A stretch of DNA of 64,000 nucleotides from Cubamyces lactineus. Lineage: Eukaryota > Basidiomycota > Agaricomycetes > Polyporales > Polyporaceae. A program made the translations under genes and the position numbers. How positions within the stretch are numbered: the stretch's first letter is position 1; each line of letters starts with the position of its first letter. Positions 1 through 64,000 of this stretch are shown here, one piece after another. The stretch lies in the NCBI GenBank assembly GCA_022376465.1, contig JACDTU010000002.1, positions 124,001 to 188,000 of the forward strand. The letters are read 5' to 3'. The notes under the pieces were generated by a model. That model saw only the letters and a program-made list of their open reading frames with translations, made no database searches and had not been told where the DNA came from.

Positions 1-1074
1 CGGTCAACGGCAGGACTTCCAGCGTGCAAACTGGCTGCGGATGATCGGCCAATGCTGGCTCCCAAGGGGTGGCTGTATGGTGCGAGGGGTTGACTCTAGT
101 GCAGGGATCAACGACGTAGATCTTCAAGGTATTCTCACACGCAACCATTAGCCTGGTTTCGTCGAGGAAGACAAAATGTATAGTGCAACGTGCTGGAGAG
201 TGTTGCTAATTTCCCATCAGGACAGTCATTTCTGTGATAGATATTGGAGACGTACCCATATTAATGCACCTGTCTTCCAATTGTAGACTCGCAGATAACT
301 TAAGTGATCTCGCCATGCCCAGCCGACGAGATCGCCACGAATTGTCACTTTGCAAGACCAAGCATTATCTCCGTACGTAGGGATAGTGAATGCGTGGACG
401 GCAGCTTCCGGATGGTAGTTTCGCATAGATGCCCCTGACAAGCTGACGAGATGACACTGAGTGGGCCTGTAAGCGGCAAGATAAGTGGCTTAGACTGTGT
501 AGTCAGTAGTAGGCACGTACTCTGGAGAGCTGATATTAACGCCGCTGATAGCAATCAAGCCTTGCGAGGAGTCGATGGCGCAACTCTGTATGTCGAATAG
601 GGCGACGGGAAGGTCGATTGACCAGGTTTGAGACGGGATGCCGCGGATGGAGCACGATGGGCGAATCAGCCTCAGTGTCGCGCCACTCAACAGCGCAATC
701 GCATCCCCTGTGAATTTGGGGTACCGAACATCGTCGTATTGGGCGATATGAGGGATACTATCGGTCGTCTGTGGTAGGGAATGCCAGGCGATTTGATAAT
801 CTTTCAACGCCTTGATATTGTTGAGAAGGGATAGTCCTCCCGAGGTGGCCTGCCGCATTCCCGCTTTTGCATGACGAATCCGATGTCTCAAGGCAGATGA
901 ACCGAGGATGCTGTTAAAGCCATGACATACCTTTCGAGCAATCAGCGCTATCAGCTCGGGCTGTACGAGGATATGATATGCAAGGCTTACCAAACGGCAG
1001 ACCAACAAGTCTGAAGGGTCTGGATTGAGCAAAATGCAAACGAGAAGCTCATGCGGCAGTCGGATGATATTCAT
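1..1074 (-). CDS. F-box protein (partial, continues past window start)
   Basis: N-terminal F-box: residues 5-20 read RLPHELLVCILLNPDP, followed by DLLVCRLVS, the usual F-box layout. F-box proteins are substrate receptors of SCF ubiquitin ligases; the substrate is unknown. Three exons can be spliced: 1074-521, 466-256 and 205 to the window edge, with GT-AG introns in consistent phase (CCA-GA|G-CCC; TGG|CAA). Exon 2 contains VYNWKTGALIW and exon 3 FVFLDETRLMVACEN, the repeating pattern typical of basidiomycete F-box proteins with a beta-propeller-like C-terminus. The start is the first Met, 4 residues before the F-box core. The 3' end is outside the window. It is transcribed divergently from the methyltransferase gene at 1628. 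Sure of the F-box class, unsure of the exact start and of any substrate. Confidence 0.75.
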
Positions 1075-1627
1075 CTCTTTTGTCTTACGGCTGGGTAGTG
1101 CAGAGGTTGAGTCAAACTACGCAGCGGCTGAATATCAAGATATGATCTCTTTCTGAACCTAATCAGAGAGGGTACTGGAACGTCGCTGATGGGTTCTTGG
1201 AGAGTTGAAGAAGATGCGAGTCTTTCAGATGCTTTAGCTTCCCGAGGCTGTCCACAGTACCAATTGCTCTATTTTGGAGCATGTATACTTGGAGATAGCA
1301 ATTGTGCAAGGAGTTGTTGGGACGCTTAGTGAACGGGGATGAGATTGTGGCCTGGTGTATTCATTCAGTGCAGCTTGCAAGAGAACGAACGTAGACGCCT
1401 GCTGAATTGGGGAAGCTGCGGCAGGTCCACGTGGGATGATCTGAGGGGAATCTGGGAACGATTCCTTGGCCATACGCGGAGACAGGCCGAGGCCCTAACC
1501 GACACCCGACGCCCATCTTCTCCACCCCATCCCCGCCCTCGTCGTCCTCACCGTCCCCGTCGTCGCCCTCGTCGTCACAAGACTCCCGCCACGTCTTATA
1601 GGCGCCTCCGCGGTTGCTCCCTTCCGC
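1075..1627. promoter_or_regulatory. shared upstream region of two divergent genes
   Basis: About 550 bp between the divergent F-box and methyltransferase starts. It must hold both promoters. Several ORFs of 70-140 codons cross it on both strands, but none has a splice partner or recognisable motif. No clear TATA box was picked out. Confidence 0.4.
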
Positions 1628-3376
1628 ATGTCCTTCAGGATGGCCAAGTCGCCCCTCTTGCTCGGCCAGCGGCACCCACGCTACACGCTCGCTCTCGTTG
1701 CACTCATTCTCTGCGCGTACTGGTTCTTCTTCACCGCACCACCACCTCCGCGCCCCGTCGTGTACAAGCACAATCATGAACTCAACGCTCGCCTTGACAG
1801 AGAAGAGCGGAAATACCGCAGCATGCTCCCCCAGCGACAGGAGCTAATCACAAAATATGGGCCTACCCCCTCTCAGGTCGCCATGTACGTACCACGCGCG
1901 TGTATATGCGTGTTAAACCCCGAATGCCATTCCTCACGCCTCTTCTCGCGCTCAGGTTCCCACCAGACCAAGAGCCCTGGCCGCCGTATACAGTTTGTAA
2001 GTAGCATGATATCTCGCTTACTCCTATTGAGCGCTGACGCATCTCGCTATAGGGGACTTCTTCCCGCCCATATTCAACTGCCCACACGAAGTGGATCGGT
2101 TAGGTGCCCTCGGAGACGGCGGAAAGTGGATGTGCGGCGCGTCGCGGATAGAGAGCAAACCAGACTGCGTGATATACTCCTTTGGTAAGTCCGCATTTTC
2201 GTCCTATGTTCCCCGGCATTCCTCCTGGATCTTCTTGAGCGCGATTCTTTCGCGCGCGTACCGAGAGTGGACCCACCATATGCAACGTCGATACAGCTGT
2301 CATCTAGTCTACAACATCTCTCGTGACGCCGAGCGCCCACTGCTTGCTGGCGGCGTTCGTGGATTGTGCAGGCGATTTGCGTGTGCGGTATCGTCGACTA
2401 CGACAATGTACAACAAGAACATCCGCAGCAAGGCAATTTCGCCTGACTTGATCCCTCCAACTTGGCAGTGTCGATCCTAATATTGACAGGCGTGGCGTAC
2501 TGACGCCTCCGTTGACCAGGCATGGATTCGTCATATTCCTTCGAGACTACGCTCCTCCAATCGACACACTTCTGCGAAGTTTGGATATATGATTCAACGA
2601 AAGGCGAAGACGCGAGAAAGCAAATTCCACACTCACTCCGCCACCGCGCGCACTTTGGCAAACTCGCGCTCGGCGCTTCCGATAAACACGGGCCTGGGGA
2701 CGAGCCCAAAACCTGGACGCTCAAGAGCCTGATGTCCGAGAACGGTAATTCTATCTACATTTTTCTGTTCTATCATACTCGCGCTAACCGTACACTCGAA
2801 CGTTCTCTCCCTCCGCCCTCGACAGGCCATTCGCATGTCGATTTCATCCGCATAGACGTCGAAGGCTGGGAATGGGAGACGTTCCGGGGCATCATCAACG
2901 ACTTCACGATGGAGCGTGCATCCCCTCCGCAGGCCGCGAACGCTGATGCGGATTCGCCCGGCGCGAGTGGTTGGCATGTCCGGGAGCGTGAGGGCGTGCT
3001 GCCGTTTGGCCAGCTGCAGATCGAGCTGCACGTGTGGAACCAGCGCTTCCAGGACTTCTTGGAGTGGTGGGAGCTGCTGGAGGCGTCTGGACTCCGCCCT
3101 TTCCACAGCGAAGTAAGCGCCATCAGTCCTATGCTGATCGTTGTTCGTGCTCTAATCAATGCGCGTAGATAAACCTCGTATATGCGAATTACAACCGACA
3201 CAGCGGTGTTGAACTCGCAGAGGTATGCCAGTTGTGTAGTGCAACGTGGTCGATACTAAACTGTTGCGTAGTATTCCTTCCTCAACATCCGGGGAGACAA
3301 CGCGTTCGTCAAGGACTACGACCTCGAGAAGCCCGAGCCCGAACACCCACCTCCTGTGGAGCAACCGACTTCATGA
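1628..3376 (+). CDS. membrane-anchored FkbM-like methyltransferase-domain protein
   Basis: Seven exons: 1628-1884, 1956-1996, 2053-2184, 2520-2744, 2826-3112, 3169-3222, 3272-3376, giving 366 residues with all phases consistent. An N-terminal hydrophobic stretch (YTLALVALILCAYWFFF, about residues 19-35) after a basic start suggests a type II membrane anchor, so the enzyme probably faces the secretory lumen. The body has the landmarks of the eukaryotic FkbM/Methyltransf_24-type domain: GALGDGGKWMC, then VIYSFGMDSSYSFE (SAM-binding turn), CEVWIYD, and FIRIDVEGWEWE, where IDVEGWE is the family signature. The intron at 2185-2519 is long (335 bp), but the protein joins exactly across it. The substrate is not predictable; relatives are mostly uncharacterised. 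Exons 6 and 7 finish the fold (INLVYANYNRHSG, YSFLNIRGDNAFV). Confidence 0.82.
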
Positions 3377-5750
3377 GCGCCTGATTTCCTACGCTCACCC
3401 ACTTCGACTTCGACTCAACATCCTTGCTATCATTACCCACGCCTCCGCCTTCCGGCGACACCAGATACCATACGACGACTCATTGCATATAGCCATAGCG
3501 ACCGCTCGAAGAATTGTTTAGAACGCGCAGGCGTGTACGGAATACGTTCACACTAGCACCCCTACCCCCACCCTCACCCATCCCCGTCCCCACCACACTT
3601 TGTCTCCTCGGCTCACGAGCCTCTCGCGTCCATTCCCATCCGGCGGTCCGCACGCACCGCTGTGCTTGCCAGTTTTGGGGCGCGGCGAAACGGGCCTGTG
3701 GCCTCTCCTTTGTTTGCATACTTTACGTAGATACGTCTGCTCGCCGGCAAATCGCGCGTGAGGGAGCGTGATCCCTGCCGTGTGCGCGGACTGTGTAATT
3801 CCCATCGACTGTCACCTTGCTTTGTCCGTCTGCTCTGGATCGAACTGTGAGTCTATGGCACCGCGGTACCACGGCCCACCAACTCCACCACGTCCCAGGC
3901 TTCTCCCGCTGATCCACGTTCTTGAAGGTTTAATCTATCTCCCAATCTCCAACGAGGCCTCGATTGAGAGAATGTGACGCTCGAGCTCACTTGAGCAGGG
4001 TTAGCACGTCACGCCCACATTCTTTGTCGGCTCGCTGACGGTCTCCGGCCTAGGTACTGTTCGGTACTATGATCCGGTGTTCAATCCGCCTCGTGAGACA
4101 ATACCGTGCGGCATCACGCGATCCTTTGGTACGACATGGTTGTGTTATGTAGTAGTTTGTGTGCGCCACGGTAATGTTGTTCACTTTGGAATCGCGGCAT
4201 CAGTATGCGCCAACTCCGGGTCCCGCCACGCACTGGCACCGCAGTGCGTGCGCCGGATCCGGAGGTCAGGCCGCAGGTACAGGTCGCCGGGCGACTCGGA
4301 GGGCGATAGAAGGGCCCGATTCATGCAGCGACAAGATGCAGCCGTAAACAGGGCAGGAATACTTGGACGCACACGCGTACCTCGCCGCAGCCCTCAACTT
4401 CGAATCTCAGGCAGGACAGTCGTATCGCTCCGCATCTGAACAGGACATCGAACGCCCGTACTATTGTAGGCACGCGATTCCTCGTTCTCAGGACGCCGCA
4501 GAGCAGGGTTGGACTCGTTCTGCTCGGGACGCCCGCGGGTGCGACGCATTGAATGTGCTCGGCTGCTGGCTTGTCGACTGTCGACTGTCAATGTGCTGTC
4601 TGCGCAGGAGGGTCAGCCTCGCAGAGCACGGCCAGTCATGTTTCGTGGGCTGGCGCGCGGGCCGTGCTCTGCAGGGCTCTGCTGAGGGTGTCAGTCGATG
4701 ATCACCCTGCAGAACCACCCTCGAACATAATGTCGCAGCCCAAGAGTGACAGCGTCCGGCAGCGCTGCACGGAGACCTGGCGCCCAGGGAACCCGTGAAC
4801 CCGGGCTGGCCTTACACGGTGTCGTAACAGGACACACGTCTTGTGGAGGGGTGCAGTAGCGCTCCATTGGGAGCTTGATTGACACTGCCGGGCTTCCAGT
4901 AGCGTTGAGAAGGGCGACACTTCATATCGCCTTGGCATAGAACTTCCCCTTGGACTATGAAGGCCCTGTTGGACGAGCAATTATGCCGTATGGTGGACTG
5001 GATCATGGTGCACGGCATGGTAATCCTCCTTCCGACAACACTGGCAGGTCGCTGCCAACTGTATCATTGAGCTGCAACCCTGGAATCTGTAGGCGAAGGC
5101 GTTGCTGAAGGCATGTAAGTCAATTAACCCAACACTATGTCCGATCCCAAGCCAGCGTTGGCGCGGGGCTCCTGACAAGGTCGCAGCTGGTGGCAAGGTG
5201 GTCTTCCAGTGTCGACATGATTGTTATTTATCACGGTCACGCAGTGACTCAACATGGATTGCTGTGAGGGTCTACTCGCCTCTCCCGCCTCTCCCGAGTT
5301 CCTTCCGTGACTACTTCGCTACCCACTTGGGCGGATATCCCATGAAGCAACACTGCTCGTACGTATGATCATAACCTCGAGGTTCAGCAGCCTTCGGAGG
5401 CCCGGACTACCCACTGATTCCCACCACGTAGCATCGGCACTTCCTCAGGTCCCGACCTGGAGGACGCGTCGCCGTACACATGCCTGCACCACGCTTCAAG
5501 GATGCATCGGAAGTAGGTGCTGGTCCACCACACTACAGCGGCGAGCTGGCGAAAGACGTGCCGGTGTCCGAGAGCTCGACTCGGCCTGTGCAAGTGGCAC
5601 ACATCGAGGCTACACCGTGCAAACACGAAGACTGTCCACGGCAATGTGTTCAGGTGGAGGCACAAAGGTGCGCAATTATCAATGATGAGCACTACCGGCG
5701 CATCGTGAACTAACCAGGAGCGTCGCTCGTGCTCCAGCCGCTCTTCACGG
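3377..5750. other. gene-poor region
   Basis: Roughly 2.4 kb between the methyltransferase stop and the paralog A promoter. It contains many short overlapping ORFs on both strands (longest about 120 codons), none with a domain, a splice partner or a paralog elsewhere in the window. I see no RNA gene or transposon ends here. Confidence 0.5.
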
Positions 5751-5760
5751 TATAAAAGGC
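5751..5760 (+). promoter_or_regulatory. TATA box of paralog A
   Basis: TATAAAAGGC lies 57 bp before the ATG of paralog A. Paralogs B (TATAAAGG at 11853) and C (TATAAG at 19726) have the same element 70-74 bp before their start codons, which supports all three chosen starts. Confidence 0.7.
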
Positions 5761-5807
5761 TCCTGCGGTAGACGCTATTCGCCGACCTTGCATTCGACTA
5801 CCCCAGA

Positions 5808-8800
5808 ATGTTCTCGGATATGTCTACGCTGTGGTTACTTCAGTCCTTCAATTCCAAACTTCTTGCTCTTTACAATCATTACAACCCACTGGACGACACG
5901 ATGAATGGCAATTCCACGGGGACTGTGAACGTCGGACGTGTGTACCTTCCTCTTGTCGCTCTATTGCTAGCCAAGATATGATTTTTCGCCCTGCAGAATG
6001 TACACTCGAGGTCTGCTCTCTCCTTCGTACATTCAAGAGCTGCAAGGAACCCCTGGACGTCGATTTCGAGCCTCCTCAACTAGTACATAGCTCATGCCCC
6101 GAGAAGTATCTGTTGATTGTCAACGTTCGTGCTGTCCGGAGGTATGTTCTCCCCACTCACACCCTGATGCTCTCGTTCATGATGTGGACATCGCCGTACT
6201 GGACCAGCCCCTCCCGCTACCACCCGTTTCGCGCCATATACACTTTCAAGGTCAGCTACATACAACAGAAGTACCGATGGGAACAAGAAGGCCGATCCTT
6301 CGGACCGATACACATCAACATGCACACTCTCGCGTTTCACGGTGAGTCCGTTTCACCCTTGGCCGGGAATTCTGGCTAATGTCTCTTGTACGCCATAGAC
6401 GCAGAGCTGCTACCTGGCCGTATCAACTATTGTGATCAGCCTGGTGGTAAAGCGGCCATAAGCGAGGGATCGCTCTCGAGCATCTTGGCAGAGTACATGG
6501 AACGCCTACATCAAGGTGGTCTATCTACGCTTATCGCGCAATCCTGCCCCTCGAGCGCGAGCATAGGTTCCCTGCCTCCTCGAGTGCCACCCAGTGCGAA
6601 ACCGCCGCTTCCACCGGCACCCCCTCTGTGCCAGAACGAGTTCAATGTCTATGTGCGATTGTTGTGGCGTAACATCGTCGAAAACGTGGAACGCGAACAT
6701 CCCCTTGCACGATTCTCGGGAAAGTCTGGCAATAGTCTATCTCTCGATGGGCCGCCTACGGTGTCATACATCGCACAATCTCGCGAGGTCTGGTTCCGCT
6801 TCCAGGGTAGCCTGAACCACGACAAGTAAGTTAGCGTCGCTACTGCACAGATATTCGCGTGTACTCATCCCGAATTTGTGCAGTGGTAGCACCAGTTTCT
6901 CCGACGTATGGTTCTCGGTCGGGACGTTGGTCACTAGCGAGAGGCAAGGGGTGCTTACCGCTAGCCGAATCGACAAAGATGGCTTTAGGCGTATGTCCTC
7001 CATATTGCGTGTTGAAGTCGTGAGGTCTGACCTTTGCCTTATCTTGTCAGCCTCCTGTAAGAACGCCAACGACATCCAGAACAGCCCCTACAAGTCCACC
7101 ATCATTTCCATGCTTAGAGACGAGTACATTCCGTTCCTCTGGAGATTCGGCTTCGACGTTCTCAGCACCACCCTTGACTGGACGACGATGGAGACGATGG
7201 AACCGCGAGCGCTGCCTGACGTGACCAAGGACTTCCACGAACCACGTATGAACAGCTGGGAGTTCGCGGCATCGATCTCGCAGATCTCTATCAACGCGAA
7301 CCTCAAGGGGAACGCGGTGACGCACTCATTCCCTTGGGCGCTGAAGTGGAAGAGTCCATCGAACGAGAGGCCGTACGGCAGGAAGGGCTCGCGCTCACCC
7401 GAGGCATTCGTAGCAACTTTGACGATGGCGCGCATTCAGCTTCTCAGTGACGGGCAGGCAATTCTGTGGGTTCATGTCTGTTCGGCGGACGAGCCTTTGT
7501 GAGTGAATCGTTACGGTCCTCTTGTCGTGCATGCTCATTCCAATGGTACTGTGCCTCTTAGCGAGAACGACAAGGAACATCCGGAGAGCGATTCCATTGC
7601 GTGTCGCCTTGCGTTCCATGTGGGCTTGGATATCAACCTGCTAGACGAACCTACTACAGGCAATTCTGTATGGATGGTTTCTCTGGACACCACCCGTGAG
7701 CGATTCCGGCCAGATTGACCTTTTGACAACACTGCTGACATATTCGAGTTCTTAGATCTGTCGTTCCTACCTCAATACTCTACTCTGCCTCTCCAAGACC
7801 GCGACGTCGATCGCAAATGTCATGATCTCGTCGACTTCGTCAAACGGATCTACCTCCCAGAACTTGTGGAGGGCAAGCGCAACGTGATCGCGCGCGTCCC
7901 TATCCTGAGTGCGGCAGCCAAGGATACACCCTCTCCCATGCGATACGCAAGGTTCCATACGACGTTCGGGCGTCGCCGCGCTACCGCCGAGGCCATCACC
8001 GTCCAGAACTGGTGCAACGAGTTGCAGACGTTGTCCCCTGCTCTACTCGTCTATGGCACACCGCACGAAATCAATGGAGCTCTAGCCACCCCGCCGTCCT
8101 GGAACTGGTCGCCTCGCCTCGACGAGATGAACAGGCTCTCCGTTGGTACTCTGGCGTTCGGGAAAGAAGCGTTCATCGACCACGTCATCCTGGCACACTT
8201 GGCTCGTCTCAACGAGATCACTGCACTTGTCCCCACTGCCGCGCTGGCGTACAAGAGCTCCTGCCCTCACGAGGTATATTTCCGCTGTTCGGGCAACGGC
8301 GCGAACGCAACGGCTGCAATGTGGAGGCGTGCCGAGCCGGACCTGGGTGACGACGTCTCCTCCCGAGCCTATGTCTTCGAGCGGACAACGTCCTGTGTGG
8401 AAGAAATGATCATCGATGCAGCGATCCAGAAGAAGACGCTATGCGAATGTGAGTACTTGCGTCGTTTTCAAATGCCGTTGCTCCTGGCTGATATTGTTGA
8501 ATCTGACAGGTAAGACGAACAATAGGCTGGTCATTTCCGACTTGACCAGTCCGGAGCTGACCGTGACTATGACCGGGGACATCGAGTTGGTCCAATACCA
8601 CCCCAAGTAAGTTCTCCTGTTGCTGTCGCTCTAGCCGTCCAGTGACGAATCACACCATCAGGAGCGATGTTCACGCGCGTCTCACCTGGGAGTGGGAGAT
8701 CATGCGATGCACGGGGACTGACGGCAACGTGGAGGTCACATCGCACAAGATGCTTCTGAACTCGGTTAAGACCATCCCTGGACTTGACAATGAGGCCTCT

Positions 8801-9112
8801 TGCTCGGCGGGGTACTCGTGCGACAAGGCGGTTGGTACTTCCGTGGCTTCGGATCGAGTATCCAAGGCCGCGCGCGTACTGGCGGGGCGCCTCCGGGACA
8901 AGTTCTGCGAGGTTGTGCAGAACGCCGTCCTACCCGACCCATTGTCCGGTATTCGCGACGCAGTCGCTGCGCGCGGGGACTTCCTCCTCGGCAACACTAT
9001 CAGATGCAACGACAACAGCGACCTGCTCATAGACCTCTATCCGAAGGCCAAGACGGATGCACCCGCCGATCCCCCTTCAGATGACGAGGGCCAGTTGTAC
9101 GTTGAAGACTGA
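5808..9112 (+). CDS. tandem paralog A, unrecognised basidiomycete protein
   Basis: Ten exons: 5808-5937, 5997-6141, 6208-6341, 6399-6825, 6884-6990, 7051-7498, 7562-7695, 7756-8448, 8510-8606, 8662-9112; 921 residues, all phases consistent. The splice sites were chosen because B and C keep the same intron positions and phases. Conserved landmarks across the family: LLRTFKS (exon 2), DGPPTVSY or FKGPPT (exon 4), SVGTLV, DEYIPFLWRFGFD (exon 6), LDT at the end of exon 7, PLQDRDVD (exon 8), FIDHVILAHLARLNE, ALVPTAAL, ARLTWEWE, and LRDKFCEVVQNAVLPDPLS near the C-terminus. A proline-rich linker lies near residues 205-230. No signal peptide and no catalytic motif is visible. Repeated beta-rich modules with amphipathic helices suggest a large structural or binding protein. 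I do not recognise the family; function unknown. Confidence 0.78.
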
Positions 9113-11852
9113 TCTCAATATCCTGTTCTTGAACAATATCGCCGACGGTCGTTACCGAAATTCTTGAGTGGTACGTCTACTTGAGCAGTGATTCCCGATG
9201 TCACATAGTGCTCACGTGTGGAATCTCTTGTATTGATAGCAACGAACGAAACGAACCTCTTACATCACGGACCAGAGCGGCTCATCTCGACTTCATATCG
9301 CTGCGCGATGCTCGATTCCTCTTGTACAATGTATTCGTACCCGACTTGGACTCCCTTCTCTCACCGGAACTGTGTACTACTCTATGCTGGCTTGTGGTCC
9401 GCGTGTCATGTCTTGCACTCCGCTTGTATGTATCCCTGTCTGTACCATGCTCACTCCTCGTGCCCGTATTTATGATCTCGCGTGTCGCGTCGCCGGAGTG
9501 ATGTTCAGATGACCAGCATGCACGGAGCCTTGCTTGTTGTATATGGGGGCGTGCATGGCAATGCACGGTCGTGCGGGTGGAGGGCGTATCCCGCGCGGAG
9601 TGGCGACGTCCAGTGAGTGAGTCCGTCGATTTGTTACCTTGATCATGATCGGACTTTTGTAGGCTGTCTGTTTCAACGATTGCACAACAAGTACATGCTA
9701 GGGCTTGATCAATTCCTCCTCACGCACATGCACGGCTCTGACCTAAGTACTGTTGTGGCAGTGCGTCGTGCGGGCGGGCGGGATTAGGCGTCTGGCTTGT
9801 CAAATCCGCCATGCCGTCGGATCTGAGGCTGCAGCGTACATAGAGCCCTGAAGTCTTCGAATGACCACACGAGAACGTACTTCTCATGCGGATATTGGCC
9901 ACACGCACAGGATTAACGTGAATTCTCATGATGCTTGCAGATCCTGGACTCGGAATCGCCTAGTATGCCCGTTGGACTCATACTAGTAAGCGGGCAGAAT
10001 TCAGGTTAGGACTTGTGACGAAGCTTAATGACATAGCGCATAGTTTTGGTGTCGGGGCACGGGGTGTTAGAGTGTTGCTCTACCGAGCAGGGGATACCGA
10101 GCAAGGGATGTGGCGCAGGGACCCTTGTCCGGTGACCTGCCAGTACGTTAGCGATGTGGTCGCAGCGGTCACGCGAGGCCCTACAGGCGGCCGTGTCATG
10201 GGACTTCCTCCTACATGTCGTAGTCGTCGAGCTGCCATAAGCAGCCGCCATTCTCTTCGGGGCCAGAATAGAACACTTCCGGATGATTCTGCTTTAAATT
10301 TGAGAGATTTTGACTACGGTGGGACGAATCGGACTCGACGTCTTGGAGAGCGCGGTAGTATCGGGCTTCCAGAGCATGCCTGGATCCCACCGCGTAGTCG
10401 CGTGTTCTACCCAAGTTGCTGCGAGAGGGCGATTATGCCCACCAAGTAGACGGCGTGAACTGGAGCTCAACGGAGGGTGTCCGACGGCTTTGAACGTCAC
10501 TGTCTAGGGTGCAATGCATAGAGAATGCTCACCACTCCTTTCCCCGTTGAATATACCCATTCTCAATCAAGCACAATGGGGCAGGGGTGCATGTAGTGCA
10601 CCGACTGCGCAACAGTAGCTGTAGCTATGGCTTGCACGGGTGCAACCCTTGGCGAGATCTGCCCCTTGAGGAGTGGCTCCACTTCCGAAGTCAAGTCAGA
10701 TCATTCTGATGCGGTGTAGAATCGGGGTTAGGACTCAAAAATGCCTTGCTGATATCGCAGACGAAGAGAGCATCCGGAGAAAACTGTCCGAGCCGGACGT
10801 GTATTAGCATTTCCTAGCTGAGAAGGAGGAGATCTGTCACTGGTCGTGATGATTGTATTGTTCGGTATGAACTGTAGTAACGCGTGGGGGGCGTGAGTAC
10901 GACGTTGCTGCTTGCAATTGGTTGGTTTCGGTATAACGTATTCCTTGCAAGCTCCCTGGCGTATCTATAGAGAACGCCTCAAGGAAACGCCGCGACCATG
11001 AAGTTTCGCATCCCGAATCAGCCCGTACCTAAGAGATACATGTAAATATAAGTGATGGATGGGAACAGAGGCTCTTCATGGGTATACCATTGCCCGCGCG
11101 AATGGCGAGTGACACACAGTTGTCGGAAATGAGAAGCGAAGTGTCGAGTGAAAGCCTTGTGGTGGACCGATTGCGCATTTAGCACGCTCCCGAATTGCCT
11201 CTATACGTACGAAGGTGCATGTGAACCCCACAGGCGGCGTTTCTGCGCACGGCGACGTTTAGGTTGGCCGTGGGACGCCGTTTGGGCTCGCCGCACGTGT
11301 GGATAATACAGTAATTGCGAGATGGATGGAATTCAATCAGTACCGTTGACCTTGGATCTGGTTCACCAATGGACTTTGCAATTTTCATATCCCAGGAGCG
11401 ACATTGACGGGTCCGTAGAACTTAATACCCAAGGACAAGTCGTATGAGAGCGCTATAGCAAAGTTGACTCGGAGCGTCGCTGCTGCTAACCGCTAGCCAA
11501 GTTGGTTTACTGCCTACTAAATGAGGGGTCAGAAGCTATGGATTTAGCGCCCGTACGGCACAGGACACCACGAGGCCCATTCTATTCATTTGCGCGTATT
11601 GATAAAGTCTATTACTCTAGCAAAAACGGGATTCGGGCTCCGAAAGGTGAACGCTCGCTGTGAACTCTATTCAGGTCGCGATTCTTACCTGCAAGTGAGG
11701 CGTCAAGTTACACCACGCGTTTCTCGGAGATGCCCAGCATGAAAATTCGGGAACGAGGATACCCAAGGAAAAAGTACGGCCAAGAATCTGTACACTAGAA
11801 AGTATGCTGACACCTCATGCACAACTCCCGACGTAACCGCTCTCTCCGAAAC
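9113..11852. other. intergenic region between paralogs A and B
   Basis: About 2.7 kb. The longest ORF (10015-10449, 144 codons) has no recognisable domain. Near 11138-11190 a stretch containing GCCTTGTGGTGGAC and CTCTATACG recurs in diverged form upstream of paralog C (18955-19005), so this is probably part of the duplicated upstream DNA. Nothing else is supported. Confidence 0.45.
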
Positions 11853-11860
11853 TATAAAGG
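11853..11860 (+). promoter_or_regulatory. TATA box of paralog B
   Basis: TATAAAGG located 70 bp before the ATG at 11923, matching the position of the TATA boxes of paralogs A and C. Confidence 0.65.
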
Positions 11861-11922
11861 CTTGCAGTAGAGGACACCGCTCTTCATTCCCCACTGCCAG
11901 CATTGCATCCGGTCATTCCACC

Positions 11923-14900
11923 ATGTCTTCATCCGACAAGGCATTGCTGCAGTGGTTCAACTCTAAGCTTAACTTTCTGTATAACTACAACAGCGAGCAT
12001 GCGCCAGGGCGCGTGCAAGGCAAAGGTGTGGTCCTCCTGGAGTCACCATCTGTAATCATGAACGTTGAAACGATACTGACTCGCATTTCTTCTAAGGATG
12101 CGATCTCAGCTTGTGCGCAGGGTCTCTTCGCACGTTCAAGAGCTCTGATGGAGCCATTGACGTCGACTTCGACCTTCCCCAAGTGGTGCATTGTCCTCGA
12201 AGCCCCGACAAGTATCAATTCAATATCAATATTCGCCAATTTCGCAGGTATACTCTTGCACGTCGCCCTCTACCACCTGCGCTCACTAGTGACTGCCTTT
12301 ATCACAGCCCCAAGAATTGCATCGACTACACCGCCAGCGTTGCTTTCGAGGTCAGTTATGCGCAGGCACAATACCGCGGCGTTTCCGCAAACATGGCATA
12401 TATAACCATGAATCAACTCGCGTTTCAGTGTGAGTTAACTGCGTAGATACTTATGGAGATCTGCTGATGCGTCTTGCGTCTCATAGCCGCGAAGGTTATC
12501 GACATCTCGTCCTACCCAACGGAACAGAGTGGCTCCCTGGGTGTGAAAACGGCATTGACCCACGCCGTTTTAGAAGAGTATATGCGATGCCTTGATCGAA
12601 GCAACCTCTCTACGCTGATAGCTCAATGTTGCCCTGCTTTCGATAAGGAGGTACCCATCCTACCTACTTCCCCGCCGACGTCTCCGATTCCTGTACCCCA
12701 TCCCACGACGACACCCAGGCCTCGCGAGAAAGACTTCAACTTCTATCTGCGACTACTATGGGACAGCTTTACGACATCGCATGGACGCAAGGACCACCAC
12801 ATCACTGAGATGTCTCTTAGTAAGCACGCTAAGCTGACGTTCAAAGGGCCGCCCACCGTATCCTACTCCCCTGGATCTGACGAGGTCAATTTCCACTTCG
12901 ACGTGAGCCTCATTAGCTTAGAGTGAGTTAGCTTTGCTACTGCGAAGAACCTTTTTTGCTCAGTACTACTGATTCCAGGACGAAGTCCGATTTCTCTGTA
13001 TGCTTCATGGTCGGGAAGTTGGTGCGACACGGGAGTAGGGAAGGATTCACTGCGTACCGTCTCAGCAAAGACGGCAAGGGTACGTCTTCAACCATGTTGT
13101 GATTCGATGCTATATGAGCTGACATACCTTCCGTATCACCAGTGCTGTGCACGAATCCCGGAAGCGTACCTGGCCGTCCTTACGCTATCGTCGCCACCCT
13201 CAGCGACAAGTATATCCCCCACCTCTTGTCATGTGGATTTGACACACTCTACACCTCTCTGACCTGGGAGCGGGTGCATGAATTGATGGAGAGGGAGAAA
13301 CAGCAAGCTGTCTCTGCTGCAGCGGACGGGAGACGTGAACTATACATAGGCAGCCATGCCTTTGTCGCCACCGTCTCCCAGGCGTCGATCAACACGCACG
13401 TCCCAGGGAAGGTGGTGCGTATCGACGGGCAGACCGGAGACCGATTGGAATTCAAGTTTACAACCTCGTACGTCCGCCTGCTGAGCGATAACCAGGCGAT
13501 CCTTTGGGTGCGGGTTGATCCAGTAGCGGCGACACGGTGAGTGGATTATCAGTACCCCTCCTGTACGCACGCTCAACTCAACGGATCCAGACACTCTAGC
13601 GAAGAGGACCCAAGCCATCGACAGAGGGCCTCTGTTTCGTTCCATCTTGCGCTTTGTATGAGTCTACAGACACGGCCATCCTCGGAGGCGTCTGCTGCGG
13701 AACTATCGGTATAGGAGATATATCTCGACACTTCTGGTACGTGGGCTTAGCTATGTTGCTCTCCATGCAATACCCCTCATCTCTCTCCCTCAGACGTTTC
13801 ATTGTTGCCTCAGTATTCAGTCCTGCCTCTCCAGGACGACAGTCAGGCGATTGACGGCAATCTTGTCGTGTCCCTCTGTAAGGACTATGTTTCACAGCTG
13901 GGCCAAGTCAAGCAGAACGTCATCGCATGGGTTCCCGTCCCGAGCGCAAGTCAGGATACCTCTTCACATGCCATGGAGTACAAAATACGCACGGTTTTTC
14001 GTCGTTGCCCTTCCATTACCACTGTCACCAACTTTCTTGAGATGATCACCGGCTTGCAGATGTCGTCGCCTCCCATCCTACTCCTCTATGGCATGGCGGA
14101 CGACAAGGCGGATCTACCTTCTGCAGGTTGGAGCTGGTTCCCCCATACGGACGATTCAGGCAGGCTCTGTATCAGTACTCTGGCGATCACAAGGGACGCG
14201 TTCATCGAAAAGGTGATACTGCCACAGCTGGCTCTCTACAACCAGGTCACTGCCCTTGTCCCAACTGCTCAGCTGGCGTGCGATTATCCTTGTCCTTCAG
14301 CGGTTTACCTTAGGCCTTCGGGCAATGGCTCGAAAGCGACCGCTATGATGTGGACACCGTTGGAGCGTGCGGAGGACCCATTTTCGCAAACATACCTCTT
14401 CCAGGACGTTTACTGCGCGGGAGAGGTCATCACACGTCAAGGGCCGACACGTGAGTTCCTGCGTTGCTACCTGAATTCGTCGATTCTTACTCATATCGCC
14501 CAAATCAGCCGACAACACAGACGTCGGAGTCGCCGATTCTGATCCGCCCTCAAGTGACGTCGTCGCTCAGCATAAGCTCTATACATGTAGGCTCCCTCAT
14601 GTCTCGTCTAGTCGGGCCATTTTGTTGAATCCTTCGAACCAGGTAAAACGGTGAACAAATTGACCATCTCTGACAATTGGGCCGTAACCATGGCAGGAAG
14701 CGTCGAGTTGTACAGCAACGATCCCGCCCGGTGAGTATACATCTCGCCACTCTCCGAATCGATAATGAACAGAAGGCGTCGTCATGTACGAAGGGTTACT
14801 GCACGCCTCACGTGGCGCTGGGACGTCATACATTCCAAGGTGTCCGACGTCGACATCAAGCCCACATCTTTCAAGACACTTCTAGAATCCCTGAAGACGG

Positions 14901-15199
14901 AGCCTTCGCTTGAGGAGAAAGTTACAGCCTCTGGGACACCCTCGGGAGAGCCAAACCCCGCTGCGGCGTCAAACGAGAAGTCTCGTGCTCTGGCGAAGCG
15001 TCTCAGGGACGCGTTCTGCAGCGCAGTACAGAAATCCACCCTCCCGGACCCCCTTTCCGATGTGTTGGACGCGGTCGCTGTTGGGGAAGACTTTGTGCTC
15101 GGAAAAGTCGTCAGACGCAACACCAATGGCGACGTGTTCGTGGATCTCTATTCGAACACCACGCCGAGCAACGGAATCAGTGGAGCCGCCGAGCAGTGA
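11923..15199 (+). pseudogene. tandem paralog B, probably disrupted by an in-frame TAG
   Basis: Same family and exon plan as A and C: exons 11923-12025, 12097-12247, 12308-12429, 12487-12922, 12979-13079, 13143-13536, 13591-13736, 13794-14450, 14509-14586, 14643-14730, 14773-15199 (about 900 codons). The last exon could instead begin at 14797. When exon 7 is ended where A and C end theirs (after LDT), it carries TAG at 13712-13714. An earlier splice donor (for example within 13643-13650) would avoid the stop but lose about 30 residues that A and C keep. Exon 9 (14509-14586, 78 bp, in frame, phase 1 on both sides) has no counterpart in A or C. The rest of the gene is open and well conserved, so this is either a recent pseudogene or a gene with altered splicing. 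Function unknown. Confidence 0.65.
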
Positions 15200-16299
15200 G
15201 CTCGATAATGTAGGGCTTGGCCGGTACGATCGCATTTAAATATTCGCCCGTGCTGGATCCTGACGCCGCGCAGCCTCTGTTCTGATCGCACGCACACGAC
15301 CTGCAACCAAAAACTCTATTCTGAGTCCCCTGCCGCCGCCATTTGTCCATTTCTTACCCTCGCCTCTTCCAATGTACTTGTATTGCAACGTCTGACTGCT
15401 CGTTGATCTCGAAGCTCTTTCCTTACTCGCGTATCTTGTCCTCCGCTCCTTTGTACTCCTCCGAACGTCATGCCTGCTCTCGCCTCGTTTATGCTTGTAC
15501 TTGTAGCCCCGCCCGTTTTGGACATGTTGCTCCGCTCTCTACCTCGTGAATTCGCGTGTATTTGTACCGATGCTCAACCATCCACGTCGCTGGCTACCCA
15601 TTTGCTACCGTTTTGTACCATCAGGTTTCGTTCCTCGTTACGGCCTTGTAACCTCCGGCTGTACGCCCGTGTTATACACTGTGTCTGGTCAACAACCGGC
15701 GAAGGCAGCAGATCAAACTTTCGGCCCTCGAACACATGGCCATCTATATCGTCAAGTTAGTCGTTCTGAGCCCGGAAGTGCAGTTACTATCCACACGGGC
15801 AGAGAATTTTGCAGCCCGGTTCCCTGTGATGGTAATATAGAGCGCGTAGGCAGTCAACGAGTTTACGACGTATGAAATCAGGATCAACGCGGCGATAGGT
15901 CGGTTGAGACCAGCTCCGTCGATGTATGCTCCGCCGCATCTGCGTGCGAGGACGACGTAAGTGCCAAATATCGCGGGCGCATTCCAGTTGAGTGGCTTCT
16001 CGCTGACCGTGTTGCGTGCGGGAACGGGCGCGCCTCGCAAAGAAGTTCGGTTCAAGTGGGCGTGGGATGGACGAGTTCCAGATGACGTGCTGCCTTAACG
16101 CGAGCGGCATAGACGGTTGATCGAAGCCTCGCAAGACCTTCCCGTCGTCTAGAAAACATGCGCGCACGTGAAGCAATGAGGACCATCGTCGAGAAAGTTC
16201 AGCAGATTATAAGACTACTGCCCATGTTCTGAACAATACATCAAATGGTGCGGATGTCATCCTTGCCGGCCCTTGCCATAATAACGCTACAAATTATCT
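15200..16299. other. downstream region of paralog B
   Basis: Positions about 15460-15700 resemble the DNA downstream of paralog C (about 23040-23280), for example GATGCTCAACCATCC here against GATGTTCAACCATCG there, so the duplication reached past the genes. At 15744-16176 the minus strand has a 103-130 codon frame containing a hydrophobic segment (ALILISYVVNSLTAYALYI). It may be a fragment of a membrane protein, but I find no start, splice partner or family. Confidence 0.4.
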
Positions 16300-17246
16300 G
16301 ATGCCTCACACCTCGAGCCCGATGCATTCGGAGGTGATCGGCTCGTCCTGACGAAGGCCTGCTGAGCACAACGGCTCGTTGTTGAACATCGGGCACCGCG
16401 CTGACGCGCCCTCCGACAGCGTCTCATGCAGCCAGTGACAAGCCGTAGTGGTCATCTCTACGCACCACAGGAAGCGCGAGTATCAACTTGAATGAGATGC
16501 GAATGAGGATAGATCCGGCGTGCGCACCCTCCGCTAAAGGGATGTAGTCGGACTCGCAGTGCGGCGTGACATAGTCGTTCTCGCACGTCCACTCATATAC
16601 GCGTACGCGGTCCTTCCCCATAATCTTCCACAGAAGCCTGTTCGGTTCATCAGCACCCAGCTCTATTATGAAGGAAGAGCGACTAAGGAGAATACTGACG
16701 ACTCCCCCGTGCCTTAGTAAGCACCCTTAGAGGGGTGTATGCCCTCACCCATCGACGGCGTTGTTTGCGTGGCGCACGATCAGGAGCGCGCTGCCCTTAA
16801 AGTCTTGACAGCGTGCATAGAGCGTGTTGAGCGAAATGTCATGCTGGTCGAGGCTGTAAAGCAATGTCCAAGATCGAGGTAGACGAGCGCTGCTTGGTGC
16901 TCGCGTAAGCTCTTAGTGCTCGCGTAAGCTCTTAGTGCTCGCGTAAGCCGTCAGCGGCTCACAACGGCCATACGCACATTGGCTTTGTGGGGCGTGGAGG
17001 CCCGGAAAGACGCTCGATATGGACGGAATCGATGACGGAACACTTCAGATGGTAGCGTCTCCTGCCTTCCCCGTCAATGTCATTGAAGTTGTACATGGTT
17101 AACCCGCGAAGATTGCAGAACCTTGAAAGACGAAGTGACACCGTAGTAAAAAGAGGGTAGTCAGCGGGATGTCCTCGGTCATAGTATGACAGAACGCACT
17201 GGCAAGTGGAGCGGAAGAGCGTGCACCTTGTGGGACGCAGGGACAT
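16300..17246 (-). pseudogene. decayed partial copy of OXR1 (TLDc domain)
   Basis: This stretch aligns base for base in long blocks with the intact OXR1 gene at 23374-24105. The TLDc exons correspond to 16300-16880 and the end of OXR1 exon 1 to about 17190-17246. It is not functional: the segment matching GCCCATCCACGCGCCAAAGACGG (23808 onward) has lost about 11 bp, the region between 16880 and 17190 is unrelated or scrambled and contains a 19 bp tandem repeat, and the entire N-terminal part is absent. It lies 3' of paralog B in the same relative position as OXR1 lies 3' of paralog C, which points to duplication of a paralog-plus-OXR1 unit followed by loss of this copy. Confidence 0.85.
16898..16954. 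repeat. 19 bp tandem repeat, three units
   Basis: TGCTCGCGTAAGCTCTTAG occurs at 16898-16916 and 16917-16935, with a third copy at 16936-16954 diverged in its last bases. It sits inside the OXR1 pseudogene where homology to the parent breaks. Confidence 0.85.
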
Positions 17247-19725
17247 GATTATGCCAGTTTTGACAGTGGCGATTGCGGATATAGTGTAATAGTCCGATTA
17301 GCTAGTCGATGGAGATAGGACTGCATTGTGGCTTGCGGAAGGTTGTAGTGCAAGGGTGTGATATGCCTCTCCAGTGAACAGCCCGTACCTGAGGAAGGCT
17401 GAGGAAGGCATGCGGGCACGCCTTAAGATGGTGAGGTGAGATACTGGTTGAATGAAGAGGTACTCCTCGCCTAGAGACCGGTCACCGGAAGCTGCCAACA
17501 TCCAGAGGCGAATTGTCGAACTTGAACTAGAGGCGAGCTGTCAGACTAGCGCCTTCTGGTGGACAAGCCATGTGTTCCAGAGGCGCTGTCACTGTACATT
17601 CATGTGGTTGGTGGCGTTGAACCTACTGAACGGCGGGCTCTGCAAGCACCCCACGTTTCGCCGACGAGCGAAGCGGCTCCTGCGCCGACGCTACAAAGTC
17701 CGGTCATGTTCGCAGGCATGGTGGACATCCGAAGATTCCCTGCATAGCTTGATCTGGCACTGCGACCTAGCCGCTGGACACGTAAGCGCCCCGGCCTTTT
17801 TGTTTTTGTTTGTTGATTTGGAAAAATGTTGTCTAATCCCAAAAAGGATCGTTCAAGTGTTCGCGATGGGTGGACGACTCGTTGCCTCCGTCCGTAGTAC
17901 CGACATCTATGACCCGGTGGGTCGAAAGCCCGCAGCCTCAGAAAGTTTAGGCCTGTGCACATCCTCGCGGCCCAGTACTCCTCGCGCCAGCCTACGCAGA
18001 GTTGTACTGTGAGCCGTGTGCCAGCAAGCACTTCAAGTCCTTATCCAGTGTTAAGTTCGCGCTTCTTTGGAGTCCTCGTCCACACGTTCCTTTACACTCT
18101 ACGCCTTCATGCGGCGGACTCCAGTAGAACTCCACCCGTCGGCGAGTGTCCTTCTCCAGCCACAACTGACACGAGCTGCTGACTGTGTATGCGAGGATCC
18201 AGTAGCGGTCTCAACGCCGACTCCGATTCATTGTCGGCCACGACGTGGATCGTGTCGCAAGCCTGCCGTGTCGTAAATGCCAGGATCATGCCTTCGGCAA
18301 CCATCTCCACAACATAAAAGGTGCCTCTTCCGCACGCGATCCCACGCCGTATCAGTAGCCGTCCCGCACAATATGCGCGGTACGCTGCCACTGTCCGACA
18401 CCTTGACTTTGAGTACATAGACATATCACAGATTAAAGTTGTGACTGCTCGATGGTCGTTGATGGCATCGGTGAGTTGCACTTTGAGTGTTGTATTGATC
18501 CACTCATCCATGTCTTTAAACTCTTTTAGGGCGGTCAATATGCCATCTCAGCCTACTTTCATAGGTGTCCGCTACGCGCCCTCTAGGTCGTACTTCAACG
18601 TGGAGCCGTGCGAATTGTCCTGTGAAAGCATGGCCTGCAAAGTTTACGGCGACCAGCGGTAATGCCTCCGCGTCGGGGCTCGTGCCCATTGAAAAGGCAC
18701 GCCCATGGGTTCGCGAGTGTGTTTGCGCGCGATCCTGTCCGGTTGACTAAGCGCCTTGGCGTAGAGTTACGGTTCCATTCTTTCCGCGCAGCGACTAGCA
18801 CCACTGTGAACGCTTACGATGCACTAAACAACGCCAAGAAACGTGCCCACCAAAACAGGATATCGTATGGTCGGTGAGGGGACTGGATCACTCGCTGGAA
18901 AACGCAGCCCCCAGGGGCTTTGCGTTGAGCGACGACTGACCGGCGCATCTGTCAGAAGCTAGAAGCGGGCTGTCAACAGAATGCCTTGTGGTGGACCAGC
19001 TGCGCTTCATCTCTATACGAGTGTGGTGTATAAGGTTGAGTGGTGTCGACTGTTTACTTGACTAATCCAGGCCGAACATGTACTTCCCTGGAACTGTACG
19101 TAGATTTGCCGCGGGACAACGCCTAGACCCTAGGACGATGGAAGGTCACTACCCGCGGACCACGGAGTGGAACCGTACGCAGTAGTGGTGCGTTCTGTCG
19201 CAGAGTTGTGCTGTGCTCTTAACTTATCAGTGCCGCCAGAAGCTCCGTCGGTCCTTGTCGGTCAGTGGTCAGGTCTTCATGTTGTGGTTGTGAAGATAGA
19301 CTTGGAATTCATCCTATTTTACTGAAGACCACGAACTGCACAATTCTGTACACCTTCGGAACTGCAAAATCTAAGTGCAGGCCGGGCGTCGCAGTCGGGG
19401 GTAGACATCTAGTAAGGAGGGAATATGAAAACCGGCTCTGACTTTGGTCTCTTCGTCAGGGCCGCCGCCAGGCTTGAAGACCTGTTGAGATGCCACCTGA
19501 ATTACCAGTTTCGCGTAAATCACTGACGTCCATCACAGCTCTATCCCCATCATGTCGTTATCACGTCCACCACTGCCCAAAGTAAACGCTGTTACAGGTA
19601 TCCGGTACGGGGACACCATATTATATTCCATCACATGGTGAGCCGCATTGCATTTAACGACTTTTTCACAATAGCTGACGAGATTCGTCCAGCCTGTCGC
19701 AGCGTAGCAGGCGCTTGTTACAGAG
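17247..19725. other. intergenic region before paralog C
   Basis: About 2.5 kb. ORFs of up to 186 codons (17452-18012 plus; 18107-18538 minus) have no recognisable domain. A short motif around CGAGCTGTCAGACTAGCGCC followed by TTCTGGTGGAC (17530-17565) reappears diverged at 18960-18995 and upstream of paralog B, suggesting layered small duplications. No RNA gene or transposon ends seen. Confidence 0.4.
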
Positions 19726-19731
19726 TATAAG
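19726..19731 (+). promoter_or_regulatory. TATA box of paralog C
   Basis: TATAAG 74 bp before the ATG at 19800, in the same position as the TATA elements of paralogs A and B. Confidence 0.55.
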
Positions 19732-19799
19732 AACGTGCCAGGCTGGTGTGTTATGGCCGTACGCCCCACTCAAACTTGGATTGATTCCCCTTGCCTACA

Positions 19800-22700
19800 A
19801 TGTCAGGCCCGAACGAAAACGTACTCGCTCTCCAGTTCGTCGACGCCAAGCTCTCTTGGCTGTACGACAAATCGACCAGTGGAATAGCCAAGGTGTGTCG
19901 CAGCCATCGCTGGTATTGGATCTATCAGTAACGCCGTCCTCCAGGGTATCAATGAAGTGTCGTCTCTCCTCAACCGCGCCATAATAGAGCTACCCTGCGA
20001 AGTCAACCGCTCTTCGACATCACGGTTCGAACTCACCTTCGGGAAGCCACAACTGCGAGCTAGCTCGCGGTCCCCTGAGTCAGCATGTGTCATGCGACTG
20101 TTCATCTTGGAGTTTCGCAGGTCTGTCCGCACTGAATCCCTTTCAGCATTATCATTGATTTGACTGCAAAACCCTGATTTCTGCGTCGTCACAGCCCTGA
20201 GAAATTCAGCGACAAGAAAGCCGACTGTACCATTAGCATTCCATATGAGTCCTTTGACGTGAATCCCGGTCCGAGGACTCGGATAAGGAAACTTAAGCTA
20301 GTTCTGAACTTACAAGGTCTGCCTCGTGCATTATTCACAAGGCCAAGCCTAACTCAGATAACGATTAGAGGCATCCGTAGGCGAAGTACAAATTCGCAAG
20401 AACAGCAGCGATGACAACGGCGAGAACCCCATCACCAACGAAGACTATCAGTTACTGGGGGACATGGTAAAAGCCTATCTCAAGACGTTGCACGAGGCTG
20501 GGCTTCATGCGCTCCTCTCTCATGCCGTTCTGGAAGAACATACTGCTGTTAGTAGCACGATAAATCCTCCCACCATCCCCCCTATCAAGATCGGTGGCAT
20601 CGACGTCCATCTCATCAACAACTATCTGTGGGCGCTGTGGAAAATCCCCAACCATAAGAAGCTGGAAACCTTCGACCACGAGGACTACACATTGACGTTC
20701 AAAGGACCACCTACCATTTCACCTGGGGAGGACGAATGCAAGATCTATCTCGATTTTCGCGATGTGACGGCGAGGAAGGGCAAATCGAGGTAAGTACAGT
20801 GTATGAAACCAGATGTTGAGCGTGATTAACCGTACACATAGTAGCACAAACGTTTCCGTACTCTTTGGTGGCAGGGTACTCGAGTCCCCTCAGGATCAAT
20901 TACAGAGAGAACTACGGATCGACACAAATGCATCGCGTACGTCTAGAGTTTGTTTTGACAACGAGCCAGAGTCAAACTCAGCGTGACTGTTGTCAGTAAC
21001 ATGCAAAAATCCGGATGCTGAACCTGGCGATACATCGAGGCCAATCATCATCGCCGCCCTCAACTCATACATGCAAGTTTTATGGAACTGCGGTTTCGAC
21101 ACCTTGTACTCCTCTTTGCGTTGGAATATCCTTGTCCGGTCGTTGGAGGGCGTGGAGGATGAGGCGGCGCGCCACACAGGATTCACCGAGTCTCACGAGC
21201 CACACATCGCCGACTGGGACTGTGAAATAGTGGTTTCGCAAGCATTGGTCAACGCTCAAGTCTCTTCCATCTCTGACGATGCAGAGGCCGGACCTACCTT
21301 TCAGCTGCCGCAGCGCGAGGAGATACCCGCGCGCCGCGCGAAGTTCAAGATGACACATGTCAAGTTACTTAGTGAGCAAGAGGCGATTTTGTGGCTGCAC
21401 GTCACTTCACTGGCAGTTGTCGGAGATGGGTCAGTTCGCACTGGTCTTCGCTGCCTTTACCTGCTCTCAGATTGATCGCACCAGATCCTATGCCCGTGCG
21501 GACGAGAATATTGTCCAGCAACGGGTCAAATGGGAGAACATCCGTCTGGCATTCAAGGTCACGCTCAAGCTTCAAGCTCCCGTTGAACATGGCGACAACG
21601 AGTCCGCGCTGTGGGATTTGTGTCTTGACACTGCTAGTAGGTCACAACGAAGCATTCCAACTCAATCTCGCTGAGCTTTCCTCGCCGCTAGCTGCAGACT
21701 TTGATCTTCAGTCCTCCGTCCTGTCCTTCGTGGATGATGACGTCAAGATGAAGTTCGACGGTCTACTACAATGCATCACGAACGACTACTTTCCGTTTAT
21801 GGAGAGGCAGAGGCTGCACGTCCTGGTGCAGATTCCCATCATAGGTACCGCTACCAAGTTGCCATTCATGCTGTCTTTCCCAGTTGGCAATCATGAAGGC
21901 GACACCGGGAGAGGAATGTCATCGCAGATCTATGCCATCCGCATTGTCTGGCTGTTATCGAAGGCAACACGTCTAGCTGATACCCCCTGGGCCACTGCGT
22001 TTCTCCGCTCCAGTGATTGCCGCTGCTATTTCGGTCCTATAACTATCGCGAGGCCCGCGTTCTTCAGCCATATCCTTCTTCCTCAGCTCGCGCACCTCAA
22101 CGATCTCATTGCTTATTCTCTCGTGAAGAGCCCATCGGCCCCGGCGTCCGGCGACCCTTTGCATGGAATCAAGATAGGCGAATGGTCAACTTCTCCTGTG
22201 AAATATGAAACAACTGCGGTGAGGAGCACGAGCATTCAGATCAGAGGCAATATCATCGGACAACCGGAGACGACAGAATGTAAGTTGTTGCGTGGTTCGT
22301 TGAATACTACGTAGAGATGGAGATGACGCCCATCGTATCATAGGCAAGATTCGCGCCACCATCATCGAAGTCGAGCACCACGCCGTCGACATGGGCTTGG
22401 ACTTGAAGATCGTCTACGAAGGCGGCCAACCCAAGTCAGCATGCTTCTACCTCCAAATCCAACAATCAATCCTGATGACGTGAGTGTTACAGGGATGGCT
22501 TGACGCTCGAGCGGACGCTGCACGTTTTTCAAGTCGCGCAAAACGATGTTGTCTTCTACGAGTTGTCAGAATCGGTCACTCACAAAAGCGACGGGCTAGA
22601 GAAGGAGATCGACGACATACTCAGTGCCCGCGGTCGCTCGCCCATCGTAAACCTGCAGGCTGACATCGAGTCGGTGAAGCTCGACGCCAACGGGAACTTT

Positions 22701-22850
22701 GTGATCACACCTCGTCGAGGCCCCTTAAAGGACACCGACCCTAGTGCGTCTTTGGCTCGCGGGGAGAACGCCAGGTCTCCACGCGGGAGTGGTATGAACA
22801 GTGCGGCCAAAGCATCGGTCGGTAATGGTGGGCTGTTGGTCCCGAAGTGA
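19800..22850 (+). CDS. tandem paralog C, unrecognised basidiomycete protein
   Basis: Ten exons: 19800-19892, 19945-20120, 20195-20316, 20369-20789, 20842-20936, 20997-21429, 21485-21636, 21692-22279, 22344-22434, 22493-22850; 842 residues, uninterrupted. It shares the intron plan and landmarks of A and B: ALQFVDAKLSWLYD at the start, SSLLNRA (exon 2), FKGPPTIS (exon 4), FGGRVLES (exon 5), CGFDTLYSSLRW (exon 6), LCLDTA at the end of exon 7, FFSHILLPQLAHLND (exon 8). It is the most diverged copy: the proline-rich linker is shorter and the C-terminal LRD..CSAVQ..LPDPLS block is replaced by an ITPRRGPLKD-type tail. It lies tail to tail with OXR1. Function unknown; I see no enzyme motif, signal peptide or transmembrane helix. 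Confidence 0.75.
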
Positions 22851-23368
22851 AATTCAACAACTCGGTACGTTCGTGCCTGCCAGTGTTTCTTTCTCTGACA
22901 GGCGTTCCTTACCTTTCCCCGCAGATAGTCGGATGGATTATCGCTAACTCGGATAGACTCGTATCACTGCGATCTTCAACAATCTCTTGCATCATGGACC
23001 CGTTCAGTATATATGGATTGCCACGTCTGTACCCCTTTGCTCCGGTCCTCCATGTTGTCAAAGCCAGAAAATCATGCCCATCATGCTCCTCTTCTCGTCA
23101 TAGAAGTTCAGCTATCATGCCGTCCCAGTCTTCTTGCTACCTTGGCCCGTCTGTACAGTTCCCCCCGTCTTGCGTACTCATGTATATCATGCCGATGTTC
23201 AACCATCGTACCCTTTCCATGCGCCCGGCTCTTCCTTGTTTACGATCGTCAATGTAACAACACCGGTGGTTTATCCGCAAACAATGCTGCCTACGCTATG
23301 TGCCACACTGATACACCGGATAGCGAAAACTTCCCCTTAGCAGTCGGCTGTCACAAGGACGCTACGGC
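22851..23368. other. 3' region shared by convergent paralog C and OXR1
   Basis: About 520 bp between two converging stop codons, presumably both 3' UTRs and terminators. ORFs here (for example 23013-23519) are shadows of OXR1 or of UTR sequence. It resembles the DNA downstream of paralog B. Confidence 0.5.
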
Positions 23369-25348
23369 CTATCCAATGCCCCACACTTCAAGCCCGACGC
23401 ATTCAAAGGTGACCGTCTCGCCCTGGCGCGGGCCCGGAGAGCACAACGGCTCGTTGTCGAACGTCGGGCACCGCGCTGACGAGCCGTCCGACAGTGTTTC
23501 GTCCAGCCATAAGCCGTAGTGACCATCCCTACACATTCCAAGAATCGTGAGTATCAACTAGATGTGAGCGGGAATAAATCCGGCGTGCGCACCCTCCACC
23601 AAATGAGATGTAGTCGGACTCGCAGAGCGCGACGTAGTCGTTCTTGCCCGTCCATTTATATACGCGTACGCGGTCCTTCGCGACGAGCTGCCACAGAAAC
23701 CTGTTCCGTTCATTAGCACCCAGCTCTGCTAATATGGGAGAAGCCAAGAAAATCACTGACGACTCCCCGGTGCCGTAGTAGGCGCCCTTGGAGGGGTGTA
23801 TGCCCTCGCCCATCCACGCGCCAAAGACGGCGTTGTTCGCGTCGCGCACGATCAGGAGCGCGCTGCCTTTGAAGTCTTGACAGCGCGCGTAGAGTGTATT
23901 GAGCGAAATGCCGTGCTGGTCGAGGCTGTAAAGCAATGTCCACGATCGAGGTAAACGGGCAAGCGCCGGGAAGAACGGTCGCAGCTATCCAATAAAATGT
24001 CAGAATCCTTAATACCTCGCAAACGAAGAACCCAAGTCGCACGCACCATATCCGCAATCTCCACCGTCAAAATCGGTGTGGTCATGTCCTTGCGGCCCAC
24101 GAGGCGCACGCTCTTCCGCTCCACCTGTGTCTTGTCGTACTCAAAGCCCTTGTTCCACTGCCTGTCGCCCGTGAAGCCTGGGGCACCTGATGGCGGCACG
24201 AACGTGTGCGACGCGAATGGTGTCCCGTGCGTGATCGCCGCATCCAAACCTGGCGCGGGGCCCTCTGCGAAAGAGCCCGAGACAGTTGCCGCGCGCGAGT
24301 GCGGTGCGGACCGCGAGAAGCCGGCGAGGTGCGATGCTGCCGCGGCGACCACGGGCGGTAATCGCGAGGTGGACGGGTCGTCCGTATGTGAACGGCTGGT
24401 CGAGGTGGAGGCGGAGGCGGATGTGGAGGCTGAGAGCGTAGTGCGAGAGCTTGAGGGGCGGATCGTGGAGGTGAGAAGGGATGAGACGATGCGTGAGGGA
24501 AAAGATGGAGAGGAGAAGTACGACTGCGTGCGCTGAACTTCTGGAGGTGATATGCGCGTCGGAGAGGAGGGCGGCAACGATGGGGACCGGATATGCGCAA
24601 AGGTCGAGGCGTGCTGTTCAATGTTTGCGTGTGACCGGGACTCCCGCTCGTGATCGGTCGCACCCGAGTCAGGTCTGGGAGAGTCGAAGTCTATCAGGGT
24701 ATCTTCGGGAATTGAATGGGGTTGTGCAGGCTGAGCGTCAGATCCGTGACTTGTTCTTGTGGATATAGATGTTGACGTCGGGAGGACAGGAGGAACAAGA
24801 GACTTCATACTAGGTGCGTCAGACGGCGAGCCGAGATCAATAAGCGAGTCGCCCGGAGACAATGTCTCGCTCGCGTATTGCACAGGTTGCGGAGTAGAAG
24901 TTCCCGATGCATGGCCTTTGCTCGTCGTACCTTGTAGCCAGTAGAGGGGGTCGTCCTCATGCTGCAACAGCTCGTCGAGCACCTCACGTCGCTTCTTCTC
25001 CGACGCGGCCCTGGCATCCTCCCCGAACTTGCCAAAGAACCCCTGAGTTTGCTGCAGCGGGGAGAAGGCAGGCTTCCCGTCTTCGTCGCCCAGTTTTAGC
25101 GGGTCCTCGGACGCTGATACGGATACGAACGCCCCGAAGTCGGACTCTGTCGACTCCGTGCGTACATGGCGTGCCGGGCGGTTCTGCCCAGGCTCTGGTG
25201 TATGTGTGGGGGATGCGCGAGGCGTTGGAGGAGAGAACAGTGTAGCAAACACATCGTCCTTGTCTCTCTTGCCCTCCGTGTGTCGCGTTCCAGGCAGGGG
25301 TATGAGCGGAGGAATCGGGATGGGCGATTGAGCACTCGTGCCCTCCAT
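23369..25348 (-). CDS. OXR1: oxidation resistance protein 1 (TLDc domain)
   Basis: Four exons: 25348-24047, 23984-23761, 23700-23593, 23528-23369; 597 residues. The C-terminal ~200 residues are a clear TLDc domain: LVGRKDMTTPILTVEIADM, PRSWTLLYSLDQHGISLNTL, GSALLIVRDANNAVFGA, KGAYYGTGESFLW, VRVYKWTGKNDY, GHYGLWLDE and the terminal TFECVGLEVWGIG. Fungal OXR1 proteins protect against oxidative stress, and TLDc proteins bind and disassemble the V-ATPase (family knowledge). The N-terminal ~390 residues are Ser/Pro-rich and probably disordered, with acidic stretches (SLIDLG, TLIDFDSP) and a conserved-looking block EVLDELLQHEDDPLYWL. The start is the Met that opens the long frame; no better upstream start is seen. 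A decayed copy of the TLDc half lies at 16300-17246. Confidence 0.92.
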
Positions 25349-25811
25349 GGTGGCTTGTGCGGCCTTGGTATAGTCAACTGAGTTTGATTAACGTACGCAA
25401 TTCTGTCGGCGCGGTCGTCGTAGTTGTCGTCAGATCCGGTTACGCAAGTAAGAAGAACATGAGTGTGATGATACAAGCTAAGACGTAGTAGTACACGCGT
25501 TCAGAGGGTGGTCGATGGCGGGTAACTGCCGAGTCTCACACTCAGCGGCACAATGTCCTCAGCTATGCCAAGTAGGCGCTCCATGGTGCACGCCCGCTTT
25601 AGGCAAGTCTTGTGTTCGGAATCACAGAATCGCAGTGAATGGCGCTATATCGTTACCGTATACAGCCTAGACCCTGTGTACCAATTATTGATGGCGGGAA
25701 GAAGGCATGTGTGTGTATACAAAGAGAGACATCCACTTGTTATCATACAATTACAATGAATAGCTAATGTTACAATGGAGGGCTAATCGAGGACAGGTCA
25801 ACGCTATCGAT
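25349..25811. promoter_or_regulatory. OXR1 upstream region and HSP20 downstream region
   Basis: About 460 bp between the OXR1 start and the HSP20 stop, both on the minus strand. It would hold the OXR1 promoter and the HSP20 terminator. No distinct element identified. Confidence 0.35.
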
Positions 25812-26404
25812 TTACTGGACAGCGATCTTCTTCGGCGCCTGCTCAGGCGTGGTACGAGGGAACGTCACAGTGAGCACACCGTTCTCGAGGTTCGCCTTGA
25901 TCTCCTCAGGCTGCAAAGAACATGACGTAAGTTCTCCGCTCTCTTACGGCTTCCCAGAACAGAAGAGGGGTGAAACGTACCTTGATACCCTGAGGGACAG
26001 GGATCGAGCGTGAGAACTTGCCGTAGCGGCGCTCTTTGACGACGAAGCCATGGTCGGTGTGCTCCTCGGACTGCTTCGACTCGCCAGAGACGGTGAGCAC
26101 GTTGTTGTGCACGTCGATGTTCACGTCCTCCTTTTTGAGGCCGGGCAGCTCGAACGTCGCCGTAACGAGGTTCTTCTCCTTGTCCTCGTGCAGGTCGATC
26201 CTATTCGACAGCCCGTGAGTGATGTCAACGGTACTAGGCTGGATGTGAGTGTACGTACGTTGGCCTGAAGACGCGAGGCGCATTTGAGCCCTGGCGGGCT
26301 ACTTGGGTGTTACCGTTACCGCCGGTGCGGCGGGAGAATGCCTCATCGAAGAGGCGGTCGAACTCGTCGTAGAAGGGGTCGCTGAAGAAGCCGACGAGAG
26401 ACAT
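25812..26404 (-). CDS. small heat-shock protein, HSP20 / alpha-crystallin family
   Basis: Three exons: 26404-26259, 26200-25981, 25910-25812; 154 residues, about 17 kDa, the usual size. It starts MSLVGFFSDPFYDEFDRLFDEAF, a standard fungal HSP20 N-terminus, followed by the alpha-crystallin domain: DLHEDKEKNLVTATFELPGL, NNVLTVSGESK, YGKFSRSIPVPQGIK, and the closing strand NGVLTVTFPR. The C-terminal PKKIAVQ has no obvious IxI motif. Such proteins are ATP-independent holdases that stop heat-denatured proteins from aggregating. ATATAAAGG on the minus strand near 26512 is a probable TATA box, about 110 bp before the ATG. It sits between two other stress-type genes, OXR1 and the opsin-related Hsp30-like gene. 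Confidence 0.93.
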
Positions 26405-27175
26405 GATGTTCAAGGGTATACGAGTTGTTGTCGAGATAACCAGAAGAGTGTGTAGTGTTTGAGGTGTGTGTGTCAGTCGAGTTGAGGAGCAGTCCGGGCA
26501 CATCGAGCTCCTTTATATCTCGCCATGACCGCGGTGGTCCACGCCTAGCCTGAGACGCGTGCAGTCTGAATGAGGTCAGCGGTTACGAGGATTAGGAGCT
26601 GCATCACGTTCGCGCAACTGCACGGGGCATCTAGAATGGGCGCGCACGCAGTCGACCGCGTTCGAATGCCCAGAAGCCGTCGCGGACTAACACGAAAGTA
26701 CGACGAAAGTGATCGAATGTACGAGCGCTTACGAGCGCCGTCAGGGGGCATGGACAAACAAGGGTCAACAGGTTAGGCGCTCGTTATACTGTAACTCAGG
26801 AACGTTCGCCGTCGATGGCCGTCGTTGTTGTTCACTGCAGCCTATCGCACGCGATATGACACAGTCATTGGCATACATCCACCCGTTAGGCGGTTGGTAT
26901 CTGCTCGCTCTGTGAGTCTTAGGCATATGTTACTAGTGCTCAGGCTCATTGCTGCAATGGCGTGCTCAAGTTCAGTCATTGACTCGTCAGTACGTTCGCA
27001 ATGACTTCATCGCTGACCGCGATACACCGTGCCAGACAAATTCATAGAATGCAGACGTCTAGACACTCATTCCGGACGCAAACCTACGGACCAGCTGACG
27101 ATCCATTATGATCTCACGGACGGGTCGAGACGCTCGCGTGTATAACAGCCAAGACATCGTTCATTCAATGGTCAA
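26405..27175. other. HSP20 promoter region and opsin-related gene 3' flank
   Basis: 770 bp without a convincing gene. The TATA-like ATATAAAGG (minus strand, about 26510-26520) probably serves HSP20. I could not confirm a perfect array of heat-shock elements (inverted nGAAn units), although scattered GAA/TTC pairs occur around 26665-26720. Confidence 0.4.
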
Positions 27176-28315
27176 CTACACGTTCCTGGACGGACTCGTC
27201 GTAACAGTCGGCGCCGTAGCATCTACTGCGGCAGCATCCGAGTCAGCCCTAGCGACTGAACCATTCATTCCTCCATCCAGGGCTGGCTGGCCATTGCCAG
27301 TGGCCGTCGTCGTCATCGTAGCCGCCTGCTTCTCCCCGACACCGTTGTACGTGTACTTTCCGCTCTGCAGGCCGAACGCGGCATAGTCGACCCCGCGCAG
27401 CTTCCACAGGAAGAAGAACAGGAAGACCGGTCCGGCGAGGATGTCGAGGATCCCGAACCAGATCATCTCGGACGTGACCGTGATGACGTTCGCGCCCTCG
27501 GAGAGCGCCTATGCGAGCGGGTAGAGAAGGAGAAGGAAAGAGAGGTACCCGGCGGCCATGGTGTATCCGGTTTTGAGAGACGCGCCTGCGGCGAAGGTTG
27601 TGCGTGGACCATGGTGCAGCAAGACATACCTACGCGTCGATGAATTGTAGACGACGTCAGGTTCAGTACTAACCGCTGACGATGACGATGGACACTGACC
27701 AGATATAGATCAACGCGAGGAGGCCAAACGTGTAGTAACCCCACTTGTATGTGCTTGGGACTAGCGCACCGACGAGCCCGGTGACGACGAGCACAATTGC
27801 CATGAAGAGCGTCGTGAATATGTCCGAGAGCGACAGGCCCGTCGCAAGGAGCAGCTCGAGCAGCAACAGTGGGAAGCTGATGAACCACTGGATATACCGA
27901 ACATACTACACAACCCCAAGGTGAGTGGTGGAGGACTTCGTGAAGGAGAGTCACATTCTCACCCAGATCTGGCGCGTGCCAGTGCCCCGGAACTCGACAG
28001 GGATGGGCGTCGCTCCCAGGTCAGAGGCCATGGAGAAATACGACAGTGCCCCGGTGGTGATCACGACGATGGCGATCTGGTGGAACAACCGAGCACCACG
28101 GGGTCTCTTTACCATTGAACGAACGCCCGTGGATGTCAGCAAGTGCCTGAGAAACATGTCGCCGAATGCAAGGAACGTACCATGAATGTCCAGGCCGTGA
28201 TCACGAAGAGCGAGAGACCAAAGATCGAGAACACGGTCCACAACCAGTCCGAGCCGTGCGTCGAGAGGTTGTACGTCGCGTTTGGCGGGTTGACATCGAG
28301 CGCCGCGTTGCCCAT
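27176..28315 (-). pseudogene. opsin-related Hsp30/Yro2-like membrane protein, broken by TAG
   Basis: Four exons: 28315-28181, 28106-27963, 27905-27700, 27629-27176 (313 codons). Seven-helix microbial-rhodopsin fold: RPRGARLFHQIA, SYFSMASDLG, then helix C RYIQWFISFPLLLLELL, and helix G MIWFGILDILAGPVF. Compared with bacteriorhodopsin numbering, the proton acceptor D85 is Gln, D96 is Glu and the retinal lysine K216 is Gly. It therefore belongs to the non-retinal Hsp30/Yro2/Mrh1 group, which is plasma-membrane and stress-induced. In helix F the frame reads YPLA-stop-ALSEGANV, with TAG at 27511-27509 exactly where the conserved Trp (W189) is expected; TGG to TAG is one base. No intron fits around it. 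The remaining 111 codons stay open. Either a very young pseudogene, a readthrough codon or a sequence error. Confidence 0.8.
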
Positions 28316-28848
28316 GATGAACGCTTTCTGGAGTCTCGGATATTACCTGAATAGTAAGTTAGAGTGGTATTAGGAGGAGGGGCTGTAAAGTAGTGATGAG
28401 AGCTGAGAGGGCCCGAGGGCGACGGAATGTGTGCGTTAGCGATGTGGAATCAGGTCAAGGTGAGAAAGGTTCGTTTGTTGTGGCGCATTCAACTTATCAA
28501 CCGTGCAATCAAGCCGAATAGTGGCACTGTGGCGGACAGTACACAGCGCCATTGCGATCGCGGATGCCCGGATCTGTGGCAGTTCGTCATTGCTACGATG
28601 CCGGTTGGACTTCGCTTTATCACTACCGAGTGCATGTTTGTACGCATACGGATGCGTATGCAATCTAGCATTCCGTTGAGATCGTGACATAGTACGTAGT
28701 ACAACTCCCGTGAGATCGTCCGCGCGTCAACTACAAGGCATCAAGAAATCCTAATGTACACCATTCCATACAAGCGTCATCAAGTCATCACACACACAAG
28801 CCGCCCTCGGCAAGCTCACTCGTGCCCACCAGCAAGGCTGTGGGCTAC
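28316..28848. promoter_or_regulatory. upstream region of the opsin-related gene
   Basis: About 530 bp between the opsin-related start and the ferric reductase stop. It should include the promoter of the opsin-related gene. No gene-like frame or clear element. Confidence 0.35.
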
Positions 28849-31079
28849 TCATATCGCGAACAGCTCCGTGTGCAGCGCGACCCCGCCCAGCTCGACACCG
28901 CGCGTCAAACTCATCCGCGCAACCGCGTTCTGCGCCTCGCGCGTGAGCGACTCGGGGCCCGCCGCGCACACCGCGACGCCCCCACCGAGTCCGACCCAGT
29001 TCAAGCGCGCAGAGGAAGACGGGATCTTCTCGACGTCCTCCGCTACATCCTCCGCGGACTCGCTGTCGATAGAGCGCGCGTCCGCCTCGAGCTTCTTCTG
29101 CGACTGCGAGGAGGAGGCGGAGTGTGTGGAGGGGCGGGAGGATGGGGGCGTCATGAACTCGCGGAGGAGCGTGGTGACGGACGGCCGGGCGATGGTGACG
29201 TCCGAGTTGGGGATTGCGGGCACCGCTTCGGGGTTGCACAGGCAGGTAACGAAGATAGAGACGTGCAGGTCAAGCGAGGTGCCTGCTACGGTATTCGCGA
29301 TGTCCATGAGCATCGGCGCGAACCACTGGATGCAACCTGCAGCGAGAGTCGTGTTGATAAGCCACCGAAGGAGGATGAAGAATGGACGGAATGGAACGTA
29401 CCATATGAACGGATGCACCACACGAACTCTATTCGACGCGTTTTCTCGCCGTTCCGCCGGCCGAGCTTGACGCATCGCGCAACGATATCGTCCAACATCG
29501 CCAACGTGAATGTCGCTCCAGCGCCACCGGCAACAAGCAGCACGCTCTCGTAGTCTCCCAAATCCACCGACGAACCTCCATAGGGGCCGTCGATCATCAC
29601 TTGAACGGGTACACCCGGAGGCAGTTCGCCCTTCTCCGTTTCCTTCTCCATTGCGAGGAGACGCTCCTGCTCTACGCTCGCGTACTGATTGATTGCGCGC
29701 GTCCAGTCGCCGAGGACACGTGCGCCAAGTGTGAGGGTGTTGCTCGGTACGCAGGACGTGGACGAAGGCGCATTGATGATGGTAAGTGGGTGGGATTCGA
29801 AGACACGGCCAGAGAAGAAGACACGTAGGCGAACGTGCTGGCCCGCGACCCAACCATTACTGCAGTCATGGACGTGGATCTAGAGGGACGACCACAATGA
29901 GCAAACAGTAGGTGAAGTGTATCTGTCAGAGACCTACCAAAGTCATGTTATTGTCGACCGGGACGAGGGTGGCGTCCTTGATGCGATAGCGGAACAGACG
30001 GAGGAGCATGTCAAACCCATAAAACGCCAATGGCGGGAATATCCAAGGGACGGCGTAGATCGTGTGATAGCAGACCGTGATGAAGAACGCAACGTAGCCA
30101 AGGACACTGCGGTAATGGGTTAGGGGTGTCGTCAAAGGCTATCGCACATGTGCACTCACTGGAGTATGAAGAACGACTGGTAGAAGAAGCGTCGCACAGG
30201 GCGGAAAGAAGTGAGGACCAACCCGCACAACACGCCGAATGCAGCAACACCAGAAGTCTCCTTCTGTTGGCCGAGAATAGGTAGCCCATAGACGAGATGG
30301 TTGTTGATCCACAAGGCGCCATGCACAGTGGCGCCGATGAACATCCCGCGTCCTGCCCAGCGGTGGATATAGTTCAACTTCTCGTAGCCATGTCCAGGGC
30401 CGAGAAGGAGAGAAAGGATAGAGTTCTTAGTGCCGAAGAGGAACACGATGGGGAACTGGGCGAGCGCGAGGAAACCTATGATATACATACACTTAGCTTG
30501 GCATATCCCAGATGAACTTGTAGCATATACTCACCGGCACGATTGGGGTTATCGAGGAGCGGAGCATTCATAGTAATGCAGATGATGACGAGGGCGAGGT
30601 ATGCGGTGATGACAATCACTACGTACCTAGTCAGGACCCATACACCAATTGAAAGAGGCCCTACTTACTTTGCCCGAGATCAAGTTCGATTCCTGGTAAG
30701 CTCCATAACGTCGTCGACCAGAACGTCTCCAGTAGACCGTAAACCCTCCTCTTGGATTTCTGGGGTAGAGCATCATTCCCTGATGCTGGAGCATAGTTCT
30801 TCATGCTCGTGTCTTCCGTTACCCCTACCAGCCATGATCGGAAGAAACGCCCGCGCCGGAGAGCACGGACGACGGTGGGGATGGAGAAGAGGACGGCGAT
30901 AGCGACACCCGCGGCCCAGATGATGGAGAACTTGCGCTGCCATTTCGGGTCCTCAACGTACGAGCTGTGTATATGCGCTCGCTGAGTATCTATTCTCGCG
31001 GAATGAACGAGTGAGAGAAAGCGTACTTGTACTGTTGGAACTGTGTAGGGATCACCGGAGGAGCACCAAAGCCCGACAT
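28849..31079 (-). CDS. ferric/cupric reductase, FRE family
   Basis: Seven exons: 31079-31027, 30964-30669, 30618-30535, 30475-30160, 30106-29938, 29879-29402, 29336-28849; 627 residues. It reduces Fe(III) or Cu(II) at the cell surface with cytosolic NADPH. The membrane part carries both heme-ligand pairs spaced H-x13-H (IHRWAGRGMFIGATVH and LHVLGYVAFFITVCYH) and the basidiomycete FRE motif PWIFPPLAFYG. The FAD-binding motif is ESHPLTI, and the NADPH-binding motifs are IDGPYGG, VLLVAGGAGATFTL and the C-terminal GGVAVCAAGP. A Ser-rich insert (about residues 510-560) precedes the last NAD-binding strand, as is common in fungi. Its neighbour upstream on the same strand is a Ctr copper transporter, the natural partner: reductive release, then import. 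Exon phases are all consistent. Confidence 0.9.
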
Positions 31080-31815
31080 TGTGTCGTCGATTCGGCCAGG
31101 GGGTACAAGGCAAAGACGACGGCAGGAACTTTCCCTGGAGAGACCGACACCGATGAAGAAGAACTGCGAGGGAACGGATGTCGTCTATGGGGCAGGAGCT
31201 TGAGGACGGTGGCTGCAGATATCTGAGCTCCCTCTTTCACCTTTGTTTGTTCGCGCCAAACATTGGACGAAAAACTCTTTCACCACGGGCGCTCGTTGCT
31301 ACCCTCCCACGCCCTACCGACCGCCCAGGGCCGCCCGCGGCCATCCTTCAGACAGACATCGCGCGCAGCAACCCTCCCAGTTATGATCCCATTCGTATCG
31401 CCCCTTGCGACCTCGGGCTGTCCGGGCATGCGGCACAGGTTTCCACAGGGTGCGATGGGGCTGTTCTCGCTGAGACTGGGTCAACGTTTGACCCCTGTTT
31501 CTCTTGACCCTGCCTGCTAAACTGCACCTCGAAGGTCCCCGTGCAGAGCAGTCGTAATTGAGCCCTCCACATCTGAACCTCGCTGGATCGATTGACGGAA
31601 GGGGAATCAGGTGGGCCAACCGAACGCATGAGGGAGGAGGGAGGGGGGCTCGTCGAAGTCGTAGACCGACGCTCAGGCTACAACTCCATATGCGGAGAGG
31701 TCGTCATCACATCATCCTCATATGTGTTCCAGACATCGCAAGCGTATATAAGTACAGAAAGCGCAGAGTCCGTCATATCCCAAAAAATCGGCTCCATCGA
31801 ACAGTCGTTTCTTCG
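31080..31815. promoter_or_regulatory. ferric reductase upstream region
   Basis: About 740 bp between the reductase start and the stop of the copper transporter gene, both minus. Expected to contain the reductase promoter. I did not find an unambiguous metal-regulatory motif; short ORFs here are not supported. Confidence 0.35.
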
Positions 31816-32584
31816 TCAATGAACGGCGGCGTGGCTCGCAAACCGCCCAAACAGTGTCTCCCCAACTCCCAGCCCGATTACAATTGACAGGATGAATGCC
31901 ACCTGGAAGGTCCTAAGAAGATGGAAAAGATCGGCGTGAGCCTCACCTTGCAGACGTGGTAAGAGAAGTCGAAGGGTGTACGTACATGACGATGAGCATG
32001 AACGCGAACTGCAGCGCAGCCTGGACAGCATGTAGGAGGCCCCTAGCAAGGTCGTGCGAGAAGACGAACGGAGGGGCGTTTCGCAACGTGAAAGCAGCGC
32101 GGACACCGCCCGTCGTGAGGTTAGGCTTCTTCTCCCCTGTTGTGGGGAGGTTGATCCTGTCCGCTTGAACGATCTGCGCCCTACACGGGGAGTTAGATAT
32201 GGATCGCTCGAAGAAAGCATGATGGGCACGACGTAGAAGGGAGGGTCGAGGTCCAACGTCATGAATACAAAATAGTACATACCTTTTGCGCCAGTGAGCT
32301 TCCATGACGCCCCTGCATGCCGCAATCCATCGCTCAACGAGCGCGAGCAAGAACATTCCAATGCAGGCCCCAACCATCGCCTTCTTAGTAGACGGAACCC
32401 ATCCGTAGAACAATACTATGTCGCCACGAGTGAAGTGGAGGTATGGGAGCATCTGACCCTCCGCGAGGTCCATCGAGCCGTCCATGCTCATATCCATGCC
32501 ATTGTCGTGAGCCTTCACAACTGAAAGCAAATTGGCGAGAACCGCCAAGAGTAGGGGGTAAAGGACGGAAAGGCGGAGAGACAT
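31816..32584 (-). CDS. Ctr-family copper transporter
   Basis: Three exons: 32584-32283, 32180-31986, 31912-31816; 197 residues, normal for fungal Ctr proteins. Met-rich N-terminus (NGMDMSMDGSMDL) for Cu(I) capture after a hydrophobic start that may be a signal sequence (LYPLLLAVLANLL). Three membrane segments follow: AMVGACIGMFLLALVERW; LQFAFMLIVMTFQVAFI, with the M-x3-M selectivity motif of helix 2; and GLGVGETLFG, with the G-x3-G packing motif of helix 3. Ctr proteins form trimeric Cu(I) channels in the plasma membrane or vacuole. The start chosen is MSLRLSVLY; the frame is open further upstream (to 32686), but those residues are not needed. It is paired with the ferric/cupric reductase 740 bp downstream. 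Confidence 0.92.
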
Positions 32585-34077
32585 GACGTCCAGTGGGTTG
32601 GGGGATGGGTGAAGGCGGTGGAAGAGGAACAGGGTGATAAGACCGTTTGCGCTGATTACGTAATCAGTCCAAGCAAGCACAAACAACCACCGAAACGTTT
32701 GCCAGTTTCACGGCGGGGGCACAAGTAAGACTTCAATAGAGAAGCATCGACAGGCACAGTTCAACATGAGGGAGTTGAGCACCGTTGATCATCACAATCT
32801 CTGGATTAGGAGAGGACGCTGACTGGAGGACCCAAGATACGTGGGCGAATGAGACACCGGTCGCATGTTAGGCCCATTAGGCAAGCGTCAGAGTCCCGAG
32901 CCAAGTGCGGCGTGAGAGGCGTTCACCGAGCATAGCAGCACCAGGTGATGGTTTTTGGACCAGACGTCAGATGGTCGGCAGGAGTCGGCATCTCGACGAC
33001 AAGCAACGGGGCAGGTCTGTCCAACTGAGGCTGATCCGACCGATAGGGAGATGACGGGAGGCCAGAGTGGGAGGCCGTAGACGCGGTATCACTTGCAACG
33101 CACGGGCCGTGGTTAGCGATCAACGCAGCGACCTAGCGCCAAGGCCAGCGAAGTTCATACCTACCCAGGCTGCGATGGCAACGAGGGCAAGGTGAGAGCG
33201 TAAGATTCCCTAGAGCTGAGGCGCAGAGTAAATGGTTGCGAAAGGTGCATGAGAAGAAAAGCAGTTATTCAAAGACATCATGTTGAGTTGTGAAGCGCCC
33301 GAGCCAAACAGCGAGCAGCAGCAGCCAAAGGAGCAACGGCGGTTGCAAGGGCAACCGACACATCGGCTTGAACTTGAGGAGCCGGGTTAGTTCCCAGACC
33401 GCAGAGGTGAGGCTCTACGGCCGGTCAACTCCAACCTGACAATGGGCTTCGCGAGGGACTCCTCCCACCCACTGCAGGGTAATCGCACGACTCACCTACG
33501 AGGCCTTCTCCTCCTATTCCCTACCTCTGACACATGCTACACTTCGCATCCACACCTCTAGAGTTCTGCGAATTCAACGGCAACGATCGGTTCCTTCTTG
33601 GGCATCGGAGGAGTCGTGAGAGGGTAGGGGTGGGGATGCATGGGTGTTATCGTGAGCCATATCAGGAGCACCGTCGAGCTTGCTGAGGATACCTCCCACT
33701 CGACAGCGCCTTAGCCATAGAAAGGTGTGGGTGACGGATGCACTCAGCCAGCGCGAGATAGACGAGGGAGAGGAGCAACAGAACGGGAGGGGAAGGAAGA
33801 GGAAGAGGAGAGGGACATGTGCAACGTCGAAGTTGGGGAGAAAGACGCGACATGCGGCATTTTGGCGAATGAGGCATTTCTGTGATTGGCTAGCGGAGTT
33901 ACACTGTCGGAACATGGCTGCCACGTCGTCGGAGATTGCTGTTGCCTATAAGTCCGATAGTCTCCGACCGAAGTGACCTCATCGACGGCAACGTGGGCCG
34001 CAGCGTCCGCAAACGTCACGCTCTCCTTGCGGTGGGGACGGCCAACGGCGCGCTAAGCATGCTGCTCATCGTCCTCC
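32585..34077. other. intergenic region between divergent Ctr and hydrolase genes
   Basis: About 1.5 kb holding the promoters of both divergent genes. ORFs at 33574-34019 on both strands are Ser/Leu- or Arg-rich by composition only and have no domain or splice partner. No RNA gene or transposon end found. Confidence 0.4.
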
Positions 34078-37000
34078 ATGTCCTCTAGCCAGCATTCCTC
34101 ACGCTCGACACCCAAGTGGCGGTCTTCACTATCTAATCCGAAGAGACAACGGCCAGCGACTAGCGTTTCTCTTGTTTTCGCTCAGCCTGAACAGGGATCC
34201 AAGCTTGCATCCGCCATCGACAAGTTGCCTGTCGCAGTGATCGACGACGCAGCCAGTTTCATGAGCCAGGCCTCGAGGAAACGAGAACGAACGCAATCTC
34301 AAGCATCTAGCTTTGTGGCGAGCGTAGGACAGCAGGAAGAACCAACGAGTCAAGAACTGGTAGTGCAACCAGAGACTCAGGATGTCTCTCGGAAACGTTC
34401 TAAGCTAAGCTTGGAGGTCCCCGAGCCTGCTGCGCCTGCTATTGGTGCGCCGAGTAGGGATATTCAGGGTGCGCCATTCAACCGTTGACAGCTCGGAAAT
34501 AGACTGTATGTTCTGACACGGACGTGCCTAGGTTCTGCATCTAACCCTGTCGATCTCACGGAGTCGCCACAATCACAGTCTTCACCTCAACAATCCCCTG
34601 CTAACGAAGGCGAAAGGAAGAACGATACGGCTACGGACAAAGACACCGAGTCCTCGTCACTCACCGCCTCTGTCCCTTTCCCTACAACTGAGCCACAGAA
34701 GTCCGTTCGGGCGTCGAAATCAACACCGACGCGGTCATCGTGGTTCGGATTCTCCAGAGCGAAGGCAGACAGCGGTAGCTCAACACCCGTGCAAACTCAG
34801 TCGAGCCAGAATGCTCACGCTTCCTCATCTGTTGACATCCCTACCGAGGCTATTCCCTCCGCTCGCTCTGAGCTCCCCATTCCCCAGGGAGACTCTGGTG
34901 CGCAGGCAGATGTAGACTTGTCTAGCCCTACCTCGCCCCAACGGATTGTACCAGCCACTCCGCCCCAGTCTATTCCGTCCAATGGGAAGCCGTCGGCGCC
35001 GCTTTCTTACACGCCTACTCAATACTCTCCTCCCAACCACCGCATGAATAGCAACACGACCTCAATCTCGTCTGTGGACGAGGAGGTTCCGAGGCCTCGG
35101 TTCACGAGCATGGACAACGCTACCACGGTGATATCTCCACACGCGATCATAGAATCCCAGGTTGCGAAGACAGCCAACCGCAAGCCTTCCATTTCATCGC
35201 TGAATCCATCATCGAGCCGTTTCACTCTCAAATTGCCTCTTCTGGGGAGACCGAAGATCCCGTTGGAGCAGGCAGTTGCCGTTGCGCAGGCGGACGATAT
35301 CCGGGAGCCCTTGAAACCTGCAGAGGACACAGCTGTGGGCGATCATCAGGCGGGCGGTACGTCTGTGCGATCTACTGAGGATGCTACTTCTGATATCCTA
35401 ATCATAATCATAGACGTGAGCACTCTCGCACAGTCGGCCAACACCGGTACTAGTCAAGCAGACGTTTCACCAGCCCTGCAATCTGCGCAAGAAGGGTTGG
35501 ACCGAGCTGCAAGTTTTGAAGAGCCGGCTCCGCAGTCTCCTGAGACGATTGAGTCGGCTAACAGAGGGGAGGATGGTACTCATGAGAAACGTGCTGCATC
35601 GTGGTGGGATTACCTGGGATGGGGCGGTCAGCATTCGCAAGGGGCCAACGAGTCTTCCGAGCCGGGGAAGAACTCCGCGAGCCAGGAAGATAGCGCTACA
35701 CATGGCGATATCCAGCAACCAGCGTCGCCGACCGCTGATGCCTCGCAAGCTCGACAAGCTGAGTCGTCTAAGGCCGCCGAGGCCTCGCCCTCATCTGTTG
35801 CACCAGAACCGAACACTCCCGTAGTGAAAGAGGATGCTCCGTCACCCGCTCGCGCGAATAGTGCTCAAGAGTCACACGTCGATGATGTCACCGCAAAGCC
35901 CCCCTCTGTGTTTTCCGCGGATACTGCGAAGAGTCACGCCTCCGCGTGGTATTCGCCCTGGGCTTGGTACACCAGTTCTCCGGAGGTAGCGTCTACGGCT
36001 CAAGGTAATCGGAACGACGATACCCGTGCTGGGACTAAGACGGAATCCGAGTTGGTCAAGGAGGAGGCCCTCTCGCGGGTGGAAGACGCGGAGCCTCCTA
36101 GGCCGATGGAGGCGGCCGACACATCCACGCAACATCCCTCAGGCGATCCTACCTCTCAGCCGCAACAGGACGTGTCTACACATGATACCATCCCCTCCTC
36201 CGAATCGCCCAACCCTGTCGAGTCCTCTATCGCGAACAATAAATCGGGCTGGATGTCATTCTTCATGTCGAAGGCATTAACCGTCAAGTCTGTCACGAAG
36301 GAGAGCCATGACCAGAAGGAGGATGGGATGGAGGTAATGGTAATCGATGACGAGCCTCAGCCATCCGCAGCTATCGCCATCCCGACGGACAAATCTGTGC
36401 GAGGCATGGCAGCAGCTTCGCCGCTCAAGTCCCCTTCCACGGCAGCTTCTTCGCCTGTGCCCCCTCTCACGCCCAAGTCGCCGGCGGGCAAAGTGCCTGC
36501 CCATCCACCTCCGAAGGAACGGGAGCCAAGAAAGCCCGATCCCCCCGCTGCCCCTCTCACAGACTCGGAGTCTATCAAGCGAGACACGACCAAGGGCGGC
36601 CCTCGCTCGCCCTCCCCCACTCCGTCCAAGGGCTCAGGCACGACACCTCCGAACAGCGCGCGTACCCCCAACTTTGTACTGCCGACATGGGAGGACACAT
36701 TCCACTCGCCTCCACGGTCATACACACCGCCACGGCACCAGGGTCCGAAGTCTAAGCTTACGGGTGCACTGTCCTACGTGACTGGGGCTCTATTCTCCAA
36801 GGACGAACGGCCGCAGGGCAAGGGGCAGGGGAAGGAACGTGAAGCTCCGGTTGCCCCACCGGAATTTCTGACGTTCGGGCAAGAGCTTCCCAAGGCACTC
36901 GATATCGTCGGGGAGCCCCTCAATCCATACATCCTGAATGGTGGCTGTCGGGTAGTCGTGATAGGTGTTGCCGGATGGTCTCCTGGTATGCATCTGACTC

Positions 37001-38693
37001 TGACTCTGTCCGTGATGATCGCTCTGACGATGGACGTCGGCAAGGTGCGGTCACGAGGACGCTTGCAGGCGGAGTCAGTCTGATCACTTTCTCGGAATCA
37101 AGAGTTGGCTGTACTGACAATTTGATCCTCGGGAATAGCTACCTTCGCCTAGTAGCAAGTTTGTCAACATGACTGCGCAAGCGCTCGAGCAGTTCGCTGA
37201 GGAGAATGGTTTTAAGTTCAAGAAGATCACTCGCATGCCCCTCGAAGGCGACGGAACCATCCGCAAGAAGGTTTCCAGGTATGCCCGGCCGCCGTGCACC
37301 GCGTCACTTCTCCTAGTGTTAAGGAGCGTGTTGCAGGGTATACAACCATCTCATCAATAATGAGGAATGGATGGAAGACCTCCATGCTGCAGACGTGATA
37401 TTCGTAGCCAGCCATTCGCAGGGTGCCATTATTGCGACACATCTCATAGACCGCCTGATCGAAGACGGTCACATCCTGACTTCGCGCAGCGTAGACGTGC
37501 TCGCAAAGTCTGCTGCTACATTGGCAGCGGGCGGGGCCTCGGCCATGCCGGCGACTCAGGCACAGAAGGTCTGTCTCCTCACTCTTTGCGGCATCCATCT
37601 GGGGCCGTTGCGGTACCTCAAGACAAGCTCGCTACTGCAGCCGTATATCCAGGTGAGTTTTGGATGACAGAGGAAGTGATAGATGACCGGGGCCTCTCAC
37701 AAACGCCATCCAGTACTTGGAGAATGCGGCCGCCAGAGAACTGTTCGAGTTCCAGGTATGTGACTGGTCGTGTATATTGTGCGCAGCATCTTCGTGTACT
37801 CATCATCGTTCCACGACAGGATACGGAATCCAAGTTGTCCAAGAACTACATTGGAGCGCTTAGGAACGTCATGGACCATGGGGTAAGTTCACGGCAAGGC
37901 TGGGCGAATGCTCATGCTTACGTATCGATTAGGCAAAAGCGGTCTACATTGCCTCGCTGAACGACCAAGTGGTCCCGATATATTCTGGTCTGTTCACAGC
38001 GGCATCGCATCCCAGGATCTTGCGCGCGCTGTACATTGATAATGATGCATATCAGTGAGTTAACATGCTTCCCATTAGTGAATACGTCTGACACTAGCGT
38101 CGACCGTTCAGCTCGTCCGATTTCCTTTCTAATCTACTCATTCTCCTAATTCGTATCCTAAATGCGGGGCTTTCTGACCGGGGCCTACTTGCGCATCTGT
38201 CCGAAGCAACCGCGGGAACACTGAGCGGGGTTGGACACTCAACCGCTTACGAGGAACCTGCCACGTACTCGTAAGTTCGATTGGCGCTGCTTGATGCGGC
38301 CTCATCTCAGCTAATGTATTCTATGGCAGCTTGGCGGTCAAGTACTTCTTCATGACGAACGACGGCACGAACGCAGATGCAGAGCTCGTCATAAATCCCT
38401 TCAATGCCGTGGAAGAGCAGAACGACTATGAGGTATGTCAGAATATTGGGTCGCGCGTTACCCGTTCAAAGACCGCGATCTGACCACACTGTTAGATCCC
38501 ATGGTTGCTCCGGGATATGATCGCGGACAGCAAGATCGCGCACTTCTTCGCGCGTGAGTTTTCTCAGCTGCGCGACGCGTTCGACGACTGGCAGCCGAAG
38601 ACCACCATCCTGCGGGAGGTCAAGAAGAAGCTGCAACCGATCACTCGTCTCTCGACTATACCCATCCCCAGCAGTTCCATTAGTAGACTGTGA
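34078..38693 (+). CDS. YML020W-like alpha/beta hydrolase with long disordered N-terminus
   Basis: Eleven exons: 34078-34468, 34532-36985, 37045-37073, 37139-37278, 37337-37652, 37714-37755, 37820-37882, 37933-38054, 38112-38270, 38330-38432, 38496-38693; 1338 residues. The first ~880 residues are Ser/Pro/Gln-rich and low complexity, with three Trp-containing islands of similar type (SWWDYLGWGG, SAWYSPWAWY, SGWMSFFMSK). The C-terminal ~400 residues are a serine-hydrolase-like domain: CRVVVIGVAGWSPG, then the nucleophile elbow DVIFVASHSQGAIIATHL (Ser in SHSQG), YIASLNDQVVPIYSGLF, supplying a candidate Asp and the region of the acid residue, and a conserved end FAREFSQLRDAF. The fold matches the uncharacterised yeast YML020W-type family; the substrate is unknown. 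The tiny exon 3 (29 bp) is required to join the frames. Confidence 0.82.
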
Positions 38694-39007
38694 CGACATT
38701 CACGACCCGGACGCTAGCTGCACACAATCCCAAGGACGTTCTTCCTCATGCTCATTTGCTTTACACGCACGCCACACATGTATCAATGTTGTAGAATACC
38801 TTCGTGTAGATTATCTGTCAAGGCATCACGCCTTCGGCTGCTTCCCGGTTTCATTTCGTCAACTGAGTGGAGATCCTTACATGGCATTGGATAGATGTTT
38901 CGAACACTCCTAATCTTTCCATGTGGTATACATCATTCGTACGGAATTTAGAGCACTGGTGATACCTCTATATGTCGCGGAAGGCGCTGTTGGCCTACGC
39001 ATGCATC
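38694..39007. terminator. 3' region between convergent genes
   Basis: 314 bp between two converging stop codons (hydrolase on plus, aldo/keto reductase on minus). Presumably both 3' UTRs. No gene-like content. Confidence 0.4.
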
Positions 39008-40578
39008 CTAACGCCGGAACTCTGCCCCGCAGTCCCCAATAGTCATGATCATAGTGGCGCTCCTGGACTGCCTCAGAACCGCCTCGATCTCCGCCTTGTC
39101 CCTCTCCGTGAGGGCAAACCCGAAGACCTTCTTGTTCTCGTCGGCGTGGTCAGTCAGGCCGAGTCGGGCTCCTGGTTTCCATCTTTACGTTAGCGGGTGC
39201 GATGAACAAACAGGAGAAGCCGCTGTCATGCCTATGATCACTGCGCCGACGAACGGATGCTCGAGGACCCAGCGCACTGCGACGTTCGCAATGCTGACGC
39301 CCTCGTGACGGTCGGCGATATCGCGCAGGGCGCGCAGAAGCACTTGGAACAGCTCCCACGTTCCCCACGCCTTCAGGATCACGTCGAGGTACTGCCGAAA
39401 CCGACATGTGAGGATATAGCCTGTGGACAGCTCGACGCTTCAATCTCACCTTCCTCTGCGAAGGCGTGAGCCCACTGGAGTACAGCTCTGGCTCGGCTTT
39501 CCCAAGCCACTGGTCTGTAAGGAAGCCCCCGCACTGGATCGGGAGCATTAGAAACGAGGATGATGAACGGGAGCTCGGCTTGAGCCTTGGAAGAGGTCTT
39601 ACTAGGGTTCCGTAGGCCAGAACCTTGATATCATGCCTCTCGCAGATGTCGCACATGCCATGGAGAGGTCGAACATCGACGATGGAAAACTGCGGAAGAA
39701 GGGAGGAAGCTTATGTTTGATCGGCATGGCACAAGCCCGTGTCGCGTCTACTTACCTGCACCTGGTTGGAAACAATGGCCCCTGGGCCTGATACCGTGCA
39801 TATCTCGTCCGTCCTGCGCGTGTCAAAGTTGCACAGCCCAATGCTGCGTATCTTGCCCATGGAGCGGAGTTGGAGAAGGTGTCTCAGCGCGGTGAAGTAG
39901 CTTCTGTCCTGATAGTCCTGCCAAAACAGCTGGGGCGCAGCGGGATGGATCAATAAGATGGAGGCGTTGACCGGAGTCATGCATGTGCACCTGAAGGAGA
40001 TCCAAACGAGGTGTCTGCATCCGAGCACGACGCTCGTCTATGGCGGCCTCCACAACGTTGAATGTGATTTCCATCGGGTGGACGACAGCCCACTTCACAG
40101 CGCCGAAGGGGCGCGCTGCTTCAGGGAGGTTCTTGATAAACTGTCCCTGTAATGTACCACAAATCAGCGCGCACAACGTGGTATACTGTGGTTATGACCC
40201 ACAAAGAAGTCTTCGGCAGGTCCTGAGTGGTCCGCTGGTAATTCAACCGGGTCAGAAGTGGATAGAACATCTGGCGAAGAACATACCCTTGTTGTTCGCA
40301 TCCAGACAAAGACATGATTAGAGAGTTGCACCGTACAATGGTGGCACACCTACCGTGTCTGTAAGATGACATTCAATCTCGTAGAACGGGGTGACTGATA
40401 TCAGTGGCGAGAACGAACCAAAAGCTGTATATCCTCTAGCGACGTAGCTTGCCATCGCATCGCGAACACGTTGGGCCGGAGCGCTTCCCCATGCACTGCT
40501 GGAAAGTTGCCAGAGGCCGGTCCAGATCCTCGGGACTCTGGTGGCTGGTGCGAGAGTGAAGTGGGTCTCTTGCTGCAT
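39008..40578 (-). CDS. aldo/keto reductase-family protein, likely catalytically altered
   Basis: Eight exons: 40578-40419, 40234-40203, 40146-39991, 39929-39756, 39689-39603, 39533-39450, 39391-39232, 39171-39008; 338 residues. TIM-barrel AKR landmarks: RIWTGLWQLSS, GPAEDFFGQFI, VKWAVV (the Lys of the tetrad), RLDLLQ, SIGLCNFDT, VLAYGTL, GGFLTDQWLG, VRWVLEHPFVGAVIIG and ALTERDKAEIE. Two of four catalytic residues are replaced: the tetrad Tyr (family HYG) is Ser here (ADHSG), and the tetrad His (family LLQFHWWDY) is lost (LLQLFWQDY). The 32 bp exon 2 is inferred from homology and omits two residues of the usual FDMADH. The last intron uses a GC donor (39231-39230), needed to read VIIGARLGL. 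Probably a pseudoenzyme or a gene beginning to decay. Confidence 0.72.
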
Positions 40579-41083
40579 GCTGAAGTGATACTGCTTTGGA
40601 GAATGGCGTTCCACCCTACCCCTGCGAGCATTTTATACACTGTAAAACGTCGTCGGTGAGTAAAGCATTGGCCGTAGCCATGCTGCCATATTTCAGGAAA
40701 TGTGGGCGGGAATACACTTGTATGCCGACCAGCAGGCCATGAGTGGAACTGCGAGTCCGAGGACGGAGTACCAAAGACGGCGGTAATTCCGCACAGCCTG
40801 AAGCGCGCATGGGCGCCGTCAGGGTCTCGGGCGCTCGGATTCGGAACCTGCCACTAGTCAGGCAACAAAGCTCTCAATCAGTCCATTGAGTATCGAAAGC
40901 AGGTGAGCGAAGACCGACCTTTTGTCAGTAAACCCATCTCCGGTCAAGTGATGACCTGGTGCCACAGATAATCTGCCACGACTCGAGTATAAGAAGCGGC
41001 TTGGGGTGGTACACTAGATACCACAGGGCATCGGCACTCCCTCCATCACCACTATTGCTATTGATCACTCGGCCAGCGCTGCG
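40579..41083. promoter_or_regulatory. upstream region of divergent genes
   Basis: About 500 bp between the aldo/keto reductase start and the small unknown gene starting at 41084; expected to hold both promoters. No distinct element found. Confidence 0.3.
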
Positions 41084-41832
41084 ATGGTTGCCCCCGAGAA
41101 CTACGGCGGCACAAGCAGAATGACAAGTACCGGAGACGCTCGACCGGTTCTGGGACATGTGTGCGTACCGTGGCCGAGCTCCGTCACGTATCACCGTTAC
41201 TGAGGCCGTCGTCTCGCAGCAACCTCATGGTGGATACCTTCATCGCCAACGCTAACCTTGAAGAGTAAGTAGGTCACCGCCGCCGTTGACGTCAACTCAC
41301 GTTGTTGAGTAGCCTGCGCGCGATCGTGCGCGGCTTGCTCGCCACGAGCCCCCCTTCGGTAGCCTCAGCATTCACCGCCGCAGCTCGTCAGAGGCTCGTG
41401 CGAGTCAAGGCGACTGACATCCCGGATACGACGGACATCTTTGTTCCCGGATCGACTGATAACAGTGCGTCTGCGCCCACCGAGAAGCTCGACGGCATTC
41501 TCGTCCGCATCCGCACTCTCTATGGGTCGGGAATGGGCTTCGCAAGCCTCAAGATATTGGCGCGGGTCGTGAGCGCTACCGTCGGACTGCGCTGGGAGGA
41601 GGACGGCGCCATGGAGGACACGTTGGCGAACATCGACGCCGACATCAGCCAGGCGATTCAAAGCGCCAAGGAGGAGATAGATAACAATCGCGTCACAGAC
41701 TTGCAAGAGGCGCGGGAGGTCGTTCTCGAGTTGCGGACGGCGGTGAACGACAGCCAGATGGACGTCAAGAAATGGGACGGCGCATTTCCGTTCGAGCGGG
41801 CAGCGGCGAGCTTGGAGTATTGGCGAGTGTAG
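41084..41832 (+). CDS. hypothetical protein, Agaricomycete-type
   Basis: Three exons: 41084-41160, 41205-41264, 41310-41832; 219 residues with consistent phases. I do not recognise the family. The N-terminal ~45 residues are polar. Then comes NLEDSLRAIVRGLLATSPP, a helix-forming stretch, a region with SAFTAAARQRLVRV, and a helical C-terminal half with alternating acidic and hydrophobic residues (ANIDADISQAIQSAKEEID, LQEAREVVLELRTAVND) that could form a coiled coil or helical bundle. It ends in GAFPFERAAASLEYWRV. No signal peptide, membrane segment or catalytic motif. The upstream two exons rest only on splice consensus, so the start is less certain than the large third exon. Confidence 0.55.
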
Positions 41833-42693
41833 CACCGGTGGCGTGGAAAGGGAGGGCCAAAGGCTGGTATCTCGCAATTGCCTCGAATTGTACAGATAGC
41901 GAATAGGCTTCAAGTGTAAACGTACAGACTCTTATCTCCGCATAGAGTCTATCTGTCAGCCGTGTCCAAGCTGTAAACGCAAAGTAAACGGCGAACCTCT
42001 CTGCTGCACTCAAAGGCCCTGGCACGCTGACACCGCGTGGAAATCCGTCCTTTGGCGGCTTTTTGTTTGGTGGCCGGCCGGAGTCATCATCGCGTCGGCA
42101 TGGGGGCAATAAGGCAGCTCAGTACGATTTCGGGCACACGCCGCTCTCGAGGAGGAAGCAACGCATGTCTTCATGCCGACCAAACCTCCGAGTCGTTGGC
42201 GTGTTCGTTGAGCGCCGCTGGTTCATTTAGTGTGGTCAAACGGTCAACAGAGCTCAGCCGCATACTAGCTATGTTGCCGGCACACCGCGGAGTGTGACAG
42301 GCGTACCGCACTGAGAGGCTATGCAACAATTTGTCGTTGCATGTCCTGAAGCGCCCCATGCGCGCAAATGAAGGTGCATGATCTGAAACTGCAACATAAT
42401 ACTAATTGCAGATACCTACAAGTTCTACCTGTTCCTATATCGGGGGAGTTGTCACCCACGCACCCATTACGCGGACTAAACGAGTGTTGGAGGAAACACT
42501 CACCTTGGACGCGATACATTGCCCTTGGAGGACTTGCCTCATCCTCGCCCAACGCTAAACAATCTGGAAGCCGTACCCATCGTTTAACCCATGCGTCTGA
42601 CTGGCACGCATCTGACACGGTAGCATGGTCATGGCAACCTTACATTTCCAAATGCCGCACATTGGCGTCCTATTCCTATGAACTCGATTCAAC
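41833..42693. other. intergenic region between convergent genes
   Basis: About 860 bp between the stop of the small unknown gene (plus) and the stop of the JmjC gene (minus). ORFs of 60-110 codons cross it but none is supported by a domain or splice partner. Confidence 0.4.
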
Positions 42694-44331
42694 CTAGCGT
42701 CTTGCCCTCTTCGAGTTTCCGCCGACGGTGTCGTCCCGCGCCCTCTTGGCAGTGTGGCTCTTCTTCACCGCATTGGGCGATTTCCCATTCTCGGTGTCGC
42801 TCTTTCTCCGGAGGTAATCCCAGACGAGCGTATCGCGATACGGTGTCTCGAAGTTGTCAAGCGCGTCGGGTGGATAGAACCAGTAGTTGAACGCCATATG
42901 GACGTCGTTTCCGTCTATAGAGTCGACCGCTGCGGACGTCGACGTAACCTCGTGCCACCATGAGGCGGGCAAGTAGAGCATCTCGCCCTCGGAGAGTTCG
43001 ACAACGTACGGGTCGGTCGTTTTCTTGAGCCCGGGGAACTCAGATGGGGAGAACTCCGATGGCAGCGCGGCGGTGGTCGGTATACCGAGGTATCGGTGTA
43101 GGTGTGCGGTGGGTATGCGAGAGAACGAGGATGGCTCAGTGTGTGCCGGTTTCTCCTGCCCAAACGGAGCATCCTCCTCCTCCTCTTCGTCGCTATCCAG
43201 GCTCTCTTCGCCGCCAATACCTTCGTCTTCGTCGTCGGAGTGGCCTATGCCCTTCCATTCCTCCTCTTCCTCTCCCTCTTCTTCACCATCTTTGTCGTCA
43301 TCGTTGTCCATATGTCCGGAGGACCCAGCATCAAAGTCTTTCAAGTCGTCGAGTCCTCCCATGAGCGCGTCGAAGTCGTCCACTTCGCCCTCGCCCTCTT
43401 CTTCGTCGAGCGCAAGCTCGGCGAGCTCATCAAGCGCGGCATCGTGTGCTGCCATGAGAGCCTTCATCTCCTTAGAGTGTCCTTTTCCTTTGCCCTTCCC
43501 TTTTCCGTTCTCTCTGGATTTGAGCGCGTCGATCTTGCGTTCGAGGGCGCGGACGCGCGCTTTGCAGGCCGCGCGCCTGGACAAACCGTCCGAGCGCACA
43601 GGTATATCCTCGTATGATATAAGTCCGTTCGGATGAAGGGTGTCCAGCGTGCCGTATGGATAGAGGTGCTTCACCTCATCCGGCGGGAACAGCACGAAGC
43701 GTTTTCTGCCCTTCAACAAGCAGTAGATGTTGTCGTGGAAGTCGTGGTGCTGAGTGGGCACGTCGTTAGTAGTGTATTTAGTCAAGTAGATTATCCCCAC
43801 TCACAAGACCTGATGACGAGCCGCTCTTCGACTTTCCTAGCCACAAGTTCACTTGCTGCAGGAACAAGTTGCCCATGATGCGCGGCACGATGGGAAATTC
43901 GTCCCTAAGAGCGTTGGTCGGTGGAGGAAAGACAGTCTCGGCGTCAGGATCCTCGTCCGAGTACTGGGTCGTCAGGTACGGATGCGGCCCCTCTTCCTTT
44001 CGCAAGGAGTCCAAGAACTCGCGGAAGGTCATAGAGATGCGTTCAACATCGGTGCCGTACTGGTTCGCGATCGGATGGATGGGTTCGACCGTCACCTCGA
44101 TGTCCCCGGCCTTCGTCGCGAGGTAGTCTAGGTTTGTCTACCAGCGGGTCAGTCTATGTGGAGTCTACGACCGTGATGAAGGATGCTCCTCACCCATTTT
44201 CGCCCCTGGAAAGATGGATCGTCTAGGAGGCCGGTTATGATTACCGGCGTACGTTTAGAGACATATCTTGCGAAAAATTCTGTCGCAGAGAGGACGGGTG
44301 AGACACGCTCGAGGTGCAACTTTTTAGGCAT
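42694..44331 (-). CDS. JmjC / cupin_8 domain Fe(II)-2OG oxygenase-like protein
   Basis: Three exons: 44331-44194, 44137-43805, 43749-42694; 508 residues. JMJD7-type cupin_8 landmarks: LSATEFFARYVSKRTPVIITG at the N-terminus, EVTVEPIHPI, MGNLFLQQVNLWLG, then the metal site HHDFHDNIYCLLKGRKRFVLF (His-x-Asp) and the distal His in LYLPASWWHEVTS, followed by MAFNYWFYPPD. Members hydroxylate protein side chains such as Lys, or have related oxygenase roles (family knowledge); the target is unknown. An insert of about 160 residues between core strands is rich in Lys/Gly, then Asp/Glu/Ser (for example DSDEEEEEDAP), probably disordered. The C-terminal tail is basic (KKSHTAKRARDD, KRARR), like a nuclear localisation signal. 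An upstream in-frame Met (44376) is also possible. Confidence 0.85.
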
Positions 44332-44823
44332 AGGTTCCTGAATAGCTTGGTGTTCCTGTGTCCCTGGACAATGCAATTGTCGCAGTAGTGGTGGTGAGGC
44401 TCGTCAGTTGAGTGTTTTCCCAAGTTGAACAGCAGAGAATTTGAAGGAACGCGATTCAGATAAGTAGCTTCTCAGTCTACCTACTTATTGACTTATCGAA
44501 TTTGATGGCTTCACCAGTAATCAAAGTAATACTGAATAATCATGGTGGTCTTTAAGCAATTGTGTACCGGTAAATGAGCAATTGTATACCGGTAAATGAA
44601 CGTCAACAAACGGTTCTCTGAATCTGGCGAGGAACATCGTACTTCTCCTCAACCTCGAGCACGACGAACTCGTTGTCGTCGCCAGCGTCGACACCTCATA
44701 CCCCACGCTTTGATATCCCTCTCTGTCGGCAATCGACATCACGCTACTTGCCTCGTTCATCCTGCCTGGCATGTCCTCGTCGGTTGCTAGCTGAACTGGA
44801 TACCCTTCTCGAACGCATCGAGC
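44332..44823. promoter_or_regulatory. bidirectional promoter region with a 22 bp tandem duplication
   Basis: Divergent upstream region of the JmjC gene and the Ser-rich coiled-coil gene, 492 bp. It contains two adjacent near-identical 22 bp units (44556-44577 and 44578-44599) differing by one base, each with ACCGGTAAATGA. Confidence 0.5.
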
Positions 44824-47774
44824 ATGGCGGACACCAAGAGGACCTCGCAAATACCCGTCATGAGCCCGCGCTCATCGTCATTTCCGTCACCACACCTTGG
44901 CCTTGTGCCGCCATCGCGATATCCGTCGGTGAGTGGCAGCCCAACACTCCCGACACCCGCTTCTAGTCCAACGACGTCGACCAATGGTGGGGGCAACACG
45001 CCCTTCCGCTCGTTCCGCAACTTTCTGTCGTTTGGAAGCGGCAAACATAATACTAGCCCGACTGCATCCGCTCTGCCAAAGGGCGCGTTTAGCTCGCTCG
45101 GTGTGGTCAGGCGTTCCGTGCAGGTTGAGCGGCGGGTATCGTCGCCCCACCTCAACTCGCGGCGTTCGGAAGACGATTATGTGCTTTCTATCGATTTGCC
45201 TCGTCCAGGTGACAGCAACTCGGCCCATACCCCACGGTCCCAGAAGAGTAGTGATCCAGGCCCGGACTTGCCCAGGACACCTATATCCCAAACATCTCAG
45301 TCCTCTCGCTCACAGAGTCCAGCAAGCGATGCGCAAGGTATGCCAATCATAGACTCCTTTAAAAGTCATCAGTCTCAACAAGAACTGTAGCGTCCCCCGT
45401 TGCACCCGCGCTGGCCGTCACCGAGCTTTCTACTATCCTGGAATCAGAAACATCTGGGATCTCAAAACACCTCCCGAGTTTAGACACTTCGCAGGCTAGT
45501 CATACCCCGGAGGATGAACGAGAGCTTGACCGCCCTAGCCCAAACGGATTCTTACCCCTGGAACTTCTCCACCTCCGTCCCCCATCCCACGATACCCGGC
45601 ATGGGAGCAGATCACCTTCCACCGATACCTCACCTTTGGATCTCTCGACATCCAAATTGACCAGCGAAGTGCTGGAAGCGATGTCCGCTAGTCCAGGCAA
45701 ACAAGACTGGTTAAGCGGCGTTATCGTGGAGGACACGACATCGGACTCTGCGAATAGCCGAGGACGAACCCCAGAAGACCCTGACGTTAGCTTCAATTTG
45801 AACGCGCTTGATCCCGATCTAGCTGCGCTCCTCAGCCCGAATCGCGTGAACGACGCGGAACCTGCTCTGCTTGTTGCGATCGACGCAATTCCACCGCCTG
45901 CCTCTAGCTCGCCACCCTGTCCTCCTAAGCTGTCTCCGAGTCCCTCCCCAACGTCTTCACGCCCATCGATTGACACCCATGCGAGCACGCCTGCCCGCCG
46001 CATTCCCACCGCGCCGTTGTCTGCTGCCCCTCGAAGACCAACAAACTCCGCACTTCCGCGCATCGTGCGTTCTGTGTCTGATCGACCAGCATTCCCTACC
46101 GCAGGGAAGTCGGGCCTTCCGTCGCCCGTCACCCGCACACCTTCCGGTCGCGCCATTTCTCATAGTCCCGAGCGCCCCTCATCTATGGGCTCTGCGACAA
46201 GTACGCAGAGTCAAACTCGCTTGCAACGGACGCCCTCGACGGACGTGCATGCCAATACCTCTATGCGGCGACTAGGCACTGGAGGAAGTAGCAGCACGGA
46301 GACGAGGAAGTCGGCCGTTTCGCGGCTCATGACCCCTGCGCGTCCGTCCGCGCTCAGCCCTTCCACCTCGGCCAGTAGTTCGCGACCTCCTCTCTCCCGA
46401 TTCAACTCGGCCCAAGGCAGCAGTGTCTGGGAGGCGGAGTCTGTTTCCCCATCTTCCCGTGCACCTTCTTCCATTGGCACTGCGCCTAGCCGATTACAGG
46501 ACCACCGTCCTAGCTTGGACGTCGACCGGCCGCGGCCTATTGGAATCCGGACGCGTAAACGGAGCTCCAGCGTCATAGAACACCGCGTCACGCCGCCTAC
46601 ATCTTCATATGTAAGCTCTCCAGGACCACGGGGTATGGATTGGCTCGGACCGCGCACACAGAAGGCTTTCGCGGCGGCCGGACTGTTGGACTTTGAGAAA
46701 GACACTCCTGGAAGCTCCAGCAGGCCAGCGTCCCGGTTTGGTACGACTCGAAGTAGCATCGAGCGGGAGCGCGCAAGATACACGCCGTCGAGAATGGCGT
46801 TCTCGGAAGCCGGGTCAAGTTCTTCGTGGGGCGCACGGAGCATATCGCGGGCCACGGGCTATGCGGACATGCCCGGAGGTCCATTGAGCGAGAGTACGTC
46901 CACTCCTCGGACAACACTTTCCAGCGCCTCGACTGCGCCTACGTCTATCTCCGCGTCATCGTCTGCGCAACACATGCAATCGGAACTTCAGCAGTTGCAG
47001 GACCGGCATGCGCTCGAAACGGGCGCGCTGCTGAACGCCCTGGCAGACTCACAACGGACGACGAAGATGCTACGTGAGGAAAACCATCAGTTGCGCGAGC
47101 GCTTGCAGTATCTGGAGGATAAACTTGCAGAGGCTGAGGACCGCATACAGCAGCTGCAATACGCTCAACCTCTACCCCCGCCTTCCACGCGGTCTGTATA
47201 TAGCAGGCGCTTTGCGAGCCCTGCCCTGTCAGATAACCGCAGTTTGCCCACACACTCGCGTCACGGCTCTTTCCTACGCGCCCAACCCGAATCCTTCGCC
47301 GACCACCTATCCTCACCTGAACCTCCCTCTACCTCTCCCGAGACGCCCGACGATCATCACACGGACGCTTTTCCGCGGTCGATGCACCGGAAGCGAGCGA
47401 GCGGCACCTCGTCCGTCTTCGCCCACGTACCAAACAACATGTCTATGATTATGCAAGAAGAGGGCTTTACGCCCGAATCTATCGGGGGTCTATCCGCACA
47501 CTCTTCATCTCCCCCGGGTTCACCCACCATGGTCCTTGGCCGAGTGCAACCTCCGCCTATAAACACTAAAGCCAGCCCTCGCACCAGTCATGGCGCGAAC
47601 AAGTCAATCTCGTCGTCGACGGGGAACATCTCGCCGACAACAGCGAACTTCTCAATCATGACTGGGTCTCCGGGTAGCCTCAACCTACGTCCTGAGCATG
47701 AACGCCACTTGGGCGACATGCCGAGTTTGGACCTTGCCGACGGGGTCGAGGACTACGATGACGGCGACTTGTGA
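44824..47774 (+). CDS. Ser/Pro-rich coiled-coil protein, unknown function
   Basis: Two exons: 44824-45337 and 45391-47774; 965 residues. Mostly low-complexity Ser/Pro/Thr/Arg sequence. Short conserved-looking islands are FRSFRNFLSFGSG near the N-terminus, SEVLEAMSASPGKQDWLSG, and GMDWLGPRTQKAFAAAGLLDF, which looks like a peptide-binding or anchoring motif. One clear coiled coil (about residues 710-765) runs from MQSELQQLQDRHALETGAL through LREENHQLRERLQYLEDKL to ALE/AED heptads. The tail has an acidic end (DLADGVEDYDDGDL). I do not recognise the family by name; such proteins in basidiomycetes are often cytoskeletal or signalling scaffolds, but that is only inference. The start is the first Met after the shared promoter, and both phases agree. 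Confidence 0.75.
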
Positions 47775-48884
47775 GAGCGATGCGTCGTCATCGCTGCTGC
47801 TGCTATGCCCCTCTTCCCCGCTCCCTGATCGCATCCTGTCCTTTCTGCGTCTTTCTTTATTGCCTTCGGTTTCTGTCTTCGCGTGCACATATTGGTTTGG
47901 TCGGAACGCTCGTCTCCGGATTCGCTTTCGCCCTTCGTCTTCGCTGGTTGTACATGGTTGGGTGCGCATCTGCGCCTCTTCGTCTTCGTCATCGTCTTCG
48001 CTTAGCTTCGCAGCTCCCTCCCGCTCCTTTGCACCACGCTCTCTCGTTTGCCGCATCATTTTCATCGTATCTCACACCGCCCCGTATAATATAGACCGTC
48101 CATGCATTGCTGTCGGTGTCGACTGTACCCTCTCACCGTGTTTGTCTAGTTCTTCGCTGTCAAATGTACCGTACGTAGTAATCTATTTGTCGATCAAAGG
48201 CATGCGTTTCGGACGTGTTGCTGTATCTCGTAGTGCCTCCACATGCACAGTGATCTTGAGACGCGTCGATATACTTCCGCATGTTGAGAGTGGTAATAAC
48301 ACTGAGTCCGATCACGGCGTCGTACGGCCGTGCTTCCCATGGGTTCTGAGAAGTTACGGGAGGTCATCAATTATGAATGGTTACGCGGAAGCCCGAGAAA
48401 ATGAAGAATCGTCAACAAATGAGTCCTCCGTTCAGCCTATGTAACCACCAATGTGTCTCATAATCTCAGGCGTCAGCGGAGAATCCTAAAGATAATCATT
48501 CGCAGTACATAGCAGTACAACGAGATAGAGGGACGCCAGATAGTCCAGCCTGCGTGCATGATCCGGGAATAGGCTCGATAAATTCCAAATGAGGATGAGG
48601 AGGTGCGACATGGGCTCGTGAGATCAACTGTGACGTCTGACATCAGCAAATTTTGTAAAGTACTGCCTAACGGAATGCAAGGAAATGCAATCCCGGAATT
48701 CGTTGCATTCCTTACCTGGGAAGCGCCGGTTATGCATTGCCTGTCATACCCAGCCAGAACCCGCACGTTCCAGGTATGTCCGTATGTGTCTGAATGTGTC
48801 TATTCTGTCTGTATCTGTCCCGGTTCTGTCCAATTCGATCTGTTGTTGTCCATCGCTAAAAATAGTCCGATTAGCACCCGATTG
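47775..48884. other. gene-poor region
   Basis: About 1.1 kb after the coiled-coil gene. The open frame at 47698-48444 (plus) is the shadow of the gene end plus a T/C-rich 3' UTR. Near 48749-48774 lies one arm of a dispersed inverted pair with 50498-50523. Confidence 0.4.
48749..48774. repeat. inverted dispersed repeat, left arm
   Basis: CCCAGCCAGAACCCGCACGT and the following TCCAGG match the reverse complement of 50498-50523 with one mismatch in 26. Similarity appears to extend beyond both arms (GTATGTCCG and GTGTC-rich sequence). The two arms lie on either side of the hAT MITE. Confidence 0.65.
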
Positions 48885-49588
48885 ACGTAGCCTAGTGTTG
48901 CCGCGAGTCGAGCGAGGCGAGGCGAGCTGGGAAAACTCGGAAAACTCGAAAAACCGAGCTCCGCGAGTCGATTTCCCGAGCTGACTCGCGAGTTGTCTAA
49001 GAAAGGAAAGTTGTCGAGAACATGACCGGGAGGAGCCAGTAGCACACAGTAGCTCGTATCGTTGGAGGCCAACGTCCAACTATACAAGTCCAAACAATGC
49101 TTTGCGAAGCTTCTTTGGTTGGTGTGCAGACACAAGCCAGGTAGTGATTTACATGTGAGTGTGCACTGTCAATGGAGCGTGCGAGATGCAACCGCAGCTC
49201 AGGGACGTCATAGTGTGTAACTCTACGTGTGTATACCATACAATACAAGCTATGTGTGTACTCGAGATGACAGCATACGGCATGGTAGAAATACGATGTA
49301 CGTGCCGGACACTGCTAGTTACCTAGTGCCAATGGTCAGACTTGGTGAGGCGGCGAATGCGTCGCCAGGCGCCCCCAGTGATACAAGCGCCCATCCCCGT
49401 GACCTGTGCGGCGGAGAGCTAGACGCCCGCTCCTAGCCAATGAGCCTTGCTTATCTAATTATGGGGGAACTCGCGAGCCACTCGGTCAGCTCGCCTCGCT
49501 CGCCTCGGAAGGACGAGTTTGATGGAACACGATTCGATTCGAGTGAGTTCCGAGTTCAGCTCGCCTCGACAGCAACACTAACGTAGCC
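48885..49588. mobile_element. hAT-type MITE with 8 bp target duplication
   Basis: A 688 bp element (48893-49580) starts TAGTGTTGC and ends GCAACACTA, a perfect 9 bp terminal inverted repeat. The inverted similarity continues inside the ends as CGAGGCGAGCTG-like sequence. It is flanked on both sides by the same 8 bp, ACGTAGCC (48885-48892 and 49581-49588). An 8 bp duplication with short terminal repeats is the hallmark of the hAT superfamily. There is no transposase frame inside, so it is non-autonomous. Subterminal repeats of the CGAG/GCGAG type near both ends are also typical of hAT transposase binding zones. Confidence 0.85.
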
Positions 49589-50866
49589 TCCTTATACATT
49601 GTCCTCCATAACTTGGCCGGAGTGGCTGCATGATATAACATATGTATCTCCCATGTTACAAAGGAATGTACATTGTTGTGTAGGCGCCTACATACATCTC
49701 TGTTCTATCTACACTCTTTTGCACCGTTTGTACTCTGACGTCATAGCTGTTGGCGAGTGACACAGTAAAAAGCAAGCTCTTCGGACAAAGTCCGCTCTGT
49801 CCACCCTCTCCTCTTGCCACCATGACTCGCACTGAATCATCTGTTGAGCTACTGCTATTGTGTATTGCTAGCTACGCTGGGGGCGGAGTAACTCACAAAG
49901 GTGGCCCAGCAAGCCGCAAGACCACAGGTAAGCCTAGGTAAGCGCATATACACACATTACAGGTGAGTCATTCGTCCACGGACAGGCGGCTAGCAAACAA
50001 GCAGACATCTAGGTAGGTGGTCGGACACAGGTATCACGCAGGCAGCGCGGCAATAGCGACACCCCCAGGTGCATTATTAGTGAGTCAAGCAGGCATATCA
50101 AGGGATGGCATGGGGTTCGGCGGGCGCGATGGACACAATGGGCTGGTGCTGTGAGCAGGTGGGCAGGTGAACAGGCAGGCGCGTTGTGGACGCGCACGCG
50201 TGAGCGGGCGAACATGCGAGTGCGTGGGCGCGGACAAGTGGGTGCATGGTGCAGGCAAGTGGGTGGACCCGGGGTTGTGTCCAGTAGCTTTCAGATGGTC
50301 TCGTTTTGTATGCAGCAGTGCATAGATCTGAATACATCCAGATATGTTTGAACAGACCTGGAGATATATGGAACACTACGAACATCTCTGGATAGAAAAT
50401 AATCGTTCTATAGGACAAGTTTCGTTCTGATTGTGTCCAGGTATGTCCGCAGATTGGGACACATATGTACGGATCAATACAGATATTTACAGATCGACCT
50501 GGAACGTGTGGGTTCTGGCTGGGTGTCATAGGAGAGAGGCATGTATGACAGTTCCTCACTGCGTGCCACCTACCATAACCTTGCCCAACCTTTCTTTGCC
50601 TCGCAAGGCAGCGGGCTGCCTTCCCGGCCATGTAGGTTGAGGATTTCAATGTCGGGCAAAGGACTGCATGCACCGGTGATAGTTTGGCATGCGAGGGCGT
50701 AGGGATTGCATACCGAATGCACCCCATAGGCTGAGAACTCACTTCCATAGCCTAATACATACCAGGGCCGGTTAGTTCTATGCAAACTATTCAACATGCG
50801 GTGCATTGAATCACATCGGGCGGGACTAATGATTGAATTCTTATAGAGTATTAATACATGATATTA
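49589..50866. other. gene-poor repeat-rich region
   Basis: About 1.3 kb with no supported gene. 50040-50280 is a purine/GC-biased stretch with irregular GCAGGTGGGCAGGTG-like units. 50300-50500 carries irregular TCCAGATATGT and GACCTGGA motifs, and 50498-50523 is the right arm of the inverted pair with 48749-48774. Confidence 0.4.
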
Positions 50867-51113
50867 CAGTGACTTACAAAACTATTGCCATGTTTCGCAC
50901 TTTTTGAATGGGATGCCATGCACTTGCTCCAAAGAGTAGGGAATATCTCCGCTTCCAGAGCTTCAAATCACGTGATTGACATGCCGTGGGAAAGCCAGGA
51001 TGCACACCTTTCTATTGGTAGTTGAATCATGGTCATTGAGTCAGAAATGGTGGAGATACAGCCTTCCCATTCAAAAAGTGCGAAACATGGCAATAGTTTT
51101 GTAAGTCACTGTA
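50865..51113. mobile_element. Tc1/mariner-type MITE with TA target duplication
   Basis: A 245 bp element (50867-51111) with perfect 47 bp terminal inverted repeats, left 50867-50913 and right 51065-51111, beginning CAGTGACTTACAAAACTATT. It is flanked by TA on both sides (50865-50866, 51112-51113). CAGTG ends and a TA duplication identify the Tc1/mariner/pogo group. The 150 bp core has no coding capacity. Perfect terminal repeats suggest a young or active family. Confidence 0.92.
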
Positions 51114-51183
51114 TGCGTACAATAAGCAAGCTATAGCGCACATAATCTGAAGCTCACCGGTATAATCAACAATAACCCACGTC

Positions 51184-51652
51184 TGTTATGACGAGCCTAG
51201 ATCGGTCACGCGGTGGCTGAGCTAGGGGTCACGTCGCCTCGAAGGGTAATGAAGAGGCAAGTCAGGGATCAGAGATCTTCTGAGAAGAGGTGAGTCAGGG
51301 TTCGGTGAATAGGCAATAGATAACCAGATCGAGCTGAGGTTCTTCGAAGAAGATCCTTGGCTTATATATACATGGCCAAGACTAATAATAGACTGGATCG
51401 GTAAGCGAATGTTCAGTACGGCTAAGCATAGCTGGGGCTGACTGTACATGGGAATAGGGGTGACGAAGCATGAGAATAAATGACGTGGCACCGACGTGGC
51501 ATGGGAGAATAGAGCTAAGTATACAACACATGAGTAAGCCGCAGCAGGCTCGGGGTCCAGAACGTAAGCACGATACATAAGCATAGGACAAGTCACAAGA
51601 CCAAGAGGTAACTGTAACCGTAACAGTGGCCGTGTCACGCACCGTCGTAACA
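51184..51652 (-). repeat. LTR of chromovirus element 1 (3' LTR on the minus strand)
   Basis: 469 bp bounded by TG...CA ends (plus-strand text TGTTATGACGAG...CCGTCGTAACA). Its ends match the reverse complement of the element 2 LTR ends (TGTTACGACG, and the tract with CCGATCTAGGCTCGTCG), and the adjacent polypurine tract CGAAGGGGGTAA is the same. The interior is diverged but retains TGACGTGG-type motifs near 51481-51500. The matching 5' LTR is absent from the window, so this element is truncated. Confidence 0.85.
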
Positions 51653-51688
51653 TTACCCCCTTCGTATGGTCGACGACGACCTCGTCGT

Positions 51689-52084
51689 TCACCAATAGTA
51701 TTCGCAATTGTTGAGCCCGTCCGGACCCTGGAGACCACGAGCGGGGTCGTCGAGAGTGGCGTCCGCGAGTTTGATGGGGGCCTGTACTCCCCATGGTGGG
51801 TTAGCGCGCGCGTCCCTTGTCGCTTCCTCCAGTGAACGCGGATAAAACTGCACGTTGTTTGTCAGGGCCTGGCCATATGGGGGCGGCGGTATGACCGGGG
51901 CTTCTTCCAGTTGCGCAGGTGTTGTGGTCGCAGGCCTCGTCGCGGGTTCGTAGGACAGCGAGTGCGTTCGGAATTGAACGTCTGCAAATGGAATCCGAGG
52001 AACCGGCGCTGAGGGGCCGGGGTTGGCGGTGGCTGGACCAGCTACCTCTGGAGCATAGGGCGTCGGTGGTCGTGCCTGCCGCAT
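51689..52084 (-). CDS. element 1 post-pol ORF 5: proline-rich protein with second PPxY
   Basis: 131 residues, proline/alanine-rich, with VIPPPPYGQA (a second PPxY motif) and a charged C-terminus ending NNCEYYW just before the polypurine tract. A competing frame (52244-51801) starts at an ATGA overlap with ORF 4 but has a less protein-like composition. Element 2 has a zinc-knuckle ORF in this slot instead; I see no zinc ligands here. Whether it is translated is uncertain. Confidence 0.45.
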   Translation of the reverse strand: MRQARPPTPYAPEVAGPATANPGPSAPVPRIPFADVQFRTHSLSYEPATRPATTTPAQLEEAPVIPPPPYGQALTNNVQFYPRSLEEATRDARANPPWGVQAPIKLADATLDDPARGLQGPDGLNNCEYYW

Positions 52085-52240
52085 TGACGTGCGTCGCGCT
52101 ACGCGAGATTCGACTCCTTGTTCGAGTCGTCGCTGGATTATTGTCGCTTCTCGTGCTCGCCGGGTGTAGTTGCGGTGGTCGCGCGGTAAATACGTGTAGT
52201 CCTCCCACGAAGATCCAGGGATAGTGTGGTACGCAGCGGG

Positions 52241-52990
52241 TCATTCGCCGGACGGAGGTTCGAGCAACGGAAGGAGATTGCAGGTATACGGATGGTGCCG
52301 AGCGGTGAATGCGGGGGATTCCATATGCTGAATGAGGCTTCGTTGCCCTCGACCATTGCGGAGACGGAATCGGCTGACAGACGCCTCAACGGAACGGGCG
52401 TACTCGGTGACTTCCTGTGCTGATTCGAGGATACGCTCGGCATCATCTTCGTAGAGGTGGGTGATGTCGGAGACTTCCTTTCTTATGTCGTTGACAACCT
52501 CTTCGATATGGTCCAGCGCTCCTGCAACAGTCTTCATGCTCCTTATCATCCTGCCGAGTTGGCCGCGCGCGTCTTCCCTGATCAGAGACGCCGACCCTCC
52601 CAGGTTGACCAGATGCCCGCCGATGTGGCCGAACTCCCGCGCGTCGTTGAACATGTCCCGATATCTGGCGAGCGGGTTGACTAGCTTGGGGTCGGCGTGC
52701 ACCGCATTGATGAGGGGTCCTGGATCCGTGAGGAGAGCATTGACGAGTCGTCGTCCTTCTCGCGAATTGGGTTGGTCGGCGAGAGAGTCATTCGTAGCGA
52801 GCGACTCTAGGTCGGATGTTTCATCCGGTTCCTCGGGGTCGCTTTCCGCTTCGTCTGTCGCGTCGTCGTACGGAGGAGGAGGAGCCGCAGGAGGGGGAAT
52901 GTTTTCTTGGTCGCTCGGGTTTAACGACTGTGCAGAGGCGACCGAGAAACTTTCCGGGGTTAGGTTCTCCGCAAACTCGAAGTTAGGCAT
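52241..52990 (-). CDS. element 1 post-pol ORF 4: PPxY-bearing acidic/helical protein
   Basis: 249 residues. The N-terminal third is acidic and proline-rich, with a shared block (SDQENIPPPA) and a PPxY motif (APPPPYDD) followed by Asp/Glu/Ser repeats. The C-terminal two thirds are helical with heptad character (REGRRLVNALLTDPGPLINA, IRSMKTVAGALDHIEEVVND, ERILESAQEVTEYARSVEAS). The element 2 homolog at 61835-62644 shares DQEN, PPxY, LLT.P.P.INA and the long helical tail. PPxY motifs bind WW domains of Nedd4/Rsp5 ubiquitin ligases and serve as late domains in budding retroviruses; that role here is inference. Its stop overlaps the next ATG as ATGA. Confidence 0.7.
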   Translation of the reverse strand: MPNFEFAENLTPESFSVASAQSLNPSDQENIPPPAAPPPPYDDATDEAESDPEEPDETSDLESLATNDSLADQPNSREGRRLVNALLTDPGPLINAVHADPKLVNPLARYRDMFNDAREFGHIGGHLVNLGGSASLIREDARGQLGRMIRSMKTVAGALDHIEEVVNDIRKEVSDITHLYEDDAERILESAQEVTEYARSVEASVSRFRLRNGRGQRSLIQHMESPAFTARHHPYTCNLLPLLEPPSGE

Positions 52991-53117
52991 GGTTGGGGTA
53001 GGTGGGAAGGATGTCGGCAGGGATGTCGCGGTGTTCGATGGTGAATTCGATGATACGAAGGTAGAGGATGGCGTAGGCGAGGATCCAGAGGAGGGCGAGT
53101 AGGAAGGTGATGGTCAT
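52983..53117 (-). CDS. element 1 post-pol ORF 3: single-pass microprotein with EHRD motif
   Basis: 44 residues: one membrane segment (TITFLLALLWILAYAILYL) followed by RIIEFTIEHRDIPADILP. Element 2 encodes a 62-residue counterpart whose helix is followed by NILEVALEHRDPLDPV, so the helix-E(H)RD-acidic/proline layout is conserved. Its stop codon overlaps the start of the next ORF (ATGCCTAA on the minus strand), a coupling arrangement. Too short for standard gene finders, but supported by conservation between two diverged elements. Confidence 0.6.
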   Translation of the reverse strand: MTITFLLALLWILAYAILYLRIIEFTIEHRDIPADILPTYPNHA

Positions 53118-53131
53118 GCACACGACAACGA

Positions 53132-53356
53132 TCATAGGGTTCGGTCGTCGTCAAACTCGGTGGGGCGAGCGGGGATTCTCACTGGAAGTGGGGGCGATTG
53201 GTTGTTGGTGTGATGGAATTCGTGTTCGAGGGAGTCGTGGGTGAGGCACAATGCGACGCAAAGGATTGGGAGGCAAATGGTAGCTGCGATGGTGGCGACG
53301 ATGGTTGCGGGGACGGCGACAATGACGTAAGCAAATTGTCCGATGAAATGGGGCAT
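53132..53356 (-). CDS. element 1 post-pol ORF 2: small membrane protein
   Basis: 74 residues; the ATG directly follows the stop of ORF 1 with no gap. The N-terminal half is hydrophobic (QFAYVIVAVPATIVATIAAT, ICLPILCVALCL), followed by a His/Glu-rich polar tail (DSLEHEFHHTNN) and a proline-rich end. Probably one or two membrane passes. No counterpart was recognised in element 2, so it may be specific to this lineage. Confidence 0.55.
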   Translation of the reverse strand: MPHFIGQFAYVIVAVPATIVATIAATICLPILCVALCLTHDSLEHEFHHTNNQSPPLPVRIPARPTEFDDDRTL

Positions 53357-53590
53357 TCACCAGGTGCTGGAGGGGTCGCGGTTCTTGAGTGTTCGCTCTG
53401 CGATGCGAGTGTGAAGCTCGGAGAGGTTGAAGTGGAGGAAGGTGAGGATGGAGGCAAGGACAAGGGTGCAGTAGAGGGCAAAGATAAGTGTGGGGGATGG
53501 TTGGTCTCGGAGGGTGAAGTGGAGGAAGGCAAGTGTGGCGGAAACGAGGGCAGCGCAGTAGAGGATGTGGAGTGATTCGAGGGAGGGCAT
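53357..53590 (-). CDS. element 1 post-pol ORF 1: small two-helix membrane protein
   Basis: 77 residues, beginning 10 bp after the pol stop. It contains an internal duplication: HILYCAALVSATLAFLHFTL and then FALYCTLVLASILTFLHFNL, each a membrane-helix-length unit with the pattern LYC..L..A..L.FLHF.L. Element 2 has one copy of the same unit in the same place (FAIYCLTLLAITLLFLWYIL), so this is a shared gene with a helix duplication here. The C-terminus is polar (RTLKNRDPSSTW). No similarity to known envelope proteins was recognised. The role is unknown; membrane attachment is likely. Confidence 0.65.
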   Translation of the reverse strand: MPSLESLHILYCAALVSATLAFLHFTLRDQPSPTLIFALYCTLVLASILTFLHFNLSELHTRIAERTLKNRDPSSTW

Positions 53591-53600
53591 GGTGAGAGAT

Positions 53601-55493
53601 TCAGGCAAGTTTCCTTGCCTTTTTAGACCTCTCGAGGATCTCGGCAGCATTCGGCAGGAGTGCTGACTCGGGTTCCCATGTGTTTTCCGCTGATGAGTAA
53701 CCCCTCCACTTGATTTGAAATCGGGGTTTTCCTCGGATCATCTTGTGTCCTACAATAGCTTCGACCTCGTATTCTTCTTCTCCGTCAACCAGGTCAGGTG
53801 GGGGTCTTGTGTGATTGGGTCCGTGGGTGTCGTTTTCCTTATAGGGTGTCAGGAAACACGCATGAAACACGGGGTGGATCTTCCACGACTTCGGCAGTTC
53901 TAGACGGTATGTGACTGGTCCGATGACCTCGGTGATGCGGAACGGCCCTTCTCGTTTGGGTGCCAGCTTCCTCGAGGCATATGCAAGGTGCAGGTTCTTC
54001 CCTTCTAGCCAGACCTTCTGTCCTTTAGCGAACTGGGTGAACTTCCCTTGATACCGGTTGGTCATGACGTTCCGTGCCAGTTCATGCGCTGCTAGTGCTT
54101 CGTCTCTTGCTTTCTGCAGGTTCGTAAGTCGTTCTTGCACTGCCGGGACATTGGTTTGGGGGTACGCCAACGGTATCAGTGGGGGATCATAGCCCATCAT
54201 GAGGTAGAATGGTGACACGTTTCGGGCCAAGTGTAGGCATTGATTATGTGCGACTTCCGCATCGGTGAGATGCTTTACCCATTCGTCGGGTCTTCCTTCA
54301 CAGAATATTCGGAGGTAGACTTCAAGTTCCTGATTAACTCTTTCCATCTGTCCATCAGTCTGCGGATGATAGGCTGTGGAGGGTGACAATGTGATTCCAA
54401 GGAGTCGTCCTAGTTCCTTGGTGACGTTGGATACAAACTGAGGTCCTCGATCCAAGATGATTTTGCTGGGTAGTCCAAATCTTCTGTAAACGTGTCGATG
54501 ATAGAGTTCTGCCGTTTCGATTGCGTCCACCATCTTCTTGCAGGGTGCAAAAATCACCCCCTTTGTAAGGCCTTGGTCGACCACGACCAAAATACTGTCA
54601 TAGCCATGCGATAGTGGGAGGTCGGTGATGAGGTCCATGGTGACGTTTTCGAATGGTCGGGTTACGCCTGTGGCAGGAATTGCTTGTGGCGGCGGTGTCG
54701 TGGGATGTGTGTTCGGTTTCGCTTGCTGACAGATGGGGCAGCCTTCTATGTATTTGGATACCATGGTGTACATTCCTGGCCACCAGTAGGATCTTCGCAA
54801 GAGTTCTAGCGTCTTGAATTTGCCTGGGTGTCCGGTGGCGGGTAAGTCGTGATGCTGTCGCACGAGATCGGCTCGGAGAGTTTCATCTGCAGGGACATAA
54901 CAGCAATTCTTGTAAAAGACCAGTCCTTCTCTTTCAGACCAATCTGTCAAGGTGCTTCGTATTGGCGGAGGTCCGTGGTTTCGTAGCGCTGCCAGTGCGT
55001 CGCAAAACAGGCGGTCTTGTTTTGCTAGTTCTTGAAACCTCGGTACGATGGCTAGGTCGACCATTCGAACGAAGAGGTTATCTGGGAGCATTGTGCGTTC
55101 TACATTGTCATTGTCGGTTCCTTGTCGGTGGTCCGGTCGTCGTGATAGGGCATCAGATTGGACCATAGCTGTTCCAGGTGTATGCACTAATGTCATGTCG
55201 AATTGGGAAAGGAAGAGCGCCCATCGTGCTTGGTGTCGGTTCAACTGTTGTGGATTTCACCAGTAGGTCAAGTTCTTGTAGTCGGATAGTATCGTTACTG
55301 GGTGCTCTGATCCTTCTAGGTAGTGTCGCCATGCTTTGAGCGCTCGAATGATCCCCAATAGTTCGCGGTCGTAGATTTCGTAATTTCGTTCCGCTTCAGT
55401 GAATCCTTCCGATAGGTATGCGCAAGGTCGCATGTCGCCATTGATGTCGCGCTGTCGCAAAACCGCTCCAGTTGCCCATTGAGATGCATCCAC
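53601..55493 (-). pseudogene. element 1 pol fragment: RNase H, integrase, chromodomain
   Basis: From 55493 the frame reads the RNase H start ([14 protein letters not shown]), continues to LTYW, then meets TGA at 55256-55254 where element 2 has Arg (NPQQLNR context), and reopens to 53601. The integrase zinc domain (HHDLPATGHPGKFKTLELLRR, CPICQQ) and catalytic core (MDLITDLP; LDRGPQFVSN; TDGQMERVNQELE) are intact. The chromodomain at the end (EEEYEVEAIVGHK, IKWRGYSSAENTWEPES) assigns it to chromoviruses, whose chromodomain steers insertion to modified histones. The stop is CGA to TGA type, as expected for C-to-T decay. It is the diverged relative of element 2 pol. Confidence 0.88.
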
Positions 55494-55495
55494 CT

Positions 55496-55655
55496 TTTGC
55501 TGTAGCCATGAACTGTTACGAACCGTTAAACTTTGATGACACTGTTATGTTACAAACCGTCTGGGTTCATAATGTGTCATAAAGCACCAGTGAAGGCGCC
55601 TTTACCTCCGGTCGGCTCAATTCTTTTCTGCACGGCTCCTCGGCATCGTACCCAT
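55496..55655. other. unassigned DNA between the two retroelements
   Basis: 160 bp between the break in element 1 and the target site of element 2. It contains imperfect repeats of TGTTACGAACCG and TGTTACAAACCG type that loosely recall LTR ends, so it may be a relic of another element. Not resolved. Confidence 0.3.
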
Positions 55656-55660
55656 TTCAG

Positions 55661-56095
55661 TGTTACGACGCTCACTGTGTCACGGTCACGAAGTTTCCTT
55701 TTCCTTCCTCCTTGCGCTCCCACTATGCCACGTCATCTTTTCCCACACCACGTCATCCTTTCCCGTGCCACGTCATCCTCGTTCCCACCGATTCCACGGT
55801 TGTTGTATTCCTAGCCTATCCTGTTTTGCCACGTCATCGCCACATCACCTGTATTCCCAGCCCTGACTCTACGTAGTTATACTGGACTCTCACGGTACGT
55901 GGCGCCTACGTGGCGCTGACGTGTCTATGCCTCCTTTCCTGTATTTAAGACCGGAGGATCCACTCGGGATCCTCAGCTCGACCTGGTTATCCATTGCCTA
56001 TTCCTCTGAACCTCTACTCGACTCGAACTACTGGAGACCTCTGGTCCGATCCCTAGGACGTCGCTTGCTGTGACCGATCTAGGCTCGTCGTAACA
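55661..56095 (+). repeat. 5' LTR of element 2
   Basis: 435 bp, TGTTACGACG...CGTCGTAACA, ends forming the TG...CA inverted repeat. Four copies of CCACGTCATC are at 55728, 55748, 55768 (20 bp spacing) and 55829; ACGTCA is the bZIP/ATF-CREB half site. GTATTTAAGA at 55941 is a probable TATA box, followed by a perfect 8 bp inverted repeat GAGGATCC/GGATCCTC (55955-55962, 55967-55974) that would sit near the start of the RNA. Confidence 0.93.
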
Positions 56096-56189
56096 TTAGG
56101 TCGAGCTCACCAGAACCCGTCGATCTACCCAGATCTCGACACACGACACCCGCTCAAGACAGAGCGGCCCCGAACCGAACAACACGGCG

Positions 56190-57629
56190 TTGATACCGAA
56201 AGAATTTGCGGTTGACAAGGAAGCCAAGCTAGTCTACTACGAAGGGCAACAAGTCTTCTGGAAGAACAAGTCCTGGCACTTCACCGAAGTCCCTCTCACC
56301 TGGCGGAACTGCCTTGACATCGACCCCAACTACCGAAGACGTTACCGCGAAATATCACTTGGAGACGAACTTCCGGAGGAACCAGCGGCCACCCCGGAAC
56401 CGAGAACAGAACCAGAACAGCCTTCCCCGGTAGACTTCACTACTCCCAGACCAGCTCAAGCGGAGATACTCGAGGAGAGTGAACCAGAAAGCGAGAACGC
56501 TACAAGAACTTCGAACAACGACCACGACCCGGAGGGAAGCGAAGCCGCACCAGAACCCGTAGGGAAGACCCCTCAAGAAGAATCGAACCGAACTGCGAAC
56601 GAACCCGAAGGCCGAACCGAAGCCACGATGGCTGAAGAAAAGACGAACGAGATCAAGCTCAAGATGCCCCCAGAGTTCTCAGGGAAGCGGGGCGAAGTAG
56701 TGGAGTGGTTGCAGAAATGCTCCCTCTACCTCACGATGAACAAGAAGACCTACGCCACCGACGAAATGAAGATCGTCTTCTGCCTTATGCTGATGAACGG
56801 AGGCACCGCCGGAACCTGGGCCCGCACCTTCATTGAAGACGTAGAACGGCAGGCAGCCGACCAGAACAAGAACCGAAGACCAGGCGAAGAACGTATCGAA
56901 CCCAACTACGGAACATGGGACGACTTCAAGAAGCAACTACTGGAAGCATTCAACGACATCGACCAGAAGGCCAGCGCCCGTGTACTGCTGCGAAACCTGA
57001 AGCAAGGAAGCAAGAAAGTCGAAGACTACATCGCCGAGTTCAAGTCGATCATCTCGCGATGCGGAATCACAGAGTTCGAAGTCATTGCCGACTTCTTCTA
57101 TGCTGGACTCAACCGTCCCCTTCGAGAGAAGATCTTCAGGATGTACCCCCTACCGAAGGATGCCAGCGAACTCTACCTCCGAGCCTCCACTCTCGAACAG
57201 CAGTATCACCTGGGAAGAGCATACGACGGGAAGACCTCGACCTTCCGACCTACGTACAAGCCGTACAGACCCCGACCGCAAGAACGCGACCCTGACGCCA
57301 TGGATGTCGACAAGATGACGACCGAAGAACGTGAGAAGCACTACCGAGAAGGACGATGCTTCAATTGCCACCAGATAGGGCATCTAGCGCGGCAGTGCCC
57401 CAACAGAAGAACCAACGACCGTAAGAAGACGAAGCCTGCTGCCAAGGCCCGCATCACCGAGGTCGAAGAAGACGAGAGCGACGATGATGAAGACATCAAA
57501 TCCATCGACAGCCAAGCGGCTGACAAGAAGCAGCTTATCGCAGCAAGGATCCGTACCGCTCTGAAGGGGCTAGAAGAAGACCAAGACGCGAAGGAAATCC
57601 TCGCAAGCTTCTCCAACGAGGGTTTTTGA
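56190..57629 (+). CDS. element 2 gag (capsid and nucleocapsid)
   Basis: The first ATG of the frame is at 56628 (MAEEKTNEIKLKMPPEFSGK), giving 333 residues. The frame is open for a further 146 codons upstream without any ATG (from a TTG at 56190), with protein-like content (YYEGQQVFWKNKSWHF, then a Glu/Pro-rich stretch), so a non-AUG start or a lost ATG is possible. Capsid region: FSGKRGEVVEWLQKC, GTAGTWARTFIEDVE, KKVEDYIAEFKSIISR, ADFFYAGLNRPLREKI. Nucleocapsid zinc knuckle CFNCHQIGHLARQC (CX2CX4HX4C). The acidic tail ends in EGF with stop TGA at 57627-57629. Gag forms the virus-like particle that packages the element RNA. Confidence 0.88.
   Translation: MIPKEFAVDKEAKLVYYEGQQVFWKNKSWHFTEVPLTWRNCLDIDPNYRRRYREISLGDELPEEPAATPEPRTEPEQPSPVDFTTPRPAQAEILEESEPESENATRTSNNDHDPEGSEAAPEPVGKTPQEESNRTANEPEGRTEATMAEEKTNEIKLKMPPEFSGKRGEVVEWLQKCSLYLTMNKKTYATDEMKIVFCLMLMNGGTAGTWARTFIEDVERQAADQNKNRRPGEERIEPNYGTWDDFKKQLLEAFNDIDQKASARVLLRNLKQGSKKVEDYIAEFKSIISRCGITEFEVIADFFYAGLNRPLREKIFRMYPLPKDASELYLRASTLEQQYHLGRAYDGKTSTFRPTYKPYRPRPQERDPDAMDVDKMTTEEREKHYREGRCFNCHQIGHLARQCPNRRTNDRKKTKPAAKARITEVEEDESDDDEDIKSIDSQAADKKQLIAARIRTALKGLEEDQDAKEILASFSNEGF
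57620..57626 (+). promoter_or_regulatory. -1 ribosomal frameshift site at the gag-pol junction
   Basis: The heptamer G-GGT-TTT (GGGTTTT) fits the canonical X-XXY-YYZ slippery sequence in the gag frame. It is followed at once by the gag stop TGA. Shifting back by one base continues into TTG AAG AAC of pol, which is open and lacks its own ATG at the junction. This is a strong candidate signal for Gag-Pol fusion; a downstream pseudoknot was not checked. Confidence 0.75.
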
Positions 57630-60600
57630 AGAACCGGCGTGTCTCGACGTCACGACTGCGTACTAAGGTCCGCCGTGTAATAGTAGCGCAGACTTCTCGA
57701 CAGTCTATGAGAATTCTGTTATCTATCCACGCGGACCTAAGCGTCGAAACGAAAGCCCTCATCGACACGGGAGCGGGAGAAGTATTCATGGACCACAGGT
57801 TTGCGAAAGAGCACAACTTCCCGCTCAAATCGCTGAAAGCCCCGATCCGAGTATACAACGCTGACGGAACCAGGAATGAAGCAGGCAATATCAAGAAATG
57901 CGCAGTTCTTGAAATTGAAGCCGGGCGCCACCGACACATTGTACGGTTCTTGATCACGTCGCTCGGGAAGGAGCCAATCATCCTAGGACTGCCATGGCTA
58001 CAGCGTGTCAACGCCAACATTGACTTCACGAAAGGAACCCTCGACATCGACCCCGCTCGGGTAAACCGAACGATCGTGGAGCATCTGCGCGCAATGTGGT
58101 TCCCAGATCAAGACCCCTTCACCGGAAGACCCAAGCCAGTCGAAGAAGAACCGGACGAAGAAACAGATGAAGAAGACGAAGACGTGACCGAGGAAGCATC
58201 AACCCAAGAACCAATCTACGAGAACATCGAACGAGTTACCCTCTCCGACGTGCACCCGGAAGAAGAACCCGACGACCAAGATCTGCTGATAGCTTATCTT
58301 CGCGGAGAACACGAAGCCATGATAGCACCGCACGCGACAGAATGGCACGGAGATATGCCTCGACCCGGATCCCCCCTCACCACGGAACACGACTACGAAC
58401 CCACGAAGATTGGACCTGGACCCACCATCGGAAGAATCCGACGAGCCCCACAAGGACTTCGATTTGCAATTGCAGCCAACGTCTGGATCCGAGCAAAGGT
58501 CAACCCCGCAATGGCACTCGCACAACAGCACCAAGCACAGGAAGAGAAGAAGACTTTCGAAGAGATGCTCCCCGAACCGTACCGAGGATATGCCGCCATC
58601 TTTGAAAAGAAGGCGTCCGAACGATTCCCACCATCACGACCCTGGGACCTGGCCATTGAACTCAAGGAAGGCTTTACCCCGAAGGACTTCAAGCGATATC
58701 AACTCACGCCCAAGGAACTCGAAGCCGAGGAAGAATTCATCCGGGAGAACCTACGAAAAGGCTACATCCGACCCTCGAACTCGCCGATGGCATCCCCATT
58801 CTTTTTCGTCGGCAAGAAGGACGGAACACTACGACCCTGCCAAGATTATCGATACCTCAACGAAGGAACCGTCCCCAACAAGTACCCACTACCGCTCATA
58901 TCGGAATTGGTCGACAAGCTGCGCGGAGCGAAGGTTTTCTCCAAACTGGACCTCCGATCGGGATACAACAACGTCCGTATCAAGGACGGTGATCAATGGA
59001 AGGCCGCCTTCAGAACCAGCAAAGGGCTATACGAACCAATGGTCATGTTCTTTGGACTGCGGAACTCCCCCTCGGCTTTCCAAGCTATGATGAACGTGAT
59101 CTTCGCAGACATGATCGACGAAGGATGGGTAGTGATTTACATGGACGACATACTGATCTTTTCGGCAGACCTGGACGAACACCGAAGAAGGACCTTACGT
59201 GTCCTGGAACGACTCAAAGAACACGACCTCTACCTCAAGCTAGAGAAGTGCATATTTGACGCACCAGAAGTGGAGTATCTTGGAATGATCATCAGCGAGA
59301 ACCGGATCTCCATGGACCCTATCAAGATAAAGGGAATACTCGACTGGCCAGAACCGACAACCGTCAAGGACGTTCGATCATTCCTTGGATTCGGCAACTT
59401 TTACCGACGATTCATCGACCACTTCTCGGAGATCGCGCGACCGCTCAACGCGCTCACCAAGAAAGATGCCAAATGGGAATGGACAACGGAATGCCAGAAG
59501 GCCTTCGACATGCTGAAGCAACGATTCGCGACGGCCCCCGTGCTGCAAATGCCCGACGTTAGCAAACCCTTTGTCGTCGAATCCGACGCCTCGCAATGGG
59601 CCACAGGGGCAGTACTCCGGCAATGAGACGCCAACGGCGACCTGCACCCGTGCGCGTACCTATCCGAAGGATTCACCGAAGCAGAACGGAACTACGAAAT
59701 CTACGACCGGGAACTACTTGGCATCATTCGGGCCCTGAAGGCCTGGCGACACTACCTTGAAGGATCAGGGCACCCAGTTACAATCCTATCCGACCACAAG
59801 AACCTCACCTACTGGCGCAACCCGCAACAGCTGAACAGACGACAAGCACGATGGGCCCTCTTCCTCTCCCAGTTCGACATCCAACTCGTACACACCCACG
59901 GCACGGCAATGGTACAATCGGATGCGCTATCCCGAAGACCCGATCACCGACAAGGATCAGAAGACGACAATACTGAACGAACCATGCTACCCAACAACCT
60001 CTTCGTATGGCTAGTAGACACCTGACTGGCACCAAGATTCCGACACCTGGCCACGCAAGACCGACTCTTTTGCAACGCACTTGCCGCCATCCGACACGAC
60101 GGACCACCCCCAATCAGAAGTGCACTCACCGATTGGCAAGAACGAGATGGCTTAATCTTCTACAAGAACCGATGCTACGTACCGGCCGACGAAGCTCTGC
60201 GACGAGACCTGATCAGTCAACACCACGACTCCCCGGCAGCCGGACACCCTGGGAAATTCAAGACTCTGGAACTGATACGACGGTCATACTGGTGGCCCAG
60301 CATGTATGCCATGGTATCCCGATACGTCGAAGGCTGTGCTACATGCCAGCAGAACAAGCCAAACACACACCCGACCACCCCGCCCCCACAACCAATCCCC
60401 GCTGACGATGTTACTCGGCCATTCCAGAATGTCACAATGGATCTCATCACCGATCTCCCCGAATCCCACGGCTACGATAGTATTCTGGTCATGGTCGACC
60501 ATGGCCTTACGAAGGGGGTGATCTTCGCACCATGCAAGAAGACGATCGATGCAATCAGCACAGCGGCGCTCTACCACCGGCACGTCTATCGACGCTTCGG

Positions 60601-61474
60601 ACTACCCAGCAAGGTCATATCCGACAGAGGACCACAGTTTGTGTCCAACGTCACCCGCGAACTAGGGAAACTCCTGGGCATCACACTCTCCCCATCCACT
60701 GCCTACCACCCGCAAACCGACGGACAAACCGAACGCGTGAATCAAGAACTGGAAGTCTACCTCAGAATATTCTGCAAAGGTCGACCGGACGAATGGGCAG
60801 AACACCTCATTGATGCCGAAGTTGCACACAACCAACGGATCCATTCGGCACGAAATGCATCACCCTTCTACCTCATGATGGGGTATGAACCGACGCTGAT
60901 TCCCATCGCATACCCCAAGACCAACGCCCCGACAGTACAAGAACGGCTGGCAAACCTCCAGAAGGCCAGGGACGAAGCCCTAGCAGCTCACGAACTAGCC
61001 CGACACGTCATGAGTGACAGATTCAAGGGAAAGTTCGTCCAATTCAAGAAGGGACAGAGGGTCTGGCTCGAAGGGAAGAACCTCAACCTCGCCTACGCAT
61101 CCCGGAAACTTGCACCAAAACGGGAAGGGCCCTTTGTCATCACCGAGGTCCTCGGACCCGTGACCTATCGGCTGGAGCTGCCGAAACACTGGAAGGTACA
61201 CCCCGTGTTCCACGCGTGCTTCCTCACCCCATACAAGGAAAACGACACCCACGGACCGAACTACACGAGGCCACCACCTGACCTTATCGACGGAGAAGAA
61301 GAATATGAGGTCGAAGCGATCGTCGGACACAAGACCACACGAGGCGGAATCCGCTACCAAATCAAGTGGAAAGGCTACTCCAGCGCCGAGAACACATGGG
61401 AACCCGAGTCCGCTCTAATTCCGAACGCCAAAGAAATCCTCCAACGGTATAAAAGGGCGAAGAAGCTGCTGTAA
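57626..61474 (+). pseudogene. element 2 pol: protease, RT, RNase H, integrase, chromodomain; two in-frame TGA
   Basis: One frame from the gag overlap to TAA at 61472-61474 (about 1282 codons), interrupted by TGA at 59624-59626 and 60023-60025. Protease ALIDTGAGEVF (about residue 45). RT: KYPLPLISELVDKL, FSKLDLRSGYNN, catalytic VIYMDDILIF, YLGMIIS. RNase [28 protein letters not shown]. Integrase: zinc motif from HHD through CATCQQ, and core MDLITDLP, ISDRGPQFVSN, TDGQTERVNQELE. Chromodomain: EEEYEVEAIVGHK, YQIKWKGYSSAENTWEPES. The first TGA stands where element 1 has CGC Arg-type sequence (RQRDIN), just inside RNase H; the second lies before the integrase. Without readthrough no integrase is made, so the copy may have moved in trans. 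Confidence 0.9.
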
Positions 61475-61480
61475 TCTGCA

Positions 61481-61639
61481 ATGCTCTCCCTCGCCATCCT
61501 CTTCGCCATCTACTGCCTCACCCTCCTCGCTATCACCCTCCTCTTTCTCTGGTATATCCTCCGCGACCTCTTCAACCGCATCATCGAGCACACTCTCCAT
61601 AGCTGTGACTACCCATCTCGATCAGCGTGGGGATTGTGA
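61481..61639 (+). CDS. element 2 post-pol ORF 1: single-pass membrane microprotein
   Basis: 52 residues, ATG 6 bp after the pol stop. One long membrane helix (LSLAILFAIYCLTLLAITLL, FLWYIL) followed by RDLFNRIIEHTLHSC. The pattern (A)IYC..LLA..LLFL matches both halves of the duplicated element 1 protein. Too short for normal gene callers; supported by position and by conservation between the two elements. Confidence 0.6.
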   Translation: MLSLAILFAIYCLTLLAITLLFLWYILRDLFNRIIEHTLHSCDYPSRSAWGL

Positions 61640-61644
61640 AGCCT

Positions 61645-61833
61645 ATGATCATCGCGCTCTTCACCTGCATGACCCTCGGCTACCTCCTTGCCCTTGCCTT
61701 CATCGCCACTCACCTGCGCCTCGCCATCAACATCCTCGAAGTTGCTCTCGAACACCGTGACCCTCTCGACCCCGTAAACGACAAGCTTGACCAGGCCGAC
61801 CGTACCCTCAACAACTCCAGCTGGGACGAGTAG
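61645..61833 (+). CDS. element 2 post-pol ORF 2: membrane microprotein with EHRD motif
   Basis: 62 residues, starting 5 bp after ORF 1. Hydrophobic N-terminus (IIALFTCMTLGYLLALAFIA), then RLAINILEVALEHRDPLDPV and a polar Asp/Asn-rich tail ending SSWDE. The helix followed by (I/L)E...EHRD.P is shared with the 44-residue protein of element 1 (52983-53117). Stop TAG at 61831, and the next ATG begins 1 bp later. Confidence 0.62.
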   Translation: MIIALFTCMTLGYLLALAFIATHLRLAINILEVALEHRDPLDPVNDKLDQADRTLNNSSWDE

Positions 61834-61834
61834 A

Positions 61835-62644
61835 ATGGGCCGCCTCCTCTATAGCACCCAAGTCGCTGACGACAATGCAAGCGACCAGGAAAACCAACAG
61901 CCGCTACCCATTCCTCCCCCACTCGCCAGACGCCTCTCGTCCCCCCCACCGGAATACACCTCTAGGTCACCATCGCCCGCCTCCTCGACGTCGGACCTCA
62001 GCACGGTTGGTGTCGAAGACTCTCATCTGGTAGACCACTCCCGGCACCCCGATGTCAACCAGTTGCTCCGTGCGCTCCTCACCAACCCTATCCCAGTCAT
62101 CAATGCCACCGAGCGAGGCTTGCAGTACTTCCTTAGAGAATATCGATGCCTCTACAATGAGCAACGGGAACTGGACGCACTGGAAGGGAACCTTGTTGAC
62201 GCAGCTGACATCGCAGAGGACGCTCTAGACGCTCATCATGAGGCGTTTGGTGAAGAAGAGGAGCAATGGCAAGTCTCGGATTACGACATCGCAGAACGGC
62301 AGGCGCGCGCCCTCGAAAACGTCGGGCACCATGCCCACGAGTTACGGAGGTTGGCAAGACACTCTTTGAACACCACTCGACGGCTCGCCCGGACTACGCG
62401 CACGTGGAGGAACTTCCTCATACAAACATTCGAACTCCCCGCATTCCGTGCAAGGATGGCGCCACTGGCCTCGGTCATCAACGACGCGGCCCCACCTCCA
62501 GGAGAACTCCCAGCTGCGGCAAGAAGAGTGCCCGGCGAAGCCCGACGCCAAGGGACCTATCTGCCCTTGTTCCACACCAGAGTCTCCGCAGGAAGCCGTC
62601 GGCCCCGTGATCCATCCCCCGACGAGCGTAACGTAAGAGCTTGA
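61835..62644 (+). CDS. element 2 post-pol ORF 3: PPxY-bearing helical protein
   Basis: 269 residues, starting at the Met of MGRLLYSTQVADDNAS. Shared block SDQEN, proline-rich segment with SSPPPEYTS (PPEY fits PPxY), a Ser-rich linker, then LLRALLTNPIPVINATERGL, which matches LLTDPGPLINA of element 1, and a long helical region rich in Glu/His/Arg (AEDALDAHHEAFGEEEEQW, ARALENVGHHAHELRRLARH). It has no transmembrane segment of its own. It could be an adaptor between the membrane microproteins and host WW-domain ubiquitin ligases, by analogy with viral late domains; this is inference from the motif and the gene order. Confidence 0.72.
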   Translation: MGRLLYSTQVADDNASDQENQQPLPIPPPLARRLSSPPPEYTSRSPSPASSTSDLSTVGVEDSHLVDHSRHPDVNQLLRALLTNPIPVINATERGLQYFLREYRCLYNEQRELDALEGNLVDAADIAEDALDAHHEAFGEEEEQWQVSDYDIAERQARALENVGHHAHELRRLARHSLNTTRRLARTTRTWRNFLIQTFELPAFRARMAPLASVINDAAPPPGELPAAARRVPGEARRQGTYLPLFHTRVSAGSRRPRDPSPDERNVRA

Positions 62645-62665
62645 AGAGACACCTCGCCCGCCCCA

Positions 62666-62869
62666 ATGGACGCTTCGCCAGCCCGACCTGAGTCCCCGCC
62701 GTCCCTCCACCCTATTGGCCGCAGCTGCCTAGTCTGTGGGTCGCCCGATCACGAGTACCTGCGGTGCCAAGACTGGCGATGTGTCTGGTGTCGCGCCACC
62801 GCCCCTGGCCATCACCCGTGGGAGTGCCCTCTGCGCCCAGAAGACATGGATGAGCGGTTCACGAGTTGA
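62666..62869 (+). CDS. element 2 post-pol ORF 4: double zinc-knuckle protein
   Basis: 67 residues. CLVCGSPDHEYLRC is an exact CX2CX4HX4C retroviral-type zinc knuckle, and CVWCRATAPGHHPWEC is a second, slightly wider CX2C...H...C unit. It resembles a free-standing nucleocapsid domain placed at the 3' end of the element, in addition to the knuckle in gag. Predicted to bind nucleic acid. No counterpart seen in element 1. Ends 38 bp before the polypurine tract. Confidence 0.7.
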   Translation: MDASPARPESPPSLHPIGRSCLVCGSPDHEYLRCQDWRCVWCRATAPGHHPWECPLRPEDMDERFTS

Positions 62870-62918
62870 GCTGGATACTCCGCTGATGGAACAGCGTAGA
62901 AGCATACGAAGGGGGTAA

Positions 62919-63353
62919 TGTTACGACGCTCACTGTGTCACGGTCACGAAGTTTCCTTTTCCTTCCTCCTTGCGCTCCCACTATGCCACGTCATCTTTTC
63001 CCACACCACGTCATCCTTTCCCGTGCCACGTCATCCTCGTTCCCACCGATTCCACGGTTGTTGTATTCCTAGCCTATCCTGTTTTGCCACGTCATCGCCA
63101 CATCACCTGTATTCCCAGCCCTGACTCTACGTAGTTATACTGGACTCTCACGGTACGTGGCGCCTACGTGGCGCTGACGTGTCTATGCCTCCTTTCCTGT
63201 ATTTAAGACCGGAGGATCCACTCGGGATCCTCAGCTCGACCTGGTTATCCATTGCCTATTCCTCTGAACCTCTACTCGACTCGAACTACTGGAGACCTCT
63301 GGTCCGATCCCTAGGACGTCGCTTGCTGTGACCGATCTAGGCTCGTCGTAACA
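62919..63353 (+). repeat. 3' LTR of element 2
   Basis: 435 bp, same length and, by eye, same sequence as the 5' LTR (55661-56095), including the four CCACGTCATC motifs, the TATA-like GTATTTAAGA and the GGATCC inverted repeat. Preceded by the polypurine tract and followed by the TTCAG target duplication. Confidence 0.93.
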
Positions 63354-63370
63354 TTCAGAATATACCTGAG

Positions 63371-63511
63371 GATATTCCGAGCGCTCTCTACCCGAGAGGC
63401 GGTAATTCTCACCAGACCCGGTATTCTCGCCAGACGCGCTGGCTCATTTCTGAAGTTCTCGGGCGGAATTGGGAGGTCAACTAGAGCGGGGGTTTGAATT
63501 AAACTGGACAT
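63371..63511 (-). CDS. possible first exon of a gene interrupted by element 2
   Basis: A minus-strand frame starts with ATG (MSSLIQTPALVDLPIPPENF) and runs 47 codons to a possible splice donor (CTCAG|GTATAT) about 10 bp before the element 2 target site. Composition and start context look genuine, but no second exon was found beyond the transposon. It could be the start of a gene cut by the insertion, or chance. Confidence 0.3.
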
Positions 63512-63622
63512 GGTAAGGTACAGGACATGGTCGCAAAACAGAGACCCAGATCATAGCAGCACAGCAAACAAGACAGCATAGCAGCACAGCGAGAACATAG
63601 CTAGTACGGTGGATGAGAATGG

Positions 63623-64000
63623 TTACGCGCAGCGGGGTTTCTTGCGGGGTGGCTCCTCCAGGGCAGACACATCACCTCTAGAGTGGAATGATTAGCAACA
63701 ACAGTGTAGAAATAGGCAAGACTCACGGGTCTTGATGTGCAGGCAAGGCAGCCATGGACTGGACTACCCAACGCACGTCAGCTACTCCAGCTAACCAGTC
63801 TTCTAAGGTAGAGTTGGACTCTGCGTCCCTCCACCACACCAGGGAGAGCAGAACAATGAGTAAGCCATTCTTCCCGGGGGCCACCAACGCGCCCCAGTCT
63901 CCAATACCGCCAGGAACAGGCCGGCCGCGCTCGTTGCAAATTCGCCAGGATGGTTGAAGTGCAGACCACCATTTCCACCATGACTCACCGTACCCCTTCA
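63623..64000 (-). CDS. C-terminal part of WW...PGKNG domain protein (partial)
   Basis: Two exons: from the window edge to 63727, and 63677-63623. The visible protein reads ESWWKWWSALQPSWR, later GALVAPGKNGLLIVLLSLVW, then WLAGVADVRWVVQSMAALP, and ends EEPPRKKPRCA. The W..WW..LQP.WR....PGKNG....L.WW......W...V.DV.WV pattern is a domain I have seen many times in Agaricomycete hypothetical proteins; its function is unknown. The basic tail (PPRKKPR) looks like a nuclear localisation signal. The intron at 63726-63678 has consensus ends and consistent phase. The N-terminus is outside the window. Confidence 0.6.

What the first reader, a model, noticed from the sequence alone, without database searches (positions are those of the whole stretch)
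61481..62869. Post-pol gene cassette in a fungal chromovirus: membrane microproteins, PPxY protein, zinc-knuckle protein
Between the end of pol and the 3' LTR of element 2 there are four tightly packed ORFs (gaps of 6, 5, 1 and 21 bp). Two are single-pass membrane microproteins, one is a PPxY-bearing helical protein and one is a double CCHC zinc-knuckle protein. Ty3/gypsy chromoviruses normally end with pol. Extra genes in this slot are env or env-like in retroviruses and errantiviruses, but this one has no glycoprotein and looks like a membrane plus adaptor module. The homologous module in element 1 shows it is kept by selection, not noise.
Basis: partly seen in the sequence, partly recalled or inferred. 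Interest (0 to 1): 0.9.

Follow-up and report, generated by a model that had tools for sequence, protein, structure and literature searches.

The report
Lysine-free membrane module in fungal retrotransposons
A family of fungal jumping genes carries, after its usual genes, a small set of extra genes kept intact by selection (tiny membrane proteins plus a protein with a docking motif for the cell's ubiquitin machinery and almost no lysines), which suggests that these elements bring their own equipment for moving their particles along cell membranes.

Summary
The four ORFs lie between the pol stop (61474) and the 3' LTR (62919) of a chromovirus with identical LTRs. In 42 of 44 near-full-length matches in the host genome the last two are ONE 344-aa gene; the window copy carries a premature stop. 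The cassette is ORF1 (52 aa, one TM), ORF2 (62 aa, one TM) and ORF3 (PPxY in a disordered arm, long helical hairpin, double zinc knuckle). A sister family (element 1; integrase 85% identical) has homologues of all three (35-52% identity) plus another TM protein, keeps and doubles the PPxY and lacks the knuckle. Selection is purifying (pN/pS 0.07-0.39) and the place behind the integrase is fixed. New here: the cassette is a lysine desert (ORF3 0 K/41 R; gag and pol 6.5-7.7% K), gag has no late-domain motif, and one element joins an A-type integrase to a divergent cassette. Best reading: a trans-acting adaptor that recruits the host Rsp5/NEDD4 ligase to membranes for particle trafficking or exit while escaping ubiquitin itself. 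It is not an envelope. Function is inferred; there are no expression data.

The parts
55661..56095 (+). 5' LTR of element 2, 435 bp (5-bp target duplication TTCAG just before it)
   Evidence: identical to 62919-63353, 0 mismatches
56190..57629 (+). gag frame as listed from a TTG (Retrotrans_gag, one CCHC knuckle; no PPxY, P(T/S)AP or YPxnL)
57626..59626 (+). pol, first open part (protease, RT, start of RNase H); ends at a premature stop in this copy; one YPLPL, no PPxY
60302..61474 (+). pol, integrase + SH3_Tf2-1 + chromodomain, from the listed ATG to the pol stop (the open frame starts further upstream)
61481..61639 (+). cassette ORF1, 52 aa, single TM (residues ~5-23), no lysine
61645..61833 (+). 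cassette ORF2, 62 aa, single TM (residues ~2-20); tail with EHRD shared with family-B ORF3
61835..62644 (+). cassette ORF3, N-terminal part in this copy (269 aa up to a premature stop): PPPEY, helical hairpin
62666..62869 (+).
62919..63353 (+). 3' LTR of element 2; purine tract just before; TTCAG after it
53357..53590 (-). element 1 (family B) ORF1, 77 aa, two TM; second half homologous to family-A ORF1
53132..53356 (-). element 1 ORF2, 74 aa, one TM, no family-A counterpart found
52983..53135 (-). element 1 ORF3, 50 aa, one TM, homologous to family-A ORF2
51692..52990 (-). element 1 ORF4 frame (433-434 aa in unbroken copies; one stop here), two PPPY motifs, homologous to family-A ORF3, no knuckle

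Best explanation
The post-pol cassette is an accessory, operon-like module of a chromovirus. Shown: three tightly packed, selected genes (four in the sister family). Two or three encode minimal proteins with a TM segment. The last encodes a lysine-free scaffold with a PPxY motif in a disordered arm, a long helical hairpin and, in family A, a double zinc knuckle. Inferred: ORF1/ORF2 sit in a host membrane with their tails in the cytosol and hold ORF3 there. ORF3's PPxY binds the WW domains of the host NEDD4/Rsp5-type ligase, and the knuckle or helices bind Gag or the element RNA. The module thus supplies in trans the late domain that this element's Gag lacks, so that ubiquitin is placed on Gag or neighbouring host proteins and ESCRT/endosomal membranes are recruited for particle trafficking or release. 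The absence of lysines protects the module from the ligase it carries. The short-short-long order with 0-10 nt spacing or small overlaps suggests coupled translation (termination-reinitiation) from a pol-containing or subgenomic mRNA. Retroviral late-domain biology is the nearest working analogy, but here it would be split off Gag onto separate post-pol proteins.
For: Purifying selection: family A 0.09/0.39/0.11 vs 0.75-3.63 in shifted frames; divergent pair L018-L039 0.11/0.13/0.16 and ORF3 sub-regions 0.14, 0.16 and 0.20 (linker not computable); family B 0.07/0.32/0.15 over six copies and 0.16 over four (shifted 1.54, 2.16). Synteny. Homology A-B: ORF1 z 15.2, ORF2-B3 z 12.5, each 0 of 300 shuffles; ORF3-B4 z 28.2 against 100 shuffles. 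PPPxY is invariant in the nine-sequence A/B alignment though the proteins are about 31% identical; PPxY in 33 of 34 A-type copies; two PPPY in 9 of 9 B copies examined, which 1.6-1.7% of shuffled B proteins show. Gag and the two pol parts read have no PPxY or P(T/S)AP. Lysine: ORF3 0 K/41 R against gag 37/38 and pol 43/53 and 26/25, Fisher P 2e-9 to 8e-9; about 7 K expected from base composition. ORF3 has 0 K in 26 of 31 copies and 1 K in 5. Host has three WW domains followed by HECT pieces at C5:1087550-1089410. Precedent: PPxY-driven budding of a lysine-free Gag through ubiquitin on trans-acting proteins (PMC2958808, passages); yeast Rsp5 can stimulate HIV-1 release when given a Gag-targeting domain (PMC2940739, abstract in outline); PPXY-dependent budding of LCMV Z without direct ubiquitination of Z (PMC6874086, title and start of abstract in a listing).
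Confidence: 0.45

Rival explanations
1. Host-directed adaptor: the module redirects the host Rsp5/NEDD4 ligase against a host membrane or silencing factor (degradation or endocytosis), as yeast membrane adaptors with PPxY do, and is not part of the particle.
For: Same PPxY, lysine-free and TM evidence; Sna3p is a yeast membrane protein whose PPXY binds Rsp5p (PMC2171029, abstract in outline); lysine deserts are frequent in ubiquitin-system proteins (PMC10169902, start of abstract in a listing). Cassettes diverge much faster than the integrase between families (35-52% vs 85% aa identity), as host-facing genes may.
Against: The double zinc knuckle of family A is of the kind that binds nucleic acid in Gag (recalled); no host target is known; low pN/pS within families gives no sign of an arms race.
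Confidence: 0.25
2. Gag accessory or RNA chaperone: ORF3 is mainly a second nucleocapsid-like RNA-binding protein; PPxY and the membrane proteins serve another or minor role.
For: Canonical C-X2-C-X4-H-X4-C knuckle plus a second knuckle kept in 33 of 34 A-type copies; pN/pS over the knuckle 0.20 (all A pairs), 0.06 and 0.20 (two divergent pairs).
Against: Family B lacks the knuckle altogether but keeps and doubles PPxY. No similarity to the element's Gag: scores 46 and 59 against best shuffles of 54 and 61. The two helices of about 50 residues do not look like a capsid domain (the comparison is from general knowledge).
Confidence: 0.15
3. Fusogen or envelope substitute: ORF1/ORF2 act like FAST-type sORF2 microproteins of insect MDG1-group retrotransposons and allow direct cell-to-cell passage.
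For: Small TM proteins in env-less Metaviridae have this precedent, in some Lepidoptera downstream of pol (PMC11952523, passages).
Against: The TM starts at residue 2-5, so there is almost no ectodomain; no MGxxxS/T motif; walls separate fungal cells, which already fuse by anastomosis (general knowledge).
Confidence: 0.07
4. Unselected open frames in GC-rich DNA.
For: GC-rich DNA is poor in stop codons (general knowledge; ORF3 is 62% GC).
Against: Codon-level selection in both families and a conserved gene order; the 398-codon open run of the cassette is reached by 0 of 500 dinucleotide-block shuffles.
Confidence: 0.01

Closest known systems
Retroviral Gag late domains (PPxY, PSAP, YPxnL), with the lysine-poor prototype foamy virus Gag as the nearest single case (PMC2958808, passages read)
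   Same: PPxY; very few lysines; zinc knuckle in Gags of many elements (recalled)
   Different: Here the motif is on a separate post-pol protein; the element's own Gag is lysine-rich and has none of the motifs; no sequence or fold relation shown
Mammarenavirus Z protein (LCMV; PMC6874086, title and start of abstract in a listing)
   Same: PPXY protein that needs NEDD4-family ligases but not its own ubiquitination; a small zinc-binding protein (zinc recalled)
   Different: RING matrix protein of an enveloped RNA virus (recalled); no TM partners (recalled); not compared by sequence here
sORF2/FAST-like microproteins of MDG1-group LTR retrotransposons (PMC11952523, outline and passages read)
   Same: Short single-TM protein encoded by an env-less Ty3/gypsy element, sometimes after pol
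   Different: Those have an N-terminal ectodomain, often a myristoylation motif and a polybasic patch; no PPxY partner protein was mentioned in the passages read
Bdelloid rotifer ORF3 types and plant Sirevirus ENV-like genes (PMC5408684 outline and section 9, PMC3414828 passages read)
   Same: Extra ORF after pol with TM or coiled-coil features and unproven function
   Different: Single ORFs; no lysine-free PPxY scaffold with separate TM microgenes described in the parts read
'add. ORF' of a 2010 survey of fungal chromoviruses and one spikemoss element (PMC2864245, section 5 and passages read; figure not held)
   Same: An additional ORF of unknown function is listed in the legend
   Different: The part read gives no sequence features and does not say which element bears it; cannot tell whether it is the same module

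Membership tests
Ty3/gypsy chromovirus (the host element) | pol order protease-RT-RNase H-integrase with C-terminal chromodomain, LTRs, target duplication | tested here: met
   Pfam protease, RVT_1, RT_RNaseH_2, rve, Chromo; LTRs and TTCAG
Retroviral / errantiviral Env | long glycoprotein with signal peptide, ectodomain and TM anchor | tested here: not met
   Products are 52, 62 and 344 aa; ORF3 has no hydrophobic segment (max KD19 0.71); no Pfam match above cut-off
FAST / sORF2-like fusogens | single TM segment in a short protein | tested here: met
   One KD peak each in family-A ORF1 and ORF2
FAST / sORF2-like fusogens | N-terminal ectodomain with amphipathic motif and, in most, MGxxxS/T myristoylation | tested here: not met
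   TM begins at residue 2-5; sequences start MLSL and MIIA. Two of six Drosophila sORF2s lack the myristoylation motif, so that part alone is not decisive
PPxY late-domain proteins | conserved PPxY motif | tested here: met
   33 of 34 A-type copies; 2 motifs in 9 of 9 B copies examined
PPxY late-domain proteins | binding to a NEDD4-family WW domain and effect on particle release | not testable with these tools
   Only the presence of a WW3-HECT locus in the host was shown
Gag (second gag copy) | capsid domain and/or sequence similarity to Gag | tested here: inconclusive
   No Pfam gag match at E 1; no similarity to own Gag beyond shuffles; two helices of about 50 residues in the model; fold searches are no test of absence
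CCHC zinc-knuckle proteins | C-X2-C-X4-H-X4-C | tested here: met
   ORF3 residue 298 onward, second expanded knuckle after it; 33 of 34 A-type copies by pattern; no Pfam zf-CCHC match; absent in family B

The most novel reading that the evidence does not exclude
A fungal LTR retrotransposon has moved the late-domain function off Gag into a separate, lysine-free, membrane-anchored module that captures the host Rsp5/ESCRT machinery and exports particles in vesicles, giving a wall-bounded fungus an envelope-free, potentially cell-to-cell transmissible retroelement; cassettes are swapped between elements by recombination near the pol/cassette border, as env is in retroviruses.
Probability: 0.2. 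Interest if true: 0.88.

Novelty: new variant of a known kind. Interest (0 to 1): 0.66.

Why it matters
LTR retrotransposons of fungi are usually treated as gag-pol elements confined to the cell. A selected, multi-gene module of membrane microproteins and a candidate ubiquitin-ligase recruiter would show that some carry retrovirus-like accessory functions without an envelope. The lysine-free design makes a sharp prediction (recruit a ligase, escape its mark) that one binding assay and one microscopy experiment can test, and it bears on how retroelements gain, swap and lose exit functions.

Tried and rejected
Separate zinc-knuckle gene: rejected, it is the end of ORF3. Fusion of the ORFs by short introns: not favoured, because the A/B homologies start near each Met and run towards each stop. 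Stop readthrough from pol into ORF1: not favoured, because the pol stop differs between copies and the spacing in family B (10 nt) puts ORF1 out of frame. Relation of the family-C post-pol ORF to ORF3/ORF4: none beyond shuffles (scores 47 and 55 against best shuffles of 65 and 63). Relatives elsewhere: protein searches with ORF3 and with the A/B alignment gave 4 proteins in all (three from ENA, one hypothetical protein ONZ51_g12383 of Trametes cubensis), the search with B ORF4 none (each scored only about 8000 candidates); viral contigs none (the tool may leave out records near the window's genome); PDB sequences none at E 1. Fold searches: nothing significant; BAR-type hairpins recur in the lists at E 0.15 or worse, so no claim is made. 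A pN/pS of 0.63 for B ORF4 was an artefact (the aligner drops stop symbols); redone on four unbroken copies as 0.16. Slot controls: of three extra elements fetched, two are Copia by my reading of the translations; the third is a Gypsy element that has, after pol, a 461-aa sense ORF and an overlapping 177-aa antisense ORF, neither compared with the cassette. Slot occupancy outside families A, B and C is therefore hardly tested. The RNA, promoter, plasmid and phage tools were not used.

Rows dropped: of 66 stretches fetched (plus elements 1 and 2 of the window; window element 2 included) matched the family-A cassette; one search used 31 of these 42. Left out as truncated, gapped or divergent: L011, L015, L027, L033, L035, L038, L039, L040, L061, L063, L074. 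L009 (cassette interrupted) had no match, and for L041 the script picked a neighbouring family-C integrase, so that family-A copy was not assessed. The 34 copies are the 31 plus L035, L039 and L063. For family B, 15 stretches (window element 1 included) matched; pN/pS used 6 and 4, motif counts 9. One search was given 60 of 87 rows, 23 of 80 rows (rows of the other family and small fragments left out) and 73 of the 106 integrase rows (family C left out). Genome match lists are lower bounds by the tool's own note. Claims about print rest on ten paper searches of one open-access library.

Full report
WHAT IS THERE. Element 2 is a young insertion of a Ty3/gypsy chromovirus: 435-bp LTRs at 55661-56095 and 62919-63353 without a single mismatch, flanked by TTCAG on both sides; gag with one CCHC knuckle; pol with protease, RT, RNase H, integrase and chromodomain.

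CORRECTION. The genome that holds the window (36.3 Mb, 43 contigs) has many relatives. Of 318 integrase candidates 106 were scored: 49 rows over most of the query at 94-100% identity (family A, element 2) plus some partial ones, 17 rows at 83-88% that are mostly family B (element 1), and 33 rows at 52% (family C). In family A the PPxY ORF and the zinc-knuckle ORF are one 344-aa frame: 44 of 87 matches span at least 343 residues and 42 of these have no stop. The window copy carries one premature stop there and another in pol. The real cassette is ORF1 52 aa, ORF2 62 aa, ORF3 344 aa, with 6, 5 and 1 nt between pol, ORF1, ORF2 and ORF3. In family B it is 77, 74, 50 and 433-434 aa with spacings 10, 0, -4 and -8.

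HOMOLOGY. A-ORF1 matches the second half of B-ORF1 (z 15.2) and A-ORF2 matches B-ORF3 (z 12.5), 0 of 300 shuffles each. A-ORF3 matches B-ORF4 (z 28.2 against 100 shuffles; about 31% identity with invariant SDQEN and PPPxY blocks). B has an extra TM gene (ORF2). The B protein has PPPY near both ends and no knuckle.

SELECTION. Over 31 gapless family-A copies pN/pS is 0.09, 0.39 and 0.11 for ORF1-3; shifted frames give 3.10-3.63, 0.75 and 1.70-2.36. Between L018 and the divergent L039 it is 0.11, 0.13 and 0.16; the knuckle alone 0.20; dS of the linker was not computable. Family B: 0.07, 0.32, 0.15 over six copies and 0.16 for ORF4 over four unbroken copies, shifted 1.54 and 2.16. Between families A and B the ratio for the cassette is 0.33-0.70, on short or saturated alignments, against 0.06 for the integrase: the cassette is constrained but diverges faster.

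PLACE. 48 of 60 family-A matches passed to the test have an integrase listed upstream on the same strand, 43 at exactly 364 bp; for family B 14 of 23, 10 at 617 bp. Of the 12 family-A misses I fetched three; two have the integrase running to the edge of the fetched stretch and one has its last 27 residues. The other nine, and the nine of family B, were not looked at. The weakest matches belong to the other family, so no host gene related to ORF3 or ORF4 was seen at E 1e-3.

PROTEINS. ORF1 and ORF2 have one hydrophobic segment each, starting at residue 2-5. AlphaFold2 on nine sequences gives for ORF3 a low-confidence N-terminus with the PPxY, a confident helical part (residues about 64-230, two helices of about 50 residues) and a poorly predicted C-terminus; the B protein has the same helix order at low confidence. 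No family or fold match is significant.

LYSINE DESERT. ORF3 of L018 has 0 K and 41 R; gag 37/38, first pol part 43/53, integrase 26/25 (Fisher P 2e-9 to 8e-9). About 7 lysines are expected from the codon-position base composition, while gag and integrase have more than their composition predicts (37 against 28, 26 against 18). The whole family-A cassette (458 aa) has 1 K in 25 of 31 copies, 2 in 5 and 3 in 1; L039's whole cassette has 0 K in 461 aa; L055's family-B cassette has 5 K in 635 aa. B-ORF4 has 2-4 K in 433-434 aa (about 12 expected for L055), and the family-C post-pol protein is not depleted (12 of 430, about 10 expected). In 31 copies lysine appears in ORF3 five times, each in one copy only (5 of 49 single-copy variants), and in none of nine shared variants; with about 0.9 expected among nine this agrees with, but does not show, selection against lysine. 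P0003 and P0004, two partial database relatives, have one K each.

MECHANISM. Shown: selected genes for small TM proteins next to a lysine-free PPxY scaffold, in an element whose Gag and read parts of pol lack PPxY and P(T/S)AP, in a host with a WW-WW-WW-HECT locus. Inferred: the scaffold recruits that ligase at a membrane and is itself not a substrate. PPxY-dependent budding of a lysine-free Gag by ubiquitin on trans-acting proteins is documented (PMC2958808, passages), and NEDD4 ligases serve LCMV Z without ubiquitinating it (PMC6874086, listing). Against it, a chimera with the Rsp5 HECT domain worked only marginally in that test, though Rsp5 with a Gag-targeting domain is reported to work for HIV-1 (PMC2940739, abstract). 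Whether the outcome is particle exit, traffic inside the cell or removal of a host protein cannot be decided from sequence; I favour the first two together (0.45) over the last (0.25). P(S/T)AP and YPxnL motifs in family B (4 of 9 and 8 of 9 copies) are suggestive only: shuffled B proteins contain them in about 7% and 32% of cases, and all three motif classes together in 0.3-0.5%.

MOSAIC. L039 has an integrase whose first half differs from L018 by dS 0.04 and second half by 0.17, but ORF1-3 differ by 0.47, 0.77 and 1.70; nucleotide identity per 100 columns is 93-100% in the integrase except its last stretch (88%), 82-88% through ORF1 and ORF2, and 48-74% in ORF3. Selection on the proteins would not be expected to raise dS in this way, so a template switch near the pol/cassette border is the likely cause; the fall is stepwise, not sharp, and rests on one element.

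KNOWN WORK. [quoted passage not shown] A passage search of 'LTR Retrotransposons in Fungi' (PMC3248453) showed no post-pol gene. A lysine-free PPxY scaffold with TM microgenes did not appear in the listings of the ten paper searches named under Tried and rejected; papers outside that library were not seen.

Noticed in passing
L065-L074 (family C), e.g. L074:341-1630: Family C chromoviruses of the same genome carry one unrelated post-pol ORF of about 430 aa, some 66-67 nt after the pol stop; the best 55 rows of 100 matches have no stop and dN/dS of three pairs is 0.03-0.10. No Pfam match at E 1.
   Followed up: partly
window 55661-63353: LTRs of element 2 are identical although pol and ORF3 both carry premature stops; the copy probably moved with proteins supplied by other copies, or its LTRs were converted.
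   Followed up: no
window 57620-57629: gag and pol overlap in the -1 frame over a run GGGTTTTTGA, a candidate -1 frameshift site; the gag frame as listed starts at a TTG, with no ATG there in this copy.
   Followed up: no
L039 (G000:C39:140200-143800): Element with family-A integrase but a strongly divergent cassette; by eye in the alignment its ORF3 resembles the Trametes cubensis protein P0003.
   Followed up: yes
L074, about 1.9-2.6 kb after the integrase: A fragment of a family-A cassette lies downstream of a family-C element.
   Followed up: no
L076:1076-2471: Another Gypsy element has after pol a 461-aa sense ORF and an overlapping 177-aa antisense ORF; the antisense one brings to mind the antisense post-pol ORFs of plant Retand elements (PMC11963269, abstract). 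Which strand is coding was not tested.
   Followed up: no
window 16274-16888 and 23349-23960: Diverged direct repeats (80-89%) about 7.06 kb apart, with a further inverted pair at 17203-17286 / 24044-24127.
   Followed up: no
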